Positions 1 through 64,000 of a stretch of DNA of 64,000 bases are shown here, in pieces. The position numbers were made by a program, and so were the translations under genes. Each line of letters opens with the position of its first letter. Position 1 is the first letter of the stretch. The notes beneath the pieces were generated by a model, which saw only the letters and a program-made list of their open reading frames with translations, was not told where the DNA came from and did not search any database. This DNA comes from Myxococcota bacterium (GTDB lineage: Bacteria > Myxococcota > UBA727 > JAHDBA01): NCBI GenBank assembly GCA_020630615.1, contig JAHDBA010000001.1, positions 76,838 to 140,837 on the forward strand. The letters run 5' to 3'.

Positions 1-1
1 C

Positions 2-118
2 GGAAACGTTTCGAAAGCTGCGAAGATTGCGGGCATTGATCGGATGAGCGTGCATAAAATTCTATCGCGGCATGAATTGAGTGTTGAAGATGTTTTGAGA
101 GAGAAGGGTATGGGGTGA
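2..118 (+). CDS. C-terminal end of a Fis-type HTH regulator (partial)
   Basis: Only the last 38 codons are inside the window; the 5' part lies upstream. The peptide begins GNVSKAAKIAGIDRMSVHKI and continues with an ELS-VEDVLREKGMG tail. This is the pattern of the Fis-family helix-turn-helix that ends NtrC-type, sigma-54-dependent response regulators: G-N-x-S-x-A-A, then the recognition helix. It would bind DNA at an enhancer-like site. The preceding AAA+ and receiver domains cannot be seen, so whether this is a full NtrC regulator or a short one like the gene at 48471-49340 is unknown. Reading frame and stop (116-118) are unambiguous. Confidence 0.75.
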   Translation, partial: GNVSKAAKIAGIDRMSVHKILSRHELSVEDVLREKGMG

Positions 119-134
119 TTTTCCCCTTCTCAAA

Positions 135-692
135 CTAACTCATTCGCGAAGTCAAAATCACAGAATCAAAGTTGATACTTTCATTCAGTGAATCGACGCC
201 AACTTCTGGGTCTGCATCCAGGTGATTGAGTGAGAGTCGTAGTGAGGTGAGTGGATCAATTTCGAGTGGCGGGTTTTCGTTTTTTGGGGCGAGTGTGACC
301 ATGAGATTTTCCCAAGCCACGAGTGAACGTGGATTGGACTCATCCCACTCGCGTGAGATTTCCAATGCGGGGAACGTTTGCTCAAGCGCATTGGGTTTGA
401 TGATTTGAACTTGGCAGGCTATTTTCAAGCGTTTGGCTTGTGCAATGGCTTGCGTCACACATTGGGTAAAGTCCAAGAGCGCTTTGCACGCATCTTCAAG
501 TAGACGGAACTTCCCGCGTTCCAAAATAAAGATAAAGGCGCGTTCAAGCAGCGCATAGTCGATGACATAGTCCTTCGGATAGGTCTCGCAAAGAATGTTT
601 AAATTCAAATGCAAGGGTTGCTCAATCTGACGCTCCTCTGTGTATGCACCGATCAAAGCATGGACCTTCAGATCGTGCATTGTGACACGCAT
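135..692 (-). CDS. FolB-like dihydroneopterin aldolase domain protein
   Basis: The core MHDLKVHALIGAYTEERQ... matches the dihydroneopterin aldolase fold. It has the Ala-Leu-Ile-Gly-x-Tyr-x-x-Glu-Arg segment near the start, a DYALLERAF segment, the LLEDACKALL helix, and KPNAL, where the family has its catalytic lysine (KPG/KPN). FolB converts dihydroneopterin to 6-hydroxymethyl-dihydropterin in folate synthesis. Two things are unusual. About 65 residues follow the domain, with no known motif. The frame also stays open upstream to 812, overlapping the end of the amidase gene (alternative starts at 767, 794 and 812). I chose the ATG at 692 because it gives a family-like N terminus and no overlap, but no strong ribosome site decides it. 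It follows the amidase on the same strand and is probably co-transcribed. It could be a FolB/FolX paralogue with another substrate. Confidence 0.6.
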   Translation of the reverse strand: MRVTMHDLKVHALIGAYTEERQIEQPLHLNLNILCETYPKDYVIDYALLERAFIFILERGKFRLLEDACKALLDFTQCVTQAIAQAKRLKIACQVQIIKPNALEQTFPALEISREWDESNPRSLVAWENLMVTLAPKNENPPLEIDPLTSLRLSLNHLDADPEVGVDSLNESINFDSVILTSRMS

Positions 693-738
693 CTTATCTT
701 GTTTGGGTTCCAAGCAGGGTTGAGGGCGTGATTGCGGG

Positions 739-2709
739 TTAAGTGTTATGATGCGTTGATCGTCCATAACGACGAAGTCTAGAACGCCCTTCATTCCGTG
801 CAAGCACCCCACAGGCTAAGAACAACCCGAGCACGAGAAGCCCAGGGGGTGAACTTGTGGCCTGGCACCCACCCTGACTATCGGGCTGAGCAAGGATCCG
901 GATACGCTCAACATCGTTGTCGTTCACTTCTGTAGGCACCCAATTCTGACCCGCACTTTCATCGACAACTTGAACAAGGGGCGCATCGATAAGATAGCTT
1001 TGCCCGCCTTCAATCGGCAGGCGTTCATCGCTTTCTTCGTATCCCGCTGCACGGATCGAGATGTCCCACTCATTGGCAGGGAGTTCAAGCTCTGCGTAAC
1101 CTGTGGTGTCGGTAACGATCGTGAAATCTACAAAGTTTTGGTTGGCACTCTTAAACTCAATCGAGGCTGAATGAATCCCTGCTCGTGTCTCACGGTCTAC
1201 CACGGTAAAGGCAACAAAGCCAGGGTCCGTGGTATTCCCAAGCTCTTCAAGACCAATATCAAGTCTTGAAGAAGTACCCGCTGAGCCCGTATGAAATATA
1301 AATTGAGTGTCCGAGAGAAAACCATTGGCACTGGTGCTGATATAATACTCACCTTCTTGCAGCGACAGACTGTAGTTCCCTTCGGAGTCGGTCGCAACTT
1401 CAGTGCCGTTCGAAAAAAGGATCCTCGCATTTGGAATGCCGCTGCTCAGGATGTTCCTATTAAAGACGCGACCGTTGAGCACTCGAGAATTCACACCCAC
1501 AACAGGTTCGGAATCGATCACGACATTGGTATCAAAAACGATCGAATCCATTAACGCCATCGTTTCGGAGCCAGGGCAGGCTGTTGTTGCACCACTATGT
1601 TCGCGATGACCTTTGACGGTGGAACGATCCAAGTTGATTCCATAAAATGCAGCCGCATCACGAAGTGTATTTTGTAAGGTCGAGAGCATCGAAGACGTTG
1701 GGCTTGTGGGTTCGGTATAATTGGGAGCTTGGCACGCAGTATCCGCCGGGTCGAAACAACCGATTAAGGCAACACCAAGGTTGTTCGTGTTGTTGCCGCC
1801 CACATGTGAACCCAAGAGTGACTCGGGGCGCCCTTCATAAAGCGTTCCGCTTTGACCGATCAAATAGTGATACCCAACATCACACCACCCACGTCCATCG
1901 ATATGAAACGATTGAATCGCGCGAAGGCGACCAGCTTCATCACCCTGGTAGGTGTTTGGCGTGACGGTGTGGTGGATTGCAATCTTCTTTTTGACAACAT
2001 TTTGCGTTGTACAGCGAGTTGAACGAGCTCCCCATTCACTGCGTGTTACCACAGGACTCGAAGTCAAAGCCGAACGCAGAGAATCTGCAGGTGCGAAACT
2101 TAGACTCTTGTCTTCACTGCCTGCCCGGATAAAGGATGGAATTCTCTTACTTTCGCTTTCATAGGTCGAAGAAGTGCGACGATTATCTTCATGCTGGTAG
2201 AGGGCTTCTAGCGTAATGGTGTGAACTCCCGATAGGAGTTCGATATCCTCTGAGCGTAGTTTTAATCTACATTGATCACTGATTTGAAGCGTTAAAGGCG
2301 AAGACAAGATTAACGCGCCGGTTGCAAATTCATCGGTGAATGTATTGAAAGTGAGGCGCGAGTTCAGTCGCGTCGCACCCTCTTCATCATGGCAAACAAG
2401 TTTAAAGTCATTAAAATCTTCAGCGTTTAAATTATGATGCATCACTTGATAGGCAAAGCGTGAGACCTGACCCTGGAGTGAAGGGATACCAAGACCACAG
2501 CTATTCGCGCTTGTAGTATTGTTGGCATTTCTCTGACAGAAATGAGTGAGTTCTTCTTGTGTCCAATTGCTTGTGAAATGAATCTTCTCTTCAGGCAGAC
2601 TCGATGCTGAATCCGGCTTCTGTGTGCAACTCACGATTGACGCAAGAGTAAGCAAAAACACCAGTCGTGAGTATAGGTTGTTTTGAATTCTTCGTAAAAT
2701 ACTAACCAT
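739..2709 (-). CDS. Exported PGRP-type N-acetylmuramoyl-L-alanine amidase with MYXO-CTERM tail
   Basis: About 656 residues from the ATG at 2709; a GTG 30 bases further upstream is possible. The N terminus is a lipoprotein-like signal ending in ASIVSC. Near residue 225 begins an amidase_2/PGRP domain: SEWGAR, AIHHTVT (zinc His), CDVGYHYLIG, LYEGRP, and GHREHSGATTACPG with the second His and the Cys zinc ligands. This predicts cleavage of the amide bond between N-acetylmuramic acid and L-alanine in peptidoglycan. Two carboxypeptidase-regulatory-like beta domains follow (about residues 410-480 and 500-580). The C terminus is GGCQATSS, a hydrophobic helix LLVLGLFLACGVLA, then an Arg-rich tail, the MYXO-CTERM pattern of surface-sorted myxobacterial proteins. 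Having both a lipobox and a C-terminal sorting signal is odd; the lipobox may be a plain signal peptide. Confidence 0.85.
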   Translation of the reverse strand: MVSILRRIQNNLYSRLVFLLTLASIVSCTQKPDSASSLPEEKIHFTSNWTQEELTHFCQRNANNTTSANSCGLGIPSLQGQVSRFAYQVMHHNLNAEDFNDFKLVCHDEEGATRLNSRLTFNTFTDEFATGALILSSPLTLQISDQCRLKLRSEDIELLSGVHTITLEALYQHEDNRRTSSTYESESKRIPSFIRAGSEDKSLSFAPADSLRSALTSSPVVTRSEWGARSTRCTTQNVVKKKIAIHHTVTPNTYQGDEAGRLRAIQSFHIDGRGWCDVGYHYLIGQSGTLYEGRPESLLGSHVGGNNTNNLGVALIGCFDPADTACQAPNYTEPTSPTSSMLSTLQNTLRDAAAFYGINLDRSTVKGHREHSGATTACPGSETMALMDSIVFDTNVVIDSEPVVGVNSRVLNGRVFNRNILSSGIPNARILFSNGTEVATDSEGNYSLSLQEGEYYISTSANGFLSDTQFIFHTGSAGTSSRLDIGLEELGNTTDPGFVAFTVVDRETRAGIHSASIEFKSANQNFVDFTIVTDTTGYAELELPANEWDISIRAAGYEESDERLPIEGGQSYLIDAPLVQVVDESAGQNWVPTEVNDNDVERIRILAQPDSQGGCQATSSPPGLLVLGLFLACGVLARNEGRSRLRRYGRSTHHNT

Positions 2710-2794
2710 TGTTAAACCATAGCAATAGTGTGGAGGCACTGCACAATTCTATGGTTATAAATAACTCACGGTCGGTCGTTGTACGTATTCGAGT

Positions 2795-2810
2795 CCCTTA
2801 AAATTAAGGG
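2795..2810. promoter_or_regulatory. Short AT-rich inverted repeat (possible operator)
   Basis: CCCTTAA and TTAAGGG are separated by AA, a perfect 7-bp-arm inverted repeat with a two-base centre. It lies between the divergent amidase gene and the broken small gene. The centre is too tight for an RNA hairpin, so a dimeric regulator site is more likely. The role is inferred. Confidence 0.3.
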
Positions 2811-2822
2811 GATGGAGCTTCT

Positions 2823-3212
2823 TTGAGTTCGACGGTCATTTTTATCTCAAAGATTGATGGCGTTATGGAACCTGGAGTATGTTCAAACGAGAGGATTTCG
2901 AAGGCTAAGAAGCGAACTTTCCTTGAACCATTCTGGGATAGCAAAAAAGAAATGTGTGAGTTCTTTGATATTATTTCAGAGCACGAACTGCTTTCGCGAG
3001 CGGATAAAGAGTTATATCACATTATTTAGAGTGTTCGTACGCATCTACCCTTGGTGCAAAATAAGATTCCACCGGTCATGTTGGCCATGCTTCAATATGT
3101 TTATGAACCAAGCTTTCGTGCGATTCGGAAACGGACAAAGCGGCTTAGAGCCTTTTTACTATTGATAACGATCATCTTTGGGGTGTCCTCGTTACACTAT
3201 GGCCCTCTTTAG
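2823..3212 (+). pseudogene. Small membrane-protein gene interrupted by an in-frame TAG
   Basis: A single frame is open from a TTG at 2823 to a TAG at 3210-3212, except for one TAG at 3027-3029. GGAG stands seven bases before the TTG. The first part encodes 68 residues ending KELYHII. After the stop the same frame continues with protein-like sequence (LVQNKIPPVMLAMLQYVY, then a basic stretch, then a hydrophobic helix FLLLITIIFGVSSLHYG). The whole would be a roughly 129-residue protein with one C-terminal membrane helix. I do not recognise a family. It could be a decayed gene, a sequencing error at one base, two tiny genes, or chance. Its place just before another small membrane protein (3227) supports a real former gene. 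Confidence 0.35.
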
Positions 3213-3226
3213 TTGAGACTCTTTCT

Positions 3227-3442
3227 GTGGGTACAGCGCTTCTTATATTCGGTTTGGTGCTCTTAGGTCTTGGCATCACTCTTATTTGCCTGAAAACATA
3301 TAATGAGAGTCGTGTGAATCGCTTTATTGCGGATTTAGCAATTGAATCCGAAGACTTATCTCGTAGCGCGAGTAAAGCGATGACGCCTATCGCGATTCCC
3401 GCGATGCGTGATTTTGCGGAAACGCACGATATTTATGAATGA
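3227..3442 (+). CDS. Small single-span membrane protein, unknown function
   Basis: 71 residues from a GTG start. Residues 2-24 form a strongly hydrophobic helix (TALLIFGLVLLGLGITLICL) followed by a polar, weakly amphipathic C-terminal part. No family is recognised. The ribosome site is weak, so the start is uncertain; the frame has no better start upstream. It lies 160 bases ahead of pyrG on the same strand and directly after an apparently broken small gene that also encoded a membrane helix. Confidence 0.45.
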   Translation: MGTALLIFGLVLLGLGITLICLKTYNESRVNRFIADLAIESEDLSRSASKAMTPIAIPAMRDFAETHDIYE

Positions 3443-3553
3443 GTTGGGCTTGATTCAATTGACTCGGATCGAGGTTCATACGACCTATTTTCTGAGGCGA
3501 CTCTGGGCTTTGCGCTCGTAATGTTTGGTTCGGAAGCGTTTTGGCTCGCTTGA

Positions 3554-5215
<1,662 letters not shown>

Positions 5216-5250
5216 GTTATTGATGACGCGCGGGCTTGATTCCAAAGCGT

Positions 5251-5273
5251 GATCACAAATCTTCGATGTGATC
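5251..5273. repeat. Inverted repeat after pyrG
   Basis: GATCACA and TGTGATC are perfect 7-bp arms around a 9-base loop, 36 bases after the pyrG stop. There is no T-run, so it is a poor intrinsic terminator. It may be a regulator site for the next gene or a 3' hairpin stabilising pyrG mRNA. Confidence 0.35.
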
Positions 5274-5289
5274 CCCGCAATGCCAACTT

Positions 5290-5318
5290 TTGTCCAAAAA
5301 TTTCATTTCGAGTATGAA
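5290..5318 (+). promoter_or_regulatory. Candidate sigma-70 promoter
   Basis: TTGTCC and TATGAA are separated by 17 bases, with four of six consensus matches each, 40 bases before the start of the gene at 5359. Spacing is ideal; the boxes are only moderate. Confidence 0.35.
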
Positions 5319-5358
5319 CCCATGCTACCAGTAGTGTGTCTTTCAGGAGAGGGTCCAT

Positions 5359-6432
5359 ATGTTGCGTAATTTTAGAAGTTGTTTTGGCCGTGACCTCAGT
5401 ATCCGACGACCGAGTCAAGTGGCAGTGTCGCTCGTATGTGCCTTCACATTAATCTGTAGTGTTTCATTAAGCGCTCGTGAACTCAAAGGGGATTGGCGAG
5501 ACGAAGTTTTTGCGAACCCGGATTCCATGCCGGACTCGACCTTGCGGGTTGGTCATGAAGCGCGAACAATCATGGAAAAAGCGCTTATCGATTCACACTA
5601 TCTTCTCGATGAAGCGGTTTCACACTATTTACAAGACAGTGAACCTGAAGCTTGGCGCGTGCGAAGTATTCCTGCAAAACAACGTCGACGTGCAGTCAAT
5701 GCGGGGAAGCTCTCTGCAAACGACTTGGCAACATTCTTTTATCGCGAGATACTCCAAGCGTTAAAAACGAACAATAAGGAACTTTTGACCCATACTGCTC
5801 GTGAGATTCGTCGCGACTTTTGGTTTCTGAATGGCTTTATGGATAAGTTTGCGATTGCTGAGACGATTCCTTATGCACTCGAGGTCAGTCAGGAGTTGGG
5901 GGTATTGGTAAACCTACCAAGCTCAAGAGCAATGCAGACGAATTTTATTCGTGGTTTGGAGTTTGAACAAAAAAGCTACCTCAGCGAGTTGAAGGCTTTG
6001 AAAAAGCGTGGCTCCAAACTGACAGCATCAAAGGCAAAAATGTTCAAAGAATGGCATCAGCGCTTGGGTGCCAATAGCCTTCATACATGGAAGAGCATCG
6101 CATGGCTCGATGAGCTTTATGCTTCACAGATAGCTTGGTTGGAAAATTTTGACAACCAAAGCGAGTACCCAGAGCCGATTGTAGCGATGCCCTCCGGTTT
6201 TGTCCCGATGAAAAAGAGTGAAGTCGAGATTTTGATGGCGCAGCTTCGGGAGTTGGACCCCCATGAATACCCAACCTTCAGAGTGAAGGGGCGTAATGAA
6301 GTGGGTCGTGCCTTTGTCTCCCAACTCTTGATCCCTATCGATCAAGACCGGGCGATGATTCCCACGTTGAGAGCCATCGGTGAACTTCTAAACCACGCTG
6401 AACAAGTTGATGGTGTTCTTGCAGGACTCTAA
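5359..6432 (+). CDS. Exported protein of unknown function
   Basis: 357 residues. An ATG follows a good AGGAGAGGG ribosome site. The N terminus is long and basic, then a hydrophobic stretch VAVSLVCAFTLICSVSLSA gives a signal peptide with cleavage after SLSA. The mature part is mostly helical and charged, with no recognised domain. It has a bundle-like region between residues 60 and 250 and many Arg/Glu pairs. A final segment (AMIPTLRAIGELLNHAEQVDGVLAGL) looks like an amphipathic helix. It stands alone between pyrG and asd with its own candidate promoter. Probably periplasmic. Confidence 0.8.
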   Translation: MLRNFRSCFGRDLSIRRPSQVAVSLVCAFTLICSVSLSARELKGDWRDEVFANPDSMPDSTLRVGHEARTIMEKALIDSHYLLDEAVSHYLQDSEPEAWRVRSIPAKQRRRAVNAGKLSANDLATFFYREILQALKTNNKELLTHTAREIRRDFWFLNGFMDKFAIAETIPYALEVSQELGVLVNLPSSRAMQTNFIRGLEFEQKSYLSELKALKKRGSKLTASKAKMFKEWHQRLGANSLHTWKSIAWLDELYASQIAWLENFDNQSEYPEPIVAMPSGFVPMKKSEVEILMAQLRELDPHEYPTFRVKGRNEVGRAFVSQLLIPIDQDRAMIPTLRAIGELLNHAEQVDGVLAGL

Positions 6433-6576
6433 AGGTTAAGTGTGCTTACCTGAGAAGTGCCCGAGTTCTTTGTCGCATACAAAGTACGAAGGTGGGTGTC
6501 ATATTGACAAGGTGAGTTGATCGAAGGCTCAGGTTCGAATCTTGCGTCTCGAAGCTTCAAAGATTAGCTTTTGAAA

Positions 6577-7626
6577 ATGGGTATTCAAGTTGCTATTGTT
6601 GGAGCCACCGGGCTCGTGGGTTCTGAGCTTCGTTCCATTTTAGTCGAGCGCTCTTTTCCTATCGATACGATTGGGCTTTACGCGTCGGCAAACTCCGCGG
6701 GCCAAAGTCTCGAATTTGGTGACGACGAAGTCCATGTTGAAGAACTCCAAGCGTCGAAACTCGAGGGTTACGATCTTGTTTTTCTTGCAGGCGGTGGAGA
6801 GGCGTCGCTAGCCTGTCTCAAACATCGCTATTCAAAGAGACCCATCTTTATTGATAAAAGTAGTCGTTTCCGTCTAGAGGATGATGTTCCTCTTGTTGTG
6901 CCTGGCGTGAACTCGATTACCCGACATGATATCGGGCCCAAATCCTTGATTGCAACACCGAACTGCACGACGATTCCCTTGGTTCAATTCTTAGAATGTC
7001 TTCGCTTGTGTTCTGCGATTGATGCAGTTCATGTCACGTCGATGCAGGCAGTCTCAGGAGCCGGTAAGAGAGGGGTTGAGGTCCTCGATGCCGAGACGCG
7101 TGCCGTCTTTCAATTTAAAGATGCGGAAGAGAATGAGGTCTTTGAAAAACGAATCGCATTCAATGTTCAACCCTGGGTTTCATCCCGTTGCGACCTCGAT
7201 CATGGGCATACGGACGAAGAGCAAAAACTTCAGTATGAAACACAGAAGATATTGGGACAATCAAAACTGAAGGTGAGCGCAACATGTTCTCGGGTGCCGG
7301 TATTTCACGGTCACAGTCTATCGATTATGGTGGATTGTAACGATGAGCCCAATCTCGATGAGCTCAAAACCAAAGTTGAGGCTTTTGACGGTCTTCGATG
7401 GTTTGACCAGGGCGATGAGCGTGAATATCCAACGCTGATCGATGCTGTGGGTGCCGACGAAACATGCGTCGGCAGAGTTCGATGCGCGCCGGGAAACCCA
7501 AAACGAATCTTGGCATGGTTGGTCAGTGATAATATACGAACGGGTGCAGCATTAAATGCTGTGCGAATTGCTGAAGAAGTATTTCCGCGAGATGGTTTTG
7601 CAAGTGTTGGTGAAGACAATGAGTAA
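6577..7626 (+). CDS. asd: Aspartate-semialdehyde dehydrogenase
   Basis: 349 residues, typical length. It reduces aspartyl phosphate to aspartate semialdehyde with NADPH, the branch point to lysine, diaminopimelate, threonine and methionine. It shows the Rossmann motif VGATGLVGSEL at the start, SSRFR with PLVVPGVN, catalytic Cys130 in TPNCTTIP, the SGAGKRG loop, and the RVPVFHGHS motif with the catalytic histidine. A TTG six bases upstream of the chosen ATG is also possible; neither has a clear ribosome site. The stop overlaps the next gene (ATGAGTAA), which suggests translational coupling with the unusual surface protein that follows. Confidence 0.95.
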   Translation: MGIQVAIVGATGLVGSELRSILVERSFPIDTIGLYASANSAGQSLEFGDDEVHVEELQASKLEGYDLVFLAGGGEASLACLKHRYSKRPIFIDKSSRFRLEDDVPLVVPGVNSITRHDIGPKSLIATPNCTTIPLVQFLECLRLCSAIDAVHVTSMQAVSGAGKRGVEVLDAETRAVFQFKDAEENEVFEKRIAFNVQPWVSSRCDLDHGHTDEEQKLQYETQKILGQSKLKVSATCSRVPVFHGHSLSIMVDCNDEPNLDELKTKVEAFDGLRWFDQGDEREYPTLIDAVGADETCVGRVRCAPGNPKRILAWLVSDNIRTGAALNAVRIAEEVFPRDGFASVGEDNE

Positions 7627-9703
7627 AAACGAAAAGTATGAAGAGTATTTTAAAGGCAGCAACGATAGGACTCCAAAAAGGTATTTGAAAGCGCTGCCTT
7701 TTCAAGCTTTGGCATTTCTCTTGCTTTTCGTTTCTCCTTTGGCGGCTCAGGTAACTTTAGACGCTACCTCGGATGTGAATATTCGTTTTGGAGCCTCAGA
7801 ATGTTTAGAGCCTGAAGTATTCAATGCCACTTGGGTTTTGGACGGAGATCTTTCACAATTTTATGACACAGCATTGGTGTTCTATAGCGAAGAAGATCTA
7901 CTGGCGCCTATCGATGGGCGAGTGACATGCCCGGATTGGCAATTTCATTTACAAGGTGGACCCGGCTTTCAAGTACCAGGCTATGAAATGACCAATAGTT
8001 TTGGTGAGTCCATTGGCGCAAATCAAAATTACGAAGTCGCACTGACATCATCAGAACTTTTCGCACTCGCGCTACTTGACCCGAGTTTTGATGGCGTCTG
8101 TAGCGATGATTACGATGAAAGTTTTGGGCTTTGTCTATACATTGCAAACAACAGTGATGTCACCTACACTAATGTCCAATCGTTTGGTATTTCAGTTAAC
8201 GCAGATATGCTGGGACCGGAGGCCGCAACCATTAACTCCGTCGAAGAAAACGATGGAAGCGTCACCGTCTCAATTGCACAAGACGATGACGATCGAAGTT
8301 ATGTGATTGCAGCGATCATTGAGTGTTTTGATGACGAGGGAGTCGTCAGTGTTGCTGACGAAGAAGACCCTTCTACGGAAGATGGGAGCGTCGAGTCGAC
8401 TGTGACTGGGGCGCCAAGCACCGACTCTTTTGAAGATGACAACGATGAAAGAGAGAATGATGTTGCACCATCGTTGCTCGACTTGCCTACAATTGATGAA
8501 GAGACTTGCCCCTCAACAGGAACATGGCGAACCCAACGCTTTGAAGAAGGTGATACGCTCACCCTCGATGAACTCCAAAGCAATCAGGGATATTATGTTG
8601 TGGTCTTTGGTGAAGACGATCTAGGGAATATCGGCGAGGCTTCACAAGGCATTGTTGTTACACCCTCAATTGGTCAGTCGTACTTGGAACTCTTGTCGCA
8701 AGGATCGGTGGAGGAAAACTCGGTTTCGGCCGATGGATGCGACTGCTCGACAGGATCAACGTCGGGTTGGGTCCTTCTCGCTCTATTGGCATTGATGTGT
8801 TTACGAGTACCGCGGGGCAAAAGGTGCACTCGCCTTGCGCGAACACAATCACAATCACGTATCGGGACGCTCCTTAGTGTTGGGCTATTCGTTGTGACAA
8901 TCGCCTGGTCTGGACAAAGCGAAGCACGCCGGGGTCAAGTTGACCTCATGATTCATGGAGGGCCCTATCTGCCGAATCTCGATGAAAGTACAGGCTCTCC
9001 GAATGTTGCGGGTCGTCGCGGTCTTTACGATTGTATGTTTGGCAATCAGAACATGCCGCAAATTGGCTTTGAATCTGCATGGCACTTGGCAGACATTAAT
9101 TGGATTGGCAGCTTTAAGCTTGGCTTAGGAGTTCGCTTCGCACAAACGGATTTTTTGCGTCAAAAAGATTACTCGCGAAGCATGCCTGACACATGGAATC
9201 TAAGTTCAGGGTGTCCAAGCGAAGACGACTTTGAAGATGTGAATGAGAAAAATCGTATTTCGACACTCATGCTTGTGCCCTCTCTAACCTATTGGGCAGA
9301 CCCACTCTTGGATCGCTTCGCCATTCCTATTTTTCCATACGCACGGGTCGGGCTGAACGCTGTGAACTATTTCTTTACACGCGATGGGGAGTTTGATCGA
9401 CGCTCTTCGACGCACAAACCTTACGGTCTTCGATTTGGTTACGAATTCGCGATCGGGGCTATGTTCTCCATCGATTGGTTGGATTTGGTTTCTGCCTGGG
9501 ATTCTTACAATGGAGATCATGAGGGTTGGGCATCTCGAAAGCAAACGCGTGGATTTCAACATCTCTTTCTAAATGCAGAAGTTGTCTTTAGTGAAATATC
9601 GAATTTTTCTTCATCGGGCCTGAACTTTTCACAGCGCTTCGCTACCTCGAAAGAAGTGAAGCCGTACACCTTTAATATCGGTGTGACCTTTGAGTTTTGG
9701 TAG
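7619..9703 (+). CDS. MYXO-CTERM surface protein fused to an outer-membrane beta-barrel
   Basis: 694 residues in one uninterrupted frame. The N terminus is a signal peptide (ALPFQALAFLLLFVSPLAAQ). Residues about 45-365 form an acidic extracellular region. At residues 372-402 stands DGCDCSTGSTSGWVLLALLA followed by RVPRGKR, a full MYXO-CTERM sorting signal. Such a signal is normally the very end of a protein. Here a second basic-hydrophobic segment follows (GTLLSVGLFVVTIAWSGQSEA, about 415-435), like a second signal peptide. After it come about 255 residues rich in alternating hydrophobic strands, ending in the aromatic residues FEFW as beta-barrel proteins do. Myxobacteria have a neighbouring gene pair catalogued as the MXAN_2561 (MYXO-CTERM) and MXAN_2562 (outer-membrane barrel) families; this looks like the two joined. 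The start ATG overlaps the asd stop. Confidence 0.8.
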   Translation: MSKNEKYEEYFKGSNDRTPKRYLKALPFQALAFLLLFVSPLAAQVTLDATSDVNIRFGASECLEPEVFNATWVLDGDLSQFYDTALVFYSEEDLLAPIDGRVTCPDWQFHLQGGPGFQVPGYEMTNSFGESIGANQNYEVALTSSELFALALLDPSFDGVCSDDYDESFGLCLYIANNSDVTYTNVQSFGISVNADMLGPEAATINSVEENDGSVTVSIAQDDDDRSYVIAAIIECFDDEGVVSVADEEDPSTEDGSVESTVTGAPSTDSFEDDNDERENDVAPSLLDLPTIDEETCPSTGTWRTQRFEEGDTLTLDELQSNQGYYVVVFGEDDLGNIGEASQGIVVTPSIGQSYLELLSQGSVEENSVSADGCDCSTGSTSGWVLLALLALMCLRVPRGKRCTRLARTQSQSRIGTLLSVGLFVVTIAWSGQSEARRGQVDLMIHGGPYLPNLDESTGSPNVAGRRGLYDCMFGNQNMPQIGFESAWHLADINWIGSFKLGLGVRFAQTDFLRQKDYSRSMPDTWNLSSGCPSEDDFEDVNEKNRISTLMLVPSLTYWADPLLDRFAIPIFPYARVGLNAVNYFFTRDGEFDRRSSTHKPYGLRFGYEFAIGAMFSIDWLDLVSAWDSYNGDHEGWASRKQTRGFQHLFLNAEVVFSEISNFSSSGLNFSQRFATSKEVKPYTFNIGVTFEFW

Positions 9704-9751
9704 CCTTGGAACATGTTCGAGGAACATTCGGTATGCGAAAGGTAAAGTGAT

Positions 9752-11161
9752 GTGAGTGACGAGATTTCTTTTGATGATCTTCTCAGTCAAGGTGCAACGA
9801 CACGCTATGCGTCTGCACTGGCAGAAGGAGACCTTCTACGAGCATGGACAGAACTGGTCGAGTCGCCTGCACTGAATGCTCGAGAGTTTATTCATGAGTA
9901 TGCATCAGGACTTCCATTTGATGTGATGGATGCCCGGGCACGTTTAGGGAAACGTAACGATCTACGCGTTCATTTGCGCTACACTTTGCTGCCCCTTGAA
10001 GAGGCGAATGCATTTGCCTTCGAGACATCGTCGGAAGCACTGGCCTTTGATTATGCTTTCGAGAGAAACGATTGGGGAAACCTCATCGAGAATGCGCGGC
10101 GCCTCTTTCTTCGCGGAGAAGACACCGAGCTCCATCGTCTTGCATTGAAGCTCAATGAATTTCGCTCTGGGAAAATCTCTTCCGTATCTGCGTTGCAACA
10201 GGAGTATCCGAGTGGAGACATGATAAGGTCTGAAGAGTTGCAAGAAATCTTCATCAACTTTTTTGATGCATTGGAATGTCATGATGCTGCCAAGGTTTGG
10301 CGAGCCAAAAAAACGAGTGTATTGCAATCGGAGAACGAAGTTTTTGAAGACACGGTAGGGTCCAATAATTTGGCAAAGCTGATTTCAATATTTCGCAATC
10401 AAAAATCAATTGAAATAGAAAAGGGAAAGCTGCTTGGAACTCTCTATTGTCAAAAAGTAAGCCACGAAAGCAAAGACGTTTTCCATTTCACGCAAAGTTT
10501 CACAAGCGTTGAGCAAGGTATTAAAATCGAACAACGTTTGCGAATGCTTTCGAGCATGAATCGGGTGCAAGGTGTCACCAAAGGGATTGGGGTCGAGAGT
10601 GTTGAGGGTTTACCTCAGACACGAGGAATTGCGTGGTATGAAGAAATGAATGAGGTGGCTCAAGGATTGAATCCTACTCAACTGGGTTATGCAGGCCTAT
10701 TTCAAACCTTGCAGGAACAACTGTCACAACTTCATTTCAATGGTGTGGTGCATGGCTATTTGTCTCCGGGCCACGTTCATGTCATGGGTCAACGCGTCGT
10801 GATCTTGGGCTGGGGAGCTCGCCAATGGATCCCATATCTTTCAAAGGAAAAGTTGGAAGCAGTAGGGGACGTGCTTCAATATGGTTCTCCATGGGTGCTC
10901 TCAGGGGGATGTCCTCGTCCAATTGATGATATGTATTCCTTGATTACGATGGCCAGGGCCTGTGTTGAGAGTCTCAAAGATTTAAATATAAAATCGCATG
11001 TGAACAATCTTCATTCCCAGGTCAGTGAAGTTATCGAAGGCGCCAAGAACACTCCGTGCTTCGAAGAGACCGCGTCCCCAATCAACTGGCACGCGATCTT
11101 TGGGGCGAATATCGGTGACTTCTTTGACGTGCCAAACCCAATACAGGCGTTGCTCGAATGA
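9752..11161 (+). CDS. Pseudokinase-like protein
   Basis: 469 residues from a GTG start with AAAGGT upstream. The first 200 residues are helical and unrecognised. From about residue 215 the layout resembles a eukaryotic-type kinase. A part rich in strands and helices (IEQRLRMLSSMNRVQGV) is followed by LHFNGVVHGYLSPGHVHVMG, which lines up with the catalytic loop LHxxGIVHRDLKPENIL. Then VVILGWGAR stands where VKLxDFGxAR is expected, and IDDMYSLITMA where the ATDVYSLG helix is. HRD has become HGY and DFG has become LGWG, so the catalytic and magnesium aspartates are missing. If the alignment is right it is a non-catalytic scaffold or a decoy of the Ser/Thr kinases in this genome. Its last four bases overlap the thiL-like gene. 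Confidence 0.55.
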   Translation: MSDEISFDDLLSQGATTRYASALAEGDLLRAWTELVESPALNAREFIHEYASGLPFDVMDARARLGKRNDLRVHLRYTLLPLEEANAFAFETSSEALAFDYAFERNDWGNLIENARRLFLRGEDTELHRLALKLNEFRSGKISSVSALQQEYPSGDMIRSEELQEIFINFFDALECHDAAKVWRAKKTSVLQSENEVFEDTVGSNNLAKLISIFRNQKSIEIEKGKLLGTLYCQKVSHESKDVFHFTQSFTSVEQGIKIEQRLRMLSSMNRVQGVTKGIGVESVEGLPQTRGIAWYEEMNEVAQGLNPTQLGYAGLFQTLQEQLSQLHFNGVVHGYLSPGHVHVMGQRVVILGWGARQWIPYLSKEKLEAVGDVLQYGSPWVLSGGCPRPIDDMYSLITMARACVESLKDLNIKSHVNNLHSQVSEVIEGAKNTPCFEETASPINWHAIFGANIGDFFDVPNPIQALLE

Positions 11162-12243
11162 GTTGCATTGACTTTGAATCCCTTTTCATTCAGAGCGCGT
11201 TTGATGCTTTTGAGCAGAGCGCGACATGGAATGATGATGTGATCCCCTTACCATCGTGTCCCTCGACCCTATCGATGGCCAATGTGATTGCCATCGACAA
11301 TACAATCGAATGTGTTCATTATGATATGAACTGGATGCCTTTTCATGCGATTGGTGCACGGATGGTTGCACGTCCACTCTCGGATTTGTGTGCAGCAAAT
11401 GCAATTCCAACAGGGATCATCTGGAGCTGGGCGATACCGAAGCCCTATACGCAGGTGGATAGAGATGGGAGACTTGATCAACGCCTCTATCAAATGCTGA
11501 GAGGGGCAGCATTGTATGCGAAGGCATATGGAATACCACTTCTGGGTGGGGACTCCAGTGTTGCAGGGAGTACGATTTCGACATCGGTATCTCTCTGCGG
11601 GAAGGTCAATTCGCGAGAAGGTCTGCGTGGGTGTGGTGAAGCAGGGCACGATCTTTGGGTAAGTTCAGTGCCGGGCTTGGCATCGACCGGAATGACACTT
11701 TTAAAAGAGACGTATGTTGAGCTTGAAACTCGCGAACCCATGATGCGAGCCCTTGAAGAATATACTGTCCGTGCTCTTGATGTTCGGAATGAAGCCGAAG
11801 GGACCTGCGACATACATCGTTACTTTGACGAAGAAATGCTTGATTGCGTGTCGTCATTCTTGCTACCACGACCGAACTTCACGCTGCGTAAAAGTATTGC
11901 TGCCGAGATCAAAGCTTGCATGGATGTCTCTGACGGGTTGGTGTTGGACTTGTATCGTTTATGCGAAGCAAGCAATGTTTCTGCTGAACTTCATATCCAA
12001 GACACCTTTGGGGAAGAGCTTCAAAAGTATGGACAATGGCTTACAAGTGATCACATCTACTTTGGTGGTGACGATTATCTTCTCGTGTTTAGTGCAGCGA
12101 AAGAATCACGGGATTCGATTGAAGTGAAGGCACCGGGCGCACGTCGCATTGGGACCCTCAGCTGCATGAAGAACGATAAAGCCGAGGTTCGATGTCGCGA
12201 GAACGGAGCATTGCTCCCTCGTCGTGGCTATACCCATGGTTAG
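11158..12243 (+). CDS. thiL: Thiamine-monophosphate kinase-like protein (ThiL/AIR-synthase fold)
   Basis: 361 residues. ThiL phosphorylates thiamine monophosphate to the diphosphate cofactor with ATP. Matching features, in order: NDDVIPLP (normally GDDAAV), IAIDNTIECVHYDM (normally DxxVEGxHF), ARPLSDLCAANAIPTG (normally NLSDLAAMGAxP), LLGGDSS, CMDVSDGLVLDLYRLCEAS (near-perfect), and FGGDDYLLVF (normally GGEDYELLF). The insert around residues 205-240 and several changed motif residues make it divergent, so another AIR-synthase-family kinase is possible. The ATGA overlap with the pseudokinase-like gene means the two are made together. Confidence 0.75.
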   Translation: MSCIDFESLFIQSAFDAFEQSATWNDDVIPLPSCPSTLSMANVIAIDNTIECVHYDMNWMPFHAIGARMVARPLSDLCAANAIPTGIIWSWAIPKPYTQVDRDGRLDQRLYQMLRGAALYAKAYGIPLLGGDSSVAGSTISTSVSLCGKVNSREGLRGCGEAGHDLWVSSVPGLASTGMTLLKETYVELETREPMMRALEEYTVRALDVRNEAEGTCDIHRYFDEEMLDCVSSFLLPRPNFTLRKSIAAEIKACMDVSDGLVLDLYRLCEASNVSAELHIQDTFGEELQKYGQWLTSDHIYFGGDDYLLVFSAAKESRDSIEVKAPGARRIGTLSCMKNDKAEVRCRENGALLPRRGYTHG

Positions 12244-12270
12244 ACTTGCGCTTCGTCGAATCCAATACGC

Positions 12271-14295
12271 TTACCATTCCACAGTACGTGAAATTGTTTT
12301 ATCTTTCCCAATGGTAATTACGATACTCTTGTCCAGCTTGGCCCCTTTATTCACAAGCCTCAAATGATGCTTGCCGCTACTCAAGCGAATAAGTCCTGGT
12401 GTTGTGCCGAGCTTTTTCTTACCTTCGTAGATATCTCCAAACCCGCGATTGACATCGAGTTTAATGATTCCAAAACCCGCGCTTTTCGGGGTTGTTGCTT
12501 TTGTGCGCTTCTTTTCAGGTGCATGGGAGGATTCGAGTTGTGACTTTGGCACATTGCTTTTAGCGACAACGCCTCGTGCGTTGGCGTGTGCCGGTTTGGG
12601 TTTTGTATCGCTTTGAAGTTCTGAGGCCGCTGTGGGAGCCACACCGGTGTTCGCGGGGGGCAGAGTCGGTGTGTGGTCCGGATTTTTCAGCGCCGTCTCA
12701 CCAGAGGATAAGCCGAGCTCTTGACCCGGTTCAGCAGTTTTAACGTTTTGCACCGGGGGCTCATTTCGAGCAATCTTTTTCGTTATCTCGCTAGCAAGTG
12801 GGTCGGCCAGAAGCTTCTCTTGCGCCCGCATCTCATCTTGTGAGTCTACACTTTCATCTTCATGTCTGACGACATTGTTGTCTATTGAGTCCTCCGACAA
12901 CGCGAAGCCAAAACCCAATGAAAGTACGATCGCTACAAAAGCGAGACCCATAGCAATTGGTATTCGTGTTGACGACGATGGGTCCTCATGTTGAGCATTC
13001 GATTTAAACTCAGAGCGTTCGATTCGTGATGTTTCGACTAAGAGTTCAGGATCCAAGCTTTGTCCTGTACCTGAAATGAAGGATCGATGTGTATCGTTTT
13101 CGTAGACAGTTTGTGTATTCAGCTGGCCAAGAGAGGCTGTCAGTTCATTGGGTGCCAAATCACCTTCGCGAAAGTCGGAGATAGACTCTGTGTCTGATAC
13201 GATTTGCGACGATGATGGTTCCTCCCGATCATTCCTATCATCCGAAGCCTTTGATACTAAAGCTCGAGTTTCTGTGAGTCCGAGGCTTCCCCGTGTTTTG
13301 TATGCTAATTCATTTTTGGCCTCTTCAACAAGTGCATCAATATTTGAGACTGTTGTCTGACGCCTTGGCTGATTCAAGTTGAAGCGTGCCCAATAGCTTT
13401 CAATATCAAGCTCGCCTTCTTCCAACTCAAGTTGAAAGAGGACACTTCGTAAGCTGTGCTCGACCTGCTTCAAATCCGGGAAACGCTCTTCTACTTTGGC
13501 GGCGAGCATACGCTCAATTGTTTTCGCGAGAGCTGGGTGACAGTCTTTTCGCCGTTGCAATAAAGACTGCGGAGTGGGGTTCAATATTTGAGCATAGAGC
13601 ATTGCCTCCGAGGGGGCTTGAAAACGCTTTTGCCCTGTCATGAGTTCCCATAGGACGAGACCCAGTGCATATTGATCCACTGCAGGCGTGATCACCTGAG
13701 TGCGTGCTTGCTCCGGCGCGAGGTAGGAGAGTTTCCCCTTGATCGACCCGGTCGCTGTGCGACTTTGATCCAAATGCGATTTCGCAATACCGAAGTCTGC
13801 AACTTTAATCGCACCCGTATTCGCAAAGAGTATGTTGTGAGGGCTTATGTCTCGATGCACCACGCCTTGCGGACGTTGTTGCGTCGTTTTGTGAGCGTAA
13901 TGGAGTCCGCGAGCGACTTCAATGCCGGCTAGAATTACAAAGCTTTGAGGGAAAAGCTGACCACGATCTTCCACAGCATGGAGCAGTTCTTTCAGATTGA
14001 TGCCATCGATATACTCCATGGCGATAAAGAGGCAGCCATCCTCTTCCCCGAAGTCAAAGACTTGAACGATATTCTGATGACTTAAGCTCGCCGCGAGTTT
14101 CGCTTCTTTAATGAACATCGACACAAAGCGATCACGTATCGAAGATTCGCCTTGTAAAAAGTAAGGCAAAATACGTTTGATACACATAACTTTTTCAAAC
14201 TCGCCTTCTTGAAGCGTGGCTCGAAATACCTCTGCCATACCGCCTACCGCGATACGTTCAAGAAGAGTGTAGCGGCCGAAGGTTTGAGGCTGCAT
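12271..14295 (-). CDS. Membrane Ser/Thr protein kinase with PEGA domain
   Basis: About 674 residues. The ATG at 14295 is preceded by GGAG five bases away; a TTG six codons upstream is less likely. The kinase domain (about residues 5-270) is complete: RYTLLERIAVGGMAEVF glycine loop, VMCIKRILP lysine, HRDISPHNIL catalytic loop, DFGIAKS, and LSYLAPEQA. It should phosphorylate proteins on Ser/Thr. A polar linker of about 170 residues leads to one membrane helix (about 443-467, AMGLAFVAIVLSLGFGFAL). A Pro/Lys/Ala-rich linker follows, and the end (about 605-674) has the PEGA-type pattern GDIYEGKKKLGTTPGLIRL. Topology puts the kinase in the cytoplasm and PEGA outside, where it may sense an envelope ligand. 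Confidence 0.93.
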   Translation of the reverse strand: MQPQTFGRYTLLERIAVGGMAEVFRATLQEGEFEKVMCIKRILPYFLQGESSIRDRFVSMFIKEAKLAASLSHQNIVQVFDFGEEDGCLFIAMEYIDGINLKELLHAVEDRGQLFPQSFVILAGIEVARGLHYAHKTTQQRPQGVVHRDISPHNILFANTGAIKVADFGIAKSHLDQSRTATGSIKGKLSYLAPEQARTQVITPAVDQYALGLVLWELMTGQKRFQAPSEAMLYAQILNPTPQSLLQRRKDCHPALAKTIERMLAAKVEERFPDLKQVEHSLRSVLFQLELEEGELDIESYWARFNLNQPRRQTTVSNIDALVEEAKNELAYKTRGSLGLTETRALVSKASDDRNDREEPSSSQIVSDTESISDFREGDLAPNELTASLGQLNTQTVYENDTHRSFISGTGQSLDPELLVETSRIERSEFKSNAQHEDPSSSTRIPIAMGLAFVAIVLSLGFGFALSEDSIDNNVVRHEDESVDSQDEMRAQEKLLADPLASEITKKIARNEPPVQNVKTAEPGQELGLSSGETALKNPDHTPTLPPANTGVAPTAASELQSDTKPKPAHANARGVVAKSNVPKSQLESSHAPEKKRTKATTPKSAGFGIIKLDVNRGFGDIYEGKKKLGTTPGLIRLSSGKHHLRLVNKGAKLDKSIVITIGKDKTISRTVEW

Positions 14296-14357
14296 AGTGC
14301 TCCGATCTCCCAAAACAGGTTAATCTGAAATCAATGTAAAACCCAGTGTTTGAACAT

Positions 14358-14387
14358 ATAAAAAAGCCCCGACCGAAGTCGAGGCTT
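14358..14387 (-). terminator. Intrinsic terminator after the pyrophosphatase fusion gene
   Basis: On the minus strand AAGCCTCGAC and GTCGGGGCTT pair with one mismatch around a TTCG tetraloop, followed by TTTTTT. It lies 25 bases after the stop at 14412 and separates that gene from the kinase gene. Confidence 0.8.
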
Positions 14388-14411
14388 AAGAACCAATGTT
14401 TGGTTTTAAGA

Positions 14412-17354
14412 TTAGTGGAGGATCTTAAACTCAATTCGGCGATTCTTAGCTTTACCTTCAGGTGTGGCGTTTGTTGCAATCGGGCGAGTTTGACCGAAGC
14501 CATTTGAAACAAGTCGAGCTGGAGCGACACCATCTTTAATCAAGAGCTTCTTCACAGCCTGCGCACGGTCTTTTGAAAGCTTCAAATTCGCCTGTGCATT
14601 ACCATCGGTGTCGGTATGACCATCAATCTCAACTTTTGCCTCGGGGCATTGCTTAAAGGAGTCCGCAAGTGCTTGGACAAGCTTAAAGCTTTTCGCATCA
14701 ATAGCTGCTGAGCCCGTATTGAAGTTGATTTGCTCTTTCGCCAACAAATCGTCAAAAGATTTTTTGCATGCAGCTTCCGTTGCGCTCAGTTGAACTGGCT
14801 TGAACGAGAAGTTTGCCGATGCAACACGGCTCTTGATGTTGTTGTAGTTGCGATCAAGTTGAGTCTTCTTATAGCTTTCATCGTAATCACCGATCACAGA
14901 CCATTTTCCGTCTTTCAAAGTCGCACTGAACTGATCGAGGTAACGTGACGATGCAAGGATTGCATTGACATCGGTCTTCCAAGTTGCCGGAGCTCCTTCA
15001 CTTTGCGCTTTGGCACGCACGTTCCAGTTGTTCTTTGGGGCGAACTTTGCTTTTTGTTGGTTCAACCAAGTCAGGTCTGCATCGCTAGGCATATTTCCTG
15101 TCACGGAAAAATCACCGTTAGAAGCTTTAACAATCCGAGTCGTAAAAGGTCCTGTAACAACTGCATTACTTTTAGCGGGTGGCTTTGGTTGGGTTGAAGC
15201 TGCCGTACTTAGAGCAACTGCACTCCCCGCAGGCACTGCGCCGTAACCCATGGTTGCGACAACGGGTGCGATAACCAAGGCCACAACACTCATCAACTTG
15301 ATTAAGATATTCAATGCTGGGCCTGATGTGTCTTTAAAGGGGTCGCCCACAGTATCGCCGGTTACGGCAGCTTTGTGTTTGTCTGAACCTTTACCGCTAT
15401 TCTCACCTTTCGGCTCGTCTTCGATTTGTTTCTTCGCGTTATCCCAAGCACCACCAGCGTTGGACATAAAGATGGCAAGCAAAACGCCAGAAACAGTTGT
15501 ACCGGCCAAGAGGCCACCCAATAAGAGTCCAGAGCCATCTGCAAGACCGGCAGCAACAGGTGCTGCAAGCGCTAGAAGTCCCGGGGCAATCATTTCACGA
15601 ATGGAAGCTTGCGTGGAAATATCAATACATTTTGCATGGTCAGGTGTTCCTGTTCCATCGAGAATTCCAGGAATCTCTCGAAACTGACGACGAACTTCTT
15701 GAATCATGTCGTTTGCAGCACGGCCCACAGCATTCATAGCCATTGCTGAGAACACAAAAGGAAGCATCGCGCCAATGAATAGACCCACCATAACTTTCGG
15801 GTCAGTGATGTCGATCTTAATATCCGCAATCGTTGAATAGAGTCCGGATTTTTTGGCCAGTGTCGTTTGATAGGCGGTAAAAAGTGAAATAGCGGTGAGT
15901 GCAGCGGAACCAATCGCAAAACCTTTACCAATCGCTGCTGTTGTGTTTCCAACGGCATCAAGGTTGTCTGTTCGCTCACGAACTTCAGGGGGAAGTTCAG
16001 CCATTTCTGCAATACCACCAGCGTTGTCTGCGATAGGTCCAAACGCATCGACCGCAAGTTGAATACCGGTTGTTGCAAGCATACCGACAGCTGCAATCGC
16101 AATACCGTAAAGACCCGCAAAGTTGTAGGAAAGAAGAATCGCAGCACTAATCGTTACAATTGGCCACGCCGTCGATGTCATACCCACCGCAAGACCGCTA
16201 ATAATATTTGTCGCTGAACCTGTTGTCGATGCTTCAACGATATCGCCCACAGGCTTTTTGCCTTTTGCACAATAATACTCAGTTCGGTTACCGATCCAAA
16301 GTCCTGAACCCAGGCCTGAAACCATCGCTGCTACAATTCCCCAGTTTGCGTAGTCTTTTCCACCAAGCACAAAGCTCTGAGGGAGCAACGTCATTGCCGC
16401 TGCGCCACCACCAATCAATAAAATCAGTGCCGCGATATACGCACCCATGTCGAGTGCATGCTGTGCGTTGCCGCCTTCTTTGACCGACACGAAGAAAGTA
16501 CCAACAATCGACGCAAGAATACCAATGCCTGCAATAAGTAGAGGGAAGTATACAAAGCTAGTATTTGGGTTGCCTGCAACGCTAACACCAATACCCAAAA
16601 CCATCGCTGAGATAATTGCACCAATATACGATTCGAAAAGGTCAGCACCCATACCGGCAACATCGCCGACATTATCACCCACGTTGTCTGCGATTGTCGC
16701 AGGGTTACGAGGGTCATCTTCAGGAATACCCGCTTCAACTTTACCAACCAAGTCAGCACCAACATCAGCTGCTTTGGTATAAATACCACCGCCGACACGT
16801 GCAAAAAGGGCAATCGATGACGCGCCCAATGAAAATCCAGATAGAATGGCAAGTTTTTGCGACATGTCATCGGAACCGAAAAGCTGCGCCATCATAAAGA
16901 GAAGACCAAAACCAGTGATCGCAAGACCAACCACAGACATGCCCATCACGGTTCCACCCGAGAAGGAAACATCGAGTGCTTTGTTTAAACTTGTTCGAGC
17001 AGCGTTTGTGGTACGAACGTTTGCGAGTGTCGCAATGCGCATACCAAAAAAACCGGCAAGACCCGAACAAATAGCACCAATGACAAATGCACCCGCTTGG
17101 AGATAAAGACCGTCACCCTGCATGAACCCGGTGAAGCCGAGAATGACTGCAACAACAGCAACAAAAACTGCGAGCACACGATACTCACTCTTAAGAAAGG
17201 CCATTGCGCCATCCGCAATCGCATCACCCAAATGTTTCATTTTTTCGGTGCCAACGTCTTCTTTTTTAACCTTTTGCGACTTGGTCCACGCAAAAGCGAG
17301 AGCCAAAAGTCCGAAGACCCAGACGTAACTCGCGACGTTTGAAAGTATACCCAT
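14412..17354 (-). CDS. hppA: Membrane pyrophosphatase fused to BON-like and OmpA domains
   Basis: 980 residues; the usual enzyme is about 670-720. Residues 1-700 are a complete ion-pumping pyrophosphatase, which hydrolyses pyrophosphate to move sodium and/or protons across the inner membrane. Visible motifs are [43 protein letters not shown] and [10 protein letters not shown]. Ala in GNTTAA, where potassium-independent enzymes have Lys, predicts a potassium-dependent type; Glu in ADLFESY fits sodium pumping. After the last helix ([16 protein letters not shown]) comes an Ala/Pro linker (about 700-725). Two BON-like stretches follow (about 730-850, each with a GDFSVTG or GKWSVIG strand). A full OmpA-like peptidoglycan-binding domain ends the protein (about 873-980: [48 protein letters not shown]). 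Pyrophosphatase C termini face the periplasm, so the topology works. The ribosome site is a strong AAGGAG, and the frame is continuous. Confidence 0.93.
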
Positions 17355-17684
17355 TTTAAGTTCTCCTTATCGTTTTAAATGGTGTTCAAATCGCCACTTT
17401 TACTTCCGATGATCTCTTGGCCAAAAGTGCGAAACTTGACGGTTTTCTAGCAAGATAAGGTGGGAGTACAACCCACTTTAATAGGTACGCATGTTATTCT
17501 TCACGTGAAGAGAAGATGAAGCCATGGCGTAAAGGCGGAAGTACAAAACGAAAATCTGGTTATGCACTGTTGCGAACAAAAGCTGAACGACTGCTTTTAA
17601 ATCGTCTTGTAAATAAGAATGAAATACCATCTTCAGCTCCTTTAATGTGTCGGGCTGAATTGGGGGCTACTTCACGGACAACTC
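17355..17684. other. Intergenic region between divergent hppA and peroxiredoxin genes
   Basis: 330 bases without a convincing gene. It holds the hppA ribosome site (AAGGAG on the minus strand next to 17354) and a perfect 14-bp palindrome TCTTCACGTGAAGA at 17498-17511. There is also a small GTGGG/CCCAC inverted repeat at about 17461-17477. No clear promoter pair could be fixed. Confidence 0.5.
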
Positions 17685-18191
17685 GTGCCCGATGTAAAAA
17701 TGCGCGATCGAGAGGGCCAAACGATCAACTTCCAAGAGATCGAAACATCAAAAAGGCGTGTTCTAATATTGTATCGGGGTGGGTGGTGTCCCTATTGCAA
17801 CAGTCACATCCGTCATATTCAAGAGAAGATTTCCAGTTTTGAGGCGCAGGGAATTGTGCCGATCTTTGTAAGTGTTGATTCCCCAGCCTCTGCAAAAGAA
17901 ACGGTGGACAAGTATCAAATCAGTTTCCCAATTCTGTCGGACTCAAAGCTCGAACTTCATCGTAGATTTGGTTTGTTGAATCAACTTGGTGAGGCACAAT
18001 TGAAAAGACTTAGACTGATCGGTATGGATATTGAAAGTGCGTCTGGCGAGCAACATCATACGATTGCGCACCCGGGTGTTTTCTATATCAACGAAAACAA
18101 GACTGTCGTGTGGGGAAGCGTCAACGAAGACTATAAAGTACGGCCGAATGCCGAAAAAATTATGAAGATTGCAAAGACACTCAATTGGTAA
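17685..18191 (+). CDS. Peroxiredoxin-like thioredoxin-fold protein
   Basis: 168 residues from a GTG. It has the AhpC/TSA-like order: VLILYRGGWCPYC with a CxxC motif (about residues 35-38), IVPIFVSVDSPASAKETVDKY, FPILSDSKLELHRRFG, and HPGVFYINENKTVVWGSVNEDYKVRP. Members of this WCPYC subgroup are thought to reduce peroxides or disulfides in the cytoplasm. Relatives normally carry about 50 extra N-terminal residues ending in a GD-x-xPDF segment. Here PDVKMRD follows directly after the GTG, an in-frame stop lies at 17643, and no ribosome site precedes the GTG. The gene may therefore be 5'-truncated or use an unusual start. Confidence 0.7.
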   Translation: MPDVKMRDREGQTINFQEIETSKRRVLILYRGGWCPYCNSHIRHIQEKISSFEAQGIVPIFVSVDSPASAKETVDKYQISFPILSDSKLELHRRFGLLNQLGEAQLKRLRLIGMDIESASGEQHHTIAHPGVFYINENKTVVWGSVNEDYKVRPNAEKIMKIAKTLNW

Positions 18192-18254
18192 GATTCGGGC
18201 GCTCCTCTCTAGCCTTCTTGGTGCTAAAAGAAAAGAGCGTGAAAGGCTTACGAA

Positions 18255-18824
18255 TCAGGTTTCTATTTTCTTCAACACCCTTAAAATCGAAGAGTCGGAA
18301 ACACGCTTCTCAATCGCACTTCTGTGAACCCACTTTGCGTGATGCTCTTCTCGGTTCTCCAGAACTTCATGCTGTGCCCTAAAAAGTAAACGCAGATCGA
18401 AATGTTGATGTGCGTCCTCCTGCTTTTTTAAATTCGCCGGGATATCGTGAACATCGAGGTCAAAAAGATTTGCGATACATTCAAGTTGAATAAGGCCTGT
18501 TTCCTCTTGAAGCTCTCTCCGGGCTGCTGCCTCGATACTCATGTCTTGCGCTTCAATATGCCCCCCCGGCTGAAGAAGTTTTTTTAGAGTGGGATGCTCA
18601 ATTAAAAGTAAAGAATCCTGATCAGGAGAGAGCACAAAGGCACTCGCCGTGAAATGCCCCGGGATAATTTGTTTCCTCGATGTTCCTTCTGGAGACTCAA
18701 GCAAAGATAGCATCGAGTCTTTAAACCTACCTTCGTCAACATCACTAGGCTGGAATCGAGTGAGAAGCTTCTTAATATCATTGAGAATCAGCGTCATGAG
18801 CATTGGTACCATAGGTAGGGACAT
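18255..18824 (-). CDS. Nudix hydrolase
   Basis: 189 residues. The Nudix box is clear: GGHIEAQDMSIEAAARRELQ followed by EETGL (about residues 97-120), fitting G-x5-E-x7-REUxEExGU, the magnesium-binding site that cleaves nucleoside diphosphates linked to another group. The preceding FVLSPDQDSLLLIEHPTLKKLLQPG is the usual strand leading into the box. The substrate cannot be told. Four in-frame ATGs lie near the start; the first has AGAGGTGA upstream at a rather long spacing. It converges on the peroxiredoxin gene. Confidence 0.88.
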   Translation of the reverse strand: MSLPMVPMLMTLILNDIKKLLTRFQPSDVDEGRFKDSMLSLLESPEGTSRKQIIPGHFTASAFVLSPDQDSLLLIEHPTLKKLLQPGGHIEAQDMSIEAAARRELQEETGLIQLECIANLFDLDVHDIPANLKKQEDAHQHFDLRLLFRAQHEVLENREEHHAKWVHRSAIEKRVSDSSILRVLKKIET

Positions 18825-18978
18825 CTGTAAGTCGTTATCACCTCTTCATCCCGACGCGCAAAATGTTCAAGGTTGTATCGCCCGCGATGTCGGTGCTCGC
18901 AATGCAGCTATAGGAATAATCCCGTCTTGATCGCGTATCTTCTGGTATCGCATCGCATCGAAGACTTCGAGGTGTGTT

Positions 18979-19626
18979 ATGGCAAAAACCTTTCATCTTT
19001 CGCTGCTCATGGGCCTAACAGTCGTTTTTAGCTGCACGTGTCAGTCAACTTCAAATGCATCGACAATGGCAGGGGGGCACGATAGAGAGAGTGAAGACAA
19101 TGAGACGGTCGGCAAGCAAACTCACAAGGAGAAAAGTATGTCAGTGTTGGATTATTCCGTAGAGGTCACATCAATTTCGGGTCAAGTCGGAACATTGGAG
19201 TCTTACAAAGGGAAAGTATTGGTTGTTGTGAATACCGCAAGTAAATGTGGCTTTACGCCTCAGTTTGATGGACTCGAAAAGCTATGGGATGATTATAAAG
19301 AGCAAGGCCTCGTTGTTTTGGGCTTCCCTTGCAATCAGTTCGGTGGTCAAGACCCGGGCTCCGACGAAGAAATTGCCACTTATTGTAGAAAAAACTATGG
19401 GGTGAGTTTCCCGATGCATTCTAAAATCGATGTGAATGGCGAGGATGCGCACCCTCTCTATACAAAGCTCAAGAGTGCAGCACCGGGTATCATGGGCACG
19501 AAGGCCATTAAGTGGAACTTTACAAAGTTCTTGATTGGGAAGGATGGAACAATCGTGAAGCGCTTTGGCTCAAAAGATAAGCCTGATGCAATGCGAAAAG
19601 CGATTGAGGCGGAACTTGTCAAGTAG
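18979..19626 (+). CDS. Exported glutathione peroxidase family protein
   Basis: 215 residues. An ATG follows GAGGTG. The N terminus has a signal with Cys in VVFSCTC, probably a lipoprotein, then a polar linker to about residue 55. The peroxidase domain shows all family signatures: VLVVVNTASKCGFTPQ with peroxidatic Cys90 (the selenocysteine position in animals), LGFPCNQFGGQDPGS, and IKWNFTKFLIGKDG. It should reduce hydroperoxides, probably with thioredoxin rather than glutathione, as is usual for bacterial Cys-type enzymes. Export to the envelope is less common for this family. A strong terminator follows at 19662-19684. Confidence 0.92.
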   Translation: MAKTFHLSLLMGLTVVFSCTCQSTSNASTMAGGHDRESEDNETVGKQTHKEKSMSVLDYSVEVTSISGQVGTLESYKGKVLVVVNTASKCGFTPQFDGLEKLWDDYKEQGLVVLGFPCNQFGGQDPGSDEEIATYCRKNYGVSFPMHSKIDVNGEDAHPLYTKLKSAAPGIMGTKAIKWNFTKFLIGKDGTIVKRFGSKDKPDAMRKAIEAELVK

Positions 19627-19661
19627 CTTCATGAATAGAAGTCGAAACGCGTAACGCTTGG

Positions 19662-19684
19662 GGCCCAATACCGGGCCTTTTTTT
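19662..19684 (+). terminator. Intrinsic terminator after the glutathione peroxidase gene
   Basis: GGCCC and GGGCC pair around a six-base loop, followed by seven T residues, 36 bases after the stop. Confidence 0.8.
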
Positions 19685-19739
19685 AACCCAAACTTTGATC
19701 CTAGCTTGCGAGGGCGCTGAAACTTGGGGAAGATTGCAG

Positions 19740-20915
19740 ATGACACGATGGTTATGGAGATCGATAAAATTCCTATTCGCACTGGGGCTTTTGTGCTTTG
19801 CCTCTTGCGTTGTTGAACGCCAACTTTCGTTTCGATTGGACGCAACGCGTGCCGAAAGGGCGCGTGAAACCCAGTTCTTTGCTGAGGGACGATTTCAAAA
19901 CAAGCTCCCAACTGAAGTTAAGTTTGGACGCGAGCAAAGCAAAAATTATCTCGATGAATTGTGGAGCAATGGAGCAGTCAAAGAACCCAAGAGACCTATG
20001 CCGAGGCGTACACGCGAAGAAATATTGGTAGCACACGAAGACGCAAGCGCTTTGAAGATAACCTGGCTTGGGCATTCTTCAATACTGGTATCGATTGACA
20101 ACAAACGTTTTCTCTTTGACCCTGTATGGTCAACGCGAGCATCGCCTGTTCAATTTGCGGGCCCGAAACGTTTTTCTGAGAACCTCATTGAGCTTGATGC
20201 GCTCCCAAAACTTGATGGCGTGATTATCAGTCATGACCATTACGACCATCTTGATCGTGAAGCGATAGAAACACTCGCTCAGCTTGGCAACAGTTTTTTT
20301 GTCCCCCTTGGTGTCGACCAACGCTTTGAGGAATGGGGAATCTCTCCAACACAGATTTTTTCACATGTGTGGTGGCAAGAAAGTCTCTTGGGTGAACACC
20401 GGGTAATAGCCTTACCCGCTCGACATTTCTCAGGGCGGGCTCTGAGTGACCATTTTCAAACACTTTGGGTATCATGGGCAATCATTGGTCCCGAGCATCG
20501 GGTCTTCTTCAGCGGTGACACCGGAATGCACCCAGATTTTAAAACGATAGGTGCGCGACTTGGACCTTTTGACATCGCAATGATGGAAAGTGGTGCATAC
20601 AATCAAGCGTGGCCCAATGTGCACATGGGCCCGGAGCAAGCAGTCGACGCATTTTTTGACTTAAAGGCTCGCATCTTTTTGCCGATTCATTGGGGAGGAT
20701 TCAATCTTGCCCTGCACACGTGGACTGAGCCAGTGGAGCGTCTTGTGACCCTTGCGAAGTCACGGGATTTTGACTTGGCGACACCCATCTTGGGCGAGAC
20801 GGTAATACTAGGGGAAGCGCTCCCGCAATCGCGTTGGTGGCCTTCTCTTAAACACGAAAATGCACGAGAGCGCCCGATAATCTCCTCGCATCTTACTTCT
20901 TCAACTGCAGATTAG
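19740..20915 (+). CDS. Metallo-beta-lactamase-fold hydrolase, NAPE-PLD-like lipoprotein
   Basis: 391 residues. The ATG at 19740 is preceded by GGGGAAG and opens a signal ending FASC (lipoprotein-like). The fold is seen as ITWLGHSSILVSIDNKRFLFDPVW, the zinc motif ISHDHYDHLD (about 163-170), PARHFSGR, FFSGDTGMH, MESGAYNQAW and PIHWGGF. This is the pattern of the NAPE-PLD/UlaG-type branch, which cleaves phosphodiester bonds in lipids or sugar lactones. The ARHFSGR and HWGGF motifs favour the NAPE-PLD side, so a membrane lipid substrate is plausible. The location would be the periplasm, attached to a membrane. An earlier start at 19695 would overlap the terminator region and is less likely. Confidence 0.88.
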   Translation: MTRWLWRSIKFLFALGLLCFASCVVERQLSFRLDATRAERARETQFFAEGRFQNKLPTEVKFGREQSKNYLDELWSNGAVKEPKRPMPRRTREEILVAHEDASALKITWLGHSSILVSIDNKRFLFDPVWSTRASPVQFAGPKRFSENLIELDALPKLDGVIISHDHYDHLDREAIETLAQLGNSFFVPLGVDQRFEEWGISPTQIFSHVWWQESLLGEHRVIALPARHFSGRALSDHFQTLWVSWAIIGPEHRVFFSGDTGMHPDFKTIGARLGPFDIAMMESGAYNQAWPNVHMGPEQAVDAFFDLKARIFLPIHWGGFNLALHTWTEPVERLVTLAKSRDFDLATPILGETVILGEALPQSRWWPSLKHENARERPIISSHLTSSTAD

Positions 20916-20972
20916 TACTTTCGCTCTTTATTTCGTCGCCTGATTGGTTAGCCTCGTGCAACTGGGGGATCT

Positions 20973-21257
20973 ATGTCCATCGACCGTAAAGTTATTGACG
21001 AACTCTTTGACCTTTCACGACTCGAAGTTGAGGAGCAAGCAAAGAAGGTTCTCGCAGATAATGTTGAGAGTATCCTCGCACATGTTGCCCAGCTTCAAGA
21101 GCTGGAGCTCAGTGATGTTCAACCTATGATTTCCCCCGGTGAAGTTATTTTGCCGCAACGCCATGACATCATCGAGGACGGTGTTGGACGCGAAGGATTG
21201 AAAGGTTCAGCAGGCTACGAGGAGGGGCTCGTTCGGGTTCCCAAAATTGTGGGCTGA
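20973..21257 (+). CDS. gatC: Aspartyl/glutamyl-tRNA amidotransferase subunit C
   Basis: 94 residues, typical. GatC tethers GatA and GatB in the enzyme that converts Glu-tRNA(Gln) or Asp-tRNA(Asn) to the amide form. Family features are the DELFDLSRLEVEEQ opening helix, ILAHVAQLQELELSDVQPM in the middle, and the C-terminal PQRHDIIEDGV...GLVRVPKIVG. It stands 51 bases before gatA on the same strand, after a GGGGG ribosome site. Confidence 0.93.
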   Translation: MSIDRKVIDELFDLSRLEVEEQAKKVLADNVESILAHVAQLQELELSDVQPMISPGEVILPQRHDIIEDGVGREGLKGSAGYEEGLVRVPKIVG

Positions 21258-21308
21258 GATGCTTGTACTCGTATTCACACCAAGCAACACGATCAACATC
21301 AGGTCGTA

Positions 21309-22790
21309 ATGGCGGAGCAAGGTATGACTAAACTTAATATTCAAAGTACCTCGATCACAGAAGCCCAAAAGTTATTAAACGATGGGCACATCACGAGTGT
21401 CGAGCTCACTGAGCAATGTTTGAGTAAGATAGAAAGCCATGATGGTATGCTTGGCGCCTTTTTGAGTGTCGATCGTGATGACGCTCTTTCACAGGCTCGC
21501 GCAAGTGATGAACGACGCCGAAATGGGAAGACACGCGGCCCCCTGGACGGGATCCCGCTTGGTTTAAAAGATAATTTCTTACATCAAAATCAACCGTGCT
21601 CTGCCGGTTCAAAACTTCTTGAAGGTTACATTTCGCCCTATGACGGCGGCGCGGTACGTCACTTGAGGGAGGCAGGTGCAGTACTTTTTGGACGAATGAA
21701 TTGCGATGAATTTGCAATGGGATCTTCGAATGAGAAAAGTGCATACAAGCCATGTGCGAACCCGTGGAATCTCAAGCATGTGCCCGGTGGTAGTTCGGGA
21801 GGTTCGGCAGCAGGGGTTGCGGCAGGAATGTGCTTTGGCTCCCTTGGCACCGATACCGGTGGTTCGATTCGCCAACCCGCATCGCTTTGTGGGGTTGTTG
21901 GCTTAAAGCCAACCTACGGACGGGTAAGTCGTTTTGGTGTTGTTGCTTTTGCGTCTTCTCTCGATCAGGTAGGTCCTTTTGCGAACGATGTTGAAAGTTG
22001 CGCGACAATCTTTGATGCAATCAGTGGTCATGATGCTCGAGATTCAACCTCTGCAAAGCTCGAATCGGCCACTACGCTTGCGGGCCTGAAATCTGGTGTG
22101 AAAGGTTTAAAGATTGGCCTTCCCAAAGAGTTCTTTCCCGAGTCTGGAGTTGATGAAGAGGTTGCCTCGATTGTCAAATCTGCAGCGAAAACACTTGAGG
22201 ACCGTGGTGCCGAACTTGTTGATGTGAGTTTGCCGCACACGGATTATGCCGTTGCGACCTACTATGTCTTGGCGACAGCAGAAGCCGCGTCGAATCTTGC
22301 ACGTTATGACGGCGTTCGTTATGGCCCTCGCCTTGCTGAGAGCGAAGGCTTGGAGCCCATGTACCGAAAGACTCGCGGAACTTTGTTTGGGGATGAGGTC
22401 AAGCGACGTATATTATTGGGGAATTATGTTCTCTCAGCGGGTTACGCAGATCAATATTATGTTCAGGCGCAGAAAGTCAGGCGTAAAATCTATGATGACT
22501 TTATGAAGGCTTTTGAAGAGTGTGATTTGATTCTTGGCCCAACGTCACCCACACCCGCTTTTAAATTTGGTGAAAAAAGCACCAATCCACTTGAGATGTA
22601 TCTTTCAGACATCTTCACGATTAGTACCAATCTTGCAGGAACATGCGGATTAAGTGTACCGGGTGGTCTGACTAAAGAGGGCTTGCCTGTTGGTGTTCAA
22701 ATGCTCGGAAAGCCTTTTGATGAATCAACAATATTGAAAGCCGCATACGCATTGGAGCAGGCTTTGAATCTCGACACGTGTTCGTTTTAA
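21309..22790 (+). CDS. gatA: Glutamyl/aspartyl-tRNA amidotransferase subunit A
   Basis: 493 residues, the normal size. GatA is the glutaminase of the GatCAB complex. The amidase-signature catalytic triad is present: Lys in GIPLGLKDNF, the cis-Ser in PGGSSGGSAAGVA, and the Ser nucleophile in GTDTGGSIRQPAS. The downstream YGRVSRFGVVAFASSLDQVGP and the C-terminal GLPVGVQMLG are also typical. A second ATG at 21324 has a better ribosome site (AAGGT) and may be the true start. gatB is not next to it, so it must be elsewhere in the genome for a working complex. Confidence 0.95.
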   Translation: MAEQGMTKLNIQSTSITEAQKLLNDGHITSVELTEQCLSKIESHDGMLGAFLSVDRDDALSQARASDERRRNGKTRGPLDGIPLGLKDNFLHQNQPCSAGSKLLEGYISPYDGGAVRHLREAGAVLFGRMNCDEFAMGSSNEKSAYKPCANPWNLKHVPGGSSGGSAAGVAAGMCFGSLGTDTGGSIRQPASLCGVVGLKPTYGRVSRFGVVAFASSLDQVGPFANDVESCATIFDAISGHDARDSTSAKLESATTLAGLKSGVKGLKIGLPKEFFPESGVDEEVASIVKSAAKTLEDRGAELVDVSLPHTDYAVATYYVLATAEAASNLARYDGVRYGPRLAESEGLEPMYRKTRGTLFGDEVKRRILLGNYVLSAGYADQYYVQAQKVRRKIYDDFMKAFEECDLILGPTSPTPAFKFGEKSTNPLEMYLSDIFTISTNLAGTCGLSVPGGLTKEGLPVGVQMLGKPFDESTILKAAYALEQALNLDTCSF

Positions 22791-22805
22791 AGGGCGAGGC
22801 TGAAT

Positions 22806-23147
22806 ATGGATTGTCTATTTTGTAAGATTGTTGCGAAAGAGATTCCTGCAGAGATTGTTTATGAGAATGATGCGGTGTTGGCGTTTCGCGACATTCAACC
22901 GGTAGCACCAACCCATATCTTGGTGATTCCGAAGAAACATATTGCTACCGCAAACGCGATTGACGCGAGTGATCGAAGCTTAATGGGTGAGATGTTTCTT
23001 GCAGCAAAAGAAGTTGCCCGCCTTGAAGGTTTAAGTGAACGCGGTCACCGTCTTGTGATGAATGTTGGCGAAGGCGGCGGCCAATCCGTGTTTCATATTC
23101 ATCTCCATGTGATTGGTGGTCGAGATGTATCTTGGCCGCCGGGCTAG
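22806..23147 (+). CDS. HIT-family protein (HinT-like)
   Basis: 113 residues. It has CLFCKIVAKEIPAEIVYENDA at the N terminus (the FCKI start with two cysteines), PVAPTHILVIPKKHI, NVGEGGGQSVFHIH, and the histidine triad HIHLHV. The HinT branch hydrolyses purine nucleoside phosphoramidates such as acyl-AMP adducts. It begins 15 bases after gatA and is likely part of that operon; a link to aminoacyl-AMP clean-up near a tRNA amidotransferase is only a guess. It converges on the RiPP cassette. Confidence 0.93.
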   Translation: MDCLFCKIVAKEIPAEIVYENDAVLAFRDIQPVAPTHILVIPKKHIATANAIDASDRSLMGEMFLAAKEVARLEGLSERGHRLVMNVGEGGGQSVFHIHLHVIGGRDVSWPPG

Positions 23148-23188
23148 TAACCTTATGGACTTCTTCGCGAGTTCAGATTCAATAGACC

Positions 23189-23932
23189 TTAGCGAGTGGC
23201 GATTACTTTTAGAGCATAGAATGGATGAAGCTCTTTGATGAGTTTATTGTTTGCGATACCGAATCCGGACATGGAGAGTTGATTGATAGCGTCTTCGATC
23301 GAAGAGCCCTCGCTCGTGAGCGCAACGAGACTCGCAAGTGGTGCACTGACTTCTCGCCAATGTACGGAATCGTCGTGGCGATAGGCCAAAACAAAATGGG
23401 GGAGAGTAGAGGGTTCTGTTTTCACCTTCTCGTCGTCCAAAATTTTGTGAGATTGATAGGAATGAACAAAAAGGCGCAACGAGTTCGAAAGCGCAAGACG
23501 ACTTTGTATGGTGAGAGGAGCAAAATCATCCTCTACAAAATTATCGTTGGGGGCGTTCAGAATATCGGGGTGGCTGCACTCCCATTGAAGCAACTCGCAC
23601 AGTGCAGGGTGATGCTGAAAGGAGTTGGATTCACGTAGCCATTCGGCAAATACGACTGGGATTCTCCAATAGAGGGGCTCCTGAAGTGAGCTCTCCTCTA
23701 AAAACGCTTGAATCATAACATCCAAGAGTTCGGGATTCAGTCGTTTGGCCTGTGGGCAGGCGGCGCGAACAACACTCATCAAAGAATTCCGAGCCATTCT
23801 GCGGTAAAGTTTGTGAGCGCGTTGTTTACGGGGTGGTGTTGAAGAGGTGCTTTTCCGATGCGTTGCTCGCTTTTCGTCTTTAGAAAAGATCAAAGCATCG
23901 TAGTCGATGGACGCGAGACTTCGTATATTCAT
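23189..23932 (-). CDS. BufC/HvfC-like partner protein (DUF2063 type)
   Basis: 247 residues. Identification rests on position directly after the MNIO enzyme gene (36-base gap, same strand) and on the general layout of DUF2063-type partners. A basic N-terminal arm (RKQRAHKLYRRMARNS) precedes a helical domain (residues 50-130). A C-terminal alpha/beta part begins FVLAYRHDDSVHWREVSAPLA and ends in a domain-like LHPFYALKVIATR. In known systems this protein binds the precursor peptide and presents it to the MNIO enzyme. Similarity to named members is weak by eye. Confidence 0.6.
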   Translation of the reverse strand: MNIRSLASIDYDALIFSKDEKRATHRKSTSSTPPRKQRAHKLYRRMARNSLMSVVRAACPQAKRLNPELLDVMIQAFLEESSLQEPLYWRIPVVFAEWLRESNSFQHHPALCELLQWECSHPDILNAPNDNFVEDDFAPLTIQSRLALSNSLRLFVHSYQSHKILDDEKVKTEPSTLPHFVLAYRHDDSVHWREVSAPLASLVALTSEGSSIEDAINQLSMSGFGIANNKLIKELHPFYALKVIATR

Positions 23933-23968
23933 GGGTGCCTTAAGGTATCAATAGCATTCAGGTGAATG

Positions 23969-24847
23969 CTAGGATGAGTTTTTTGTGGGGAGGGAATCAC
24001 GCATGAAAGCACTGACACTGGCGCGGATCGTATCAATCTCAAGCAGGAGTTCAGAGAGTGGTGGTATCGCCTTATCTCGCTCCAAAAGAATAGGAGTTCC
24101 ATGCACCAACCGAGGAAGGGCATATTGAAAAAGCTCAAAGACATTCTGATGAATAGGCGTTCCGTGGGTGTCAAGACGTAGACCGTCGTCCTCAACTTCG
24201 TGCCCTGCAAGATGAACTTGAATAACATTGCGAAGGGGGAGCGCATCAATTGTATCGTGTGCTCGATGCCCAAAGTTTTTTGCGTTCACATAGACGTTGT
24301 TAATATCAAGAAGAAGTTGGCATCCACTTTGAGCAATGAGTTCAGAGATAAAATGCGCCTCGTCCATGATCGATCCTTCAACACGCATGTACGCGGACAC
24401 ATTCTCGACCGCGACAGGCACACCAAGGATATCTTGAACGCGTTGAATACGCTCCACACATCGCTTGAGCGATTCGCCATCAAAGCGCATCGGTAAAAGT
24501 TCGTGAAGCACATTGGAAGGAGTTCGCGTCACGCAGAGATGATCACTAAACCACGGGATATTCCATTCGTGAATAAATTCCTTGAGTTGTGAGAAATAAC
24601 CCTCATCAAATGGAGCAAGACCAATCAAGTCTCCCATGAGTCCATGTGTAAGCAGTGGATAGACATTTCGAGCCTGCGATAAAATGCGATGTCGGAATCC
24701 GCCTGTGCCAATATAGTTTTCAGGAGCAATCTCGAGAAAATCGATGGTCTTCACTGCTTCATCGTTCTCGATAAGCTCTCTTGCGAAGCTGAAACGTAAA
24801 CCCAAGCCTACGGGGAAATCCAATTGAGATTCAATACCTTGATCCAT
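23969..24847 (-). CDS. MNIO-family (DUF692) multinuclear non-heme iron enzyme, BufB/HvfB-like
   Basis: 292 residues from the ATG at 24847 (a TTG at 24868 would run into the terminator T-run). DUF692 enzymes use two or three iron ions to modify cysteines of a precursor peptide. The family's metal-site motifs are all visible in order: VGLGLRFSF, FLEIAPENYIG, HGLMGDLIG, IPWFSDHLC, VAVENVSAYM, LLLDINNVYVNAKNFGH, IQVHLAGHEVEDDGL, DTHGTPI, and ILLERDKAIPP. It sits between a small Cys-motif precursor (24914-25219) and a partner protein (23189-23932). That is the gene order of bufferin and oxazolin clusters, where cysteines become thiooxazole or oxazolone-thioamide groups that bind copper. Confidence 0.9.
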   Translation of the reverse strand: MDQGIESQLDFPVGLGLRFSFARELIENDEAVKTIDFLEIAPENYIGTGGFRHRILSQARNVYPLLTHGLMGDLIGLAPFDEGYFSQLKEFIHEWNIPWFSDHLCVTRTPSNVLHELLPMRFDGESLKRCVERIQRVQDILGVPVAVENVSAYMRVEGSIMDEAHFISELIAQSGCQLLLDINNVYVNAKNFGHRAHDTIDALPLRNVIQVHLAGHEVEDDGLRLDTHGTPIHQNVFELFQYALPRLVHGTPILLERDKAIPPLSELLLEIDTIRASVSAFMRDSLPTKNSS

Positions 24848-24866
24848 ATCAGCACTATCAATCCAC

Positions 24867-24892
24867 AAAAAAAACCGCTCTTATGAGCGGTT
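24867..24892 (-). terminator. Intrinsic terminator/attenuator between RiPP precursor and enzyme genes
   Basis: On the minus strand AACCGCTC and GAGCGGTT pair perfectly around ATAA and run into eight T residues (counting the last two of the stem). It lies 20-45 bases after the precursor stop and ahead of the enzyme start. Partial stopping here would give much more precursor than enzyme, the ratio expected for a RiPP. Confidence 0.8.
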
Positions 24893-24913
24893 CAAAGATT
24901 GCCCTCTCCGACT

Positions 24914-25219
24914 CTAGCCGCAAGACCCTTCCCCGCATGAGCCTTCTGCTTTGTGGTCGCCGCCACAGCTGCCTTCGGCATTCTGTTCACCGGTGGACGC
25001 TTCATCTGAAGTTGCTTCACCTTTCACTGCGCCTTCAACTGCACCTTTCCCGGCAGCTTTTGCCATATCTGCGCCACATGAACCTTCATGTTCCATGGCA
25101 CCTTCTTTTGCACCTGCTCCTGCCGCTTTTAGGCGTGAGCTGTTCGTAGAAGCACAGCCAACCGCCGTGGTTAAAAGTGCTGCTGTTGAGATGTTAACTA
25201 AAATTTTCGAAGCATTCAT
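24914..25219 (-). CDS. RiPP precursor with EGSCG motifs (bufferin/oxazolin class)
   Basis: 101 residues with a strong AAGGAG ribosome site. Residues 1-21 are a signal peptide ending TAVGC, so Cys22 may be lipidated. A Gly/Ala-rich spacer (31-43, 52-70) carries repeats such as KAAGAGAKEGA and KAAGKGAVEGA. The motif EGSCG occurs four times (45-49, 82-86, 92-96, 97-101); the last two are in tandem at the very C terminus. HvfA-type precursors carry repeated EGKCG motifs, whose cysteine is turned into an oxazolone-thioamide by an MNIO enzyme. Lys to Ser in the middle is the difference here. The enzyme and partner genes follow directly. Predicted product: an exported, surface- or membrane-attached copper-binding peptide. 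Confidence 0.85.
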   Translation of the reverse strand: MNASKILVNISTAALLTTAVGCASTNSSRLKAAGAGAKEGAMEHEGSCGADMAKAAGKGAVEGAVKGEATSDEASTGEQNAEGSCGGDHKAEGSCGEGSCG

Positions 25220-25253
25220 GACCTTCTCCTTTGCAATGCGCCTTCACGTTCAT

Positions 25254-25279
25254 TACGCGTTAACAGTCTTAAATGTTAC
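25254..25279 (-). promoter_or_regulatory. Candidate ECF-type promoter for the RiPP operon
   Basis: On the minus strand GTAACA and CGTA are separated by 16 bases, 35 bases before the precursor start. The form resembles ECF-type promoters with an AAC core at -35 and a CGT/CGA-like -10. The neighbouring divergent gene encodes an ECF sigma factor. Short match; inferred only. Confidence 0.3.
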
Positions 25280-25380
25280 TCACAACTTTGGTTTCAGAAA
25301 TTAATATTTTAAGTTCTCAATTCGCGAGTCATCTCCAATGTTAATCATGAGTAAGACGAAGTCCGACATTAAAGACCTTG

Positions 25381-25401
25381 TATGACAAATCGTTTGTCGT
25401 A
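25381..25401. promoter_or_regulatory. Inverted repeat ahead of the ECF sigma gene
   Basis: TATGACAAA and TTTGTCGTA flank TCG; eight of nine positions are complementary and the ninth is a G-T pair. It lies 38 bases before the sigma ATG in the divergent intergenic region, so it could be a regulator site acting on one or both operons. Confidence 0.35.
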
Positions 25402-25439
25402 TCGCTTTCGGTTTGGCCGTGCCCTTGGTAATAGAGAGC

Positions 25440-26180
25440 ATGGATTCATCACCCGACGCGAAACAATTTGAGGAAGGCGTCCCGAAAGCTTCAACTCAGC
25501 TCATCAAGCGTACGGATGCGCTGATCACTCGAGCGGCCGAGACGAAACTCCATAGAGCAGAAACTTCGACTGTGTCCAAATCGCAAGCTCGACGACGTGA
25601 GAAGGATCGTGTTGAGAAAGCGAAGTCGGGGGACCTCAAAGCGCTCGAGTCTTTGCTTTCAGACAACGAACGTAAGCTCTATGGTGTTGCATTGGGAATC
25701 CTGAAACACCCTGAAAACGCTAGAGATGCTGTTCAAGAAACCATGATTAAAGCGTACCGAAAGCTTGATGCCTTTGAAGGTAAATCTGCGTTCTCGACGT
25801 GGGTGTATCGAATATGTTTCAATACATGTCTTGATATGCGTCGCTCTCTAAAACGAAAATCGGCTTCCTCGTATGAATCAATTTTGGAGTCAAGCCCACA
25901 AGTGATCGAGAAGAAAGTTCTTGATGAGCGTGGCCCAGAAGCTGCGATCTTAGGTGGAGAGCTCAAGAGTAAACTCAACGATGCACTGAATAGTTTGTCT
26001 GAGGCGCATCGAGAGATCATCGTGCTTCGAGAAGCCGAGAGTCTGTCCTATGATGAAATTGGTGAACGACTTGGCATACGCAGAGGGACGGTCATGTCAC
26101 GTCTATTTCATGCGAGAAAGAAACTTGCCGACTTTTTAACTACTTATGAATCCGGGGAATCCGATCCGGAGGCTGAATAA
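25440..26180 (+). CDS. ECF-type RNA polymerase sigma factor
   Basis: 246 residues from the ATG at 25440. The open frame begins at a TTG 27 bases upstream; the start is not certain. A basic N-terminal extension of about 55 residues precedes region 2 (ESLLSDNERKLYGVALGILK, NARDAVQETMIKAYRKL, FSTWVYRICFNTCLDMRR). Region 4 follows (LSEAHREIIVLREAESLSYD, EIGERLGIRRGTVMSRLFHA). It would direct RNA polymerase to a small regulon. The next gene looks like its membrane anti-sigma factor. It is divergent from a BufA/HvfA-like operon; in Caulobacter the bufferin genes are under the ECF factor SigF, so a regulatory link is plausible. Confidence 0.93.
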   Translation: MDSSPDAKQFEEGVPKASTQLIKRTDALITRAAETKLHRAETSTVSKSQARRREKDRVEKAKSGDLKALESLLSDNERKLYGVALGILKHPENARDAVQETMIKAYRKLDAFEGKSAFSTWVYRICFNTCLDMRRSLKRKSASSYESILESSPQVIEKKVLDERGPEAAILGGELKSKLNDALNSLSEAHREIIVLREAESLSYDEIGERLGIRRGTVMSRLFHARKKLADFLTTYESGESDPEAE

Positions 26181-26181
26181 A

Positions 26182-27120
26182 ATGAAAATTGAAGCGTCAG
26201 AATTAATGATGAAGACTTTTGAGTTCAAAAACCCTGAAGAAAAGGTGCATTTCCAAGCACTTCAGGCACTTTTTGAGCTTTTTATGGCCGGCGAGCTTGA
26301 TGCTGATCTGGAGAAAGTACTCTTCACAGAATTGGCCGATAAACCCCTCTGGGCATCGGTTTTTGAGAAAAGTGTTGAAAACACGAATCTCATCACCCCG
26401 AACACCTGGGCACATCGAATTGGCATCGATGATGAGACGAATCTGAATGTCGGTACTCTTTTAGCGCAAACACAAGAGTTAGAGTGCTTGGGCACATCCT
26501 TAGTTGATGGTTCTATGCGAGATTTGAATGCGGATGTCCTTGCCGCGACCTTATCGTCTCTGAGTGTCAAGCAGCAAGAGGAGTGGTTTGATGATGTGTC
26601 ATCGATGCTTGAGTCCCGCCCGTGGGTTCAGAGCACGTTAAAAGATTTAGGGCTTGAAGCAGAACGAGTTTTGATCGAAGATCGTAGCGAGAATCGCTCA
26701 GCTCTTCAAAGAGCGATGCATCAAATCAAAACTGAAAAACGTTTTCAATCTGAAGCTTCTAACGCGATGCAGGTTGTACAACCATCACTGGAAAAACCTT
26801 GGTTTGATCGTTTCATTGGGGTCTTCTCATTGGGCTTTGGGGCTGTGTGTATTGCCTTGTGTGTCTTCACTTTGAGTTTTGTTGAAGAGGGGAAGGAGAA
26901 TCACGATTCATCCGCATTTGCTCTTAGGCATGACGAGCATGAATTGCCCCAAAAGGATGAGGTTGCATATCAAGATTTCGATGAAGAGTCACTTTTTGCA
27001 GTTGTGAACGACGATCATACATGGATCGAGTCCGTTGAGACGGATACCAATGACACGATGATATTTGAAACTGGGGAGCACCATCTCAAAGTGATTTGGG
27101 TACAAGAGGGGCAAGGGTAA
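26182..27120 (+). CDS. Putative membrane-anchored anti-sigma factor
   Basis: 312 residues from the ATG at 26182, which has GGAGG upstream. An acidic, helical cytoplasmic part (residues 1-205) is rich in Leu/Glu, and one membrane helix follows (about 212-232, FSLGFGAVCIALCVFTLSFV). The rest is an acidic outside tail of about 80 residues. There is no zinc-finger HxxxCxxC motif, so it is not a ZAS-type anti-sigma factor. The role is inferred from its place one base after the sigma stop and from the one-helix topology. The next gene encodes an exported protein in the same operon. Confidence 0.65.
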   Translation: MKIEASELMMKTFEFKNPEEKVHFQALQALFELFMAGELDADLEKVLFTELADKPLWASVFEKSVENTNLITPNTWAHRIGIDDETNLNVGTLLAQTQELECLGTSLVDGSMRDLNADVLAATLSSLSVKQQEEWFDDVSSMLESRPWVQSTLKDLGLEAERVLIEDRSENRSALQRAMHQIKTEKRFQSEASNAMQVVQPSLEKPWFDRFIGVFSLGFGAVCIALCVFTLSFVEEGKENHDSSAFALRHDEHELPQKDEVAYQDFDEESLFAVVNDDHTWIESVETDTNDTMIFETGEHHLKVIWVQEGQG

Positions 27121-27124
27121 GTTT

Positions 27125-27727
27125 ATGATGATGAAGTTTCATCCGATGAATGGAGTGACGACTTCTTGGCAACGTGTGGGAATGACCCGGTTTTCGTTTT
27201 TCCCTATGGTATTGATCGTTGCAAGCTTCGTCGCTTTCGTTTCACCGTGCTTGAGTGCACAAAACGCGCAAAGTTCAAGCTCGCAATCTCAACCGCAGCG
27301 AAGGCAAAACATACGGCGCTCGCGTCGAGCCTTATCGCCTTCTTCGAGGGTTGTCACACGAGTCTTTGAGATTCGTGCTGCACAAGACACAGAACCTTAT
27401 ATTGACCCGAGACTGAGACGCCTTGAAAATGACCTGAGCCCAATGCCTTTCAACCATTACATGGTGCAAAAGACGACGCGGCGCGTACTTGCAAAGGGTG
27501 GGAAAGTAAAGGTTCATTTTGGCTTGGAGCACGGCCTTAAGGCGCGCGAGTTTAAACTGGGGTATTTAGGGGTTGATGAAGAGGGTCGTGCGATTGTGAG
27601 TGTTGGGATCCCTTCGAGCAATTTTAAAACCAAAGTACATTTGAAGCCTGGTGCGACTATTTTAATAGGTGGCCCTCATGTCGGTGATGAAACGGTAATA
27701 TTCGCTTTGCAGCTTGTAGGTGAATAA
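27125..27727 (+). CDS. Exported protein of the ECF operon, unknown function
   Basis: 200 residues. There is a signal peptide (FFPMVLIVASFVAFVSPCLSA, likely cut after LSA near residue 45), then a Ser/Gln/Arg-rich linker. A compact C-terminal domain (about 75-200) has several short beta strands: GGKVKVHFGL, FKLGYLGVDEEGRAIVSVGI, FKTKVHLKPGATILIGG. The start is four bases after the anti-sigma-like gene. It may be the periplasmic sensor or effector of the sigma system. No family is recognised. A strong terminator follows. Confidence 0.75.
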   Translation: MMMKFHPMNGVTTSWQRVGMTRFSFFPMVLIVASFVAFVSPCLSAQNAQSSSSQSQPQRRQNIRRSRRALSPSSRVVTRVFEIRAAQDTEPYIDPRLRRLENDLSPMPFNHYMVQKTTRRVLAKGGKVKVHFGLEHGLKAREFKLGYLGVDEEGRAIVSVGIPSSNFKTKVHLKPGATILIGGPHVGDETVIFALQLVGE

Positions 27728-27768
27728 GATTTAATGCGCTTCGATTCGAACTTCTCTACTCAAGAAAT

Positions 27769-27795
27769 AACCCCGCGTGTGCGGGGTTTCGTTTT
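27769..27795 (+). terminator. Intrinsic terminator of the ECF sigma operon
   Basis: AACCCCGC and GCGGGGTT pair perfectly around GTGT, followed by TCGTTTT. It also lies just past the convergent gene ending at 27823 and may serve both, although the minus-strand T-run is weak. Confidence 0.85.
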
Positions 27796-27822
27796 ATGCT
27801 CTGCGTCTCCATTCAGCAACCC

Positions 27823-29088
27823 TTACTCTTCAATCGAAACCAAGGCCTGACCTTTCTTAATTCTATTGCCAGCTTTGACGTGCACCTTTGAGATTGTACC
27901 GGTGCTTGTTGCACGAAGGGTGATGGACTTTCGATTGCGCTTTGCTTTCGAGAGCGCCGCCTTTGCAGAGATCAGATCTTTCTTAGCGCGAGCATGGCCC
28001 GATTTAGCGGCGGCGTTAAGTTCACGAACTTCGCGTTCAAGACTTCTTACCTTACGTTGCTTCTTCGATGAAAGAGGTGTTATGATTGTTGCAACTCGTT
28101 CCCCTTTTTTGACCTTTGAACCAACCCTGACATAAAGGGTCTTAATGGTAGCGGAGCTCTTACTCTCAATTGACACAATCTTACTTTGAGCGGTGTCGAG
28201 CTTTGAAAGTATATTCGTTGTGTCGGCGTCATCCAGTGGCTTACTTTCGGCTAGAAAAGGTTTCGCTTCAGCAGCCACTTGCTTAGAATCATCGTTCACC
28301 GTCGAGTCAAGAAGGTTATGACCAGCGCTGTGTCCACTTGCACGCTTTTGAATCGAATCTCTGGGCCTTTCCTTCAAGTTGGTTTGGGCGCTTTCATGTT
28401 CTTGTGTTGTTAAATCAGTAGTGGTCCGCGCGTGGTCTTGCATTAATAGAAAAGCATAAAGTGCACCGCCTATTAAAAGAGCCAAGAGTGTGAGCAGCAT
28501 GAGAGCTAGGGCTTTCTTTGAACCTTGAGTCTCATCGCGAACGACATAACGAAGGGCAGCTTGTTCAGCTAAATGCGCACTCTGCATTTCACTTCGCAAC
28601 GCCGAGGTGTCGGGAATATCGAGCAATGTTTTCATCATGCTATCGTCGATATCCTTGGTCGTACGCGCATTGGCGCGTGGGTGCTTGGAGCGACTTGGCA
28701 CGATTAAACCCTCGCCGAAAATATCGATACCGGTCTTGTCTGGTTTTGCAGTGGTGCGAGTGCCATCGGGCGCAACGAGAGATTCACCTGGCTTCTCTTT
28801 TCGCTCGCGTAGACGAACTTGACGATCGTGATTGCTTTGACCCATGCCCGGTGCCACAACGCTGTGCTCTCGTGTACCCTTACGTGGAGGTGGCTGGACA
28901 CGGCGAGGCAATTCACCGAGTTCAAAAGGGTGCAGTACTGTATCTTCGTCGACAAGAGCATTTAAGTTCAGCTCACGTTCAGTGCTACCTTCGCCAAGCG
29001 AAAGTGCAATATCCGAAACATCCTGTTCGGAAAAACCGAGCTCAGAAAGACTCAAGTCAATTGTGTCTTTATTGGAAGCATTCTTCAT
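27823..29088 (-). CDS. Single-span membrane protein with biotinyl/lipoyl-like (HlyD-type) C-terminal domain
   Basis: 421 residues, AAGGAG ribosome site. The cytoplasmic part (1-195) is polar and seemingly disordered with short motifs. One membrane helix lies at about 196-215 (ALMLLTLLALLIGGALYAFLL). An outside linker (216-305) is rich in Ser/Asp/Lys. The C-terminal part has two half-motifs around a helical hairpin: IKTLYVRVGSKVKKGERVATI, then a coiled coil rich in Lys/Ala (about 340-385), then GTISKVHVKAGNRIKKGQALV. That is the lipoyl-hairpin-lipoyl layout of RND/HlyD adaptor proteins, but the beta-barrel domain and any transporter partner are missing. No lysine in an MKM or DKA motif for biotin or lipoate is seen. 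Confidence 0.7.
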   Translation of the reverse strand: MKNASNKDTIDLSLSELGFSEQDVSDIALSLGEGSTERELNLNALVDEDTVLHPFELGELPRRVQPPPRKGTREHSVVAPGMGQSNHDRQVRLRERKEKPGESLVAPDGTRTTAKPDKTGIDIFGEGLIVPSRSKHPRANARTTKDIDDSMMKTLLDIPDTSALRSEMQSAHLAEQAALRYVVRDETQGSKKALALMLLTLLALLIGGALYAFLLMQDHARTTTDLTTQEHESAQTNLKERPRDSIQKRASGHSAGHNLLDSTVNDDSKQVAAEAKPFLAESKPLDDADTTNILSKLDTAQSKIVSIESKSSATIKTLYVRVGSKVKKGERVATIITPLSSKKQRKVRSLEREVRELNAAAKSGHARAKKDLISAKAALSKAKRNRKSITLRATSTGTISKVHVKAGNRIKKGQALVSIEE

Positions 29089-29248
29089 CTCGTACTCCTT
29101 ACGAACTGTCCAAAACAGATCGTCCTCAAAATATTTTTACCTTCTAAGGATTACATGTGGGTACTCCCACACATCGGTTGTTTGCCCGATACCCATAGTG
29201 CCCGATGACTCGAGCACATGTAAGAGAAGTATACAGGCCTATCGACCC

Positions 29249-30232
29249 TTAGCTTTTTGATTTTGAAATCCGGGAAATAAGCTCTTGTGCCAGTATCTCC
29301 GCGTGCAGAGTCGGACTCGTGCTTTCCTTACCCTTATGAAGGCCGAGGCTTTGTGCGTTCTCATGTAGGTGTTGCGCAAGCCATAACATTGCCAGCCGCG
29401 TTGGACCTGACATTGCTAGATTCCGCTTTTTTAAATCCCAAGAATCTCTTCTCGTATGAGGTTTCTCTCGAACGATATCATCGCACAATGCTTGAAGACC
29501 TGCTGCACCCGTTGAAGAGTTTGCGAGTTCGGGCATTGTGGTCGTCAGGAAGGTTTTACGTGTTGATACCTGAGACTTCCATTCTTGAAAAGATGCAAAA
29601 AGCATTTTTGCTTTTGATTCTGTTTCCGAATCACATTTGTTGACCACGACCCAATTCACGAGTTCCAGTAAACCGCGTTTATCGATCTGTAGTTCATCAC
29701 CGCTTGCAGGTTGCATCAACCCGATGACCGTATCCGAGAGTTCAACCACTTCGAACTCCGATTGCCCGACACCGACGCTTTCAAGGAAAACAATAGGGTA
29801 GTGACACGCAATCAAAAGACGCAATACATCGGGTGCAAAGGGGTTGACTCCTCCAAGGGCACCAATAGAGGGAAGAGGGCGAACGTAGGCGTTGGCATGT
29901 GCTGCAAGATTGGGCATGCGTGTCTTATCACCCAAGATGCTCCCACCACTCGTAGGGCTACTTGGGTCGATACTGAGTACCGCGAGTTTTTCCCCTGCTT
30001 GGCAGAGCGTTGTACCAATCGTTTCGATAATCGAGCTTTTGCCAACGCCCGGTGGGCCCGTGAAGGCAAACACGTGACCATGGTTTTCACACTCATAAAT
30101 CGTAGTGATTAAGCCATGAAGTGCGGGGCGGGCTTCAAGACGCGGGTCGCATAGAGCAGAGATGAGGCGGGCAAGGGAACGTCGGTCACCCGCCTGCGCA
30201 CGTTGGAGCTCGTCAAGATAGGCTAGGGTCAT
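29249..30232 (-). CDS. meaB: Methylmalonyl-CoA mutase-associated GTPase MeaB
   Basis: 327 residues. It is a G3E-family GTPase that protects and reloads methylmalonyl-CoA mutase with adenosylcobalamin. Motifs: FAFTGPPGVGKSSIIETIG (P-loop), VLSIDPSSPTSGGSILGDKTRM (switch I, a hallmark of MeaB/ArgK), VFLESVGVGQSE (Walker B/switch II), and VVVNKCD (guanine specificity). It lies 18 bases after the mutase gene on the same strand, an operon seen widely. Confidence 0.96.
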   Translation of the reverse strand: MTLAYLDELQRAQAGDRRSLARLISALCDPRLEARPALHGLITTIYECENHGHVFAFTGPPGVGKSSIIETIGTTLCQAGEKLAVLSIDPSSPTSGGSILGDKTRMPNLAAHANAYVRPLPSIGALGGVNPFAPDVLRLLIACHYPIVFLESVGVGQSEFEVVELSDTVIGLMQPASGDELQIDKRGLLELVNWVVVNKCDSETESKAKMLFASFQEWKSQVSTRKTFLTTTMPELANSSTGAAGLQALCDDIVREKPHTRRDSWDLKKRNLAMSGPTRLAMLWLAQHLHENAQSLGLHKGKESTSPTLHAEILAQELISRISKSKS

Positions 30233-30250
30233 GGTTTTAGAATAATGCCT

Positions 30251-32380
30251 TTAGTTTTTTAAAAACTGTGTCTCGAGTGCACTCATGAGGCGTGCTGCCG
30301 ATTCTAGAATAGGGGTTCCTGCGGCAAAGATTTCAGTCACGCCCGCCTCATAAAGCGCCTCATAATCTTGCTTCGGTATGACCCCACCACAGACGACAAG
30401 AATATCTTCTGCTTTCTTCTCTTTCAATTCATGAATTAGTGCTGGGATCAAACTTTGATGGCCCGCTGCGAGCGACGAAACTCCAACAACGTGTACATCG
30501 TTATCAATGGCTTGTCGCGCGCATTCTTCCGGCGTTGAAAAGAGGGGGCCCAAGTCAACATCGAAGCCCAGATCGGAAAAGGCACTGGCAACCACACGCG
30601 CACCTCGGTCATGCCCATCTTGGCCAAGCTTTGCGATCAGTATACGTGGCCGTCGCCCACTGGCCTTAAGAAACTTTTCAATGCGTTCAATAAATTCATC
30701 CATCGCTGTCTCCGAGCCATAATGCGAGCGGTATACGCCTCGTACGCCTTCAATGCGTGCACGGTGACGGCCAAACACATCTTCAAGTGCACTTGAAACT
30801 TCCCCTAGGGTTGCGCGCACTCGCATCGCCTCAATAGCAATTGCTAAAAGGTTCGCATCTCCTTGTGCTCCCTCGCGTAACCTTTGCAGCACTTTCTTTA
30901 CTTCTGTCTCGTTACGTGTCTTGCGAAGCGTTTGGAGCCGATGGATTTGGCTTGCACGAACTTTCTCAGTGTCAATATTGAGAATTTCAGGTTCAACATC
31001 ATCATCAACTTGATACTTGTTGACACCGACAATTGTTTCTTGCCCGGAATCAATTTGTGCCTGGCGTTTTGCCGCAGATTCTTCGATGCGACGTTTGGGA
31101 AGGCCTTGTGCGATTGCTTTGGCCATTCCGCCTGCGTCTTTAATTTCAGTAATGAGGTCGCGTGCACGTTCTGCAAGATCGGCTGTGAGGCGCTCCATCA
31201 TGTACGAACCCGCCCAAGGGTCGATAACACGGCACATCCCACTTTCTTCTTGTAGAATCAGTTGGGTGTTCCGTGCGATGCGTGCAGACATTGCACTTGG
31301 AAGTGCAATCGCTTCGTCGAAGGCATTGGTATGCAGTGACTGTGTGCCACCGAATGTTGCAGCCATTGCTTCAATTGTCGTACGCACGACATTGTTGTAA
31401 GGGTCTTGTGCCGTCAGCGACCAACCTGAAGTTTGGCAATGGGTACGAAGCATTTGCGATTTTGGGTTTTCAGGCTTGAACGCCGCAATGAGTTCAGACC
31501 ATACCATTCGCGCTGCACGCAGTTTGGCAATCTCCATGTAGAAATCCATCCCAATGCCAAAAAAGAAAGAGAGTCTCGGGGCAAAGTCGTCGATCGAGAG
31601 TCCGCGTGAAAGCGCTTCATGCACATACTCAAGCCCGTCGGCCAATGTGTAGGCAAGTTCAATTGCAGCTGAGGCACCTGCCTCGTGCATGTGGTAACCA
31701 CTGATCGAAACCGAGTTGTATTTCGGCATCGACTTTGATGTGTATTCAATAATATCGCCGACAATTCGCATACTGGAGTTCGGCGGGTAAATATACGTAT
31801 TACGGACCATGAACTCTTTTAAAATATCGTTTTGGATTGTCCCGCGCAGTTGCTCTTGGGCTACACCTTGCTCTTCAGCGGCAACAACATATGCGGCAAG
31901 TACTGGGAGTACCGCACCATTCATCGTCATCGAGACCGACACATCAGCAAGGGGAATTTGGTCAAAGAGCAGCTTCATATCTTCAACCGAATCGATCGCG
32001 ACACCGGCCTTGCCAACGTCACCACTGACCCGTGGGTGATCGGAGTCATAGCCGCGATGGGTCGCAAGGTCGAAGGCGACCGAAAGACCCTTTTGACCTT
32101 TCTTCAAAGCATTTCGATAAAAGGCATTGCTTTCTTCTGCGGTCGAAAATCCAGCATATTGGCGTATTGTCCATGGGCGGTTCGCGTACATTGTTGCACG
32201 TGGACCACGCATAAAGGGTGCAATCCCAGGGAGTGCGTCCTGATGGGATTTCAAATCTTCACAATCTTCAGCGGTATAAAGCGCTTTCAACGCGATTCCA
32301 TCGGCGGATTCAGTTGTCAGCGATTCGAGTGACCGACCACGAAGTTCTTTTTCTGCGAGGGATTTCCATTGTGAGCTCAT
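30251..32380 (-). CDS. scpA: Methylmalonyl-CoA mutase, single-chain form
   Basis: 709 residues, close to E. coli ScpA and MutB large chains. It interconverts (R)-methylmalonyl-CoA and succinyl-CoA using adenosylcobalamin, in propionate breakdown or the methylmalonyl route. The N-terminal TIM-barrel part has [40 protein letters not shown], and [15 protein letters not shown] with [15 protein letters not shown]. The C-terminal cobalamin domain (about 575-709) has [16 protein letters not shown], with the His of the DxHxxG motif that replaces dimethylbenzimidazole. No strong ribosome site precedes the ATG. It is followed by meaB. Confidence 0.97.
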
Positions 32381-32508
32381 GGGCTAAACTTAGGCAATCT
32401 CGCAAAATATACAAGCAAGCACTCTGGACCTTTTTACCTTAGACCTTGTTGTCCAAGACCAGCCCGATTGTGAATCTTGCAGGTCGTGTTTATCGACAGC
32501 TTCTCTAC

Positions 32509-33771
32509 TTATTCGCCCTGGCTGTCGATTGCTTCGAGCTCTTGATCAATCTTGGCCTGCAGTGCTTCACTCATTTTGATGAAGGGTTCTGCATACATCG
32601 GGTGCTCTTTTACGTCATCAAGTGCTTCGTCGGCTTCTTCCCATTTTCCGAGCTGTACTTTGGCAAGAGCAAGGTTGTAATAAGGGCCAATGATATCATC
32701 TTCGAGATCACATTCATCGAGCAGTTCAATAGACCGGGTGAGAAGCTCTTCCCCAAGTTTTAGGTCAAGAACCTTTTCTTCGCTGATGTGCATCAGCCCT
32801 GCGTTGTTGTAGGTCCACCAATGAAAAGGCGAAATCTTAAACATGGTTTGATAGAGAGTGACACGTTCGGCCAGTGCCGCATTACCGTCTCGACTTCGAA
32901 GAACCCTATCGAGGGTTTGAAAAGCTCTGAAATAGTCGGGTTTCTGCGAGAGTGCGATGCGTACCAATTTTTCCGCATCATCCCAACGCTTCAGATCGGC
33001 ATACATGATTGCAAGCTCACAGTGTGCTTGAGCAGTATTTTGAAATTTCGTTACTGCTTGTTCGAGTAAATATGTTGCCTCTTCACGTTTTCCCAATTCA
33101 CATAATGCTTGCGCCTTTAGAGAGAAGAGTTCATAGCGATCGATGTGAAGTTTCAGCGCTTCATCACAGTGTTCAAGTGCCGTGTTAAACTTTTGCGCAC
33201 GCGCTTCGATTGTGATTGCGATGATCCAAGCCTCGGAGAGGCCAGGGTTCCTTTGAATGACCTCACAGGCGTCATTATAGGCATCACCGAATTCTTCATT
33301 TGTAAAATTGAGTTGAGCACGTTGTAGTATCAAGAGCGAGTTTTTCGGGTCACTCTCAATCGCGATCTCAAGATGATACTCCGCACGTTCAAAGTCTTGT
33401 TCCGCACCCGCTGCAATCGCAAGATTCGAATGCGCGATGGGATTACGCTCGTCGTTTCTTAGGAACTCTTCAAGGCGCACTCGACCTTTCGCAAAATCAC
33501 CCAAGCGCATTTCAAGAGTCCCCAAATAAAGTTCAGCAGGGGGAAACTCCGGATGCCTTTCAAGAATGAGCTCCAACTTTTTCCGAGCACTCATCGCATC
33601 GCCCATAATCGCTGTAAGGCGTGCGTCGTAAACCTGAAAGAGAGGGTCGTTCGGATTCGCAGCCAGACCGCGACTGACTTCTTGAATCGCTTCGTCGATT
33701 TTTCCGAAACGAAAAAGTCTTTCAATATCAAGCTCGGAAGGGGGCGTTGGATTTTCGGGTTGGCTCATCAT
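32509..33771 (-). CDS. TPR-repeat protein
   Basis: 420 residues with AAGGA before the ATG. From residue 14 on it is made of TPR-like helix pairs, for example FGKIDEAIQEVSRGLAANPN, PAELYLGTLEMRLGDFAKGR, AEYHLEIAIESDPKNSLLIL and EEADEALDDVKEHPM. There is no signal peptide and no membrane helix, so it should be a cytoplasmic protein-binding scaffold. It is followed by 128 bases and then the mutase gene; whether they share a transcript is unclear. The partner is unknown. Confidence 0.88.
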   Translation of the reverse strand: MMSQPENPTPPSELDIERLFRFGKIDEAIQEVSRGLAANPNDPLFQVYDARLTAIMGDAMSARKKLELILERHPEFPPAELYLGTLEMRLGDFAKGRVRLEEFLRNDERNPIAHSNLAIAAGAEQDFERAEYHLEIAIESDPKNSLLILQRAQLNFTNEEFGDAYNDACEVIQRNPGLSEAWIIAITIEARAQKFNTALEHCDEALKLHIDRYELFSLKAQALCELGKREEATYLLEQAVTKFQNTAQAHCELAIMYADLKRWDDAEKLVRIALSQKPDYFRAFQTLDRVLRSRDGNAALAERVTLYQTMFKISPFHWWTYNNAGLMHISEEKVLDLKLGEELLTRSIELLDECDLEDDIIGPYYNLALAKVQLGKWEEADEALDDVKEHPMYAEPFIKMSEALQAKIDQELEAIDSQGE

Positions 33772-33826
33772 CGTTGTTGTCCTTAAGTTGTTTCAGTATA
33801 GTGGTTGTATTGCTTTGAGGTCTAGC

Positions 33827-35872
33827 TCAGTAGCCAAGTTGTGCAGGGTTGATGTTCGCCATTTCTAAGGCTTGTTTTTCCCAAGAACTCAGTCTTTCGC
33901 CACCGGCCTTGGCTTTCTCTACCGCGCTTCTCACAGCATCAGTCACTGCACCTTCGAGCTTGCCTTGCGATTGAAGCGCGGCGAGCTGCATCGCATCAAG
34001 CTTTTTGCCCTTCTTGATATTCTTTGACGCCTTCTTCGCATATTTTTTGTAGGCTTTTTTGAGCTTCTTTTCCGCCTTGCGAAGCTTTTTCTCGGCCTTT
34101 GCCAAGCGTTTCTTGGCTTTCTTGAGTTTGCGTTTGAGCTTTTTCTTCTTCTTGCCTTTTGCGGACGCGAGTTGACTTTCAAGGGATTGAATATCGCCTT
34201 TCGCTCGCGCAATTTTATTTTGAGCAGACTCGACTTTTCCGCTCCATTTATTAACTTTGCCTTTTTTCGTGAACCAAGACGATACTTCATGGCCGATAGC
34301 TTTAAAGTTGATGGAAAAATTGATATCGAATTCAAGACCCACCCCGAGTGCCGCCCCCAAGTTGACGGCAACATCGAGTTTGCCGTCTTTCATCTTAATA
34401 TCTGCGCCAGCCGACACACCAACGCCAGCCCAAGCTTTGACACCACCGCCTATCGATCCATAATCACACCCGACCTCACCGCAGACTTCGGCGTAGGCAC
34501 CTGCATATGCATTGACGTTTGCGCTCACTCCATCTTTGCCGATCGTTAGGTTTCCGTTGGCGCTTGCACCCGCAAATGCCTTGGCTTCAACGATGCCGTA
34601 CACTGCAGTTTCGCCAGGAGCGCCAAAGCCAGCATGCGCCCGAACTTCAGCACCTACTGCTGCACTGAAACTTGCGTTCAGGCCATCGGGCCCAAATGAG
34701 GCGCCGGCTCCCGCCTTCGCGTAGACTCCTGCGTAATAACTCGCATGTCCGCCGTCGATACTTCCGACCTGACCACTTGCTTCAAGCGCAGCGGCGGCTT
34801 CGGCATAGTACTGATGGTACGACTGATCAATATAGCCGATAGGGCCTGAAAAGGCAGCTGCCGCTGCGTCTGCTGCATCTTCGGCTGAGCGGTTGCTATA
34901 TCCGCGACTCTTGACAGAACTTGAACCTATGCTTCGACCACCACCCCAGGTCCCATTGCTAAATCCGGTGTTCCAGCCCGTATCATAACTGGTTTGTGTA
35001 CTACCCGAGTAGGTGTGAATTCCGTTATCCTTTTGCCCGTAGGACTCTGTAGAAGTTCGATTGTAGTAACCACCGTTACTCGCATCGTGTGTAAACACGG
35101 TTGTAACGCTCCCGTCTTCGTTGGTGACTTTTGTGGATTGGGGGGTACCCAATGTTGTAGGCGAGTATCCAAAGAGTTTATTCAGATAATCGGCAACTTC
35201 AGGGTTGGTTGGGTATTGGTTTGGGGCGGAAAGCCATTGACTGTAACTGTCACCCGTAAGTGCACCGGAAAGTGTACTGAAGTTTTGATTCAGATTGGAG
35301 AGCATATTGATATTCGATGCCTGGTTAGGCCTAGCGCCATATGCGTTGTAGCCAGTTGAAGTCGTGACTTGGCTTGAGTAGATATTTGAATTTTGGGATT
35401 GGGCCATTCCCCAGCTTGTCATCATGTGGGGGGGGACTTGTGCAAAGAAGGGCGCAAAAAATTGTGCGTTGGGCATCATCATCATTATGGGGTCGGCACC
35501 AAAGTTCTGATGAAATCCCATCGTTTGATAGCCAGGATTCTGCTGAGTGTTGAATCCTTGCAAAGCGTTCCACATTGATTGCATAAAATCGGGTTGGTGA
35601 AACAATTGCGGAGCATGTGGGGTACAAAATTGGGCACATATATGCTGCATGAGTTGTTGCGGGTTTGCACATTGATTCGGCGTAAACTGGTGCGGAGTGT
35701 TCGTCCCTTGTGCACTCGAAAACCACTGTTGCTGACCAAAAAGACTGTGCGCTAGCCTCGTAAGTGTTGAGAACGCCTGTTTGAAAGCGTCCGGTGTTAC
35801 CCCATTGTTGTCTACGGATTGGAGATTTGAGTTAGGGGGATTGGTTGTCGAGTTATTGGAAACATTGGACAT
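33827..35872 (-). CDS. Large low-complexity protein: Gln/Asn-rich head, Ala/Gly-rich middle, Lys-rich coiled coil
   Basis: 681 residues from the ATG at 35872, which has GAGG five bases upstream. There is no signal peptide. Residues 1-330 are rich in Gln, Asn, Ser, Tyr and Phe, with a run of four Met after DPI. Residues about 337-527 alternate Ala/Gly with short strands (YAKAGAGASFGPDGLNASFS, VSANVNAYAGAYAEV, VKAWAGVGVSAGADIKMKDG), like the Ala/Gly/Val-repeat parts of some toxins and secreted proteins. Residues about 548-627 are a strongly basic coiled coil of Lys/Ala/Leu (KKKKLKRKLKKAKKRLAKAE) like histone-H1 tails. The final 45 residues are ordinary. No family is recognised. It may be secreted without a signal peptide, or bind nucleic acid; neither is shown. 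Confidence 0.8.
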   Translation of the reverse strand: MSNVSNNSTTNPPNSNLQSVDNNGVTPDAFKQAFSTLTRLAHSLFGQQQWFSSAQGTNTPHQFTPNQCANPQQLMQHICAQFCTPHAPQLFHQPDFMQSMWNALQGFNTQQNPGYQTMGFHQNFGADPIMMMMPNAQFFAPFFAQVPPHMMTSWGMAQSQNSNIYSSQVTTSTGYNAYGARPNQASNINMLSNLNQNFSTLSGALTGDSYSQWLSAPNQYPTNPEVADYLNKLFGYSPTTLGTPQSTKVTNEDGSVTTVFTHDASNGGYYNRTSTESYGQKDNGIHTYSGSTQTSYDTGWNTGFSNGTWGGGRSIGSSSVKSRGYSNRSAEDAADAAAAAFSGPIGYIDQSYHQYYAEAAAALEASGQVGSIDGGHASYYAGVYAKAGAGASFGPDGLNASFSAAVGAEVRAHAGFGAPGETAVYGIVEAKAFAGASANGNLTIGKDGVSANVNAYAGAYAEVCGEVGCDYGSIGGGVKAWAGVGVSAGADIKMKDGKLDVAVNLGAALGVGLEFDINFSINFKAIGHEVSSWFTKKGKVNKWSGKVESAQNKIARAKGDIQSLESQLASAKGKKKKKLKRKLKKAKKRLAKAEKKLRKAEKKLKKAYKKYAKKASKNIKKGKKLDAMQLAALQSQGKLEGAVTDAVRSAVEKAKAGGERLSSWEKQALEMANINPAQLGY

Positions 35873-36010
35873 GGAAACCTCAATTAAGTTTCCGATCTTT
35901 TCCCGACTGTCTGCAACCAAGAACAGCCTGGTGTATCGCTTTGATATTGGGTCTATTCGGGACAGACCACCAGACTTGATGTTCTACATTTCGCCATCTT
36001 TAGGGTGAAT

Positions 36011-36154
36011 TTAGTGGGTGGTAAGCCAAACAAGTGCAATCGTCAGACCGAGAATTGTTAGCATCTTCAATATCTTATCGAGTGCAACCCGAAAGCTCGC
36101 ACGCCCATAAAAGCGTGAGCGATCCTGAAGGTCCTCAAGTAATGTTCTAACCAT
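36011..36154 (-). CDS. 47-residue membrane protein
   Basis: ATG at 36154 with GGAG five bases upstream, stop TAA at 36011-36013. The peptide has an amphipathic basic first half (VRTLLEDLQDRSRFYGRASF) and a membrane helix in the second (KMLTILGLTIALVWL). It lies between the low-complexity protein and the divergent second ECF sigma gene. The good ribosome site and clean helix argue that it is real. Function unknown; such peptides often bind membrane enzymes or transporters. Confidence 0.6.
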   Translation of the reverse strand: MVRTLLEDLQDRSRFYGRASFRVALDKILKMLTILGLTIALVWLTTH

Positions 36155-36389
36155 ATTCACTCCAAATACGTCCCATTAGTTAATGCCCACCCAAACTCGA
36201 AAACTTCATACGAAATTGATTCCATGAACAATTCGTATTGTTTTTAGGGGGACTTCGATCCAGTCGGTGAAGCTTTGCGGCGTATTCGGGAATAATGGGT
36301 GTGGGATAAAGTAGGGATTGAATGCGGTGGAACGCAAGGTAAGGTAAAGAAGAATGTTTTCAAGAGAAGTCGAACCCGTAGGAGCTACA

Positions 36390-37088
36390 ATGCCTGACAC
36401 GATAGCGAGCATGACTCATTCTACTGCGCTTCGGCTGGTCAGTTCACCCCAAGACGTGGGGATAGGCGAATCCGATGAAAAATGTGATGAGCCAGCTGTC
36501 CATGGGGGCGCTAACTCGGATATCCACCCCAAAAATGCATTGGATCTCCGTGAAATTTTTGATGCCTATGGTCATTTTGTTGTTCGGTCCGTCGAACGTG
36601 CTTTGGGGCCAGGTCAACACGTCGATGATATTGTCCAAGAAACATTCATAACGGCATGGAAGAAGCGCGACGAACTCAATGCTGGCCCCGGTCTTAAAAC
36701 ATGGCTGTACCGTACCGCGATGTTTAAAGTGATGCATGCCAAACGTAGCTTTGCCAAAACGATTCGTTTGCAAAGTGCACTCGGTCGTGAACCCCAAGAT
36801 GCGCATAAATATTCCATAGAGCAACAAATGGTGGATGCAACATCGGAAAGAGCTCGCCATCAGCGACTGCATCGAGTTTTGAACACGCTTTCCCCACAAC
36901 ATAAAGAAGTGTTCATTCTTTTTGAACTGGAAGGTTGTTCGGGGGCAGAAGTTGCGAATCTTTTGGAGATCCCTAAAAATACAGTTTGGTCACGCCTTCG
37001 CGTTGCACGTGAACAATTTAAGGCACGGTGGGTTCAAGAACGTTATGCGGGGACCCAAAAAACAAAGAATCAAGGAGGTGCATCGTGA
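36390..37088 (+). CDS. ECF-type RNA polymerase sigma factor (second)
   Basis: 232 residues from the ATG at 36390, which has GGAG five bases away (the frame opens 36 bases earlier). Region 2 shows VRSVERALGPGQHVDDIVQE and TFITAWKKRDEL. A KTWLYRTAMFKVMHAKRS segment follows. Region 4 shows LNTLSPQHKEVFILFELEGC, SGAEVANLLEIPKNTVWSRL. This is the order of sigma factors followed by a membrane anti-sigma in Myxococcota. The stop overlaps the next gene (GTGA at 37085). About 60 residues precede region 2. Confidence 0.93.
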   Translation: MPDTIASMTHSTALRLVSSPQDVGIGESDEKCDEPAVHGGANSDIHPKNALDLREIFDAYGHFVVRSVERALGPGQHVDDIVQETFITAWKKRDELNAGPGLKTWLYRTAMFKVMHAKRSFAKTIRLQSALGREPQDAHKYSIEQQMVDATSERARHQRLHRVLNTLSPQHKEVFILFELEGCSGAEVANLLEIPKNTVWSRLRVAREQFKARWVQERYAGTQKTKNQGGAS

Positions 37089-37642
37089 GTGAGATGAAAC
37101 CTTGGATTGACGATAGGGGAATCGATTCAGAGCTCCTTGCTGACCTTCGTGCGGAAAGAGAATTCATGCATGACCGAGATTTGAGTTCACTGAAAAAATC
37201 CGTACTTGGTTTGGGGGCTGTTGGAACGCTCGGAGCAGGAGCTTCAAAAGCTGCCGCAAGTTTTGGTAGCGCTGCCAGCACCATTTCGGCGGGCACAGCC
37301 GCGAGTGGAAGTTCGGGTGCGGTCGCAGCGACCAGTATCCTATCAACCAAGGTATTGCTCAGTGCGGGGCTAGCACTTGGTATCGTTGCTTATGGGGGAG
37401 GGCGAGTCCATGAACGAACACTTCAAGAAGAGGAAGTCCAAAGAGTCTTACTAAAGGCACCTTCGCGTGCAGACAGTTCAGCACGCGGCTTGGATTCATT
37501 CCATATTGAGGAGAATGTTCAAGATTCAAGACTAGAGGCATTGGAAACTCAGCATGCACAACATACATTGGGATGCACGAGGCTTACGAAGAAGAGATTC
37601 AAGACCTTAAGCTTGAACGTGATGGGTTGGTCTCGCTATTAA
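37085..37642 (+). CDS. Putative anti-sigma factor, N-terminal part (possibly frame-shifted)
   Basis: 185 residues from the GTG at 37085, overlapping the sigma stop by four bases and preceded by GGAGG. A short cytoplasmic head (EMKPWIDDRGIDSELLADLR) could bind the sigma factor. It is followed by a Gly/Ala/Ser-rich stretch and a membrane helix (VLLSAGLALGIVAYGGG, about residues 97-113). Then comes a charged coiled-coil start (LEALETQHAQHT). The last 23 residues, after 37573, read a different frame from the next gene, whose coiled coil continues naturally from here. The two may be one gene broken by a -1 shift. No zinc motif. Confidence 0.6.
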   Translation: MSEMKPWIDDRGIDSELLADLRAEREFMHDRDLSSLKKSVLGLGAVGTLGAGASKAAASFGSAASTISAGTAASGSSGAVAATSILSTKVLLSAGLALGIVAYGGGRVHERTLQEEEVQRVLLKAPSRADSSARGLDSFHIEENVQDSRLEALETQHAQHTLGCTRLTKKRFKTLSLNVMGWSRY

Positions 37643-38340
37643 CCACAGGGCCCAAAGAAGAAACGAGTGTTCAAGCGAATGCAAAGGTCAAAATAGCGAA
37701 GGTCAACTCTCAAAAAGATCAATCGAAAGTAGAGCCTGGGAAAGAAGCAAACCGTGCTCCAAGATTCGACGCTTTAAAGAACTTACAAAGAAGTAAGAAA
37801 AAGAGCCTCGGGTTGACGGAGAAGCTTCGTAAGGATTCCTCACACGAAGATGGTCTTAAAGTTATGATTGCAGAGTTGGATTCTCTTGAAAGCGAAGATT
37901 TCCCAAGTACGAATTTGGAAGTTTCGACCCAAGAAAATGAGCCTTCATTGAATGATTTTGGTATTGAGCAAGTTCTCTTTCAAGAAGCCAAAGACGCAAA
38001 GAAGCGAGGGCAAATCGGGCGTGCTCAAAAATTATTCTCAGATTATTTGAAACTCTACCCGAAAGGTCTGCATGTTGAAGATGCGCAGTTGGCAACCTTG
38101 AGCTTGGCGATTGATAAGCATCAATATGGGCGAGCATTGCGCCTTTTGAAAGAATACAAGAAAAAGGGTGGAAGCAAGAGCTTCAGGGCAAAACTCAACG
38201 AGGAGTCTATACGCTTACGTTTGAACGAAGGAGTTTGTGATTCAAAGGTGGCCAAAGAGGTCGCACAGCTCAACCCGGGTATTCGTGCTCGATACGAAAA
38301 CCTATTCATTAAATGTCGAGCTCGAAACACTCTGAACTAA
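37573..38340 (+). CDS. Coiled-coil/TPR-like protein, likely C-terminal part of the anti-sigma protein
   Basis: 255 residues. It begins with a coiled coil (HEAYEEEIQDLKLERDGLVS), then a polar Lys/Gln/Ser linker. From about residue 135 come TPR-like pairs (FQEAKDAKKRGQIGRAQKLF, SDYLKLYPKGLHVEDAQLAT). The end has CDSKVAKEVAQLNPG. Proteins following myxococcal ECF sigma genes often have head, membrane helix and an outside TPR tail in one chain. Here the tail has no signal sequence of its own, so it makes sense as the outer part of the preceding gene. The overlap is 70 bases in a different frame, with no ribosome site before the ATG. Confidence 0.6.
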   Translation: MHEAYEEEIQDLKLERDGLVSLLTTGPKEETSVQANAKVKIAKVNSQKDQSKVEPGKEANRAPRFDALKNLQRSKKKSLGLTEKLRKDSSHEDGLKVMIAELDSLESEDFPSTNLEVSTQENEPSLNDFGIEQVLFQEAKDAKKRGQIGRAQKLFSDYLKLYPKGLHVEDAQLATLSLAIDKHQYGRALRLLKEYKKKGGSKSFRAKLNEESIRLRLNEGVCDSKVAKEVAQLNPGIRARYENLFIKCRARNTLN

Positions 38341-38403
38341 AGTGCAGAGAGAAGGTATGGCGCTCTTTGTTCTCTGTTGTCAAAGCGATTTTCTTGCTCC
38401 CCG

Positions 38404-39279
38404 CTACTCTTGGCGCTTTTGATTCACATAGTCTTCCAATCGGATTCCTTGCCCGCTGCTCGACGGAGCAGTCGTGGCAGCCCCTGTATTTTGACGCTGC
38501 AGAGCTTGGGCTGGTGCGCGTGCGATATCTTCAACATGAGATTCTAACGCATCAAGATAGAGATTTGACCACCGCTTTTCTTGAAGGCGAACCATATGAT
38601 TCTTAAACCAAAGATGCGAGCCTTGCACGACAAGCCCCCCTCCAATAAGCCCTAAACCAACACCGATAAACTGCTCTTGAGTGACGTTGGGGAAAACCAA
38701 TCGCCCTGCGAGAAACCACGCTGTACCTGCGCCCCCGAGCAGCATTGATGTTATATTGAGCCCGGTTGCAATCTTGTATTCTGTACCTTTATCCAAATAG
38801 CCGGTCACAGGCCCCGAACGAACTTGCTGGCCATTTGCTAGGTTCGATGTGACATGAATCGACATCTCTCGAAAGGCGCCTGCCCCCCAGGCGCTTCCTG
38901 GGCCCATTTCGAAAGCAACACTGAGTGTATCGCCACCGGGGCTTTGGTTCTTGCCGGTGATGGTTTCCATCGTTTGGGCCGTGTAGTTTGAAACTTCTTT
39001 CTTCCAGAGGCGGCCTTGGGTCACTCGCGTTCCGGCATCGATGATTTGGACATCCTTCGGAGCATAGCCCACATTTTTTGTGCTGCCGACAGTCGCTACT
39101 TTACGAGACGCTTTGACCGGCTGCATTGATGTTGCGCACCCGCTAAGGACACTCAATGTTAGACCATAGAGGCAGAGCCTTTTTACCAGGCTTCCCCTGA
39201 CTGGAACATTCCTGCTAAATTTGTTGGGAATCAAAATCGTTTTCAAGTTTAAAGTTTTCATCACCCCAACAATAAGCAT
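38404..39279 (-). CDS. Lipoprotein with paired hydrophobic segments, unknown function
   Basis: 291 residues. An AAGG site precedes the ATG at 39279; another ATG is at 39261. The signal LCLYGLTLSVLSGC gives a clear lipobox after an unusually long basic N terminus. A mostly polar domain follows (about 55-165). Next come two Gly-rich hydrophobic segments (ITSMLLGGAGTAWFLAGRLV, FIGVGLGLIGGGLVVQG) like a membrane hairpin, then an amphipathic helix. Probably an envelope protein. It ends 63 bases from the convergent TPR-like gene. Confidence 0.75.
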   Translation of the reverse strand: MLIVGVMKTLNLKTILIPNKFSRNVPVRGSLVKRLCLYGLTLSVLSGCATSMQPVKASRKVATVGSTKNVGYAPKDVQIIDAGTRVTQGRLWKKEVSNYTAQTMETITGKNQSPGGDTLSVAFEMGPGSAWGAGAFREMSIHVTSNLANGQQVRSGPVTGYLDKGTEYKIATGLNITSMLLGGAGTAWFLAGRLVFPNVTQEQFIGVGLGLIGGGLVVQGSHLWFKNHMVRLQEKRWSNLYLDALESHVEDIARAPAQALQRQNTGAATTAPSSSGQGIRLEDYVNQKRQE

Positions 39280-39329
39280 GCTACCTTAGGGTACGCAAAT
39301 TATTGAGTGACTGAAATGTGAAGGCTAAG

Positions 39330-41042
39330 TTACCCTCGAAGTGCATCAACCACGATCTTAATGAACTTGCCCAAGCTCGGTTTGGCTTCAAACGAGGTTA
39401 GGGTTTTGGCCATGCTCGTCAGTGTTTTATGGTTAGGGAACCAAATCGGCTTCGGCGACATACGAAAAGGCGCTCTCACAATCGATTTGAGCGGGTGATC
39501 AAAGAAGAAACTGTTGTGAACAACACCGATACCGGACTGCACATCATCAAGAGTATGCTTCGGGTAAGCGCCCCAGGTCGTCGAAACCAGACCGTAAATT
39601 GTCCCGGGCCAGATATTCAGCCCAATACCGCCGTATTCAAGGCGTGCCAAAGCACGCTCGACATCGTCATGGTGTGCTCGTATCGTTTCAGGGTGCACCA
39701 GCATCGCACACGAGAGTGAGCCCCAAACTTTCTCATTGCAAAAGCGAACAGCATCACTCAAAAAATTATCAACCCGGTCGGAGTCAAGGGTCACTTCAGT
39801 GACGAGCCCACAAAAAGCTTCGTGTGTCAGGGCGTATTCATTCTCACGCACTTCATCAATCTGAATCATTGTCCATGGAACCACATCGTCATGGCGCTCT
39901 CCAAGCGCTTCGGCTTGAGGATAGTTGGACAAAAATGCATCGTAGCGTGACTGCGCACCCGGATAGTATGCCTTACGCTGGGGAGTATTTCGTAGTGCTT
40001 TTCGAAGTGCGTCTAAAAACGCTTGCCGTTGGGGCCAGCTCGCTTGCGTTACAATTGCTTTCACGGCGTTGCAATCAAAACTAGCATTGTGAGAAATCAT
40101 GCCCGCAACATGTTCGGCCTGAAATTCGATGTCTTTCTGACTCCATTCACCCGGGACAACAATCAAGGGTGTTACGGCACCCAGTTCTGAAGAAATAGGT
40201 TTTGTATTGATGGGGGTGCTGGCTGCTTTGTTTCGTTCTTGTTCTTCTGCATTGCTACCCCAGACAATCGCGTCATGGGTTGCAGCAGACCCAGTAATGT
40301 GGATCGCTTCAACTTGATCGTGCGCGCTGAGGTACTGACCCACTTCAATACCACCGTAGGCAACCTCCATGAAACCATATTCGATGAGTGTGGCGAATGC
40401 TTTTTCCACATAGGGACCGGTATAATCATTGACCGGGTTCATTTTCAGAAGGCACACAGAGTTGTGAAGGAGAAGTTGATCAAGAACATCTTGCGGGCCA
40501 ATGCATGAGATATTCCCAGCACCGAGAACGAGCGTGACTCGGCCATTGGGTTCTGAGTCTTGATGCTCGGGGTTTTTATAGATGAAGCCCTGTGTTGGGG
40601 CACGACCGGGTTGGATCCAAACTTCACCTTTGATACCTTGAAACATAAGACGGTCGTAAGTTGTATCTGGGAAGACTTGCGCCACGGTGTGCCCGGAGGC
40701 GTGATCGTACACTTTTGAAGGAGCTTTGACGCCATTGTATTGCAGTGACTCGATCATCAGCCGGAGACTTCGAGCAACTTGGTAGGGCCCAGCGAGCCAT
40801 TCTTCACCTTCACGCGGGTCTCCTTGATGGAAACCTTTTGCACGTGCCGAAGCCTCAGCCCATTCGGAGGCAACGTTTTGAAGATCCGAGACAACTCGCT
40901 CTAAAAGCTCAACCCGTTGTGCGGGATTGAGACGAGCCCATTTTCTTTTGTTTTCGTTCAATCGAGAAAGTTTTTGGTCCAAGTTTTCAAAGGACGTTGG
41001 CGCAATTTTAGAAGGAGCTTCAGGGAAGGATGGGCTTGGCAT
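39330..41042 (-). CDS. Aldehyde dehydrogenase superfamily protein
   Basis: 570 residues, longer than the common 480-500, with GAGG before the ATG. The ALDH chain is visible: VTLVLGAGNIS and LLLHNSVCLLKMNPVNDYTG (cofactor part), EAIHITGSAATHDAI (the GS motif), ISSELGAVTPLIVVPGEW (catalytic Glu in SSELG), and FDCNAVKAIV with the catalytic Cys. EAFCGLVTEV stands where EEIFGPV is expected. The C-terminal YGGIGLNIWPGTIYGLVSTT and an FFFDHPLKS tail are unusual. It may be a dehydrogenase or an acyl-CoA reductase. The substrate cannot be told, and no partner gene gives a clue. Confidence 0.85.
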   Translation of the reverse strand: MPSPSFPEAPSKIAPTSFENLDQKLSRLNENKRKWARLNPAQRVELLERVVSDLQNVASEWAEASARAKGFHQGDPREGEEWLAGPYQVARSLRLMIESLQYNGVKAPSKVYDHASGHTVAQVFPDTTYDRLMFQGIKGEVWIQPGRAPTQGFIYKNPEHQDSEPNGRVTLVLGAGNISCIGPQDVLDQLLLHNSVCLLKMNPVNDYTGPYVEKAFATLIEYGFMEVAYGGIEVGQYLSAHDQVEAIHITGSAATHDAIVWGSNAEEQERNKAASTPINTKPISSELGAVTPLIVVPGEWSQKDIEFQAEHVAGMISHNASFDCNAVKAIVTQASWPQRQAFLDALRKALRNTPQRKAYYPGAQSRYDAFLSNYPQAEALGERHDDVVPWTMIQIDEVRENEYALTHEAFCGLVTEVTLDSDRVDNFLSDAVRFCNEKVWGSLSCAMLVHPETIRAHHDDVERALARLEYGGIGLNIWPGTIYGLVSTTWGAYPKHTLDDVQSGIGVVHNSFFFDHPLKSIVRAPFRMSPKPIWFPNHKTLTSMAKTLTSFEAKPSLGKFIKIVVDALRG

Positions 41043-41368
41043 TTCAACCTCGACAAATGAAAGTGAAGGACGACAACTCTACGCTATAAGCTTTAGAGAG
41101 CTTGTTTGAAGGGGTCAAGTTAAGACACCTTGGCACGTGTAGAAAGTTGTCGAAAAAATTAGTGGATATTCAAAAGGAAAGTTCAGCACGCTTTGATGCT
41201 CTGCAATGCATGGAATGGCGGAGTATTTGATGGACAAATTAAGATCCAATTTGAGCACAAACTTGCTAGCAGGTAAGAGCATTGATGCGAGTCGGCGATG
41301 CAATAGCGAGGAAGGTCTGTGTGCAAGCAATATCCCCCAACTTAGAAGCTCCGAGTGACAAGGATTTG
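41043..41368. other. Intergenic region between the divergent ALDH and S9 peptidase genes
   Basis: 326 bases with no gene I can support. It includes the ribosome site of the ALDH gene on the minus strand and AAGGA before the peptidase start. No promoter pair, repeat or hairpin stood out. Confidence 0.5.
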
Positions 41369-43720
41369 ATGGGCTCTCGAGTCCCGCAAATATTACTTTT
41401 AGCAGCGATGCTTTGTTTTTTAGCTTGCACGTCGAAAAGAGCGCAGTCGAACACGAAGAGTGCTTTAAAGTCGGTAGGCCAGCAACCCAAATCAGGAGTA
41501 AGCATGACGAAGGGCCAACTCAGTTTAGATGAAGCACTTGGCGGGCGATTTTTTGCGAGTCCAAAACTCAATCACGTACGCTTTAATCATGACGAAAGTG
41601 TGATGACCTACTTAGCGCCACTTTCGGATGAAGACCCGCGACAAGCCTTATGGGCCTTCGTGTTCGTGGAAGGTGAAAATCAAGGTCTGCCGATTCCAAT
41701 CGTGTTGGTGAATCCGGAGCAACTTGCATCGGGGGAAGAGTCCTTAAGTGAAGCAGAGCGGATGCAGCGTGAACGCAAACGAGTTCATGTTCAGGGGATC
41801 TACAATTACCAATGGTGCGGTGACTCGAACGATACATTGTTGATTCAGTATTCGGGTGATTTTTACCATGTCACTTTGCGGGAGCTGAAAAAAGCCAAGT
41901 CCCTCAAAGAATATGTGCCCCATGTGCGTCACATCGCGAACCAATTGAAGCCCGCATTAAATCTCCAGTGTTCACCCGATGCTCAAAAAGCTGCCTTTGT
42001 CCATAACAATAATTTGGTTGTGATGTCTTTAACAGAAAAGAATGACACAAGGATTGTTGCACAAAGTCAGTCTCCTGAGGTTTCCTATGGTTTGGCTGAA
42101 TTTGTGGCTCAAGAAGAAATGGGTCGTTACAAAGGATTTTGGTGGTCTCCTGACTCGACTCGAATTTTAGTCTCCCGCGTTGATGAATCGAAAGTGCCGC
42201 TCAAAACGCGTGCGATGATTTACGCGGATGCAACCAAGATGATTGAGCAACGCTATCCTTCAGCGGGTTCCCCAAATGCGAACGTCCAAATGCATCTTGT
42301 TGATTTAAGGCAAAGAGGGAAGCTTTCGAAAACAATAGCGCTCGAGGACGAATACCTTCTTCGCGCGGGGTGGCGCGATGCCGAAACGCCATGGCTGCAA
42401 ACTCAAAACCGGAATCAAACGCGTGTTCGACTCAAGACAATCGACCTCGGCAGAGCGACCACGTACACAATTTTCGAAGACCGAGATGATGCTTGGATCG
42501 ATGCGCACAACGACTTTGCATGGGTTGGCATGGATAGTTTTGTTTGGCCTGACGAGAAAGACGGTTATCGACGAATACGTTTGCATCAAATGAATAATGC
42601 AAGGACCAAAGTTGTTAAAAGCCGAGTCATTAGCCCTGACACTCGACACATCGAATCTGTTGTAGCCCATGATAGAGAGAACAAGGTTTTATATGGGGTT
42701 GCAGTTACAGAAGGTGGGCAAGGGCGTCAGCTTTTGCGGATCGCGTATTCAACTCCTGATTTGAAGGTTAAGACTCTAAGTGCACAAGAGGGCTGGATTG
42801 ATGTGCAGGCCTCTAAAAAAGGGCGCGCGTTTGTGTTGCATCGTTCATCGTTACTGAACCCACCTCTTGAAAGTGTTATTGAGGGTGACGGTGGTATTCT
42901 TTTTGAAATACCGAAGCAAAAGACGAGTGAATGGTCTGAAATTCAGAAAGCACAAATCGAGCGCATCGAAATCAAAGCCGACGATGGGACACCTTTAAGA
43001 GGTCTTCTCTACAAACCTCAAATTCAGCGCGGTGCAAAATCACCGATTCTTGTGTATGTGTACGGTGGCCCTCATGCACAGGTTGCACGCAATGCGTGGC
43101 ATCGAATGCAGCCGCTGTGGACCTATCTAACACAACAAGGTTACGGCGTATTTATGTTGGACAATCGAGGATCGGCGGGTCGAGACCGGAAGTTTACCCG
43201 CTCGATCAAATATGGCTTTGGTGATGTTGAGGTGCGAGATCAACTTCAAGGAGTTCAATGGCTCCAGTCACAGGATTGGGTTGACGACAATCGGATCGGT
43301 GTTTTCGGGTGGAGCTACGGTGGTTACTTGACGTCTGCCTTGATGTTGAATGAAGAGACACCCTTTGCTGCAGGTGTTGCAGTGGCACCGGTAACCGATT
43401 GGAAGCTCTACGACACCCACTATACCGAGCGCTACATGGGTAACCCAAGTGAGAGAGCAAAAATCTACGCTGCAAGCAACCTTGTGGGCCGAGCTTCACG
43501 ATTGAATAAACCTCTCTTTTTGATTCATGGTATGGCGGATGACAATGTGCTTTTTGAACATACCCTAAAGTTAACCTATGCTTTACAAGAGGCACAAAAG
43601 CCATTCGATTTTATGGCATACCCTGGTCGTGCCCACGGCTTGCGAGGTGAAAACACGCACAAACATGTCTTTAACTCAATCGTAAACTTTCTGAATCGGC
43701 ATCTCCTCGAATCGAATTAG
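41369..43720 (+). CDS. S9-family prolyl peptidase lipoprotein (DPP-IV type)
   Basis: 783 residues from the ATG at 41369, which has AAGGA before it. The signal ends LCFLAC, a lipobox. The N-terminal half is the beta-propeller of DPP-IV-like enzymes: GFWWSPDSTRILVSRVDESK, the EEMGRYKGFWW region, and VEFVAQEEM-like FVAQEEM, which holds the paired Glu that bind the substrate's N terminus. The C-terminal alpha/beta hydrolase has the nucleophile in GVFGWSYGGY, Asp in HGMADDNVLFEH and His in YPGRAHGLRG. It should remove X-Pro or X-Ala dipeptides from peptides outside the cell membrane. The next gene begins 13 bases downstream and is likely co-transcribed. Confidence 0.93.
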   Translation: MGSRVPQILLLAAMLCFLACTSKRAQSNTKSALKSVGQQPKSGVSMTKGQLSLDEALGGRFFASPKLNHVRFNHDESVMTYLAPLSDEDPRQALWAFVFVEGENQGLPIPIVLVNPEQLASGEESLSEAERMQRERKRVHVQGIYNYQWCGDSNDTLLIQYSGDFYHVTLRELKKAKSLKEYVPHVRHIANQLKPALNLQCSPDAQKAAFVHNNNLVVMSLTEKNDTRIVAQSQSPEVSYGLAEFVAQEEMGRYKGFWWSPDSTRILVSRVDESKVPLKTRAMIYADATKMIEQRYPSAGSPNANVQMHLVDLRQRGKLSKTIALEDEYLLRAGWRDAETPWLQTQNRNQTRVRLKTIDLGRATTYTIFEDRDDAWIDAHNDFAWVGMDSFVWPDEKDGYRRIRLHQMNNARTKVVKSRVISPDTRHIESVVAHDRENKVLYGVAVTEGGQGRQLLRIAYSTPDLKVKTLSAQEGWIDVQASKKGRAFVLHRSSLLNPPLESVIEGDGGILFEIPKQKTSEWSEIQKAQIERIEIKADDGTPLRGLLYKPQIQRGAKSPILVYVYGGPHAQVARNAWHRMQPLWTYLTQQGYGVFMLDNRGSAGRDRKFTRSIKYGFGDVEVRDQLQGVQWLQSQDWVDDNRIGVFGWSYGGYLTSALMLNEETPFAAGVAVAPVTDWKLYDTHYTERYMGNPSERAKIYAASNLVGRASRLNKPLFLIHGMADDNVLFEHTLKLTYALQEAQKPFDFMAYPGRAHGLRGENTHKHVFNSIVNFLNRHLLESN

Positions 43721-43733
43721 GGGAGACTCTGCA

Positions 43734-44384
43734 ATGCGTGTTGTGCTTTACGATGATACCTGTCGCCAAGAGTTTTCTCTTGGCCCTCTGAGATTGGGGC
43801 TTACGCATTCGTGGATTTGGGGTGCAAGTCTTTTTAAGTCATTGGGGCGCGTCGATCGTTATGCAGGTGTCAAAACTTGGGCAGAAGCTTTCGACTTTTT
43901 GAAAGAGTGTGGTCAAAACTCTACCATCTCTTCACTTGAATATTGGGGACATGGCAAATGGGGTGAGGTTCGAGTTGGTTGTGAACGGCTTCGTATTTCA
44001 TCCTTTGAAGAGAGCCACCCTCACTATAATGGTCTCTTAGCACTGCAGAGATGTTTAAGCGCTGAGAGTACACTTTGGTTTCGAACCTGCGAAACCTTTG
44101 GTGGGGACTTGGGACATGCATTTGCACAGCGAGCGGCAGATTTTTTCAATTGCCGTGTTGCTGGTCATACCCATATTATCGGCCCAGTTCAGAGTGGTTT
44201 TTGTATGTTGGAGCCAGGTCAAGAACCCTATTGGCATCGTGAGCAAGGTATCTGTGAGGGCACCGCGAAAAGCCCTCAAAAAGCATTATGGTCAACGTTT
44301 CGAGAGCCAATGACCTTGACGTGTTTAGGAAAGCTACCGCAAGACAAGTGGGAGCGTGAACGTTCAAAGCAAAGCGTAGCTTGA
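43734..44384 (+). CDS. Unknown protein with a caspase-like His/Cys pair
   Basis: 216 residues, ribosome site GGGGAG. There is no signal peptide. His73 lies in SSLEYWGHGKWGEVRVG and Cys119 in STLWFRTCETFGGDLGHAFA, after hydrophobic strands. This spacing and the H-G/C-x-x-x-G context resemble caspase-fold proteins (CHAT, C14, DUF4347), where the first gives the catalytic His and the second the Cys. The rest (VAGHTHIIGPVQSG) also fits such a fold. The identity is inferred from motif layout only. It follows the S9 peptidase closely. Confidence 0.6.
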   Translation: MRVVLYDDTCRQEFSLGPLRLGLTHSWIWGASLFKSLGRVDRYAGVKTWAEAFDFLKECGQNSTISSLEYWGHGKWGEVRVGCERLRISSFEESHPHYNGLLALQRCLSAESTLWFRTCETFGGDLGHAFAQRAADFFNCRVAGHTHIIGPVQSGFCMLEPGQEPYWHREQGICEGTAKSPQKALWSTFREPMTLTCLGKLPQDKWERERSKQSVA

Positions 44385-44415
44385 GATAGCGCTGGTACGT
44401 GTCTTGAGTACGCAT

Positions 44416-44439
44416 GAAAAAACCAGGCGATTTGCCTGG
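44416..44439 (-). terminator. Intrinsic terminator of the FKBP gene
   Basis: On the minus strand CCAGGC and GCCTGG pair around a five-base loop, followed by TTTTTT, 29 bases after the stop at 44468. Confidence 0.8.
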
Positions 44440-44467
44440 CCTTATCGACTATTAAAAGAGCAAATTT

Positions 44468-45421
44468 TTATTTTAGGATATCCAAGAGATCGATATCAAA
44501 GACAAGGGTTCCAGCCGGAGCACCTGGGCGAGAAGGCGTATCGCCGTACGCCAAGTCACCAGGAATCCAAAAGCGGTAGCTGGAGCCAATCGACATGAGT
44601 TGAACACCTTCGGTCCAGCCTGGGATGACACGGTCCAAACCAAACTCGGCAGGAACACCACGTTTTTTGGAGTTATCAAAGTTCTTACCGTCTTTTGTCC
44701 AACCGGAATAATTCACTTTCACTTTATCGCTCGCTTTGGGCTTTGCACCACTACCTTCTTTCAGGACAATGTATTTCAGGCCTGAAGGTGTTGTTTTGGC
44801 GTTTGAGGGTGCTTTCGCGACATCTTTCGGTGCAGGAAGTGGCTTATCAATATAGATGAGTTCCACATCAAAAACCAGGTCACCGGCAGGTGCGCCAGGT
44901 CGCTTTGGTTTTTCGCCATAGGCGAGGTCGGCTGGGATCCAGAAGCGGCGTTTTTCACCTTCAACCATCAGTTGGACACCTTCTGTCCACCCTTTGATGA
45001 CACCACGAAGCGGAAAGCTTGCCGGGCGTTTGCGTTTATAACTTGAGTCAAAGTTTTTCCCTTTGAGGTCCCACCCAGAATAATGAACAACAACAGTGTC
45101 ATCAGCAGTCGGCTTAACCTTACCTGTTCCCGTTATCAGAACACGTGATTTCAAACCGGACACACTCGCGTCTGCTGGTGGTGTCAAAAGGTCATCCGGT
45201 GCAGGCATACCTTTCTTTGCTGTAGGTTTTGCGCTTGCCGTCTTTGTATCCTTTTTTGAGTCTGTACTTGCAGTCGTGTCGCTCTCTTTCGCTTGAGTTT
45301 CTTTCTCGTTTTGTGTTGCGCTTTTTGTTTCGCCTGTTTCCGTTTTCTGGGGTTGGTTGCATGCTGCACCCAATGTTGCCATGGTTAGACAGGTCAGTGC
45401 GCTTAAAATCATTTTTTGCAT
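44468..45421 (-). CDS. Double-domain FKBP-type peptidyl-prolyl isomerase lipoprotein
   Basis: 317 residues from the ATG at 45421 with GGAG nine bases before it. The signal ends ATLGAAC (lipobox), followed by a Thr/Lys/Ser linker (about 25-75). Two tandem FKBP domains follow, with about half of their residues alike: the first about 95-200 (VVVHYSGWDLKGKNFDSSYK, VIKGWTEGVQLMVEGEKRRF, AYGEKPKRPGAPAGDLVFDV) and the second about 215-317 (VKVNYSGWTKDGKNFDNSKK, VIPGWTEGVQLMSIG, AYGDTPSRPGAPAGTLVFDI). Both keep the aromatic and Asp residues of the active pocket, so both should be catalytic. It should help fold envelope proteins. A tandem pair on one lipoprotein suggests internal duplication. Confidence 0.94.
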   Translation of the reverse strand: MQKMILSALTCLTMATLGAACNQPQKTETGETKSATQNEKETQAKESDTTASTDSKKDTKTASAKPTAKKGMPAPDDLLTPPADASVSGLKSRVLITGTGKVKPTADDTVVVHYSGWDLKGKNFDSSYKRKRPASFPLRGVIKGWTEGVQLMVEGEKRRFWIPADLAYGEKPKRPGAPAGDLVFDVELIYIDKPLPAPKDVAKAPSNAKTTPSGLKYIVLKEGSGAKPKASDKVKVNYSGWTKDGKNFDNSKKRGVPAEFGLDRVIPGWTEGVQLMSIGSSYRFWIPGDLAYGDTPSRPGAPAGTLVFDIDLLDILK

Positions 45422-45542
45422 AATGTGGGTCTCCTTAGAGTCCACACTGCCGATGCGACTGAAAAGGTCCAGTGGGCGTTTCATAGAGACTTTAGCGCAC
45501 CTTATTAAAAGTGCTTCAGAACGATACGACTCGAGACGCTTT

Positions 45543-45572
45543 TTGATAGTGGTTTAGCGCTTCGTCTATCCT
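45543..45572 (+). promoter_or_regulatory. Candidate sigma-70 promoter
   Basis: TTGATA and TATCCT are 18 bases apart, five and four of six consensus matches, 37 bases before the gene at 45609. Confidence 0.4.
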
Positions 45573-45608
45573 TTAGGTGTAAGATCTCAATGATCACCTG
45601 GAGGACTT

Positions 45609-46010
45609 ATGTCATCGGATTGGGCTTTACGCGTGAATACACTGGTCGGCGCCGTGATCGGCTGCGTCAATTTTAATGCAGAGAAAAATACCGCTGAGTT
45701 GCAACGCCCTGATATTCTTCAAAATGCATTTTTAAAAGCAATTGATGGCGAGGGCGAAGAAATCGCTCAGTATATATTAAACGAAGTGACAGGTATTCTT
45801 GTGATGACCGGTTTTAAAGACGTTGCACAAGAAGTGGTTGATGTCATTATTAAGGCCTATGAAAAGCGTGATATTGCGAAAAGTGAAGCGGGTGCCAGCA
45901 GCGCAAAAGCCTTTGATAAAATGCAAGGGCGTGGTGGGTTAAAAGCACCGACTTTAGATGAAAAGAAAAAGAGTGAGACAACATTCATACCGCCGATTCG
46001 ACGTGTGTGA
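45609..46010 (+). CDS. Small cytoplasmic protein, unknown function
   Basis: 133 residues with a very good GGAGG ribosome site. It is a helical first part (DWALRVNTLVGAVIGCVNFN, PDILQNAFLKAIDGEGEEIA), then a hydrophobic amphipathic centre (ILNEVTGILVMTGFKDVAQE). The tail is polar and basic, ending FIPPIRRV. There is no signal peptide. It is followed by a perfect 16-bp palindrome and, 121 bases later, by the large gene at 46132, with which it may act. Confidence 0.7.
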   Translation: MSSDWALRVNTLVGAVIGCVNFNAEKNTAELQRPDILQNAFLKAIDGEGEEIAQYILNEVTGILVMTGFKDVAQEVVDVIIKAYEKRDIAKSEAGASSAKAFDKMQGRGGLKAPTLDEKKKSETTFIPPIRRV

Positions 46011-46012
46011 GA

Positions 46013-46028
46013 GTGCGACATGTCGCAC
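46013..46028. repeat. Perfect 16-bp palindrome
   Basis: GTGCGACATGTCGCAC is its own reverse complement and begins two bases after the stop of the upstream gene. With no loop and no T-run it does not look like a terminator. It may be a dimer binding site for control of the gene at 46132. Confidence 0.5.
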
Positions 46029-46131
46029 AGTGAACCGACGGAGCTATTTGTGTATGTCGGATCACACACCACAATATTTCAATCTTTGGGCGATAATATA
46101 AACACGTTAAAGATAAAATGAAGGAGAAACT

Positions 46132-47649
46132 ATGACTGAAGTGAATTGGGGAACAAATAATGCTGCATGGGACAGTTACAAAGACTTAAACAGTGGTGTG
46201 ATCAACGATTTAACCAAGCTATTGAATAACCCAGACGTGAAGTTTGAAGATGGCATTCTTTCGGTCGGTGGACAGGAGATCGCCCTTTCAGATCGGGAGC
46301 AAATTATTTTAGACCTTTTGGTCAATGATGACAAAACCGAACATGGATGGCGATTAAATGTCAATGAGTTGATGAACCGGTACGGTGGTGATGCTCTGGG
46401 GGAATGGAGTGACGCCACAGAGGTTGTCGATCAGTTCGCGAGTGATCTTCAAAGCCTTAATGAAGAAATTGCCGGAAAAATGGGCAACGCTATGGGTGCA
46501 CAAAGTGGCGAAGTACCCTTGTATCAAGATGCAATGACTCAATATCAGGAAGCTCTGCAACAACTTTACGCAAGCATGATGCAAGGTGCCACGGCTCAAG
46601 GATTTGACCCATCCCAGTTTGGTTTTCCAGGGCCACAAACCTTTCCTCAAGTCAATCCTTATGGTCAGTGGAACGCTGGGCAATACCCTAGCAGTACAAT
46701 GCAGGGCGCCGGCCCTGCACAAATGATGATGATGATGTTGTTGATGAACACAATGCAGCAGTTGAAACCCAACTTGCCGACCACGAACTCACAGCCAACA
46801 CCTGCGCCAAATACAGCACAAACCAGCGAAGTTGATGCACACGTGGTTGTCGATGACGCAACAAATCAAGAGAGCGGGATCGAATATTCGACTGAAATGA
46901 TGGCCTTTCCGCAGCTTAGGGCCGCAGGTTTAATACCCGATGGAATACACGAAAAAGTCAACAGCGATGGAACTTACGATATTTCAGTTTCGGTGAAGCC
47001 AGACTCTCAAGGCGGAGTGTTATCCCGAGCTCGAGAAGTCTATTCCTTTACAAATTTAAGTGAGAGCCAAAGAGATTTACTTGTCGAAGGACAAAGTAAG
47101 TTCAAACAAGATCTTCAAGTTTTGATTGATAAGTTTTCGGAGCTTAAAGACTCTATCAAAGCGTTAGTGGCCAAAGTGGGCGATGACCATCCAATGGTCA
47201 AAACCCTTGAGAATAGGCTAAAAGCCGTGGGTCAAGAAATTAACGACTTGCAAGACAACTTTAAAGACTTTGTGAAAGGTTTTGCGGAGGGCTCGACGAG
47301 TGAGGCAAGCTGGCAAGACGCTGTTGCACAAGCTAAGGAAACTGAGGAAGCTTCTCCTGTCAATGATGAAAGTTCATCTTTAAATGTCAGCCAATACGCA
47401 CTCGATCAAGACAGAGTCTTCACACATGCTGAGTATAGTGAAGCTATCGAGTTGCTGAAAGTGCTGAGAGATCTAGGTGGCGGTCTATCGCCAAACAAGA
47501 AGCGATTGCAAGAGGGACAATATATTCTGGATAAGCTCGAGGAAATGGGTTTTGATACAAACTCACTTAGTGACGGTGGCAAGATTAAGAAGAGTGAAGT
47601 TAATGATTATATTTCTGACCTTCGCGCTGAGCGTGAAAATTTAGCGTAA
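46132..47649 (+). CDS. Large protein with Gln/Met-rich linker and coiled coil, unknown function
   Basis: 505 residues, strong AAGGAG site. There is no signal peptide. The N-terminal helical part (1-125) begins TEVNWGTNNAAWDSYKDLNS. It is followed by a Gln/Pro/Gly-rich stretch with five Met in a row (GPAQMMMMMLLMNTMQQLKP, about residues 198-217). A mid-domain (about 255-320) follows. A coiled coil (about 320-390) begins LSESQRDLLVEGQSKFKQDL. The C-terminal part (430-505) ends in FDTNSLSDGGKIKKSEV, an EF-hand-like Asp/Ser/Glu loop at about 475-489. Composition and Met run recall the gene at 33827-35872. I do not recognise the family. A terminator follows. Confidence 0.8.
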   Translation: MTEVNWGTNNAAWDSYKDLNSGVINDLTKLLNNPDVKFEDGILSVGGQEIALSDREQIILDLLVNDDKTEHGWRLNVNELMNRYGGDALGEWSDATEVVDQFASDLQSLNEEIAGKMGNAMGAQSGEVPLYQDAMTQYQEALQQLYASMMQGATAQGFDPSQFGFPGPQTFPQVNPYGQWNAGQYPSSTMQGAGPAQMMMMMLLMNTMQQLKPNLPTTNSQPTPAPNTAQTSEVDAHVVVDDATNQESGIEYSTEMMAFPQLRAAGLIPDGIHEKVNSDGTYDISVSVKPDSQGGVLSRAREVYSFTNLSESQRDLLVEGQSKFKQDLQVLIDKFSELKDSIKALVAKVGDDHPMVKTLENRLKAVGQEINDLQDNFKDFVKGFAEGSTSEASWQDAVAQAKETEEASPVNDESSSLNVSQYALDQDRVFTHAEYSEAIELLKVLRDLGGGLSPNKKRLQEGQYILDKLEEMGFDTNSLSDGGKIKKSEVNDYISDLRAERENLA

Positions 47650-47675
47650 AAAAGTGAACGCCTGTGTGAAACTTA

Positions 47676-47709
47676 AAACCACTGCTTCATGCGGTGGTTT
47701 TTGTATTTT
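47676..47709 (+). terminator. Intrinsic terminator after the gene at 46132
   Basis: AAACCACTGC and GCGGTGGTTT pair with one wobble around TTCAT, followed by a T-rich tail TTGTATTTT, 26 bases after the stop. Confidence 0.8.
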
Positions 47710-47889
47710 ACGCAGTCTATGGTGTTGTCAACCTAAGAGGAGATAGGCGATTCATGATGTGAACACCTTATTCAATGCTCTATTGCGTACATTTGTTGCA
47801 TTTGTTTTGAAGGGAACTAACTCTTTACAATTGTTATTGCTTTTTAATCCCAAATCCTTGATCACGTGTTCACTACAGGAGATCAGAAT

Positions 47890-48378
47890 ATGGCAACGGG
47901 CGTAAATAAGGTGATATTGGTAGGTAACTTAGGCAAGGATCCAGAGGTTCGCTACACACAGACTGGGACAGCAGTTTCGAACATTCGGCTTGCGGTCGGT
48001 GAACGCAGAAAAGACGGCGAGCAATGGGTCGAGCACACGGAATGGTGCAACGTGGTTTGCTTTGGCAAAACTGCAGAAAATGTAGGACAATATCTTGCCA
48101 AAGGGCGTCAGGTTTACGTTGAAGGGCGTCTTCAAACGCGAAAGTATCAAGATCGTGAAGGTAACGATCGCTGGTCTACTGAAGTGGTTGCGAATCAAAT
48201 CCTCTTCTTAAGTTCACGTGGTGGTGATGCTCCTTCTTCGAACGCACCGAATGCTGGAATGCAGGGGGGCGCGATGCAAGGTGGTGGCATGCAGGGAGGA
48301 GGCTTCGCTCCCTCAGCCCCGGCGGCTCAAAACAACGGTGGCGGATCAGCGTTCTACGATGATGACTTGCCTTTCTAA
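47890..48378 (+). CDS. ssb: Single-stranded DNA-binding protein
   Basis: 162 residues from the ATG at 47890, which has GGAG eight bases before it (an earlier in-frame GTG is less likely). The OB-fold part (1-115) shows [40 protein letters not shown], and [21 protein letters not shown] Gly/Met/Gln-rich linker follows ([10 protein letters not shown]). The acidic tip DDDLPF recruits partner proteins. It binds single-stranded DNA as a tetramer in replication and repair. It stands alone with 180 bases of non-coding sequence upstream. Confidence 0.96.
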
Positions 48379-48412
48379 ACGAGAGCATATTAAAAAGCGT
48401 GCACATAAAGCT

Positions 48413-48433
48413 AGGAGCCTTACTCAGGCTCCT
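48413..48433. terminator. Hairpin between convergent ssb and response regulator genes
   Basis: AGGAGCCT and AGGCTCCT pair perfectly around TACTC. The T-runs on either side are weak, so it is a probable two-way terminator of modest strength. Confidence 0.6.
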
Positions 48434-48470
48434 TACTTAATTGGTGTTTTGTGGGACGCGCAGCTTTGTC

Positions 48471-49340
48471 TTATTCGTAGACGCCAATACTTTGATAGGT
48501 GTCAAGCTTTCGGTAGAGTGTGCGTAGGCCGATTCCAAGTTTCTTTGCCGCTGCTCGCTTATCGCCTTTGACACTTTTGAGTGTACTTTGGATTGCACGT
48601 TCTTCCATTTCTGAAAGTTTCATTCCGACACGGAAGACAATTTCGTGGACGGTTTGAGCGCTGACACTTTCATTGGATGTTGTGGTTTGGCTGAAGGCGC
48701 TGTCCTCTTTGAGCTGATGATGCTCTTGATTTTCTCTTGGGTTCTCATGCTTGCCTTCGCTCAGACGAAATTGAGAGATTGCTTTTTCTAAACTCATTAA
48801 CTCTCTACTAAGCTCGGTAGGATTCGTTCCTCTCCATTGCAATTCGCTCGAACTCAACTCTTCACCACCAATACTTTGATCACTCGAGTTGATTGTTTCC
48901 AACTTTTTCAAGATCTCTTCCATTAGTGCGTGGAGCTCTTGGTTTTCAAGAAGAAGGGCATGACGCTCCAGTGTTCGTTCGATAACGTTCAAGACTTCAC
49001 GGCGCTGAATGGGCTTAACAAGAAAGTCGCTCGCGCCTTTACGGATTGCTTCAACAGCATTTTCGATTGTTCCATACGCGGTCATCAATACGATTGAAAT
49101 GTGATCGTGGTTTTTCTTCACAAATTCGACAAGCTGAAGCCCATCGACATTCGGCATGACGAGATCGGTGAGAATAATATCGATTTTTTGTTGTTCTAAA
49201 TAGTCTTGTGCAACGGCGCCACTGTGTGCAGTAAAACAGGTGTACCCAGCGCGTTCAAAGATGCGGCCAAGGGAATCCCGGTGTGCAGGTTCATCATCGA
49301 CAACAAGAATGGTGTATTCAGAGGTGGGTCTAAGTGTCAT
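48471..49340 (-). CDS. Response regulator: receiver plus Fis-type HTH, no AAA+ domain
   Basis: 289 residues. The receiver domain (about 8-125) is normal: ILVVDDEPAHRDSLGRIFER, phospho-Asp in DIILTDLVMPNVDGL, LMTAYGT and FLVKPIQ with the Lys. A linker with a coiled coil (125-235) follows. The C terminus (about 240-285) is MEERAIQSTLKSVKGDKRAA followed by AKKLGIGLRTLYRKLD, the Fis HTH that normally ends NtrC-type activators. The sigma-54-activating AAA+ domain that should stand between is missing, so it cannot act as a classic enhancer protein; it may repress or act through the HTH alone. It is divergent from a diguanylate cyclase, with no histidine kinase next to it. Confidence 0.9.
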   Translation of the reverse strand: MTLRPTSEYTILVVDDEPAHRDSLGRIFERAGYTCFTAHSGAVAQDYLEQQKIDIILTDLVMPNVDGLQLVEFVKKNHDHISIVLMTAYGTIENAVEAIRKGASDFLVKPIQRREVLNVIERTLERHALLLENQELHALMEEILKKLETINSSDQSIGGEELSSSELQWRGTNPTELSRELMSLEKAISQFRLSEGKHENPRENQEHHQLKEDSAFSQTTTSNESVSAQTVHEIVFRVGMKLSEMEERAIQSTLKSVKGDKRAAAKKLGIGLRTLYRKLDTYQSIGVYE

Positions 49341-49376
49341 CTCTTCATCCTAACATATTCGTAGAAAAAGCGTTGA

Positions 49377-50774
49377 TTGCTTTGCAACCTGTGGTCGTTG
49401 TGTCAGATCGCTAAGGTGGGAATTCGAGTTCGACTTCTATTAACGCTGGGCGTGTTTACGACGCTTTCGATGGCTATTGCCTTAACTGTCGTATTATCAG
49501 TCGATCGTAGCGTTCAATCTCGAGCATTGATTGAAAGAACAAGGGCGTGGTCACAACCTCTCTCAACCTCTGCTGCAATGTCGATTGCACAAGGTCGATT
49601 ACCCGATCTGCATAATCTCCTCACGGCAACACATGAACGCCGTGCAGCACTTAACTTTCGCGATATTGTGATCGTCAATCACCTCGGTGTTGTGCTGGGC
49701 GATGGTGGCGGAACACGGTTTGGAGAAAACCTTGCGCGGACTGAAGATACTTTTGTTCGCGAAGCACTCCAACACACAAGAGCCTATGTTGAACGTTTTG
49801 ACGGTTTGCCAACACGAATCGCTGTGCCCATTGATAATGGTATTCGCTGGGGAACACTGGTTGTCGTTTTGAACACAGACCAAATCAACCAGAGTTTATC
49901 CTACCGTCGTCGCCGTTTTATTGCAGTGGCATTTGTCTTGGGAGTGCTTTCCATGCTTGTACTCCTCGGGCTGCTTTCACGTTTCATTGTTCGACCGGTA
50001 CGGGAACTTAGCCACGTTGCGGTACGACTCGCGCAAGGCGATCTCGATGCACGGGTACCTTTACAAAAAGAAGGTCGAGAGCTTGAAGAACTTGGGAATG
50101 CCCTCAATCAAGCTGCGCATCGTCTTCAAAACTATACTCAAGAACTTGAAGATGCTGTTTCCAGTCGGACGCAGGCTCTTGCGCGTGCCAATGACGAACT
50201 CCGTGAAGCGAATGCGAATCTCGAGTTGCTTGCAATCACGGACGGGCTCACGACACTCTACAACCATCGGCACTTCCAGATTTTATTGGAACGAGAGTTT
50301 GAACGTCAACGACGTGAGGGACGTGTTTTCGCAGTGCTCATGATTGATGTCGATGATTTTAAACATTACAACGACAATCACGGACACCCTGCCGGCGATG
50401 AACTTTTGGTGCAGATTTCAAAGTTGTTTCGGGACCATACGCGGGCTACTGATATTGTTGCACGTTATGGTGGTGAGGAATTTTCGATTCTTCTCCTTGG
50501 GGCAAGCTTTGAAGATGCGATGCATCATGGTGAAAAAATACGACAAGCTGTAAGCACCTTTGCATTTCACCATGCAGAGGAACAACCCCTTGGCTGTGTC
50601 TCTGTGTCAATCGGTGTCGCAAGTTGGCCTGACCATGGCGATACACCGCAACAACTCCTAGAGGCTGCCGATCGTGCACTTTACCGCAGTAAACGGCAAG
50701 GACGAAACTGTGTCTCATTGGCCGGCTATCGCGCGTTGCCAGAAGAGATTATTGCAGGAGCAGCAGATGCTTAA
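49377..50774 (+). CDS. Membrane diguanylate cyclase with HAMP domain
   Basis: 465 residues from a TTG; a GTG at 49416 may be the true start, as neither has a good ribosome site. Two membrane helices (about 17-43 and 180-205) enclose an outside sensor part of about 135 residues. A HAMP domain follows (RFIVRPVRELSHVAVRLAQG), then a coiled coil. The GGDEF domain (about 285-455) has the active motif GGEEF at 365-369 and the product-inhibition site RATD at 355-358, at the canonical five-residue distance. It should make cyclic di-GMP and be feedback-inhibited. The stop overlaps the next gene, a PhnD-like lipoprotein, which may bind the signal. Confidence 0.93.
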   Translation: MLCNLWSLCQIAKVGIRVRLLLTLGVFTTLSMAIALTVVLSVDRSVQSRALIERTRAWSQPLSTSAAMSIAQGRLPDLHNLLTATHERRAALNFRDIVIVNHLGVVLGDGGGTRFGENLARTEDTFVREALQHTRAYVERFDGLPTRIAVPIDNGIRWGTLVVVLNTDQINQSLSYRRRRFIAVAFVLGVLSMLVLLGLLSRFIVRPVRELSHVAVRLAQGDLDARVPLQKEGRELEELGNALNQAAHRLQNYTQELEDAVSSRTQALARANDELREANANLELLAITDGLTTLYNHRHFQILLEREFERQRREGRVFAVLMIDVDDFKHYNDNHGHPAGDELLVQISKLFRDHTRATDIVARYGGEEFSILLLGASFEDAMHHGEKIRQAVSTFAFHHAEEQPLGCVSVSIGVASWPDHGDTPQQLLEAADRALYRSKRQGRNCVSLAGYRALPEEIIAGAADA

Positions 50775-51744
50775 CTTTTGGCATATCCGAAATCGCTACT
50801 GGATAGTTTTGACCACTGCTTTGTTTTTTTTCGGCTGCAAAGCGGAGCTCGAACGCTTCCCTTTGCAACAAGCATCCGTGTTCGAGTCCTTTGACCCGAC
50901 GCGCTGGTCGCCCGGTGAAGAGCCTGAACGGATTGCAAGTGATCAGATGAGTGAACCCATCATCTTTGGGCTTCCACCTTTTTATTCCCGCAAACATCAA
51001 CTTGAAATGATGGACAAGCTCCGAGCTTATTTGGAAATCGAAGTTGAGCGTCCAGTTGAGATTGTGATCGCCGACTCGTATCGGGAAGTGGTTGAACGCT
51101 TTATTCGTGGTGAAATCCAATTGGTGTCGCTTCCCTCGGTCGCGTGGGTCATGGCAGAGCGTCGCTTGCCCGAAATGAAAACACTGGCAGCTGCCGTGTC
51201 AGAAGGTGGTGTCACTTACGCGAGTTATTTTATTGTGAGGGAGAATTCTCCCATCGAAAAGTTTAACGATGTTTTAGGTAAGAAGATTGCTCTTACGCAA
51301 GCGTGGTCGAGCTCAGGGTATGTTAAACCGATGGCTTGGCTGGTACGCCAAGGTTATGTTCCTGAGCGTGATTTTCAGATTGTCCCTTTACGTCAACACG
51401 ACCGAGCATTGAAAGCGTTAAAGCGAGGACAAGTCGATGTTGCGGCGGTGTCTTCCGAAACCTTAACGAACACCTCGTCGCTCGGGGTTCGGGGGCGTTT
51501 TCGTATTTTAGCAAAAGCGGGTCGTCTTCCGCATGATGCCATCGTTGCGCATCCTGAAGTCTCTCCATGGCTTACCTACCGACTTCAGAGAGCATTTTTA
51601 ACCTTATCCATTCACGACCCCAAAGGCGCAGATATTTTAGAGGACATGCATTCAATTACCGGTTACATGCCGGTTCCGGATGGGCATTTTGATGAAATGC
51701 GTGAAATGGTCGAAACGTTAAAGCTCTGGGAGTCACTCCCTTAA
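50767..51744 (+). CDS. PhnD-like periplasmic binding lipoprotein
   Basis: 325 residues from the ATG at 50767 (AGGAGC site), overlapping the cyclase by eight bases. The signal ends ALFFFGC (lipobox). The remainder is a phosphonate/phosphate-binding-type PBP fold: IIFGLPPFYSRKHQLEMMDK, LRAYLEIEVERPVEIVIADS, VVERFIRGEIQLVSLPSVAW, KIALTQAWSSSGYVKPMAWL, ALKRGQVDVAAVSSETL. Such proteins usually feed an ABC transporter, but none is nearby. Coupling to the cyclase suggests it presents a ligand to the cyclase's sensor part. Confidence 0.9.
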   Translation: MLNFWHIRNRYWIVLTTALFFFGCKAELERFPLQQASVFESFDPTRWSPGEEPERIASDQMSEPIIFGLPPFYSRKHQLEMMDKLRAYLEIEVERPVEIVIADSYREVVERFIRGEIQLVSLPSVAWVMAERRLPEMKTLAAAVSEGGVTYASYFIVRENSPIEKFNDVLGKKIALTQAWSSSGYVKPMAWLVRQGYVPERDFQIVPLRQHDRALKALKRGQVDVAAVSSETLTNTSSLGVRGRFRILAKAGRLPHDAIVAHPEVSPWLTYRLQRAFLTLSIHDPKGADILEDMHSITGYMPVPDGHFDEMREMVETLKLWESLP

Positions 51745-51781
51745 CTTTGTGGTAGGGTAAGGCAGGCGATAGCGGCATGAT

Positions 51782-53386
51782 ATGGAACTCGATCAATATC
51801 ACTTCAAACGCGTAGTATGGGACGAAGAGTTAATCTGGTCCGATGCATGGGATCCGTCTCTCGAGCGCCCAAGAACCTTTGAAGAAGGGCTTCTGAAACT
51901 CAATAGTGAGCAAGGCGCTAGTATCTATGTCTTTCACGATGCCCTATCTTTTTTCAGGCGTTGCACTCGTATGTGTGTGAAGATTGAATTTCGTTTCATC
52001 AGCCTTCATATTTTGTGTTCACTTTTGAATCTTAAAAATGATGCCACGGTTCAAAAGATAATTACGAGTCTTCAAGTGGGTACGCCAAAGATCGACTTGG
52101 GTGAATTTAGACTTGCCCTAGTTAACTTGTTGGAGCGTTTGCAGCGCGAGGACTTGCGTGAAATTTCGCGTCTTGAACATCGCGTGATACCGGTTGTGGC
52201 TGCGATGGAGGTTCAAGGGCTTCCATTTCTTCGGGAGCAATGGTCCGAGCGCTTACTGGCCATTCAAGAAGAGTTGAGTGATGCACTAACTGCTCTTGCG
52301 ACCTTTCTAAAGCTTGATATTCGTAGCCCTCAAGAGACACTTTTTGATGATTTCCTGGGCGAAGCCGACTCGAAAACAGAGTTGAACGAACGAAAAAATG
52401 AGCTTTTCTTCCGAGCAAGCCAAACCTTGGGTCAAGAAGTCAAATCGTGGTCTCAACTTTGTGATGAAGGAAGAAGCGAAGCGCTCTCACAGAAAATCGC
52501 AAGCATTCGTGCCAATGAGAAAATGGTATCAACCTACGGCGAACGCTTCTTGGATTTCGCAGATGCAACAAGGCTCTTCGGACATTTTGATCCCTTGGGG
52601 ACATCGACGGGTCGCTTTTCATCATCGCAAACCAACTTGCAAAATCTGCCGAAGCGCCCAGACTTTCGTGATTGTATTCGGGTCGCAAAAGGGAAAATCT
52701 TACTTTCAGCGGATTACGGCGCATGCGAGCTTCGTATTTTGGCCGAACTCTCAAAAGAACCTGTTTTCCTCGATTCGTTTCAAAAAAAACAAGACCTTCA
52801 TGCACGTGTGGCTTCAATGCTCTTTGAACACGAAGTCACCCGTGAGTCGCACCCTGAGCTTCGTGCGCGCGCAAAAGCGATGAATTTTGGGCTTCTTTAT
52901 GGCATGGGGGCAAAAGCTTTGGCAGCGTCCATGGGCGTTGATGCAAAGCACGCGTACACCCTTAAGCAGTCCTATGAATTGAGATTTTTGCGTGTCACGA
53001 GTTTCTTGCGAGAACAAGAAGAAGCGGCACGTCGTCTTGGATATGCAAAGAGTATCATGGGGCGGCGCTATTGGTTTTCGCGTGACGAATTGAAAACCTG
53101 GGCGGGAGGACAAAAACGAATCGCACGCAATATGCCGATCCAAGGAAGCGGAGCAGACATGCTTAAGCTTGCTATGGTTTCGCTTCATGCGGAACTCAAA
53201 GCTTTTGACGGTGCTGCTCTGGTGAACACGATTCACGATGAACTGGTGGTCGAGTGCAAAGAGGATGATCGCGCTTCTATTACAACACTTTTGGAATCTT
53301 CAATGCTGAATGCGCACCATGCAATTTGCCCGAACGTACCTGGAGAGGTTGTTGTAGAAGCCGCTCAATCGTGGAAAGCAACATAA
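51782..53386 (+). CDS. Short family-A DNA polymerase without nuclease domains
   Basis: 534 residues; E. coli Pol I has 928. Only the polymerase domain is intact (about 160-534). Motif A is LSADYGACELRILAEL with Asp311 and Glu316 (E. coli D705 and E710), although the usual Ser-Gln-Ile is Gly-Ala-Cys. Motif B is RARAKAMNFGLLYGMG with Arg361, Lys365, Phe369 and Tyr373. Motif C is NTIHDELVVE with His485-Asp486-Glu487. GTSTGRFSSSQTNLQNLPKR is also present. The 5' nuclease is absent, and the 3'-5' exonuclease is only a remnant (HDALSFFRRCTRMC) without its acidic residues. It should copy DNA without proofreading. An ordinary PolA must be elsewhere. There is no strong ribosome site. The next gene starts within 25 bases. 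Confidence 0.92.
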   Translation: MELDQYHFKRVVWDEELIWSDAWDPSLERPRTFEEGLLKLNSEQGASIYVFHDALSFFRRCTRMCVKIEFRFISLHILCSLLNLKNDATVQKIITSLQVGTPKIDLGEFRLALVNLLERLQREDLREISRLEHRVIPVVAAMEVQGLPFLREQWSERLLAIQEELSDALTALATFLKLDIRSPQETLFDDFLGEADSKTELNERKNELFFRASQTLGQEVKSWSQLCDEGRSEALSQKIASIRANEKMVSTYGERFLDFADATRLFGHFDPLGTSTGRFSSSQTNLQNLPKRPDFRDCIRVAKGKILLSADYGACELRILAELSKEPVFLDSFQKKQDLHARVASMLFEHEVTRESHPELRARAKAMNFGLLYGMGAKALAASMGVDAKHAYTLKQSYELRFLRVTSFLREQEEAARRLGYAKSIMGRRYWFSRDELKTWAGGQKRIARNMPIQGSGADMLKLAMVSLHAELKAFDGAALVNTIHDELVVECKEDDRASITTLLESSMLNAHHAICPNVPGEVVVEAAQSWKAT

Positions 53387-53408
53387 ATTGAGTTTGGGAA
53401 AAGATACG

Positions 53409-54479
53409 ATGGAAGTGAACATGGGTATTGAAGAAGAAAAGCAAGGGACGGATGCCTCAGTGGCCCCCAAAATTTCGTGGTCAGAATCGGGACCGCTCCT
53501 TGGTGAAGAACGCTTCGGCAAAGTGCGTGCTTTTGTTTGGCGCCATGGCAAAGCGACCGAGAACCAAGTTCAAGAGGTACGAAACCTTTTTGACGCACAC
53601 CGTTCCGAGTTTGAGGAGTCCCGTTTGGACGCTCTGAAAAATGCGACGCTGAAAGAAATTGCCTTTCGTGGTCGGGAGCTTCTTTGGCAAAGGGAGGTTC
53701 TCGCAACCGTGAAGACTCAAGAGCGAGCTCCAGCAGAGCATGAAGTTTTCGGTGAAGAAATATACTTAGGGGCTGCGCAAAGCAGTCAAGACGTGAATGC
53801 TCTTTGTTTTTACCCGTCTTTCGAAACGATTGAGCCGGAAGTAGAGAAGCTTCTTCATACGTGGTTGTCACGTCATTTTGGTGAGCTTTATAACGATGAT
53901 TTTCTTCGCGAGGCTTTGGAGCGAGGGGAGGCGTGCTATCAGCTTGCACGGCAACTGAAAGAGAAACGAGGATTCCTTCTAAAAAAAGAGGTGCGCGACC
54001 TTCTCAAAGATTTCGATCGGGAAGACAGGCAATGGTTACGACAGAAAGGCTTTCGGGTTGGGTACTTAGCGGTGTATCGGCCCTTTGTAACCTTGAAGGC
54101 AAGGCGGCAACTTTTTCAATGGAGCCCTTTGAGCGAACCACAATCGTTGGAAGGACTCGGCGGGCGACTTTCCATGCCAGTTGACGCATTGAAGGATGGT
54201 CTTGGCCCTCAAATTTGTCGAGACTTGGGTTTTGTTCGAATAGGAAATTGGTGGGTGGACATCCCAACCTTTGAAGCATGGATTCAAGAAGCGTTTCGCG
54301 AACAGGGAGATGTCGTGAACAAGGACTTCGACTGGTTGCGGAGCTGGTCCTCAAAGTTGGGCGCCAAGCCAGAACTCTTAATGCAATGGGTCCCCAAGGC
54401 TCTTCATCAAAAAGATTGGTTTCGAGCGCTGGGACGTGCTTTGGTGGAGCATTTAAATGCAGTGGTCAAACATGATTAG
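53409..54479 (+). CDS. Unknown protein with a Suv3-helicase-C-like stretch
   Basis: 356 residues from the ATG at 53409 (TTG at 53388 and ATG at 53421 are other options). It is a cytoplasmic, helical, strongly charged protein. One part (RQWLRQKGFRVGYLAVYRPF followed by VTLKARRQLFQWSPL) resembles the stretch G-R-x-G-x-x-x-V-Y-x-P-x-x-L-K-x-x-A-x-R-L of the Suv3-type RNA/DNA helicase C terminus. It is followed by LGPQICRDLGFVRIGNWWVD. The helicase core itself is missing. Close linkage to the short polymerase suggests a DNA-related role. Identity is weak. Confidence 0.65.
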   Translation: MEVNMGIEEEKQGTDASVAPKISWSESGPLLGEERFGKVRAFVWRHGKATENQVQEVRNLFDAHRSEFEESRLDALKNATLKEIAFRGRELLWQREVLATVKTQERAPAEHEVFGEEIYLGAAQSSQDVNALCFYPSFETIEPEVEKLLHTWLSRHFGELYNDDFLREALERGEACYQLARQLKEKRGFLLKKEVRDLLKDFDREDRQWLRQKGFRVGYLAVYRPFVTLKARRQLFQWSPLSEPQSLEGLGGRLSMPVDALKDGLGPQICRDLGFVRIGNWWVDIPTFEAWIQEAFREQGDVVNKDFDWLRSWSSKLGAKPELLMQWVPKALHQKDWFRALGRALVEHLNAVVKHD

Positions 54480-54591
54480 GCCGGACGTTGCAAAGTCGTA
54501 AACGTGTCTTTGAAGGTTGCATTTTATACAAAAAGAGAGTGATAGTCTTTGAACCTTCGCTTAAATATGCTTATTTTATGGCCTCAAACGT

Positions 54592-54969
54592 ATGTTAGGA
54601 GCTGAAAACCAGGTGCACCATAAACCAATGAATCAAGTACCGACATCAATTTCTGTGGATCATGAGCGTGGCGTTGTCCACTTTGTATGGGAGGACACTG
54701 ATGGGCTTGTCTCAATCACAAATCTTCGTCGCTATTGTCCTTGCGCTGAATGTCAGGGTCATGTTGGTGAGATCCGCGCTGTTGCGAGTCAATGTGATGG
54801 TGTTGAAGCAATTGAAATGGTGGGTACCTATGCAGTTCAAATTTTCTTCAACGACCATCATAACACCGGAATTTATCGTTGGAGCTACCTACGGTCTTTG
54901 GTTCGCGCGCATCGAGAATTGGATGCAGGTGACGTGACTTTTTCAAGGGAAGGAGAACTCAGTGCTTGA
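54592..54969 (+). CDS. DUF971-family protein
   Basis: 125 residues. It matches the DUF971 (gamma-butyrobetaine hydroxylase N-terminal-like) fold: LVSITNLRRYCPCAECQGHV with the CPCAEC cysteines, VEAIEMVGTYAVQIFFNDHH, and NTGIYRWSYLRSL. These small proteins bind iron or an Fe-S cluster or zinc through the cysteines and are often found with Fe-S assembly genes. The start at 54592 has no clear ribosome site; ATG at 54628 is also possible. The last eight bases overlap the DUF2058 gene. Confidence 0.88.
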   Translation: MLGAENQVHHKPMNQVPTSISVDHERGVVHFVWEDTDGLVSITNLRRYCPCAECQGHVGEIRAVASQCDGVEAIEMVGTYAVQIFFNDHHNTGIYRWSYLRSLVRAHRELDAGDVTFSREGELSA

Positions 54970-55714
54970 TTTGAAATCAAAACTTCTTGAAGCGGGTCTG
55001 GTCAATGACGAGGATGTGAAACGTGTTGATGAACAAAATGCGAAAGCAAAGGCCAAGAGACGTGCACAACGGCAACGTAAAGATGCGTTTAAGAAGAAAA
55101 AGAAAGTCCAATCGGATAAGAAAAAAGAAGCACGTCGTTATGATCGCAAGTTTGCGATTGATAAGAAACGTTGGGCTGACCGGCTCCTTGTTTTATCAAA
55201 AGCAGAGAAATCACTTCAATACGATGTCATTCGCACGTGGGTTAAGGAAGCACGACTCGACCCAGTACGGCCTACCTTTGATGAAGAGCTTGAGCGTTTT
55301 GCTTTTCAAAAAGTTGATGGTGCGATCTCCTTTCTCAGTGTACCCCGCGCTGTAGAGGGGCAGCTTCGTATTGGAGAAGCCGGCCTTGTGGCATTCATGT
55401 CACACCACGGGCTAACCCATGCCGTTGTCCCGCGATCTGTTGCGCTTGATATTCACTCCCTCTTTCCGCTGTGGCTACGCGGTTTGAACGCCTTTGAATA
55501 TGAGCTTTTGTTTGAAGAGAAACAGGAAGACTCTGGCGTGCCGAAGGTTGATGTCCCCGAGGCACTTCAAGATGCTATCGACCGTAAAAAAGAAAGTGAG
55601 GAACAAGAAACGCTAAGGACGGAACCCAGCGAGGTATCTGGCAACGACGCGGGTGGCGCGATGGAATACGATAAAAGTGAAAAAAGGATTGTCGTGCGGA
55701 AAAACGACGAATAG
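54962..55714 (+). CDS. DUF2058 (YaiL-like) protein
   Basis: 250 residues from a GTG with AAGGAG seven bases before it. It opens LDLKSKLLEAGLVNDEDVKR, the DUF2058 signature (S-L-x-x-Q-L-L-K-A-G-L-V). Then comes a very basic stretch (KAKAKRRAQRQRKDAFKKKK), a GWADRLLVL-like region, and a C-terminal fold with AISFLSVPRAVEGQLRIGEA. In gammaproteobacteria YaiL is a nucleoprotein linked to polynucleotide phosphorylase and RNase activity. The basic part would bind RNA. The end is an acidic, less conserved tail. It is coupled by overlap to DUF971. Confidence 0.85.
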   Translation: MLDLKSKLLEAGLVNDEDVKRVDEQNAKAKAKRRAQRQRKDAFKKKKKVQSDKKKEARRYDRKFAIDKKRWADRLLVLSKAEKSLQYDVIRTWVKEARLDPVRPTFDEELERFAFQKVDGAISFLSVPRAVEGQLRIGEAGLVAFMSHHGLTHAVVPRSVALDIHSLFPLWLRGLNAFEYELLFEEKQEDSGVPKVDVPEALQDAIDRKKESEEQETLRTEPSEVSGNDAGGAMEYDKSEKRIVVRKNDE

Positions 55715-55831
55715 CTGAGGTGCTCCTGTAGTTGTTTGACCTACATTTACGTGCGCGTTTTGCTTTGTATCAATCTGAAACGTTTCGTGCGTTGAATCGA
55801 TCTTCGAGACCGAACCCGTTAACGTGGAAAC

Positions 55832-56443
55832 ATGTCGTACGGATCATCGGTCGCACAAGAGCCTTTCATTACTCGGATTGCTACAGATAGCTTTGACTTG
55901 ACACAAATCGATCAAAAGAACCGATCGATATGTGAAAGTACTGAAGTGGATGAGCTTGTTGCCTCGGTTGACAGTAAAGTATTGCCGGTATTTCTGGAAC
56001 AAAGTCGTAAGGTCTTTGAACAAGATGTTGTTAGCTTTATCAATGCGGTTGAGACTGCTGCAGACGAACTCGGAAAAGTTTCGAATCAATTTCAAGAATT
56101 GATGATATTCTGGTCTGAGCAAGGTGAACCCCTAACCTTCATGTCCAATATCAAGCACTTGTCTGGTGTTCGTCGAATCTTATGGACTCCAAGTGAGCTT
56201 CAAGAACGCTTTGAGCTTTTATTGAAAGAGCGCATCCCTAATTTTATCTCAAATCTGCACGATGCAGCCTTTACGTTGGTCGAGAATCCTCTGGAACGCG
56301 CGATTGCTGGGAAGAAACAACTTCATGATGGAGTGTTGGTCGCAGATCTTGTTGAACGTAGTGATATGGTCAACTTGGAAAGACTTGTTATCGGGGAGCG
56401 GATTCAATACCTTTACCGCCTTCTAAAAGACGCAATCGACTAA
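55832..56443 (+). CDS. Cytoplasmic protein of unknown function
   Basis: 203 residues. It is all-helical by appearance and acidic, with no signal peptide or known motif. Helices such as VDELVASVDSKVLPVFLEQS, FINAVETAADELGKVSNQFQ and FELLLKERIPNFISNLHDAA suggest a four-helix bundle. The ATG follows GTGGAA. It lies alone on the plus strand between DUF2058 and the TPR protein. Confidence 0.65.
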   Translation: MSYGSSVAQEPFITRIATDSFDLTQIDQKNRSICESTEVDELVASVDSKVLPVFLEQSRKVFEQDVVSFINAVETAADELGKVSNQFQELMIFWSEQGEPLTFMSNIKHLSGVRRILWTPSELQERFELLLKERIPNFISNLHDAAFTLVENPLERAIAGKKQLHDGVLVADLVERSDMVNLERLVIGERIQYLYRLLKDAID

Positions 56444-56528
56444 GGTCGAACTCAATTCGCTAGCCTTATTTTATAAAGCAGCTTGCTTCGAGTCTTTGTG
56501 TCTTTGAAGAGATAAGAAATCGAAATTC

Positions 56529-56557
56529 TTGACCTATAGGTACCCTTCAAGGGTAAT
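56529..56557 (+). promoter_or_regulatory. Candidate promoter with overlapping inverted repeat
   Basis: TTGACC and GGTAAT are 17 bases apart, 18 bases before the TPR gene. The inverted repeat TACCCT-TCA-AGGGTA (56541-56555) lies over the spacer and the -10 box, so a repressor could block it. Confidence 0.35.
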
Positions 56558-56575
56558 CTTAGGCGGGAGTAAACT

Positions 56576-58909
56576 ATGGTTGATTCACGATCAGACCTCA
56601 TTCAACTTGAACTGGCTTTTCAGCGCGACCCATCATCCGATGCGTTCCTTGAGCTTGCCGATGCTTACCGTCAAGACAAACGCTTCATGGAGGCAATGGT
56701 CGTTTGCAAAAAGGGAATTCGCTCCCGAGACGGTTCACCTGAGGGGACTCTGGTTCTAGCGCGAATCTTCGCAGACCAAAACAAGTTCGAAAAAGTTGAG
56801 AAGGAGCTCAAAGCCCTGGAAGGCCTCAATGATTTTGTTGTACCTGTTTTGGAACTACGTTTTGCGATTGCAGAAAAACGTAAAGACCAAGAAGGAATGC
56901 AGCAGATTCTTCAAGAGTTGCTCGCAGAAGACTCAAGCCATCCGATTGTTAAATCTGCCAAGGAGATCAAAAAGAAAGCTCCAGTGAGTGAGCCGGGCAT
57001 CGAGAATGAAGCAATATTAAAGGATGCATCCTCAATGGAAGAAGCGACACAATGGTCTTCGGCTCCACCGAGTCACGAAGCATCGGATGTGCGCGAGCGA
57101 CAACGGCCTCTTGGCGAGGGTGACTTTAGTGCACAAAAAAACGCGAAAGTTTTGTCTGCCACTGGAAGTCCAACCAAGAATATTCCGGGGAGTCAGGTTG
57201 TTGCAGATCAAAATCAAAACGCTTCTCCGGGGGCAAGCTTTGAACAAGAGCCAAAACGTGAAATAAGCGAGCATCGTTTTCTCTATACAAGCCCCTCCAA
57301 AGGTAAAAACCGTTCTGCTTTTGGTTCCTTTGTACTCTTTGCAGTCTTGATCGCCCTCACACTCGGGGGCTTTGGATACATGAAGTATCAATCCGACCGC
57401 GAAAAGAAATTTCAACACTATTTTCGTGAGGCAAAAACAGATTACGTAAAAAATACAACATTGAGTCTGAAAGATGCTGCAGAAAAGTATGAAGAGGCTT
57501 TAACGATCGATGAAGAGCACCCTGAATCTCTCGCACGCTTGGCATGGATTTATGATGTACTTGTCTTTGATCGGGGCGTCGAAGACCTGAAGTCCAAAGC
57601 ACGTACTTTCACGAAGCGTGCCAAGGAGCATGCAGCAGGATTGGGGCCAACTCAGGCACTTGAAATGCGAGAATTGACTCGTCAAGGCGAGGCCCCAAAG
57701 GCTGTCGAATTGGGATCGTCATGGATTGAATCAAGCGGAAAGACAAGTGCAGGGGTCGAATCGGCTTACCTTCAAGCCTTATGGAAAAAGGGAGATTATG
57801 AGACGCTACGAGCCCGTCTTGCAAAGAGTGGAGAAATCTCTCACCCAATGGTTCTTTGGAGGGCAGCGCGGATACATCGTTTGATGGGTGAAGAAGAGAA
57901 GGCGAAGACCTTGATTAACCGTGCCCTAAAGACAGAGCCTCGTCATGTAATGGTTTTGATTGAATCGGCACTCAATGCAATTAACGATGACGCACGAAGG
58001 GATATGGCTACCTTGCTTCGAGACAGTGCAAAGATTGCAGACTTTGGAGATGCACAACTTGGACGTGTGGAAAGTGGTTTATGGAAAATTACACGAGCCG
58101 CCATTCAAGAAGCCCAAGGCGATTCAGGGGCCATGGATAAAGAATTGAAAAGCGCAGAGGAAAAACTGAGTGCAAACAATAGTGATTTTCAATATTTTCA
58201 GGCGTTGCGCTTGAAACATCTAGGGAAGAACACGGATGCAATAAAAGTTTTTGAAAAACTCACGCGCAACAACCCGCGGCGTAAGAGGTCGTGGATTGAG
58301 CTCGGATCACTTCTCCTGGGTGAGGATCAACACAACGAAGTGAAGCAGCTGGCACAAAAAGGGAAACAATATTTTGAGTCTGGAGTTTCTTTTGAAACGC
58401 TTTTGCTCTCATCGAAACTTAAGGAAATGGTCTCGAAATTTCGTAAAGAGAAAGACATGGAAGCTTTTGAGACTCAAGTGCGGGGCTTTCAATCGGAGAT
58501 CGCTGTGTTGCTTAAACAATTGCCCGATGAGGCCAGCTATAAAATTCAAGAGGGCAGAGCACTGGTCTTTGCGAAGAAGTTTGATGAAGCGGTGAATACG
58601 TTAACGATTGCGTCCGAATGGGCTGATGCTTCGAAGGACAAAAGTAAAATTCGAGAAGCTTCGTACTGGCTCGGTCGAGCTTTGCTTCGCGTGCAGGATG
58701 AAGAAGGGAACTCAACCCGCACCGATGACGCAAAGCGTGCGCTTGCAAAGGCCGTTAGTGTTGGATTGAGCTCGAGCAAAGTCGGTTATTGGTATGCAAA
58801 AGCTCTGGAGGCCTCGGGCGCGAAACGAGAGGCACGCAAAGAATATCGCCGTGTTATCGACTTGGGGCTCGACCCAAAATATGTCCAACGTGCAAAGAAG
58901 GCATTGTGA
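56576..58909 (+). CDS. Membrane-anchored TPR protein
   Basis: 777 residues, GGGAG site. A cytoplasmic N-terminal TPR pair (about 1-120: LELADAYRQDKRFMEAMVVC, GTLVLARIFADQNKFEKVEK) is followed by a low-complexity linker. One membrane helix lies at about 242-262 (SFVLFAVLIALTLGGFGYM). About 500 residues of TPR-type repeats then lie outside the membrane, for example AAEKYEEALTIDEEHPESLA and AKTLINRALKTEPRHVMVLI. This topology fits a periplasmic scaffold tied to a cytoplasmic partner. The following gene (58959) is in the same direction and exported. Confidence 0.88.
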   Translation: MVDSRSDLIQLELAFQRDPSSDAFLELADAYRQDKRFMEAMVVCKKGIRSRDGSPEGTLVLARIFADQNKFEKVEKELKALEGLNDFVVPVLELRFAIAEKRKDQEGMQQILQELLAEDSSHPIVKSAKEIKKKAPVSEPGIENEAILKDASSMEEATQWSSAPPSHEASDVRERQRPLGEGDFSAQKNAKVLSATGSPTKNIPGSQVVADQNQNASPGASFEQEPKREISEHRFLYTSPSKGKNRSAFGSFVLFAVLIALTLGGFGYMKYQSDREKKFQHYFREAKTDYVKNTTLSLKDAAEKYEEALTIDEEHPESLARLAWIYDVLVFDRGVEDLKSKARTFTKRAKEHAAGLGPTQALEMRELTRQGEAPKAVELGSSWIESSGKTSAGVESAYLQALWKKGDYETLRARLAKSGEISHPMVLWRAARIHRLMGEEEKAKTLINRALKTEPRHVMVLIESALNAINDDARRDMATLLRDSAKIADFGDAQLGRVESGLWKITRAAIQEAQGDSGAMDKELKSAEEKLSANNSDFQYFQALRLKHLGKNTDAIKVFEKLTRNNPRRKRSWIELGSLLLGEDQHNEVKQLAQKGKQYFESGVSFETLLLSSKLKEMVSKFRKEKDMEAFETQVRGFQSEIAVLLKQLPDEASYKIQEGRALVFAKKFDEAVNTLTIASEWADASKDKSKIREASYWLGRALLRVQDEEGNSTRTDDAKRALAKAVSVGLSSSKVGYWYAKALEASGAKREARKEYRRVIDLGLDPKYVQRAKKAL

Positions 58910-58958
58910 TCATAAGCTCTCTTGTCGATGATCAAGCAAGATATTTGAAGGTTGTGCA

Positions 58959-59540
58959 ATGACAAAAAGATTGACATGTTGGATGATGTTTTTCACGTTT
59001 TGCGTGCTTTCAGGTCGAGTGCTTGATGCTGGTGATGCAGATCTCGGTAACCCCTTTAAAAGCGTGCAGCAAACCCATCGAGAATCACAGACTTTGCCGA
59101 AAAAGAAGAGAGTGGCCATCGAGCGCCTCACGGAGTTTAAAGTTGAAAACGCAACATGGATCGATGGTAAGCCGCGCGCTATGGGTGATGTCGACGTGCT
59201 CGAACCCAATGAAGTGAAGTTGAGTGCGCTTCAAGCCTATGCTGAGGCGGTGGGTTTGGGTTACGAAAAAATCCAGGGCAAGAAAGTTGAAAGATACGAA
59301 TACCGAATTGCTGCACGAGGAGTCTTTTATGACCCTGCAGGAAAGCTCTTGGGACAGAAAGATTTTGGAATCAAAAGCGCCAAGCTGATCGCGCCCTATC
59401 AACGTCAAGCGGTCGCGATTGATCTCGCGATCTCGGACTCAATCCCACCCGGAATTTATCGGATGGACCTTGAGCTTGAAGACCTCATCCTTAAGAAGAG
59501 TGCACATCAAACTCTTCATTTTGTGGTGCCAAAGAAATAA
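58959..59540 (+). CDS. Exported protein of unknown function
   Basis: 193 residues, AAGG site. The signal peptide (LTCWMMFFTFCVLSGRVLDAG) is cut probably after LDA. The mature part has a basic linker and a beta-rich domain (about 60-190) with VENATWIDGKPRAMGDVDVL, YRIAARGVFYDPAGKLLGQK and DLELEDLILKKSAHQTLHFV, resembling an Ig-like or carbohydrate-binding sandwich. It comes 49 bases after the TPR gene. Confidence 0.75.
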   Translation: MTKRLTCWMMFFTFCVLSGRVLDAGDADLGNPFKSVQQTHRESQTLPKKKRVAIERLTEFKVENATWIDGKPRAMGDVDVLEPNEVKLSALQAYAEAVGLGYEKIQGKKVERYEYRIAARGVFYDPAGKLLGQKDFGIKSAKLIAPYQRQAVAIDLAISDSIPPGIYRMDLELEDLILKKSAHQTLHFVVPKK

Positions 59541-59583
59541 GCTTGGGGTCAGTTCATCGTTGTCCCATAAAGGAGGACTCAGC

Positions 59584-60486
59584 ATGCATGTCGCAAAAAC
59601 GAAATCTGAGCTCGACACGATCGTGATGGAACTCGGCTTTGAAGCGAGTTCGTTGGGTTTCGTGCCAACAATGGGTGCGCTCCACGAGGGTCATGCTGCA
59701 TTGATACGTCAATCAACGCTGATGTGTGAAAGAACTTTGGTGAGTATCTTTGTGAATCCCTTGCAGTTTGATCAACAAGGGGACCTGGACGCTTACCCAC
59801 GTACGCTTGAGCAAGACCTTCGACTTTGTGAAGCAGAGGGTGCAGATATCGTGTATTGTCCACAGCATGCCGAGCTTTACCCCTCAGGCTTCGACACTCG
59901 CATTATCGATGGTGGGTTGGGACAAGGTTACGAAGGCAGTAGAGAAGGCCATTTTAGTGGCATGTTGACTGTTGTCTTCAAACTTTTTCAACACGTATCA
60001 CCCTCGCATGGATTCTTTGGCGAAAAAGATTTTCAACAACTCCAGCTGATTAAGCGAATGGTTCGAGATTTTGAGTTGAATATTGAGATTGTACCTGTAC
60101 CGATTATTCGTGAATCCGATGGACTTGCACGCTCTTCTCGTAATACACGACTCTCAGAAGCGCAGCGAGAAAGTGCTCTCGTGCTGCAAAGAAGCGTTCA
60201 GATCATGCAAGACGCAGCGCAAGAAGGGAAAATTGAGCTTGCTGACGACCTCGAGAAGGTGCGTAAGCTCCTACGTGAGGCAAGAGGGATTGTTTACCAT
60301 TACGCAGACTTGGTTGAGCCTATGACACTCAAGCCAAGTACAAGCTTAGAAAATGGACCGCTCCGTTATTTGGTTGCATGCTCTGTCGAACCTGAAGAAC
60401 CTGGCGCTGAATCTGCAATCCGGCTCATCGATAATGCGGGAATCTTTCATCTCAGCGACCGGAACGTACCCGCACAATATGCGTGA
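59584..60486 (+). CDS. panC: Pantothenate synthetase
   Basis: 300 residues, slightly longer than usual (about 280). An ATG follows a strong AGGAGG. It joins pantoate and beta-alanine with ATP. Motifs: FVPTMGALHEGHAALI (HIGH-like ATP site), SIFVNPLQFDQQGDLDAYPR (pantoate site), GHFSGMLTVVFKLFQHVSP, GFFGEKDFQQLQLI, and ARSSRNTRLSEAQR, the second ATP-binding loop. It has an extra C-terminal 25 residues. The product feeds coenzyme A synthesis. It stands 43 bases after the exported protein and converges on the methyltransferase gene. Confidence 0.95.
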   Translation: MHVAKTKSELDTIVMELGFEASSLGFVPTMGALHEGHAALIRQSTLMCERTLVSIFVNPLQFDQQGDLDAYPRTLEQDLRLCEAEGADIVYCPQHAELYPSGFDTRIIDGGLGQGYEGSREGHFSGMLTVVFKLFQHVSPSHGFFGEKDFQQLQLIKRMVRDFELNIEIVPVPIIRESDGLARSSRNTRLSEAQRESALVLQRSVQIMQDAAQEGKIELADDLEKVRKLLREARGIVYHYADLVEPMTLKPSTSLENGPLRYLVACSVEPEEPGAESAIRLIDNAGIFHLSDRNVPAQYA

Positions 60487-60528
60487 ACTTGGTTCTATCT
60501 TACGCGTTAACTTTCCCCGGTTGTCCGA

Positions 60529-61938
60529 TCACGAATTGGTGAGCGTAAAAGTCCAGATGCTCTCCAGATGGGTACTTCTTGGAAAGGCATCGATGAGACA
60601 AAGAGATGAGCATGTGTAATTGTTTTGCATCAGTGTTTTCGCTTCGCGTATTGCGGTCGCCGGGTCACAGCTCACCATGATGATGCATGCAGCGTTCACA
60701 ACTTGAACGACGCTCATAATATCTTTAAAACCCTCGCGAGGAGGATCGAGTATTAAGGTGTTAAAGCGATTCGAGGTGCAAACGCGCTTCAATGAATCTG
60801 CATCGATCCATGTCTGCAGAAAAGAAAGCTTCGACATAGCATAGGGGCTACGCCCCAGTGTTGCATTGGCATGCATGACCGAACGCGCGGCACCTTCAAC
60901 CCCAAGCCAGGATGTCGATTCACCAACACAGGCAAATGATATCTCACCACACCCTGAGAAAAGCTCCAAAACCTTGGGGTTTGTCGGAGCATGGTCACGC
61001 AACGACTTTTGAACTTGAGTACAGATTTGCTCTGCAGCCCAATCGCTCGATTGAGCAAAGACACCCGCATCGACATCATAGGTTGTCAAGCTGGAGGGTG
61101 CTTCCTTCGACTCTGCTCTCGGTTCAGGTTTTGCGTTATCGCTATGACTCGATTGTATTTTGAGGACCGCTCGGTGTTCATTCAGTTCAACACTGCTGGA
61201 TTGATCCAATTCGAAGAGCACATTTTTGAGGACCCCTTGCGCACAAAGGTCACTTGCCCATGTTTCCAGCGCCTCGCGAAAGTCTGGGTTTCGAGGTGCT
61301 TTTAACGCTGCGTGCACGTCTCCCTTTGCATCAAGCAAGATGCGTATTTCGAGATTGCTCGGAACTCCACAATTCTTAATTTGGGCAATGCAGGAGGATA
61401 GCGGCTTGGCCAGACGCGCACACGATTCAACGTCAACGATTGTGCGAGAACCTTTTTCACGAAAACCAAGGTCGCCTTCATCGTTTGACGACAACCGCGC
61501 GCGTCTTGCGCCTTGAAAGCGATGCGGGGATGAATCTTGTGGTGTCACAAGGTCAATCGCTTTGATAGAAATAAAAGAGTGTTGAGCGCCTGCCCGGGAC
61601 GAATCTTGTGTCTTACCAACGTGTGAAGGTGCGACGAGTTTGGCTCGCTCCAATGCCTCGATGAACATACTCTTTTTGAGTTCGAATCGTTCGTGGTCTT
61701 CAAGATCCAATGCGTAACACCCGCCGCATGCGGGCCAATTGGCGCAGTCGGAATCTCTACGGTTCAGTTGTGTCGATTCAAATTTTTTGACTTGAGCAAA
61801 GCGTGTACCGCGTTTACGAGTCGTTCCAGACAATGTGATACGGTCGCCTGTGTAAGCACCTTCAACAAACACAACGCCCTTTTCATCTCGGGCCAACCCC
61901 AGTCCACCAAGAGCCATTTTCTCTATTTTAACGCTCAT
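60529..61938 (-). CDS. TrmA/RlmD-family 23S rRNA or tRNA (uracil-5-)-methyltransferase
   Basis: 469 residues. The N-terminal TRAM-like RNA-binding part (KIEKMALGGLGLARDEKGVV, FVEGAYTGDRI) is followed by the Fe-S cysteines Cys65, Cys71, Cys74 (CANWPACGGC) and Cys173. The SAM site is KVLELFSGCGEISFAC. It also has LILDPPREG and the catalytic IIMVSCDPATAIREAKTL with Cys424. The last Glu in THLESIW is the general base of this family. It methylates C5 of a uridine in rRNA or tRNA; RlmD, RlmC or TrmA cannot be separated by eye. The first 11 bases overlap the helicase gene. Confidence 0.92.
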   Translation of the reverse strand: MSVKIEKMALGGLGLARDEKGVVFVEGAYTGDRITLSGTTRKRGTRFAQVKKFESTQLNRRDSDCANWPACGGCYALDLEDHERFELKKSMFIEALERAKLVAPSHVGKTQDSSRAGAQHSFISIKAIDLVTPQDSSPHRFQGARRARLSSNDEGDLGFREKGSRTIVDVESCARLAKPLSSCIAQIKNCGVPSNLEIRILLDAKGDVHAALKAPRNPDFREALETWASDLCAQGVLKNVLFELDQSSSVELNEHRAVLKIQSSHSDNAKPEPRAESKEAPSSLTTYDVDAGVFAQSSDWAAEQICTQVQKSLRDHAPTNPKVLELFSGCGEISFACVGESTSWLGVEGAARSVMHANATLGRSPYAMSKLSFLQTWIDADSLKRVCTSNRFNTLILDPPREGFKDIMSVVQVVNAACIIMVSCDPATAIREAKTLMQNNYTCSSLCLIDAFPRSTHLESIWTFTLTNS

Positions 61939-64000
61939 CGTTAGCTCCTAAGAAGGATGAAAAGAAATCTTCCGCTTCGACGGTCTCTTGCATCTCAAGC
62001 TCCAGGTCTCGCGTACACGATTTCGGTATATCGTGGAAAAATCTAGAGGGTTCGCGACCGATCCATTTGTTTCGTTGACGTCTAAATTTCGCTCGAGTCA
62101 CCCAAAGCCGTTCCATGGCGCGGGTGATACCTACATAGGCGAGGCGACGTTCCTCTTCATCGTTGCCTTCACGTTCATCAAGAGTTTTCTTATGCGGAAG
62201 CAAGCCTTCTTCAAAGCCAACAAGAAAGACCCAGGGGTACTCAAGGCCTTTTGAGGCATGCAAGCTCATGAGTGTCACTTTTGACTTGCGTTTGTTTTCT
62301 TCAACACGTTTTTGATTGTCCCTTTCGACTCGAGCTTCTTCTTCTTCAAGAACAAGACGATCTAAAAAATCACGGATGAGCGTCATCGAAGAAGGCGCGT
62401 TAATCTTTTGTTCTTCTGCGTCTCGAAGACGAATCTCGCATCGCGCTGCAAAGGTGGTCAGAGTTTCATCCAAGGTTGCAAGGATGGCCTCCCGTTCTTT
62501 AGGGTGATGGACACGCGAGCAAAAGTCCTCGTAGCAGATTCTGTGAATGAACTGAGCCAAGTTGCGGCGCAGAGAATCAACCTGTTCACTGCTCTGTACC
62601 AGCTCACGAGATGCACCTAAAATTCGATTGAAGTTATGGATGCTTTTCAGTGCATCTTTGCGTAAGGGCAGTATTGAGTCTCGGTTCTCACCAAGGTCGA
62701 TTTCATCGTGGTCTTGCAGGTGTGTGAGTGCGAGGTTGTGGTCTCGGCAATAATCGATCCAGGTTTGGATCGTTTTGGCGCCCAAGCCACGTGAGGGCAG
62801 GTTGATAACGCGACGAAAAGCCAGTTCATGGTCAGGAGCAATCAAGAGTCGCATGAACGCGAGTACATTTTTGACATGGTACTTTTGAAAAAAGTCTTCA
62901 CCACCCACCACATGGTAGGGTATTCCGCGGTAGCGCAAGGCTTCTTCAAAAAGACGGCTTTGTGGCCCGGCACGGTAGAGAATTGCGATATCGCCAGGGT
63001 TGACGTCGTGCGATCTCAATCCAGCTTCAATGGCATTCGCAACACGCTCAGCTTCATCCGCACCATTTTTCGCATGAACGATTTCAATGGGGGCACCGTC
63101 CTCTTTCGTGGGTGAAAGTGTTTTCTCGCGGCGTTGACGGTTGACTGCAATCACCGCATTGGCCGCATTCAGTACATTCGCAGAGCAGCGATAGTTGTCC
63201 TGAAGCTTGATAACCCTGCAGGGTGTAAAAATCGAATCAAAAGAGAGAATGTTCTCAATTGCACTTCCTCGAAAGCTGTAGATGGCTTGATCGTCATCCC
63301 CGACGACACAAATGTTTTGACGATTGGAAAGAGTCGTCTTGAGAAGCTGAAATTGCAAAGGGTTGGTATCTTGATACTCGTCAACCAAGATGTGCTGAAA
63401 TCGATTCTGAAAACGAGCGCGAGCGTGTTGTGAGTTCTGAAAAAGCCCCAGGGTTCGCAATACCAAGTCGTCAAAGTCCAAAGCCTTAAGCGTAGCCAGT
63501 CTGTCGGTGTACGCTTTATAGATTTCATGGGCCTGAATGTCCCAAGGTTGCACATAAGGGATGGAATTGTATTCGCGATAGCCTTGATTTTTCCACCAAC
63601 TGATTCGACTTCCAATAACCCGGCTGTTCACATCAAGATCGCTAAAGGTGTCCTGCATGACAAGGGCGAGTTGTGCACTTTGTTCACGTGCGTCAAGAAT
63701 TGTGAAGTCTTGGGGGAGATCTGCCTCCCGCGCTTCCGCACGAAGTGTTCGGGCACAAAACGAGTGAAATGTAGCAACGCTAACGTCCGAACATGCGCGT
63801 CGACCGACAAGTTTTGAAAGACGGCTTTTCATCTCCTTTGCCGCTTTGTTGGTAAAAGTTAAAGCAAGGATTGCCCTGCCGGGTGTCGCTTCTTCCAGCA
63901 AACGGGCCATACGGTAGGTAATCACCCGAGTCTTACCACTGCCTGCACCGGCAAGAACGAGCAAAGCTCTTGTGTTGTCCGTGACCGCGAGACGTTGCGC
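61928..64000 (-). CDS. UvrD/PcrA/Rep-type DNA helicase (5' end cut by window)
   Basis: 691 residues are visible; the start lies beyond 64000. The frame runs on upstream as AQRLAVTDNTRALLVLAGAG, so the first helicase motif (Q-motif region NPAQ) is partly cut. The visible motifs are complete: GAGSGKT (I), LALTFTNKAAKEMKSRL (Ia), ILVDEYQDTN (II), VGDDDQAIYSFRGS (III), VIKLQDNYRCS (IV), VTLMSLHASKGLEYPWVFLV (V) and LAYVGITRAMERLWV (VI). It unwinds DNA 3' to 5' in repair or replication restart. The C-terminal part ends FFSSFLGANDER. Its stop overlaps the RNA methyltransferase start (ATGAGCGTTAA). Confidence 0.95.
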   Translation of the reverse strand, partial: AQRLAVTDNTRALLVLAGAGSGKTRVITYRMARLLEEATPGRAILALTFTNKAAKEMKSRLSKLVGRRACSDVSVATFHSFCARTLRAEAREADLPQDFTILDAREQSAQLALVMQDTFSDLDVNSRVIGSRISWWKNQGYREYNSIPYVQPWDIQAHEIYKAYTDRLATLKALDFDDLVLRTLGLFQNSQHARARFQNRFQHILVDEYQDTNPLQFQLLKTTLSNRQNICVVGDDDQAIYSFRGSAIENILSFDSIFTPCRVIKLQDNYRCSANVLNAANAVIAVNRQRREKTLSPTKEDGAPIEIVHAKNGADEAERVANAIEAGLRSHDVNPGDIAILYRAGPQSRLFEEALRYRGIPYHVVGGEDFFQKYHVKNVLAFMRLLIAPDHELAFRRVINLPSRGLGAKTIQTWIDYCRDHNLALTHLQDHDEIDLGENRDSILPLRKDALKSIHNFNRILGASRELVQSSEQVDSLRRNLAQFIHRICYEDFCSRVHHPKEREAILATLDETLTTFAARCEIRLRDAEEQKINAPSSMTLIRDFLDRLVLEEEEARVERDNQKRVEENKRKSKVTLMSLHASKGLEYPWVFLVGFEEGLLPHKKTLDEREGNDEEERRLAYVGITRAMERLWVTRAKFRRQRNKWIGREPSRFFHDIPKSCTRDLELEMQETVEAEDFFSSFLGANDER

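Follow-up and report, generated by a model that had tools for sequence, protein, structure and literature searches.

Does a single open reading frame that carries a MYXO-CTERM sorting tag in mid-chain, ahead of an outer membrane β-barrel, specify one working protein or two? The frame in question lies in the 64,000-nt window analyzed here (the whole stretch of DNA considered, positions 76,838–140,837 of the forward strand of contig JAHDBA010000001.1, Myxococcota bacterium assembly GCA_020630615.1). It extends from an ATG at bp 7619 to a TAG at bp 9701–9703, with 694 codons uninterrupted by a stop, and its predicted product is composed, in order, of a surface protein, a sorting tag, an internal signal peptide, and an outer membrane barrel. 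The features of this region are as follows.

6571–7626, + strand: homolog of asd (aspartate-semialdehyde dehydrogenase), a conserved upstream neighbor that is present in the loci of relatives
7619–9703, + strand: the fused frame, a putative precursor of 694 amino acids (open frame; NCBIfam matches on both halves; fusion also in relatives of the same order)
7619–7747, + strand: predicted N-terminal signal peptide, residues 1–43, ending SPLAA-Q (hydrophobic segment 31–47; reading of the sequence)
7748–8731, + strand: predicted exported Ig/FN3-like region of the MXAN_2561 type, residues 44–371 (NF045522; FN3; structure model)
8732–8746, + strand: MYXO-CTERM Cys motif DGCDC, residues 372–376 (NCBIfam; Cys kept in the fused proteins, see below)
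8759–8803, + strand: helix A of the MYXO-CTERM, residues 381–395 (hydropathy; AlphaFold helix 382–395)
8804–8857, + strand: positively charged loop RVPRGKRCTRLARTQSQSR, the Arg tail of the tag and putative n-region of the internal signal peptide (R/K excess in relatives; R402)
8861–8920, + strand: helix B, internal and signal-peptide-like, residues 415–434, ending SEA (hydropathy 415–431; AlphaFold helix 415–429; [AVSTGC]x[AG] in relatives)
8921–9700, + strand: MXAN_2562-type eight-stranded outer membrane β-barrel, residues 435–694 (NF040596; AlphaFold; Foldseek)

The ATG of the fused frame overlaps the stop region of the asd homolog (ATGAGTAA), which ends at bp 7626. Hydrophobic segments are predicted in the 694-residue protein at residues 31–47, 381–397, and 415–431 only. 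Its N-terminal part matches NCBIfam family MXAN_2561_fam (NF045522) at residues 159–394 (E 4e-9 to 9e-10; 36.4–38.5 bits, below the equivalog cut-off of 150), and its C-terminal part matches MXAN_2562_fam (NF040596) at residues 444–673 (E 6e-21 to 9e-22; 75.1–77.8 bits, below the cut-off of 100, which several relatives in the same order exceed or approach). Judged by its sequence, the N-part is a divergent relative of the MXAN_2561 family and not an equivalog. The window protein has no Pfam match, and a sequence-based look-up of solved structures returned none for it; Pfam FN3 domains were matched in the N-parts of relatives. An AlphaFold model of the full-length protein (pLDDT 63.7, weaker than the barrel model discussed below) has β domains in the N-part, helices at residues 382–395 and 415–429, and the barrel, and its structural matches are tandem Ig/FN3 chains. 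Hydropathy, NCBIfam, and AlphaFold agree with the original prediction that a signal peptide, a mid-chain MYXO-CTERM, a second hydrophobic segment, and a barrel lie in one frame, and the NCBIfam matches on both halves bear out its idea that MXAN_2561- and MXAN_2562-type genes have been joined.

The AlphaFold model of residues 435–694, built with 41 relatives, is a barrel of eight strands (pLDDT 85.8, pTM 0.83), and its best solved-fold matches by Foldseek are Ail, AlkL, OmpW, and OmpX. The barrel fold had been foreseen, with a length of about 255 residues; the fold is as expected, and the length is ~260 residues. A surface domain followed by a barrel in one chain resembles an autotransporter, in which the barrel would take its own N-part to the cell surface, but an eight-stranded Ail/OmpX-like barrel has no passenger-sized pore, two helices and a charged loop lie between the N-part and the barrel, and relatives encode the two parts in separate genes. 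An autotransporter-like function is scarcely credible on these grounds.

Relatives were sampled phylum-wide at approximately one locus for each genus, with the addition of named loci from a contig scan; each species is represented by a single genome, in many cases a draft MAG. A contig scan with the whole window protein as query gave no matches, and in the pattern scan alignments A1 and A2 were too diverse and A3 succeeded. Fused and split loci were called by searching with profiles of both halves in all six frames, and duplicates were removed. Open-frame length was rejected as a test for fusion because in high-GC genomes an incorrect frame across gene 1 frequently lacks stops. The distinct loci comprise 46 that are fused and 76 that have two genes, with the N-part followed by the barrel in both. 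Fused loci are spread over 17 family-level groups plus Kofleriaceae and Nannocystineae MAGs, and they are also found in genomes of 1.1–1.8 Mb. The barrel is present in 180 of 195 genomes, so that the module is near-universal in the phylum, and wherever the sequence reaches far enough upstream of a barrel, the N-part is either fused to it or directly adjoins it. In 84 loci from these relatives, an asd homolog lies directly upstream of the module; 33 of them are fused (a few duplicate records included) and 51 are separate. Two very small genomes of the window's order, G009 and G012 (0.5 and 0.3 Mb, respectively), have neither the barrel nor the myxosortase core, as if these had been lost together.

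The genome is a 48-contig draft, and one relative scored as two-gene, L063, resembles a frameshifted copy of a fused gene, so an assembly or sequencing error that joined two genes has to be considered. Against this, the identical fusion arrangement is present in a genome of the same family (G001) at 39% identity, in all 12 of the barrel-positive genomes of the order (the window's own counted), and in many other families, and we give an error practically no chance. The original prediction held that the fusion would be an artefact if relatives always had separate genes, the first one stopping near bp 8810; all barrel-positive relatives in the order are fused, so that reading fails.

All of the tripartite features of a MYXO-CTERM are present in the window protein, namely DGCDC, the helix at residues 381–395, and RVPRGKR, and model TIGR03901 gives a borderline match at residues 373–394 (E 7e-4 to 1.5e-3; 18.9–19.9 bits in one search and 23.4 bits in another, on either side of the cut-off of 20). 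The element is not C-terminal, and because ~290 residues come after it we refer to it as a MYXO-CTERM-like mid-chain tag. The mid-chain position given for it originally stands, and its exact limits are redrawn as DGCDC at 372–376 and an Arg/Lys stretch at 396–402. Helices A and B are linked by the charged loop, and helix B ends with TIAWSGQSEA-RRGQ. By simple rules for calling helices and sites (under which L010 remains misassigned in the final assignment), every one of the 46 fused proteins has a Cys a short way ahead of helix A, mostly in a GG-x-C or GGFCF context; R and K outnumber D and E in the loop in 45 of them; and between helix B and the barrel there is an [AVSTGC]x[AG] site, also in 45. 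R402 is invariant in a 15-row alignment. The strict form of the site, AxA, occurs in 38 of the 46 fused loci versus a mean of 23.9 and a maximum of 32 after shuffling; the window protein has SEA.

The mid-chain tag is not of one kind. It is MYXO-CTERM-like in 22 of the fused loci, and in the other 24 it is a CFI-box-CTERM (NF041770) or, in Kofleriaceae, a degenerate version of that tag; NF041770 is over its cut-off in scanned cases (for example, L061, L065, L069, L073, L076, and L117). The Cys, the loop Arg, and the pre-barrel site occupy the same alignment columns in both kinds. Many of the loci L061–L076, L117, L146, and L159–L174 have a CFI-box-CTERM in place of the MYXO-CTERM before the barrel, with the Cys at an identical position. 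This shared slot and Cys position suggest that the CFI-box, too, is a sorting tag; a literature search on the CFI-box found no paper.

If the chain were not cut in the middle, the N-part would be periplasmic, the inner membrane would hold the two helices as a hairpin, and the barrel would lie in the outer membrane, with one protein bridging the two membranes. The predicted out-in-out topology of the hairpin permits this, and a further point in its favor is that most relatives have only a short segment from helix B to the barrel. In the AlphaFold models, however, helix B ends at about residue 431, only a few residues from the start of strand 1 at about 441, and so short a connection can hardly span the periplasm. 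Moreover, the Cys and the AxA-like site, with the frequencies given above, fit cutting, and the two-gene relatives produce two separate proteins. We consider an uncut bridge unlikely and favor a chain that is cut.

The two-gene loci show what has become of the translation signals. Their two genes overlap by exactly four bases in 65 of 76 cases (ATGA in 48 and GTGA in 17), and the barrel gene start has a Shine-Dalgarno match of at least five bases in 57 of the 71 that were scored. Over the last 14 codons of gene 1, 35% of Arg codons are AGG, versus 10% in its body (p 8e-17). The Shine-Dalgarno match falls in this tail, so the codons for the tag's Arg residues serve at the same time as the ribosome-binding site for the barrel gene. 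In L081–L103, L127–L154, and other two-gene loci, the tail Arg codons AGG AGG are the Shine-Dalgarno sequence of the overlapping barrel gene. In the fused loci the AGG share in the Arg loop is not above that of the body (p 1.0).

These signals bear on whether the fusion is merely apparent, with internal re-initiation at the ATG at bp 8795 or at another start giving two proteins. That ATG is in frame within helix A and would yield an Arg-rich signal peptide, and the two-gene relatives do restart at their four-base overlap. On the other hand, both candidate internal starts in the window, this ATG included, have a Shine-Dalgarno score of zero, 16 of the 46 fused loci have no candidate in-frame start at all, only one has such a start with a site of at least five bases, and the AGG enrichment is gone. 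Re-initiation is very unlikely in our view; with its signal lost in the fused loci, the fused gene would most simply be read as one chain.

The two forms appear to have been exchanged repeatedly. On a barrel tree from a quick maximum-likelihood run with 121 rows (SH-aLRT as the sole support measure, changes counted without polarity), the fused/split state changes 9 times, 6 of them forced by starred branches, compared with a mean of 37 after shuffling; leaving out the doubtful L063 reduces the count to 8. The kind of tag (MYXO-CTERM or CFI-box) changes 6 times on the same tree. Within one genus, split L111 and fused L112 are sisters on the tree, which marks a recent switch between the two forms. 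Since the four-base overlap sets the two genes in different frames, a switch should require an insertion or deletion and not the loss of a stop codon alone. One further row, L133, whose source record bears the title Comamonas sp. KCTC 72670, is a near-identical Myxococcus-type module (terminal branch 0.003); the record is probably mislabelled or contaminated.

The host genome encodes one myxosortase-type CPBP protease (L057; 109.1 bits with NF040914, cut-off 100), whose nearest full-length model is MrtP, with a score under the MrtP cut-off. It also encodes one secretin over the GspD cut-off (474 bits), GspD being the one type II secretion system (T2SS) component covered by the search. Myxosortase is found in 190 of 195 genomes; because nearly all have it, its co-occurrence cannot separate the MYXO-CTERM from the CFI-box types. 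The genome's only other TIGR03901 match is a 3047-amino acid open frame (L059, at G000:C46:49115) with a terminal MYXO-CTERM (CSATSASDFG-helix-RRRRRS). Within the window, a 980-amino acid frame at bp 14,412–17,354 (− strand) reads, from its translation, like a membrane pyrophosphatase of the HppA type with a C-terminal OmpA-like peptidoglycan-binding domain, an unusual fusion. The protease MrtX cleaves MYXO-CTERM, its cysteines being required, E. coli included, and MYXO-CTERM lipidation and transport by the T2SS have been proposed (Guo, Haft and Wall, PMC11980579).

From these elements we are fairly confident that ORF 7619–9703 encodes a two-product precursor, whose cutting at three sites would release the anchored surface protein together with the barrel at a 1:1 ratio. 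With one signal for cutting in mid-chain and another for export behind it, the precursor probably yields two functional proteins, here and in many other Myxococcota. Signal peptidase I would remove the N-terminal signal peptide and SecA/SecYEG would export the N-part until the MYXO-CTERM helix halts transfer with its Arg tail inside. The Arg loop would then double as the n-region of the internal signal peptide, restarting export of the barrel. Myxosortase would cut after the Cys, which is probably lipidated, freeing the surface protein for passage to the cell surface by the T2SS, and signal peptidase I would cut after the AxA-like SEA, freeing the barrel for assembly by BAM and leaving a short helical hairpin as by-product. 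The output, one partner barrel for each MYXO-CTERM surface protein, would match that of the two genes with a four-base overlap in relatives. Cleavage is predicted because of the conserved Cys, the Arg loop, the AxA-like site, and the myxosortase gene in the same genome. The polyprotein arrangement proposed in the original prediction is supported in these respects, and by the presence of the fusion in many families and the case against re-initiation; the rhomboid-like protease it named gives way to a glutamic CPBP myxosortase at the first of the cuts between the two products, the second being probably the work of signal peptidase I. Against the three-cut model, the window's internal site is SEA rather than AxA, its MYXO-CTERM score is near the family cut-off, and about half of the fused proteins have a CFI-box and not a MYXO-CTERM.

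Several known systems resemble parts of this arrangement. The MXAN_2561/MXAN_2562 pair (NF045522 and NF040596) has both parts in the same order, next to asd in most loci, but in Myxococcus and its relatives it consists of two genes with a four-base overlap and a terminal MYXO-CTERM, whereas the window has one chain; a literature search on MXAN_2561/2562 found no paper. Myxococcus xanthus MXAN_5598 has an internal MYXO-CTERM, called a rare case, for which processing of the N-part has been proposed (PMC11980579). Like the window protein it has an exported part, the internal MYXO-CTERM, and then an outer membrane barrel; unlike it, MXAN_5598 has a large adhesin region and an OmpA cell-wall domain and lies in the ftsAZ region, and no recurrent family or internal signal peptide is described for it (PMC11980579). 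TraA/TraB parallels the two-gene form, with a MYXO-CTERM surface receptor and an envelope partner whose genes overlap by four bases, but the domains are unrelated (PA14/Cys-rich and OmpA) and the genes are separate (PMC3325183). By analogy with TraA/TraB and MXAN_5598, we take the N-part and the barrel to be a surface protein and its outer membrane partner. The name of midcut-by-XrtH (NF033207) denotes a cut at a mid-chain sorting signal, and the model matches the fused relative L012 weakly (E 0.006), but it is named after exosortase XrtH and has no match in the window protein up to E 1. An archaeosortase substrate has a tripartite signal that is not at its C-terminus and is processed by its own sortase (Abdul Halim 2017, cited in PMC11980579); as cited there, it differs in being archaeal, in its enzyme, and in having no outer membrane barrel.

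An internal MYXO-CTERM (MXAN_5598), midcut-by-XrtH, and the archaeal non-terminal signal are thus already known. As far as our literature searches reach, what is new is the widespread and recurrent fusion, the conserved internal signal peptide, the use of two tags in one slot, and the identity of the split form's Arg tail with a Shine-Dalgarno sequence. To our knowledge, there are few descriptions from Gram-negative bacteria of polyproteins whose cleavage products are envelope proteins sorted independently. It seems reasonably likely that the module is such a cut-and-sort polyprotein, recurring phylum-wide, in which the tag's Arg tail is the n-region of an internal signal peptide, MYXO-CTERM or CFI-box occupies the same slot with the same Cys, and the fused form has switched repeatedly with a pair of genes overlapping by four bases whose AGG AGG is a Shine-Dalgarno sequence. 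The fused module would tie a myxosortase substrate to one partner barrel, and the fused and split forms are a natural set for testing the order of cleavage; a further prediction is that the CFI-box acts in sorting as the counterpart of MYXO-CTERM.

Follow-up and report, generated by a model that had tools for sequence, protein, structure and literature searches.

The closest described systems to the locus analysed here are the HvfABC operon of H. influenzae and the FonABC cluster, whose products oxazolin and fontiphorin are captophorins carrying 5-thiooxazole (PMC13097082, PMC13419390), and NedABC of Neisseria dentiae. For the NedA precursor, which has been made as a lipidated oxazolin, a loss of 4 Da per motif and tri-acylation have been demonstrated (PMC12636315), and lipidation of an oxazolin is therefore not a new property. 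The cassette in the window (the whole 64,000-nucleotide stretch of DNA under analysis) belongs to the oxazolin (HvfA/HvfBC) branch of captophorins and lies in a Myxococcota-type genome. It shares with HvfABC and FonABC an MNIO and a DUF2063 partner, E-G-x-C-G repeats, an export signal and the metal-site residues, but carries a Ser-Cys rather than a Lys-Cys motif (PMC13097082, PMC13419390). The HvfA signal is described as a signal peptide whereas the window precursor has a lipobox, the hvf operon includes a DoxX-like gene (HvfX) that the window cassette lacks and, unlike HvfABC, the window proteins score below the NCBIfam cut-offs. The likeness to NedABC extends to the signal peptidase II lipoprotein signal, the repeated E-G-x-C-G core and the MNIO with its partner; NedA, however, has three EGKCG motifs, whereas the window precursor has four EGSCG motifs and its enzyme lacks the equivalents of FonB Arg16 and Phe250 (PMC12636315). 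The bufferins Buf1 and Buf2 are a further comparison. They too are thiooxazole copper RiPPs made with an MNIO and a DUF2063 partner, some are lipoproteins, and a sigma factor can accompany Buf1 clusters, as the window has an adjacent ECF sigma gene, but their precursors are of the DUF2282 or 6/12-Cys type instead of having EGxCG repeats (PMC12452194).

We read the locus as an operon for a lipidated, copper-binding captophorin of the oxazolin type whose core motif is a Ser variant, and put the probability of this reading at roughly 0.8. The initial annotation had described a three-gene RiPP cassette in which a precursor, an MNIO/DUF692 enzyme with all metal-site motifs and a partner protein follow one another, and this description stands. 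The genes lie on the minus strand and are transcribed in that order: a precursor of the HvfA/captophorin type (24914..25219, 101 residues, identified from its open reading frame, profile matches and homologues), an HvfB-like MNIO maturase (23969..24847, 292 residues from its ATG) and a DUF2063/HvfC-type partner corresponding to an RRE (23189..23932, 247 residues). All three reading frames are intact. The MNIO frame also offers a TTG start at 24868, but the ATG at 24847 is the most likely start because a terminator hairpin has its T-tract where the TTG lies. A Lactamase_B_2 metallohydrolase gene is also present (19695-20915, plus strand). Such genes are frequent in CxxxxC MNIO clusters (PMC12452194); this one is probably unrelated to the cassette because it lies on the other strand and beyond gatCA.

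The precursor sequence reads MNASKILVNISTAALLTTAVGC-ASTN... and has EGSCG motifs at Cys48 (25073..25087), Cys85 (24962..24976) and, in tandem at the very C terminus as first noted, Cys95 and Cys100 (24917..24946), all on the minus strand. When its residues are shuffled, at least one EGSCG arises in just 0.17% of cases, and the real precursor has four. It has the repeated five-residue E-G-x-C-G core of an exported-type precursor, with Ser in place of Lys. The window precursor matches the NCBIfam HvfA-family domain NF050137 with E = 0.002 and 17.8 bits, below the cut-off of 19.5, whereas a close EGSCG-type homologue from the same bacterial family (L054) passes it with 23.7 bits. The precursor does not, then, group with unrelated Gly-rich lipoproteins, the outcome that would have overturned the initial annotation, and in phmmer comparisons it matches two related precursors (L034 and L035) with E-values of 1e-10 and 2e-9.

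The maturase matches Pfam PF05114 with E = 8e-83. Its predicted model (pLDDT 92) is closest in the PDB to 3BWW (E = 2.5e-25, TM-score 0.90 on the target), with TglH and MbnB the next structures. An alignment of 25 MNIOs shows no variation at H68, H103, E148, D181, N184, H212, D226, H228 and E256, and their assignment as metal ligands follows published work on MbnB and HvfB together with motif alignment. For the partner, the match to Pfam DUF2063 (PF09836) is just over the cut-off (27.9 versus 27.2 bits) and that to NGO1945_C slightly below it. A sequence search of the PDB returned chance matches alone, but a fold search with the predicted model (pLDDT 85) retrieved 3DEE (NGO1945; E = 4e-8) and TglI (8HCI_A; E = 9e-6). 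The first of these is NgoC, which acts as partner in the cluster characterised from N. gonorrhoeae (PMC13097082). Against the curated NCBIfam models both proteins fall short: the MNIO scores 262.8 bits with NF003818 (HvfB; equivalog cut-off 360) and is also below the equivalog cut-off of the BufB model, while the partner scores 72.6 bits (E = 4e-20) with NF050145 (HvfC; cut-off 142). By the NCBIfam equivalog standard they are homologous, not orthologous, to HvfB and HvfC.

That precursor, MNIO and partner are all below the curated HvfA/B/C cut-offs counts against our reading. So does the absence of DoxX, because known operons often carry a DoxX gene: the cassette contains none, and a profile search of the host genome, made family by family for DoxX, Lgt and LspA, found none above the cut-off. 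One could suppose that the cassette is degenerate, or that the precursor is an ordinary Gly/Ala-rich lipoprotein left unmodified by the enzyme; the low complexity of the precursor, its sub-threshold match to the curated HvfA model and the long MNIO branch (1.13 on the tree) would fit. We regard this as very improbable, given three intact reading frames, the retention of every metal-site residue, and a gene order and motif that are conserved in the nearest relatives at a deep divergence of 47-50% MNIO identity.

We found the relatives, more than 100 of them, by scanning 84,980 species genomes as well as the phylum. The host assembly is of 2.83 Mb and its relatives are Myxococcota, the closest being a 51,226-base contig from the same bacterial family (L034/L054). 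In a tree of 61 MNIOs the window enzyme belongs to an 11-member clade (support 99) whose precursors are of Ser, Lys, mixed and Asp types. Ser motifs are frequent among the sampled Myxococcota loci, which is a new observation. The initial annotation took the Ser variant to imply a different modification, and this part of it is not supported. At the third position of the motif Lys and Ser, and also Thr, Gln and Asp, replace one another, both among the repeats of one precursor and among sister loci that agree at the two pocket positions. One precursor (L059) reads EGSCG, EGKCG, EGSCG, EGKCG, EGSCG in order, and Lys and Ser are likewise mixed in three others (L055, L097 and L125). Sister enzymes that agree at these two positions serve precursors that are all-Lys (L056 and L058), all-Ser (L057) or of the EGDCG kind (L060); L056, L057 and L058 read RL...ERDG. 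We considered whether the Ser motif marks a distinct enzyme clade and rejected this, as Ser and Lys are scattered on the tree, where Ser-motif enzymes do not form a clade and at least six Ser/Lys changes are required. Covariation of the FonB Phe250 equivalent with position 3 was also rejected, since ERDG enzymes serve Lys, Ser and Asp motifs.

Published work on the Lys-type enzymes is in keeping with this. With FonBC, position 3 can be Ala, Arg or Thr, and the 5-thiooxazole ring uses the backbone carbonyl oxygen of that residue, the side chain remaining outside the ring (PMC13097082). Ser-for-Lys is a natural variation that is common in the phylum and probably implies no new chemistry. A modification of the Ser-Cys motif other than that of EGKCG (involving the Ser side chain, for instance, or an oxazolone/thioamide) would find some encouragement in the two altered pocket positions (Arg16 to Phe and Phe250 to Lys) and in a full-text literature search that found no paper on EGSCG and no characterised EGSCG substrate, the supplementary motif tables of PMC13097082 lying outside that search. 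Yet comparable pocket changes occur in sister enzymes with pure EGKCG precursors, single precursors served by a single enzyme carry both motifs (L055 and L059), Lys and Ser have switched repeatedly, and all characterised MNIO-PME1 clusters install 5-thiooxazole (PMC13097082). We consider a different modification improbable.

The pocket itself merits comment. By motif mapping, the FonB pairs Arg15-Arg16 and Asp249-Phe250 would correspond to Arg18-Phe19 and Asp258-Lys259 in the window enzyme, which thus does not have the pocket of the FonB-type (Lys-Cys) group. The presumed catalytic Asp and the first Arg are retained throughout; in the window's clade Phe, Leu or Ala comes after the Arg, and Lys, His, Ser or Gly after the Asp. 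This putative mapping fits the statement in the FonB paper that Cys-Lys enzymes have Asp at this site (PMC13097082): ERDD occurs in the Buf2-type locus L098, and RR...ERDF in the Psychrosphaera loci L094 and L110. On this alignment the clade is without two pocket residues discussed for FonB (Arg16 and Phe250), a new observation, and substrate handling may differ from that of FonB because Phe and Lys take their place.

The claim of a lipoprotein-type N terminus is supported by the sequence. A lipobox, AVGC, was read by eye around Cys22 (25154..25165, minus strand), giving a predicted signal peptidase II site with Ala at +2. It is kept in the precursors of nearly all close Myxococcota relatives, L059 being an exception; precursors upstream of the relatives' MNIO genes are mostly of the lipoprotein type in both Myxococcota and Planctomycetota loci, and the host genome encodes Lgt and LspA. 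Lipidation at Cys22 is therefore predicted, as is sorting to the outer membrane because Ala follows that residue. The signal regions of the window precursor and of L053-L060 have a common consensus resembling [FIL]LxxLGSxxALL, a likeness that exceeds expectation for signal peptides, and this region may also serve as the leader that the partner recognises.

Taken together, these features suggest the following scheme. The partner, through its RRE, would bind the precursor, probably at the signal sequence, and, still in the cytoplasm, hand it over to the MNIO. This di-iron enzyme would then oxidise the four EGSCG cysteines by four electrons each to 5-thiooxazole, with the carbonyl oxygen of the preceding Ser becoming the ring oxygen. 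After export through Sec, the modified peptide would receive its lipid at Cys22 from Lgt and be cut by LspA. It would then be sorted to the outer membrane, where its thiooxazole thiols would sequester copper. The most likely product, judged from sequence, is a Ser variant of oxazolin, namely a captophorin that is anchored in the membrane and bears four 5-thiooxazoles; the predicted properties are a loss of 4 Da at each of the four cysteines (-16 Da in all), copper binding and outer-membrane anchoring.

Copper binding, which the initial annotation had also proposed, is supported by homology, and a copper function for the window peptide is suggested purely by analogy. The same modified lipoprotein might instead bind another metal or buffer redox stress: captophorin functions have been linked to heavy-metal and oxidative stress in general, the ECF sigma factor next to the cassette does not belong to the recognised copper sensors, and copper failed to induce a related Microbulbifer cluster, for which a protective role has been doubted (PMC12538549). 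This last result also weighs against our own reading. On the other hand, assayed thiooxazole peptides of this type have generally bound copper (PMC13097082, PMC12538549), and we think a role other than copper handling unlikely, although it is the alternative to which we give most weight.

The gap between the precursor and MNIO genes contains a terminator-like stem-loop (24872..24893, minus strand) with a 9 bp stem, a 4 nt loop and a T-run; its z-score is -2.6 and none of 100 shuffles was equally stable. Counting a stem-loop as present when it is more stable than about 95% of shuffles, we found one in this gap in 29 of 39 related loci across phyla, including all eight tested from the window's clade, compared with 9 of 38 equally long control stretches taken from upstream of the precursors. 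The stem sequences are unrelated among loci, and the MNIO papers that we searched make no mention of such a hairpin. In other RiPP operons, such as those for lantibiotics, hairpins of this kind set the precursor excess. By analogy, the stem-loop here may end most transcripts, giving much precursor and little enzyme.

The regulation of the cassette could involve an ECF-type sigma factor (25440..26180, plus strand; Sigma70_r2 and r4_2 matches), a candidate regulator encoded divergently 220 bp from the precursor gene. It is followed by a gene for a protein with one hydrophobic span (26146..27120, plus strand), a candidate anti-sigma factor that had no Pfam match and has a weak homologue at the same place in L034. 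The divergent sigma gene was found in this position only there, and the sigma/membrane-protein block was not found conserved outside the same bacterial family. A sigma-70 promoter scan performed no better than chance, and in an ECF promoter comparison between the window and L034 the best local alignment scored 22, against a shuffle maximum of 25. Control by the divergent sigma factor is possible. An imperfect palindrome, GTATGACAAA-TCG-TTTGTCGTAT, lies at 25380-25402 between the precursor and sigma genes and is a possible operator.

Beyond this locus, we tentatively propose, at somewhat less than even odds, a separate branch of lipid-anchored Myxococcota captophorins in which the MNIO has lost the proposed FonB pocket contacts and takes motifs with Lys, Ser or Asp ahead of the Cys, and in which a terminator hairpin of conserved position, a general and hitherto undescribed feature of these operons, fixes the precursor-to-enzyme ratio. 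The cassette would extend the thiooxazole copper RiPPs, known mainly from Pseudomonadota, to a form that is lipid-anchored and found repeatedly across Myxococcota. Natural variation shows that the residue before the modified Cys is free to change, so that the enzyme's substrate tolerance and the part played by its pocket residues become directly testable, and the conserved hairpin suggests a way in which such operons make much peptide but little enzyme.

The survey also yielded several minor observations. In L065 and L112, two genomes of one genus within the window's MNIO clade (and also in L039 and L040), MNIO and DUF2063-like genes are present and no Cys-Gly precursor was found nearby. The gene upstream in L065 and L112 encodes an exported protein with no Cys beyond the signal and an LLQ or PLQ ending, which we take to resemble a protease-propeptide (I9) domain and which is a possible non-Cys substrate. 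Melainabacteria-type loci (L061, L062, L064, L071, L072, L078-L080 and L087) have precursors with repeated EGSCK/ESSCK, with a charged residue after the Cys of the kind that FonBC rejects, and often a second small KGSCG precursor upstream. Finally, a second MNIO cassette lies on the same contig about 27 kb past the end of the window (L033:9687-12357) and comprises a Buf2-like, Cys-rich lipoprotein precursor (LVHCY), an MNIO, a partner-like protein and a CxxCH lipoprotein.
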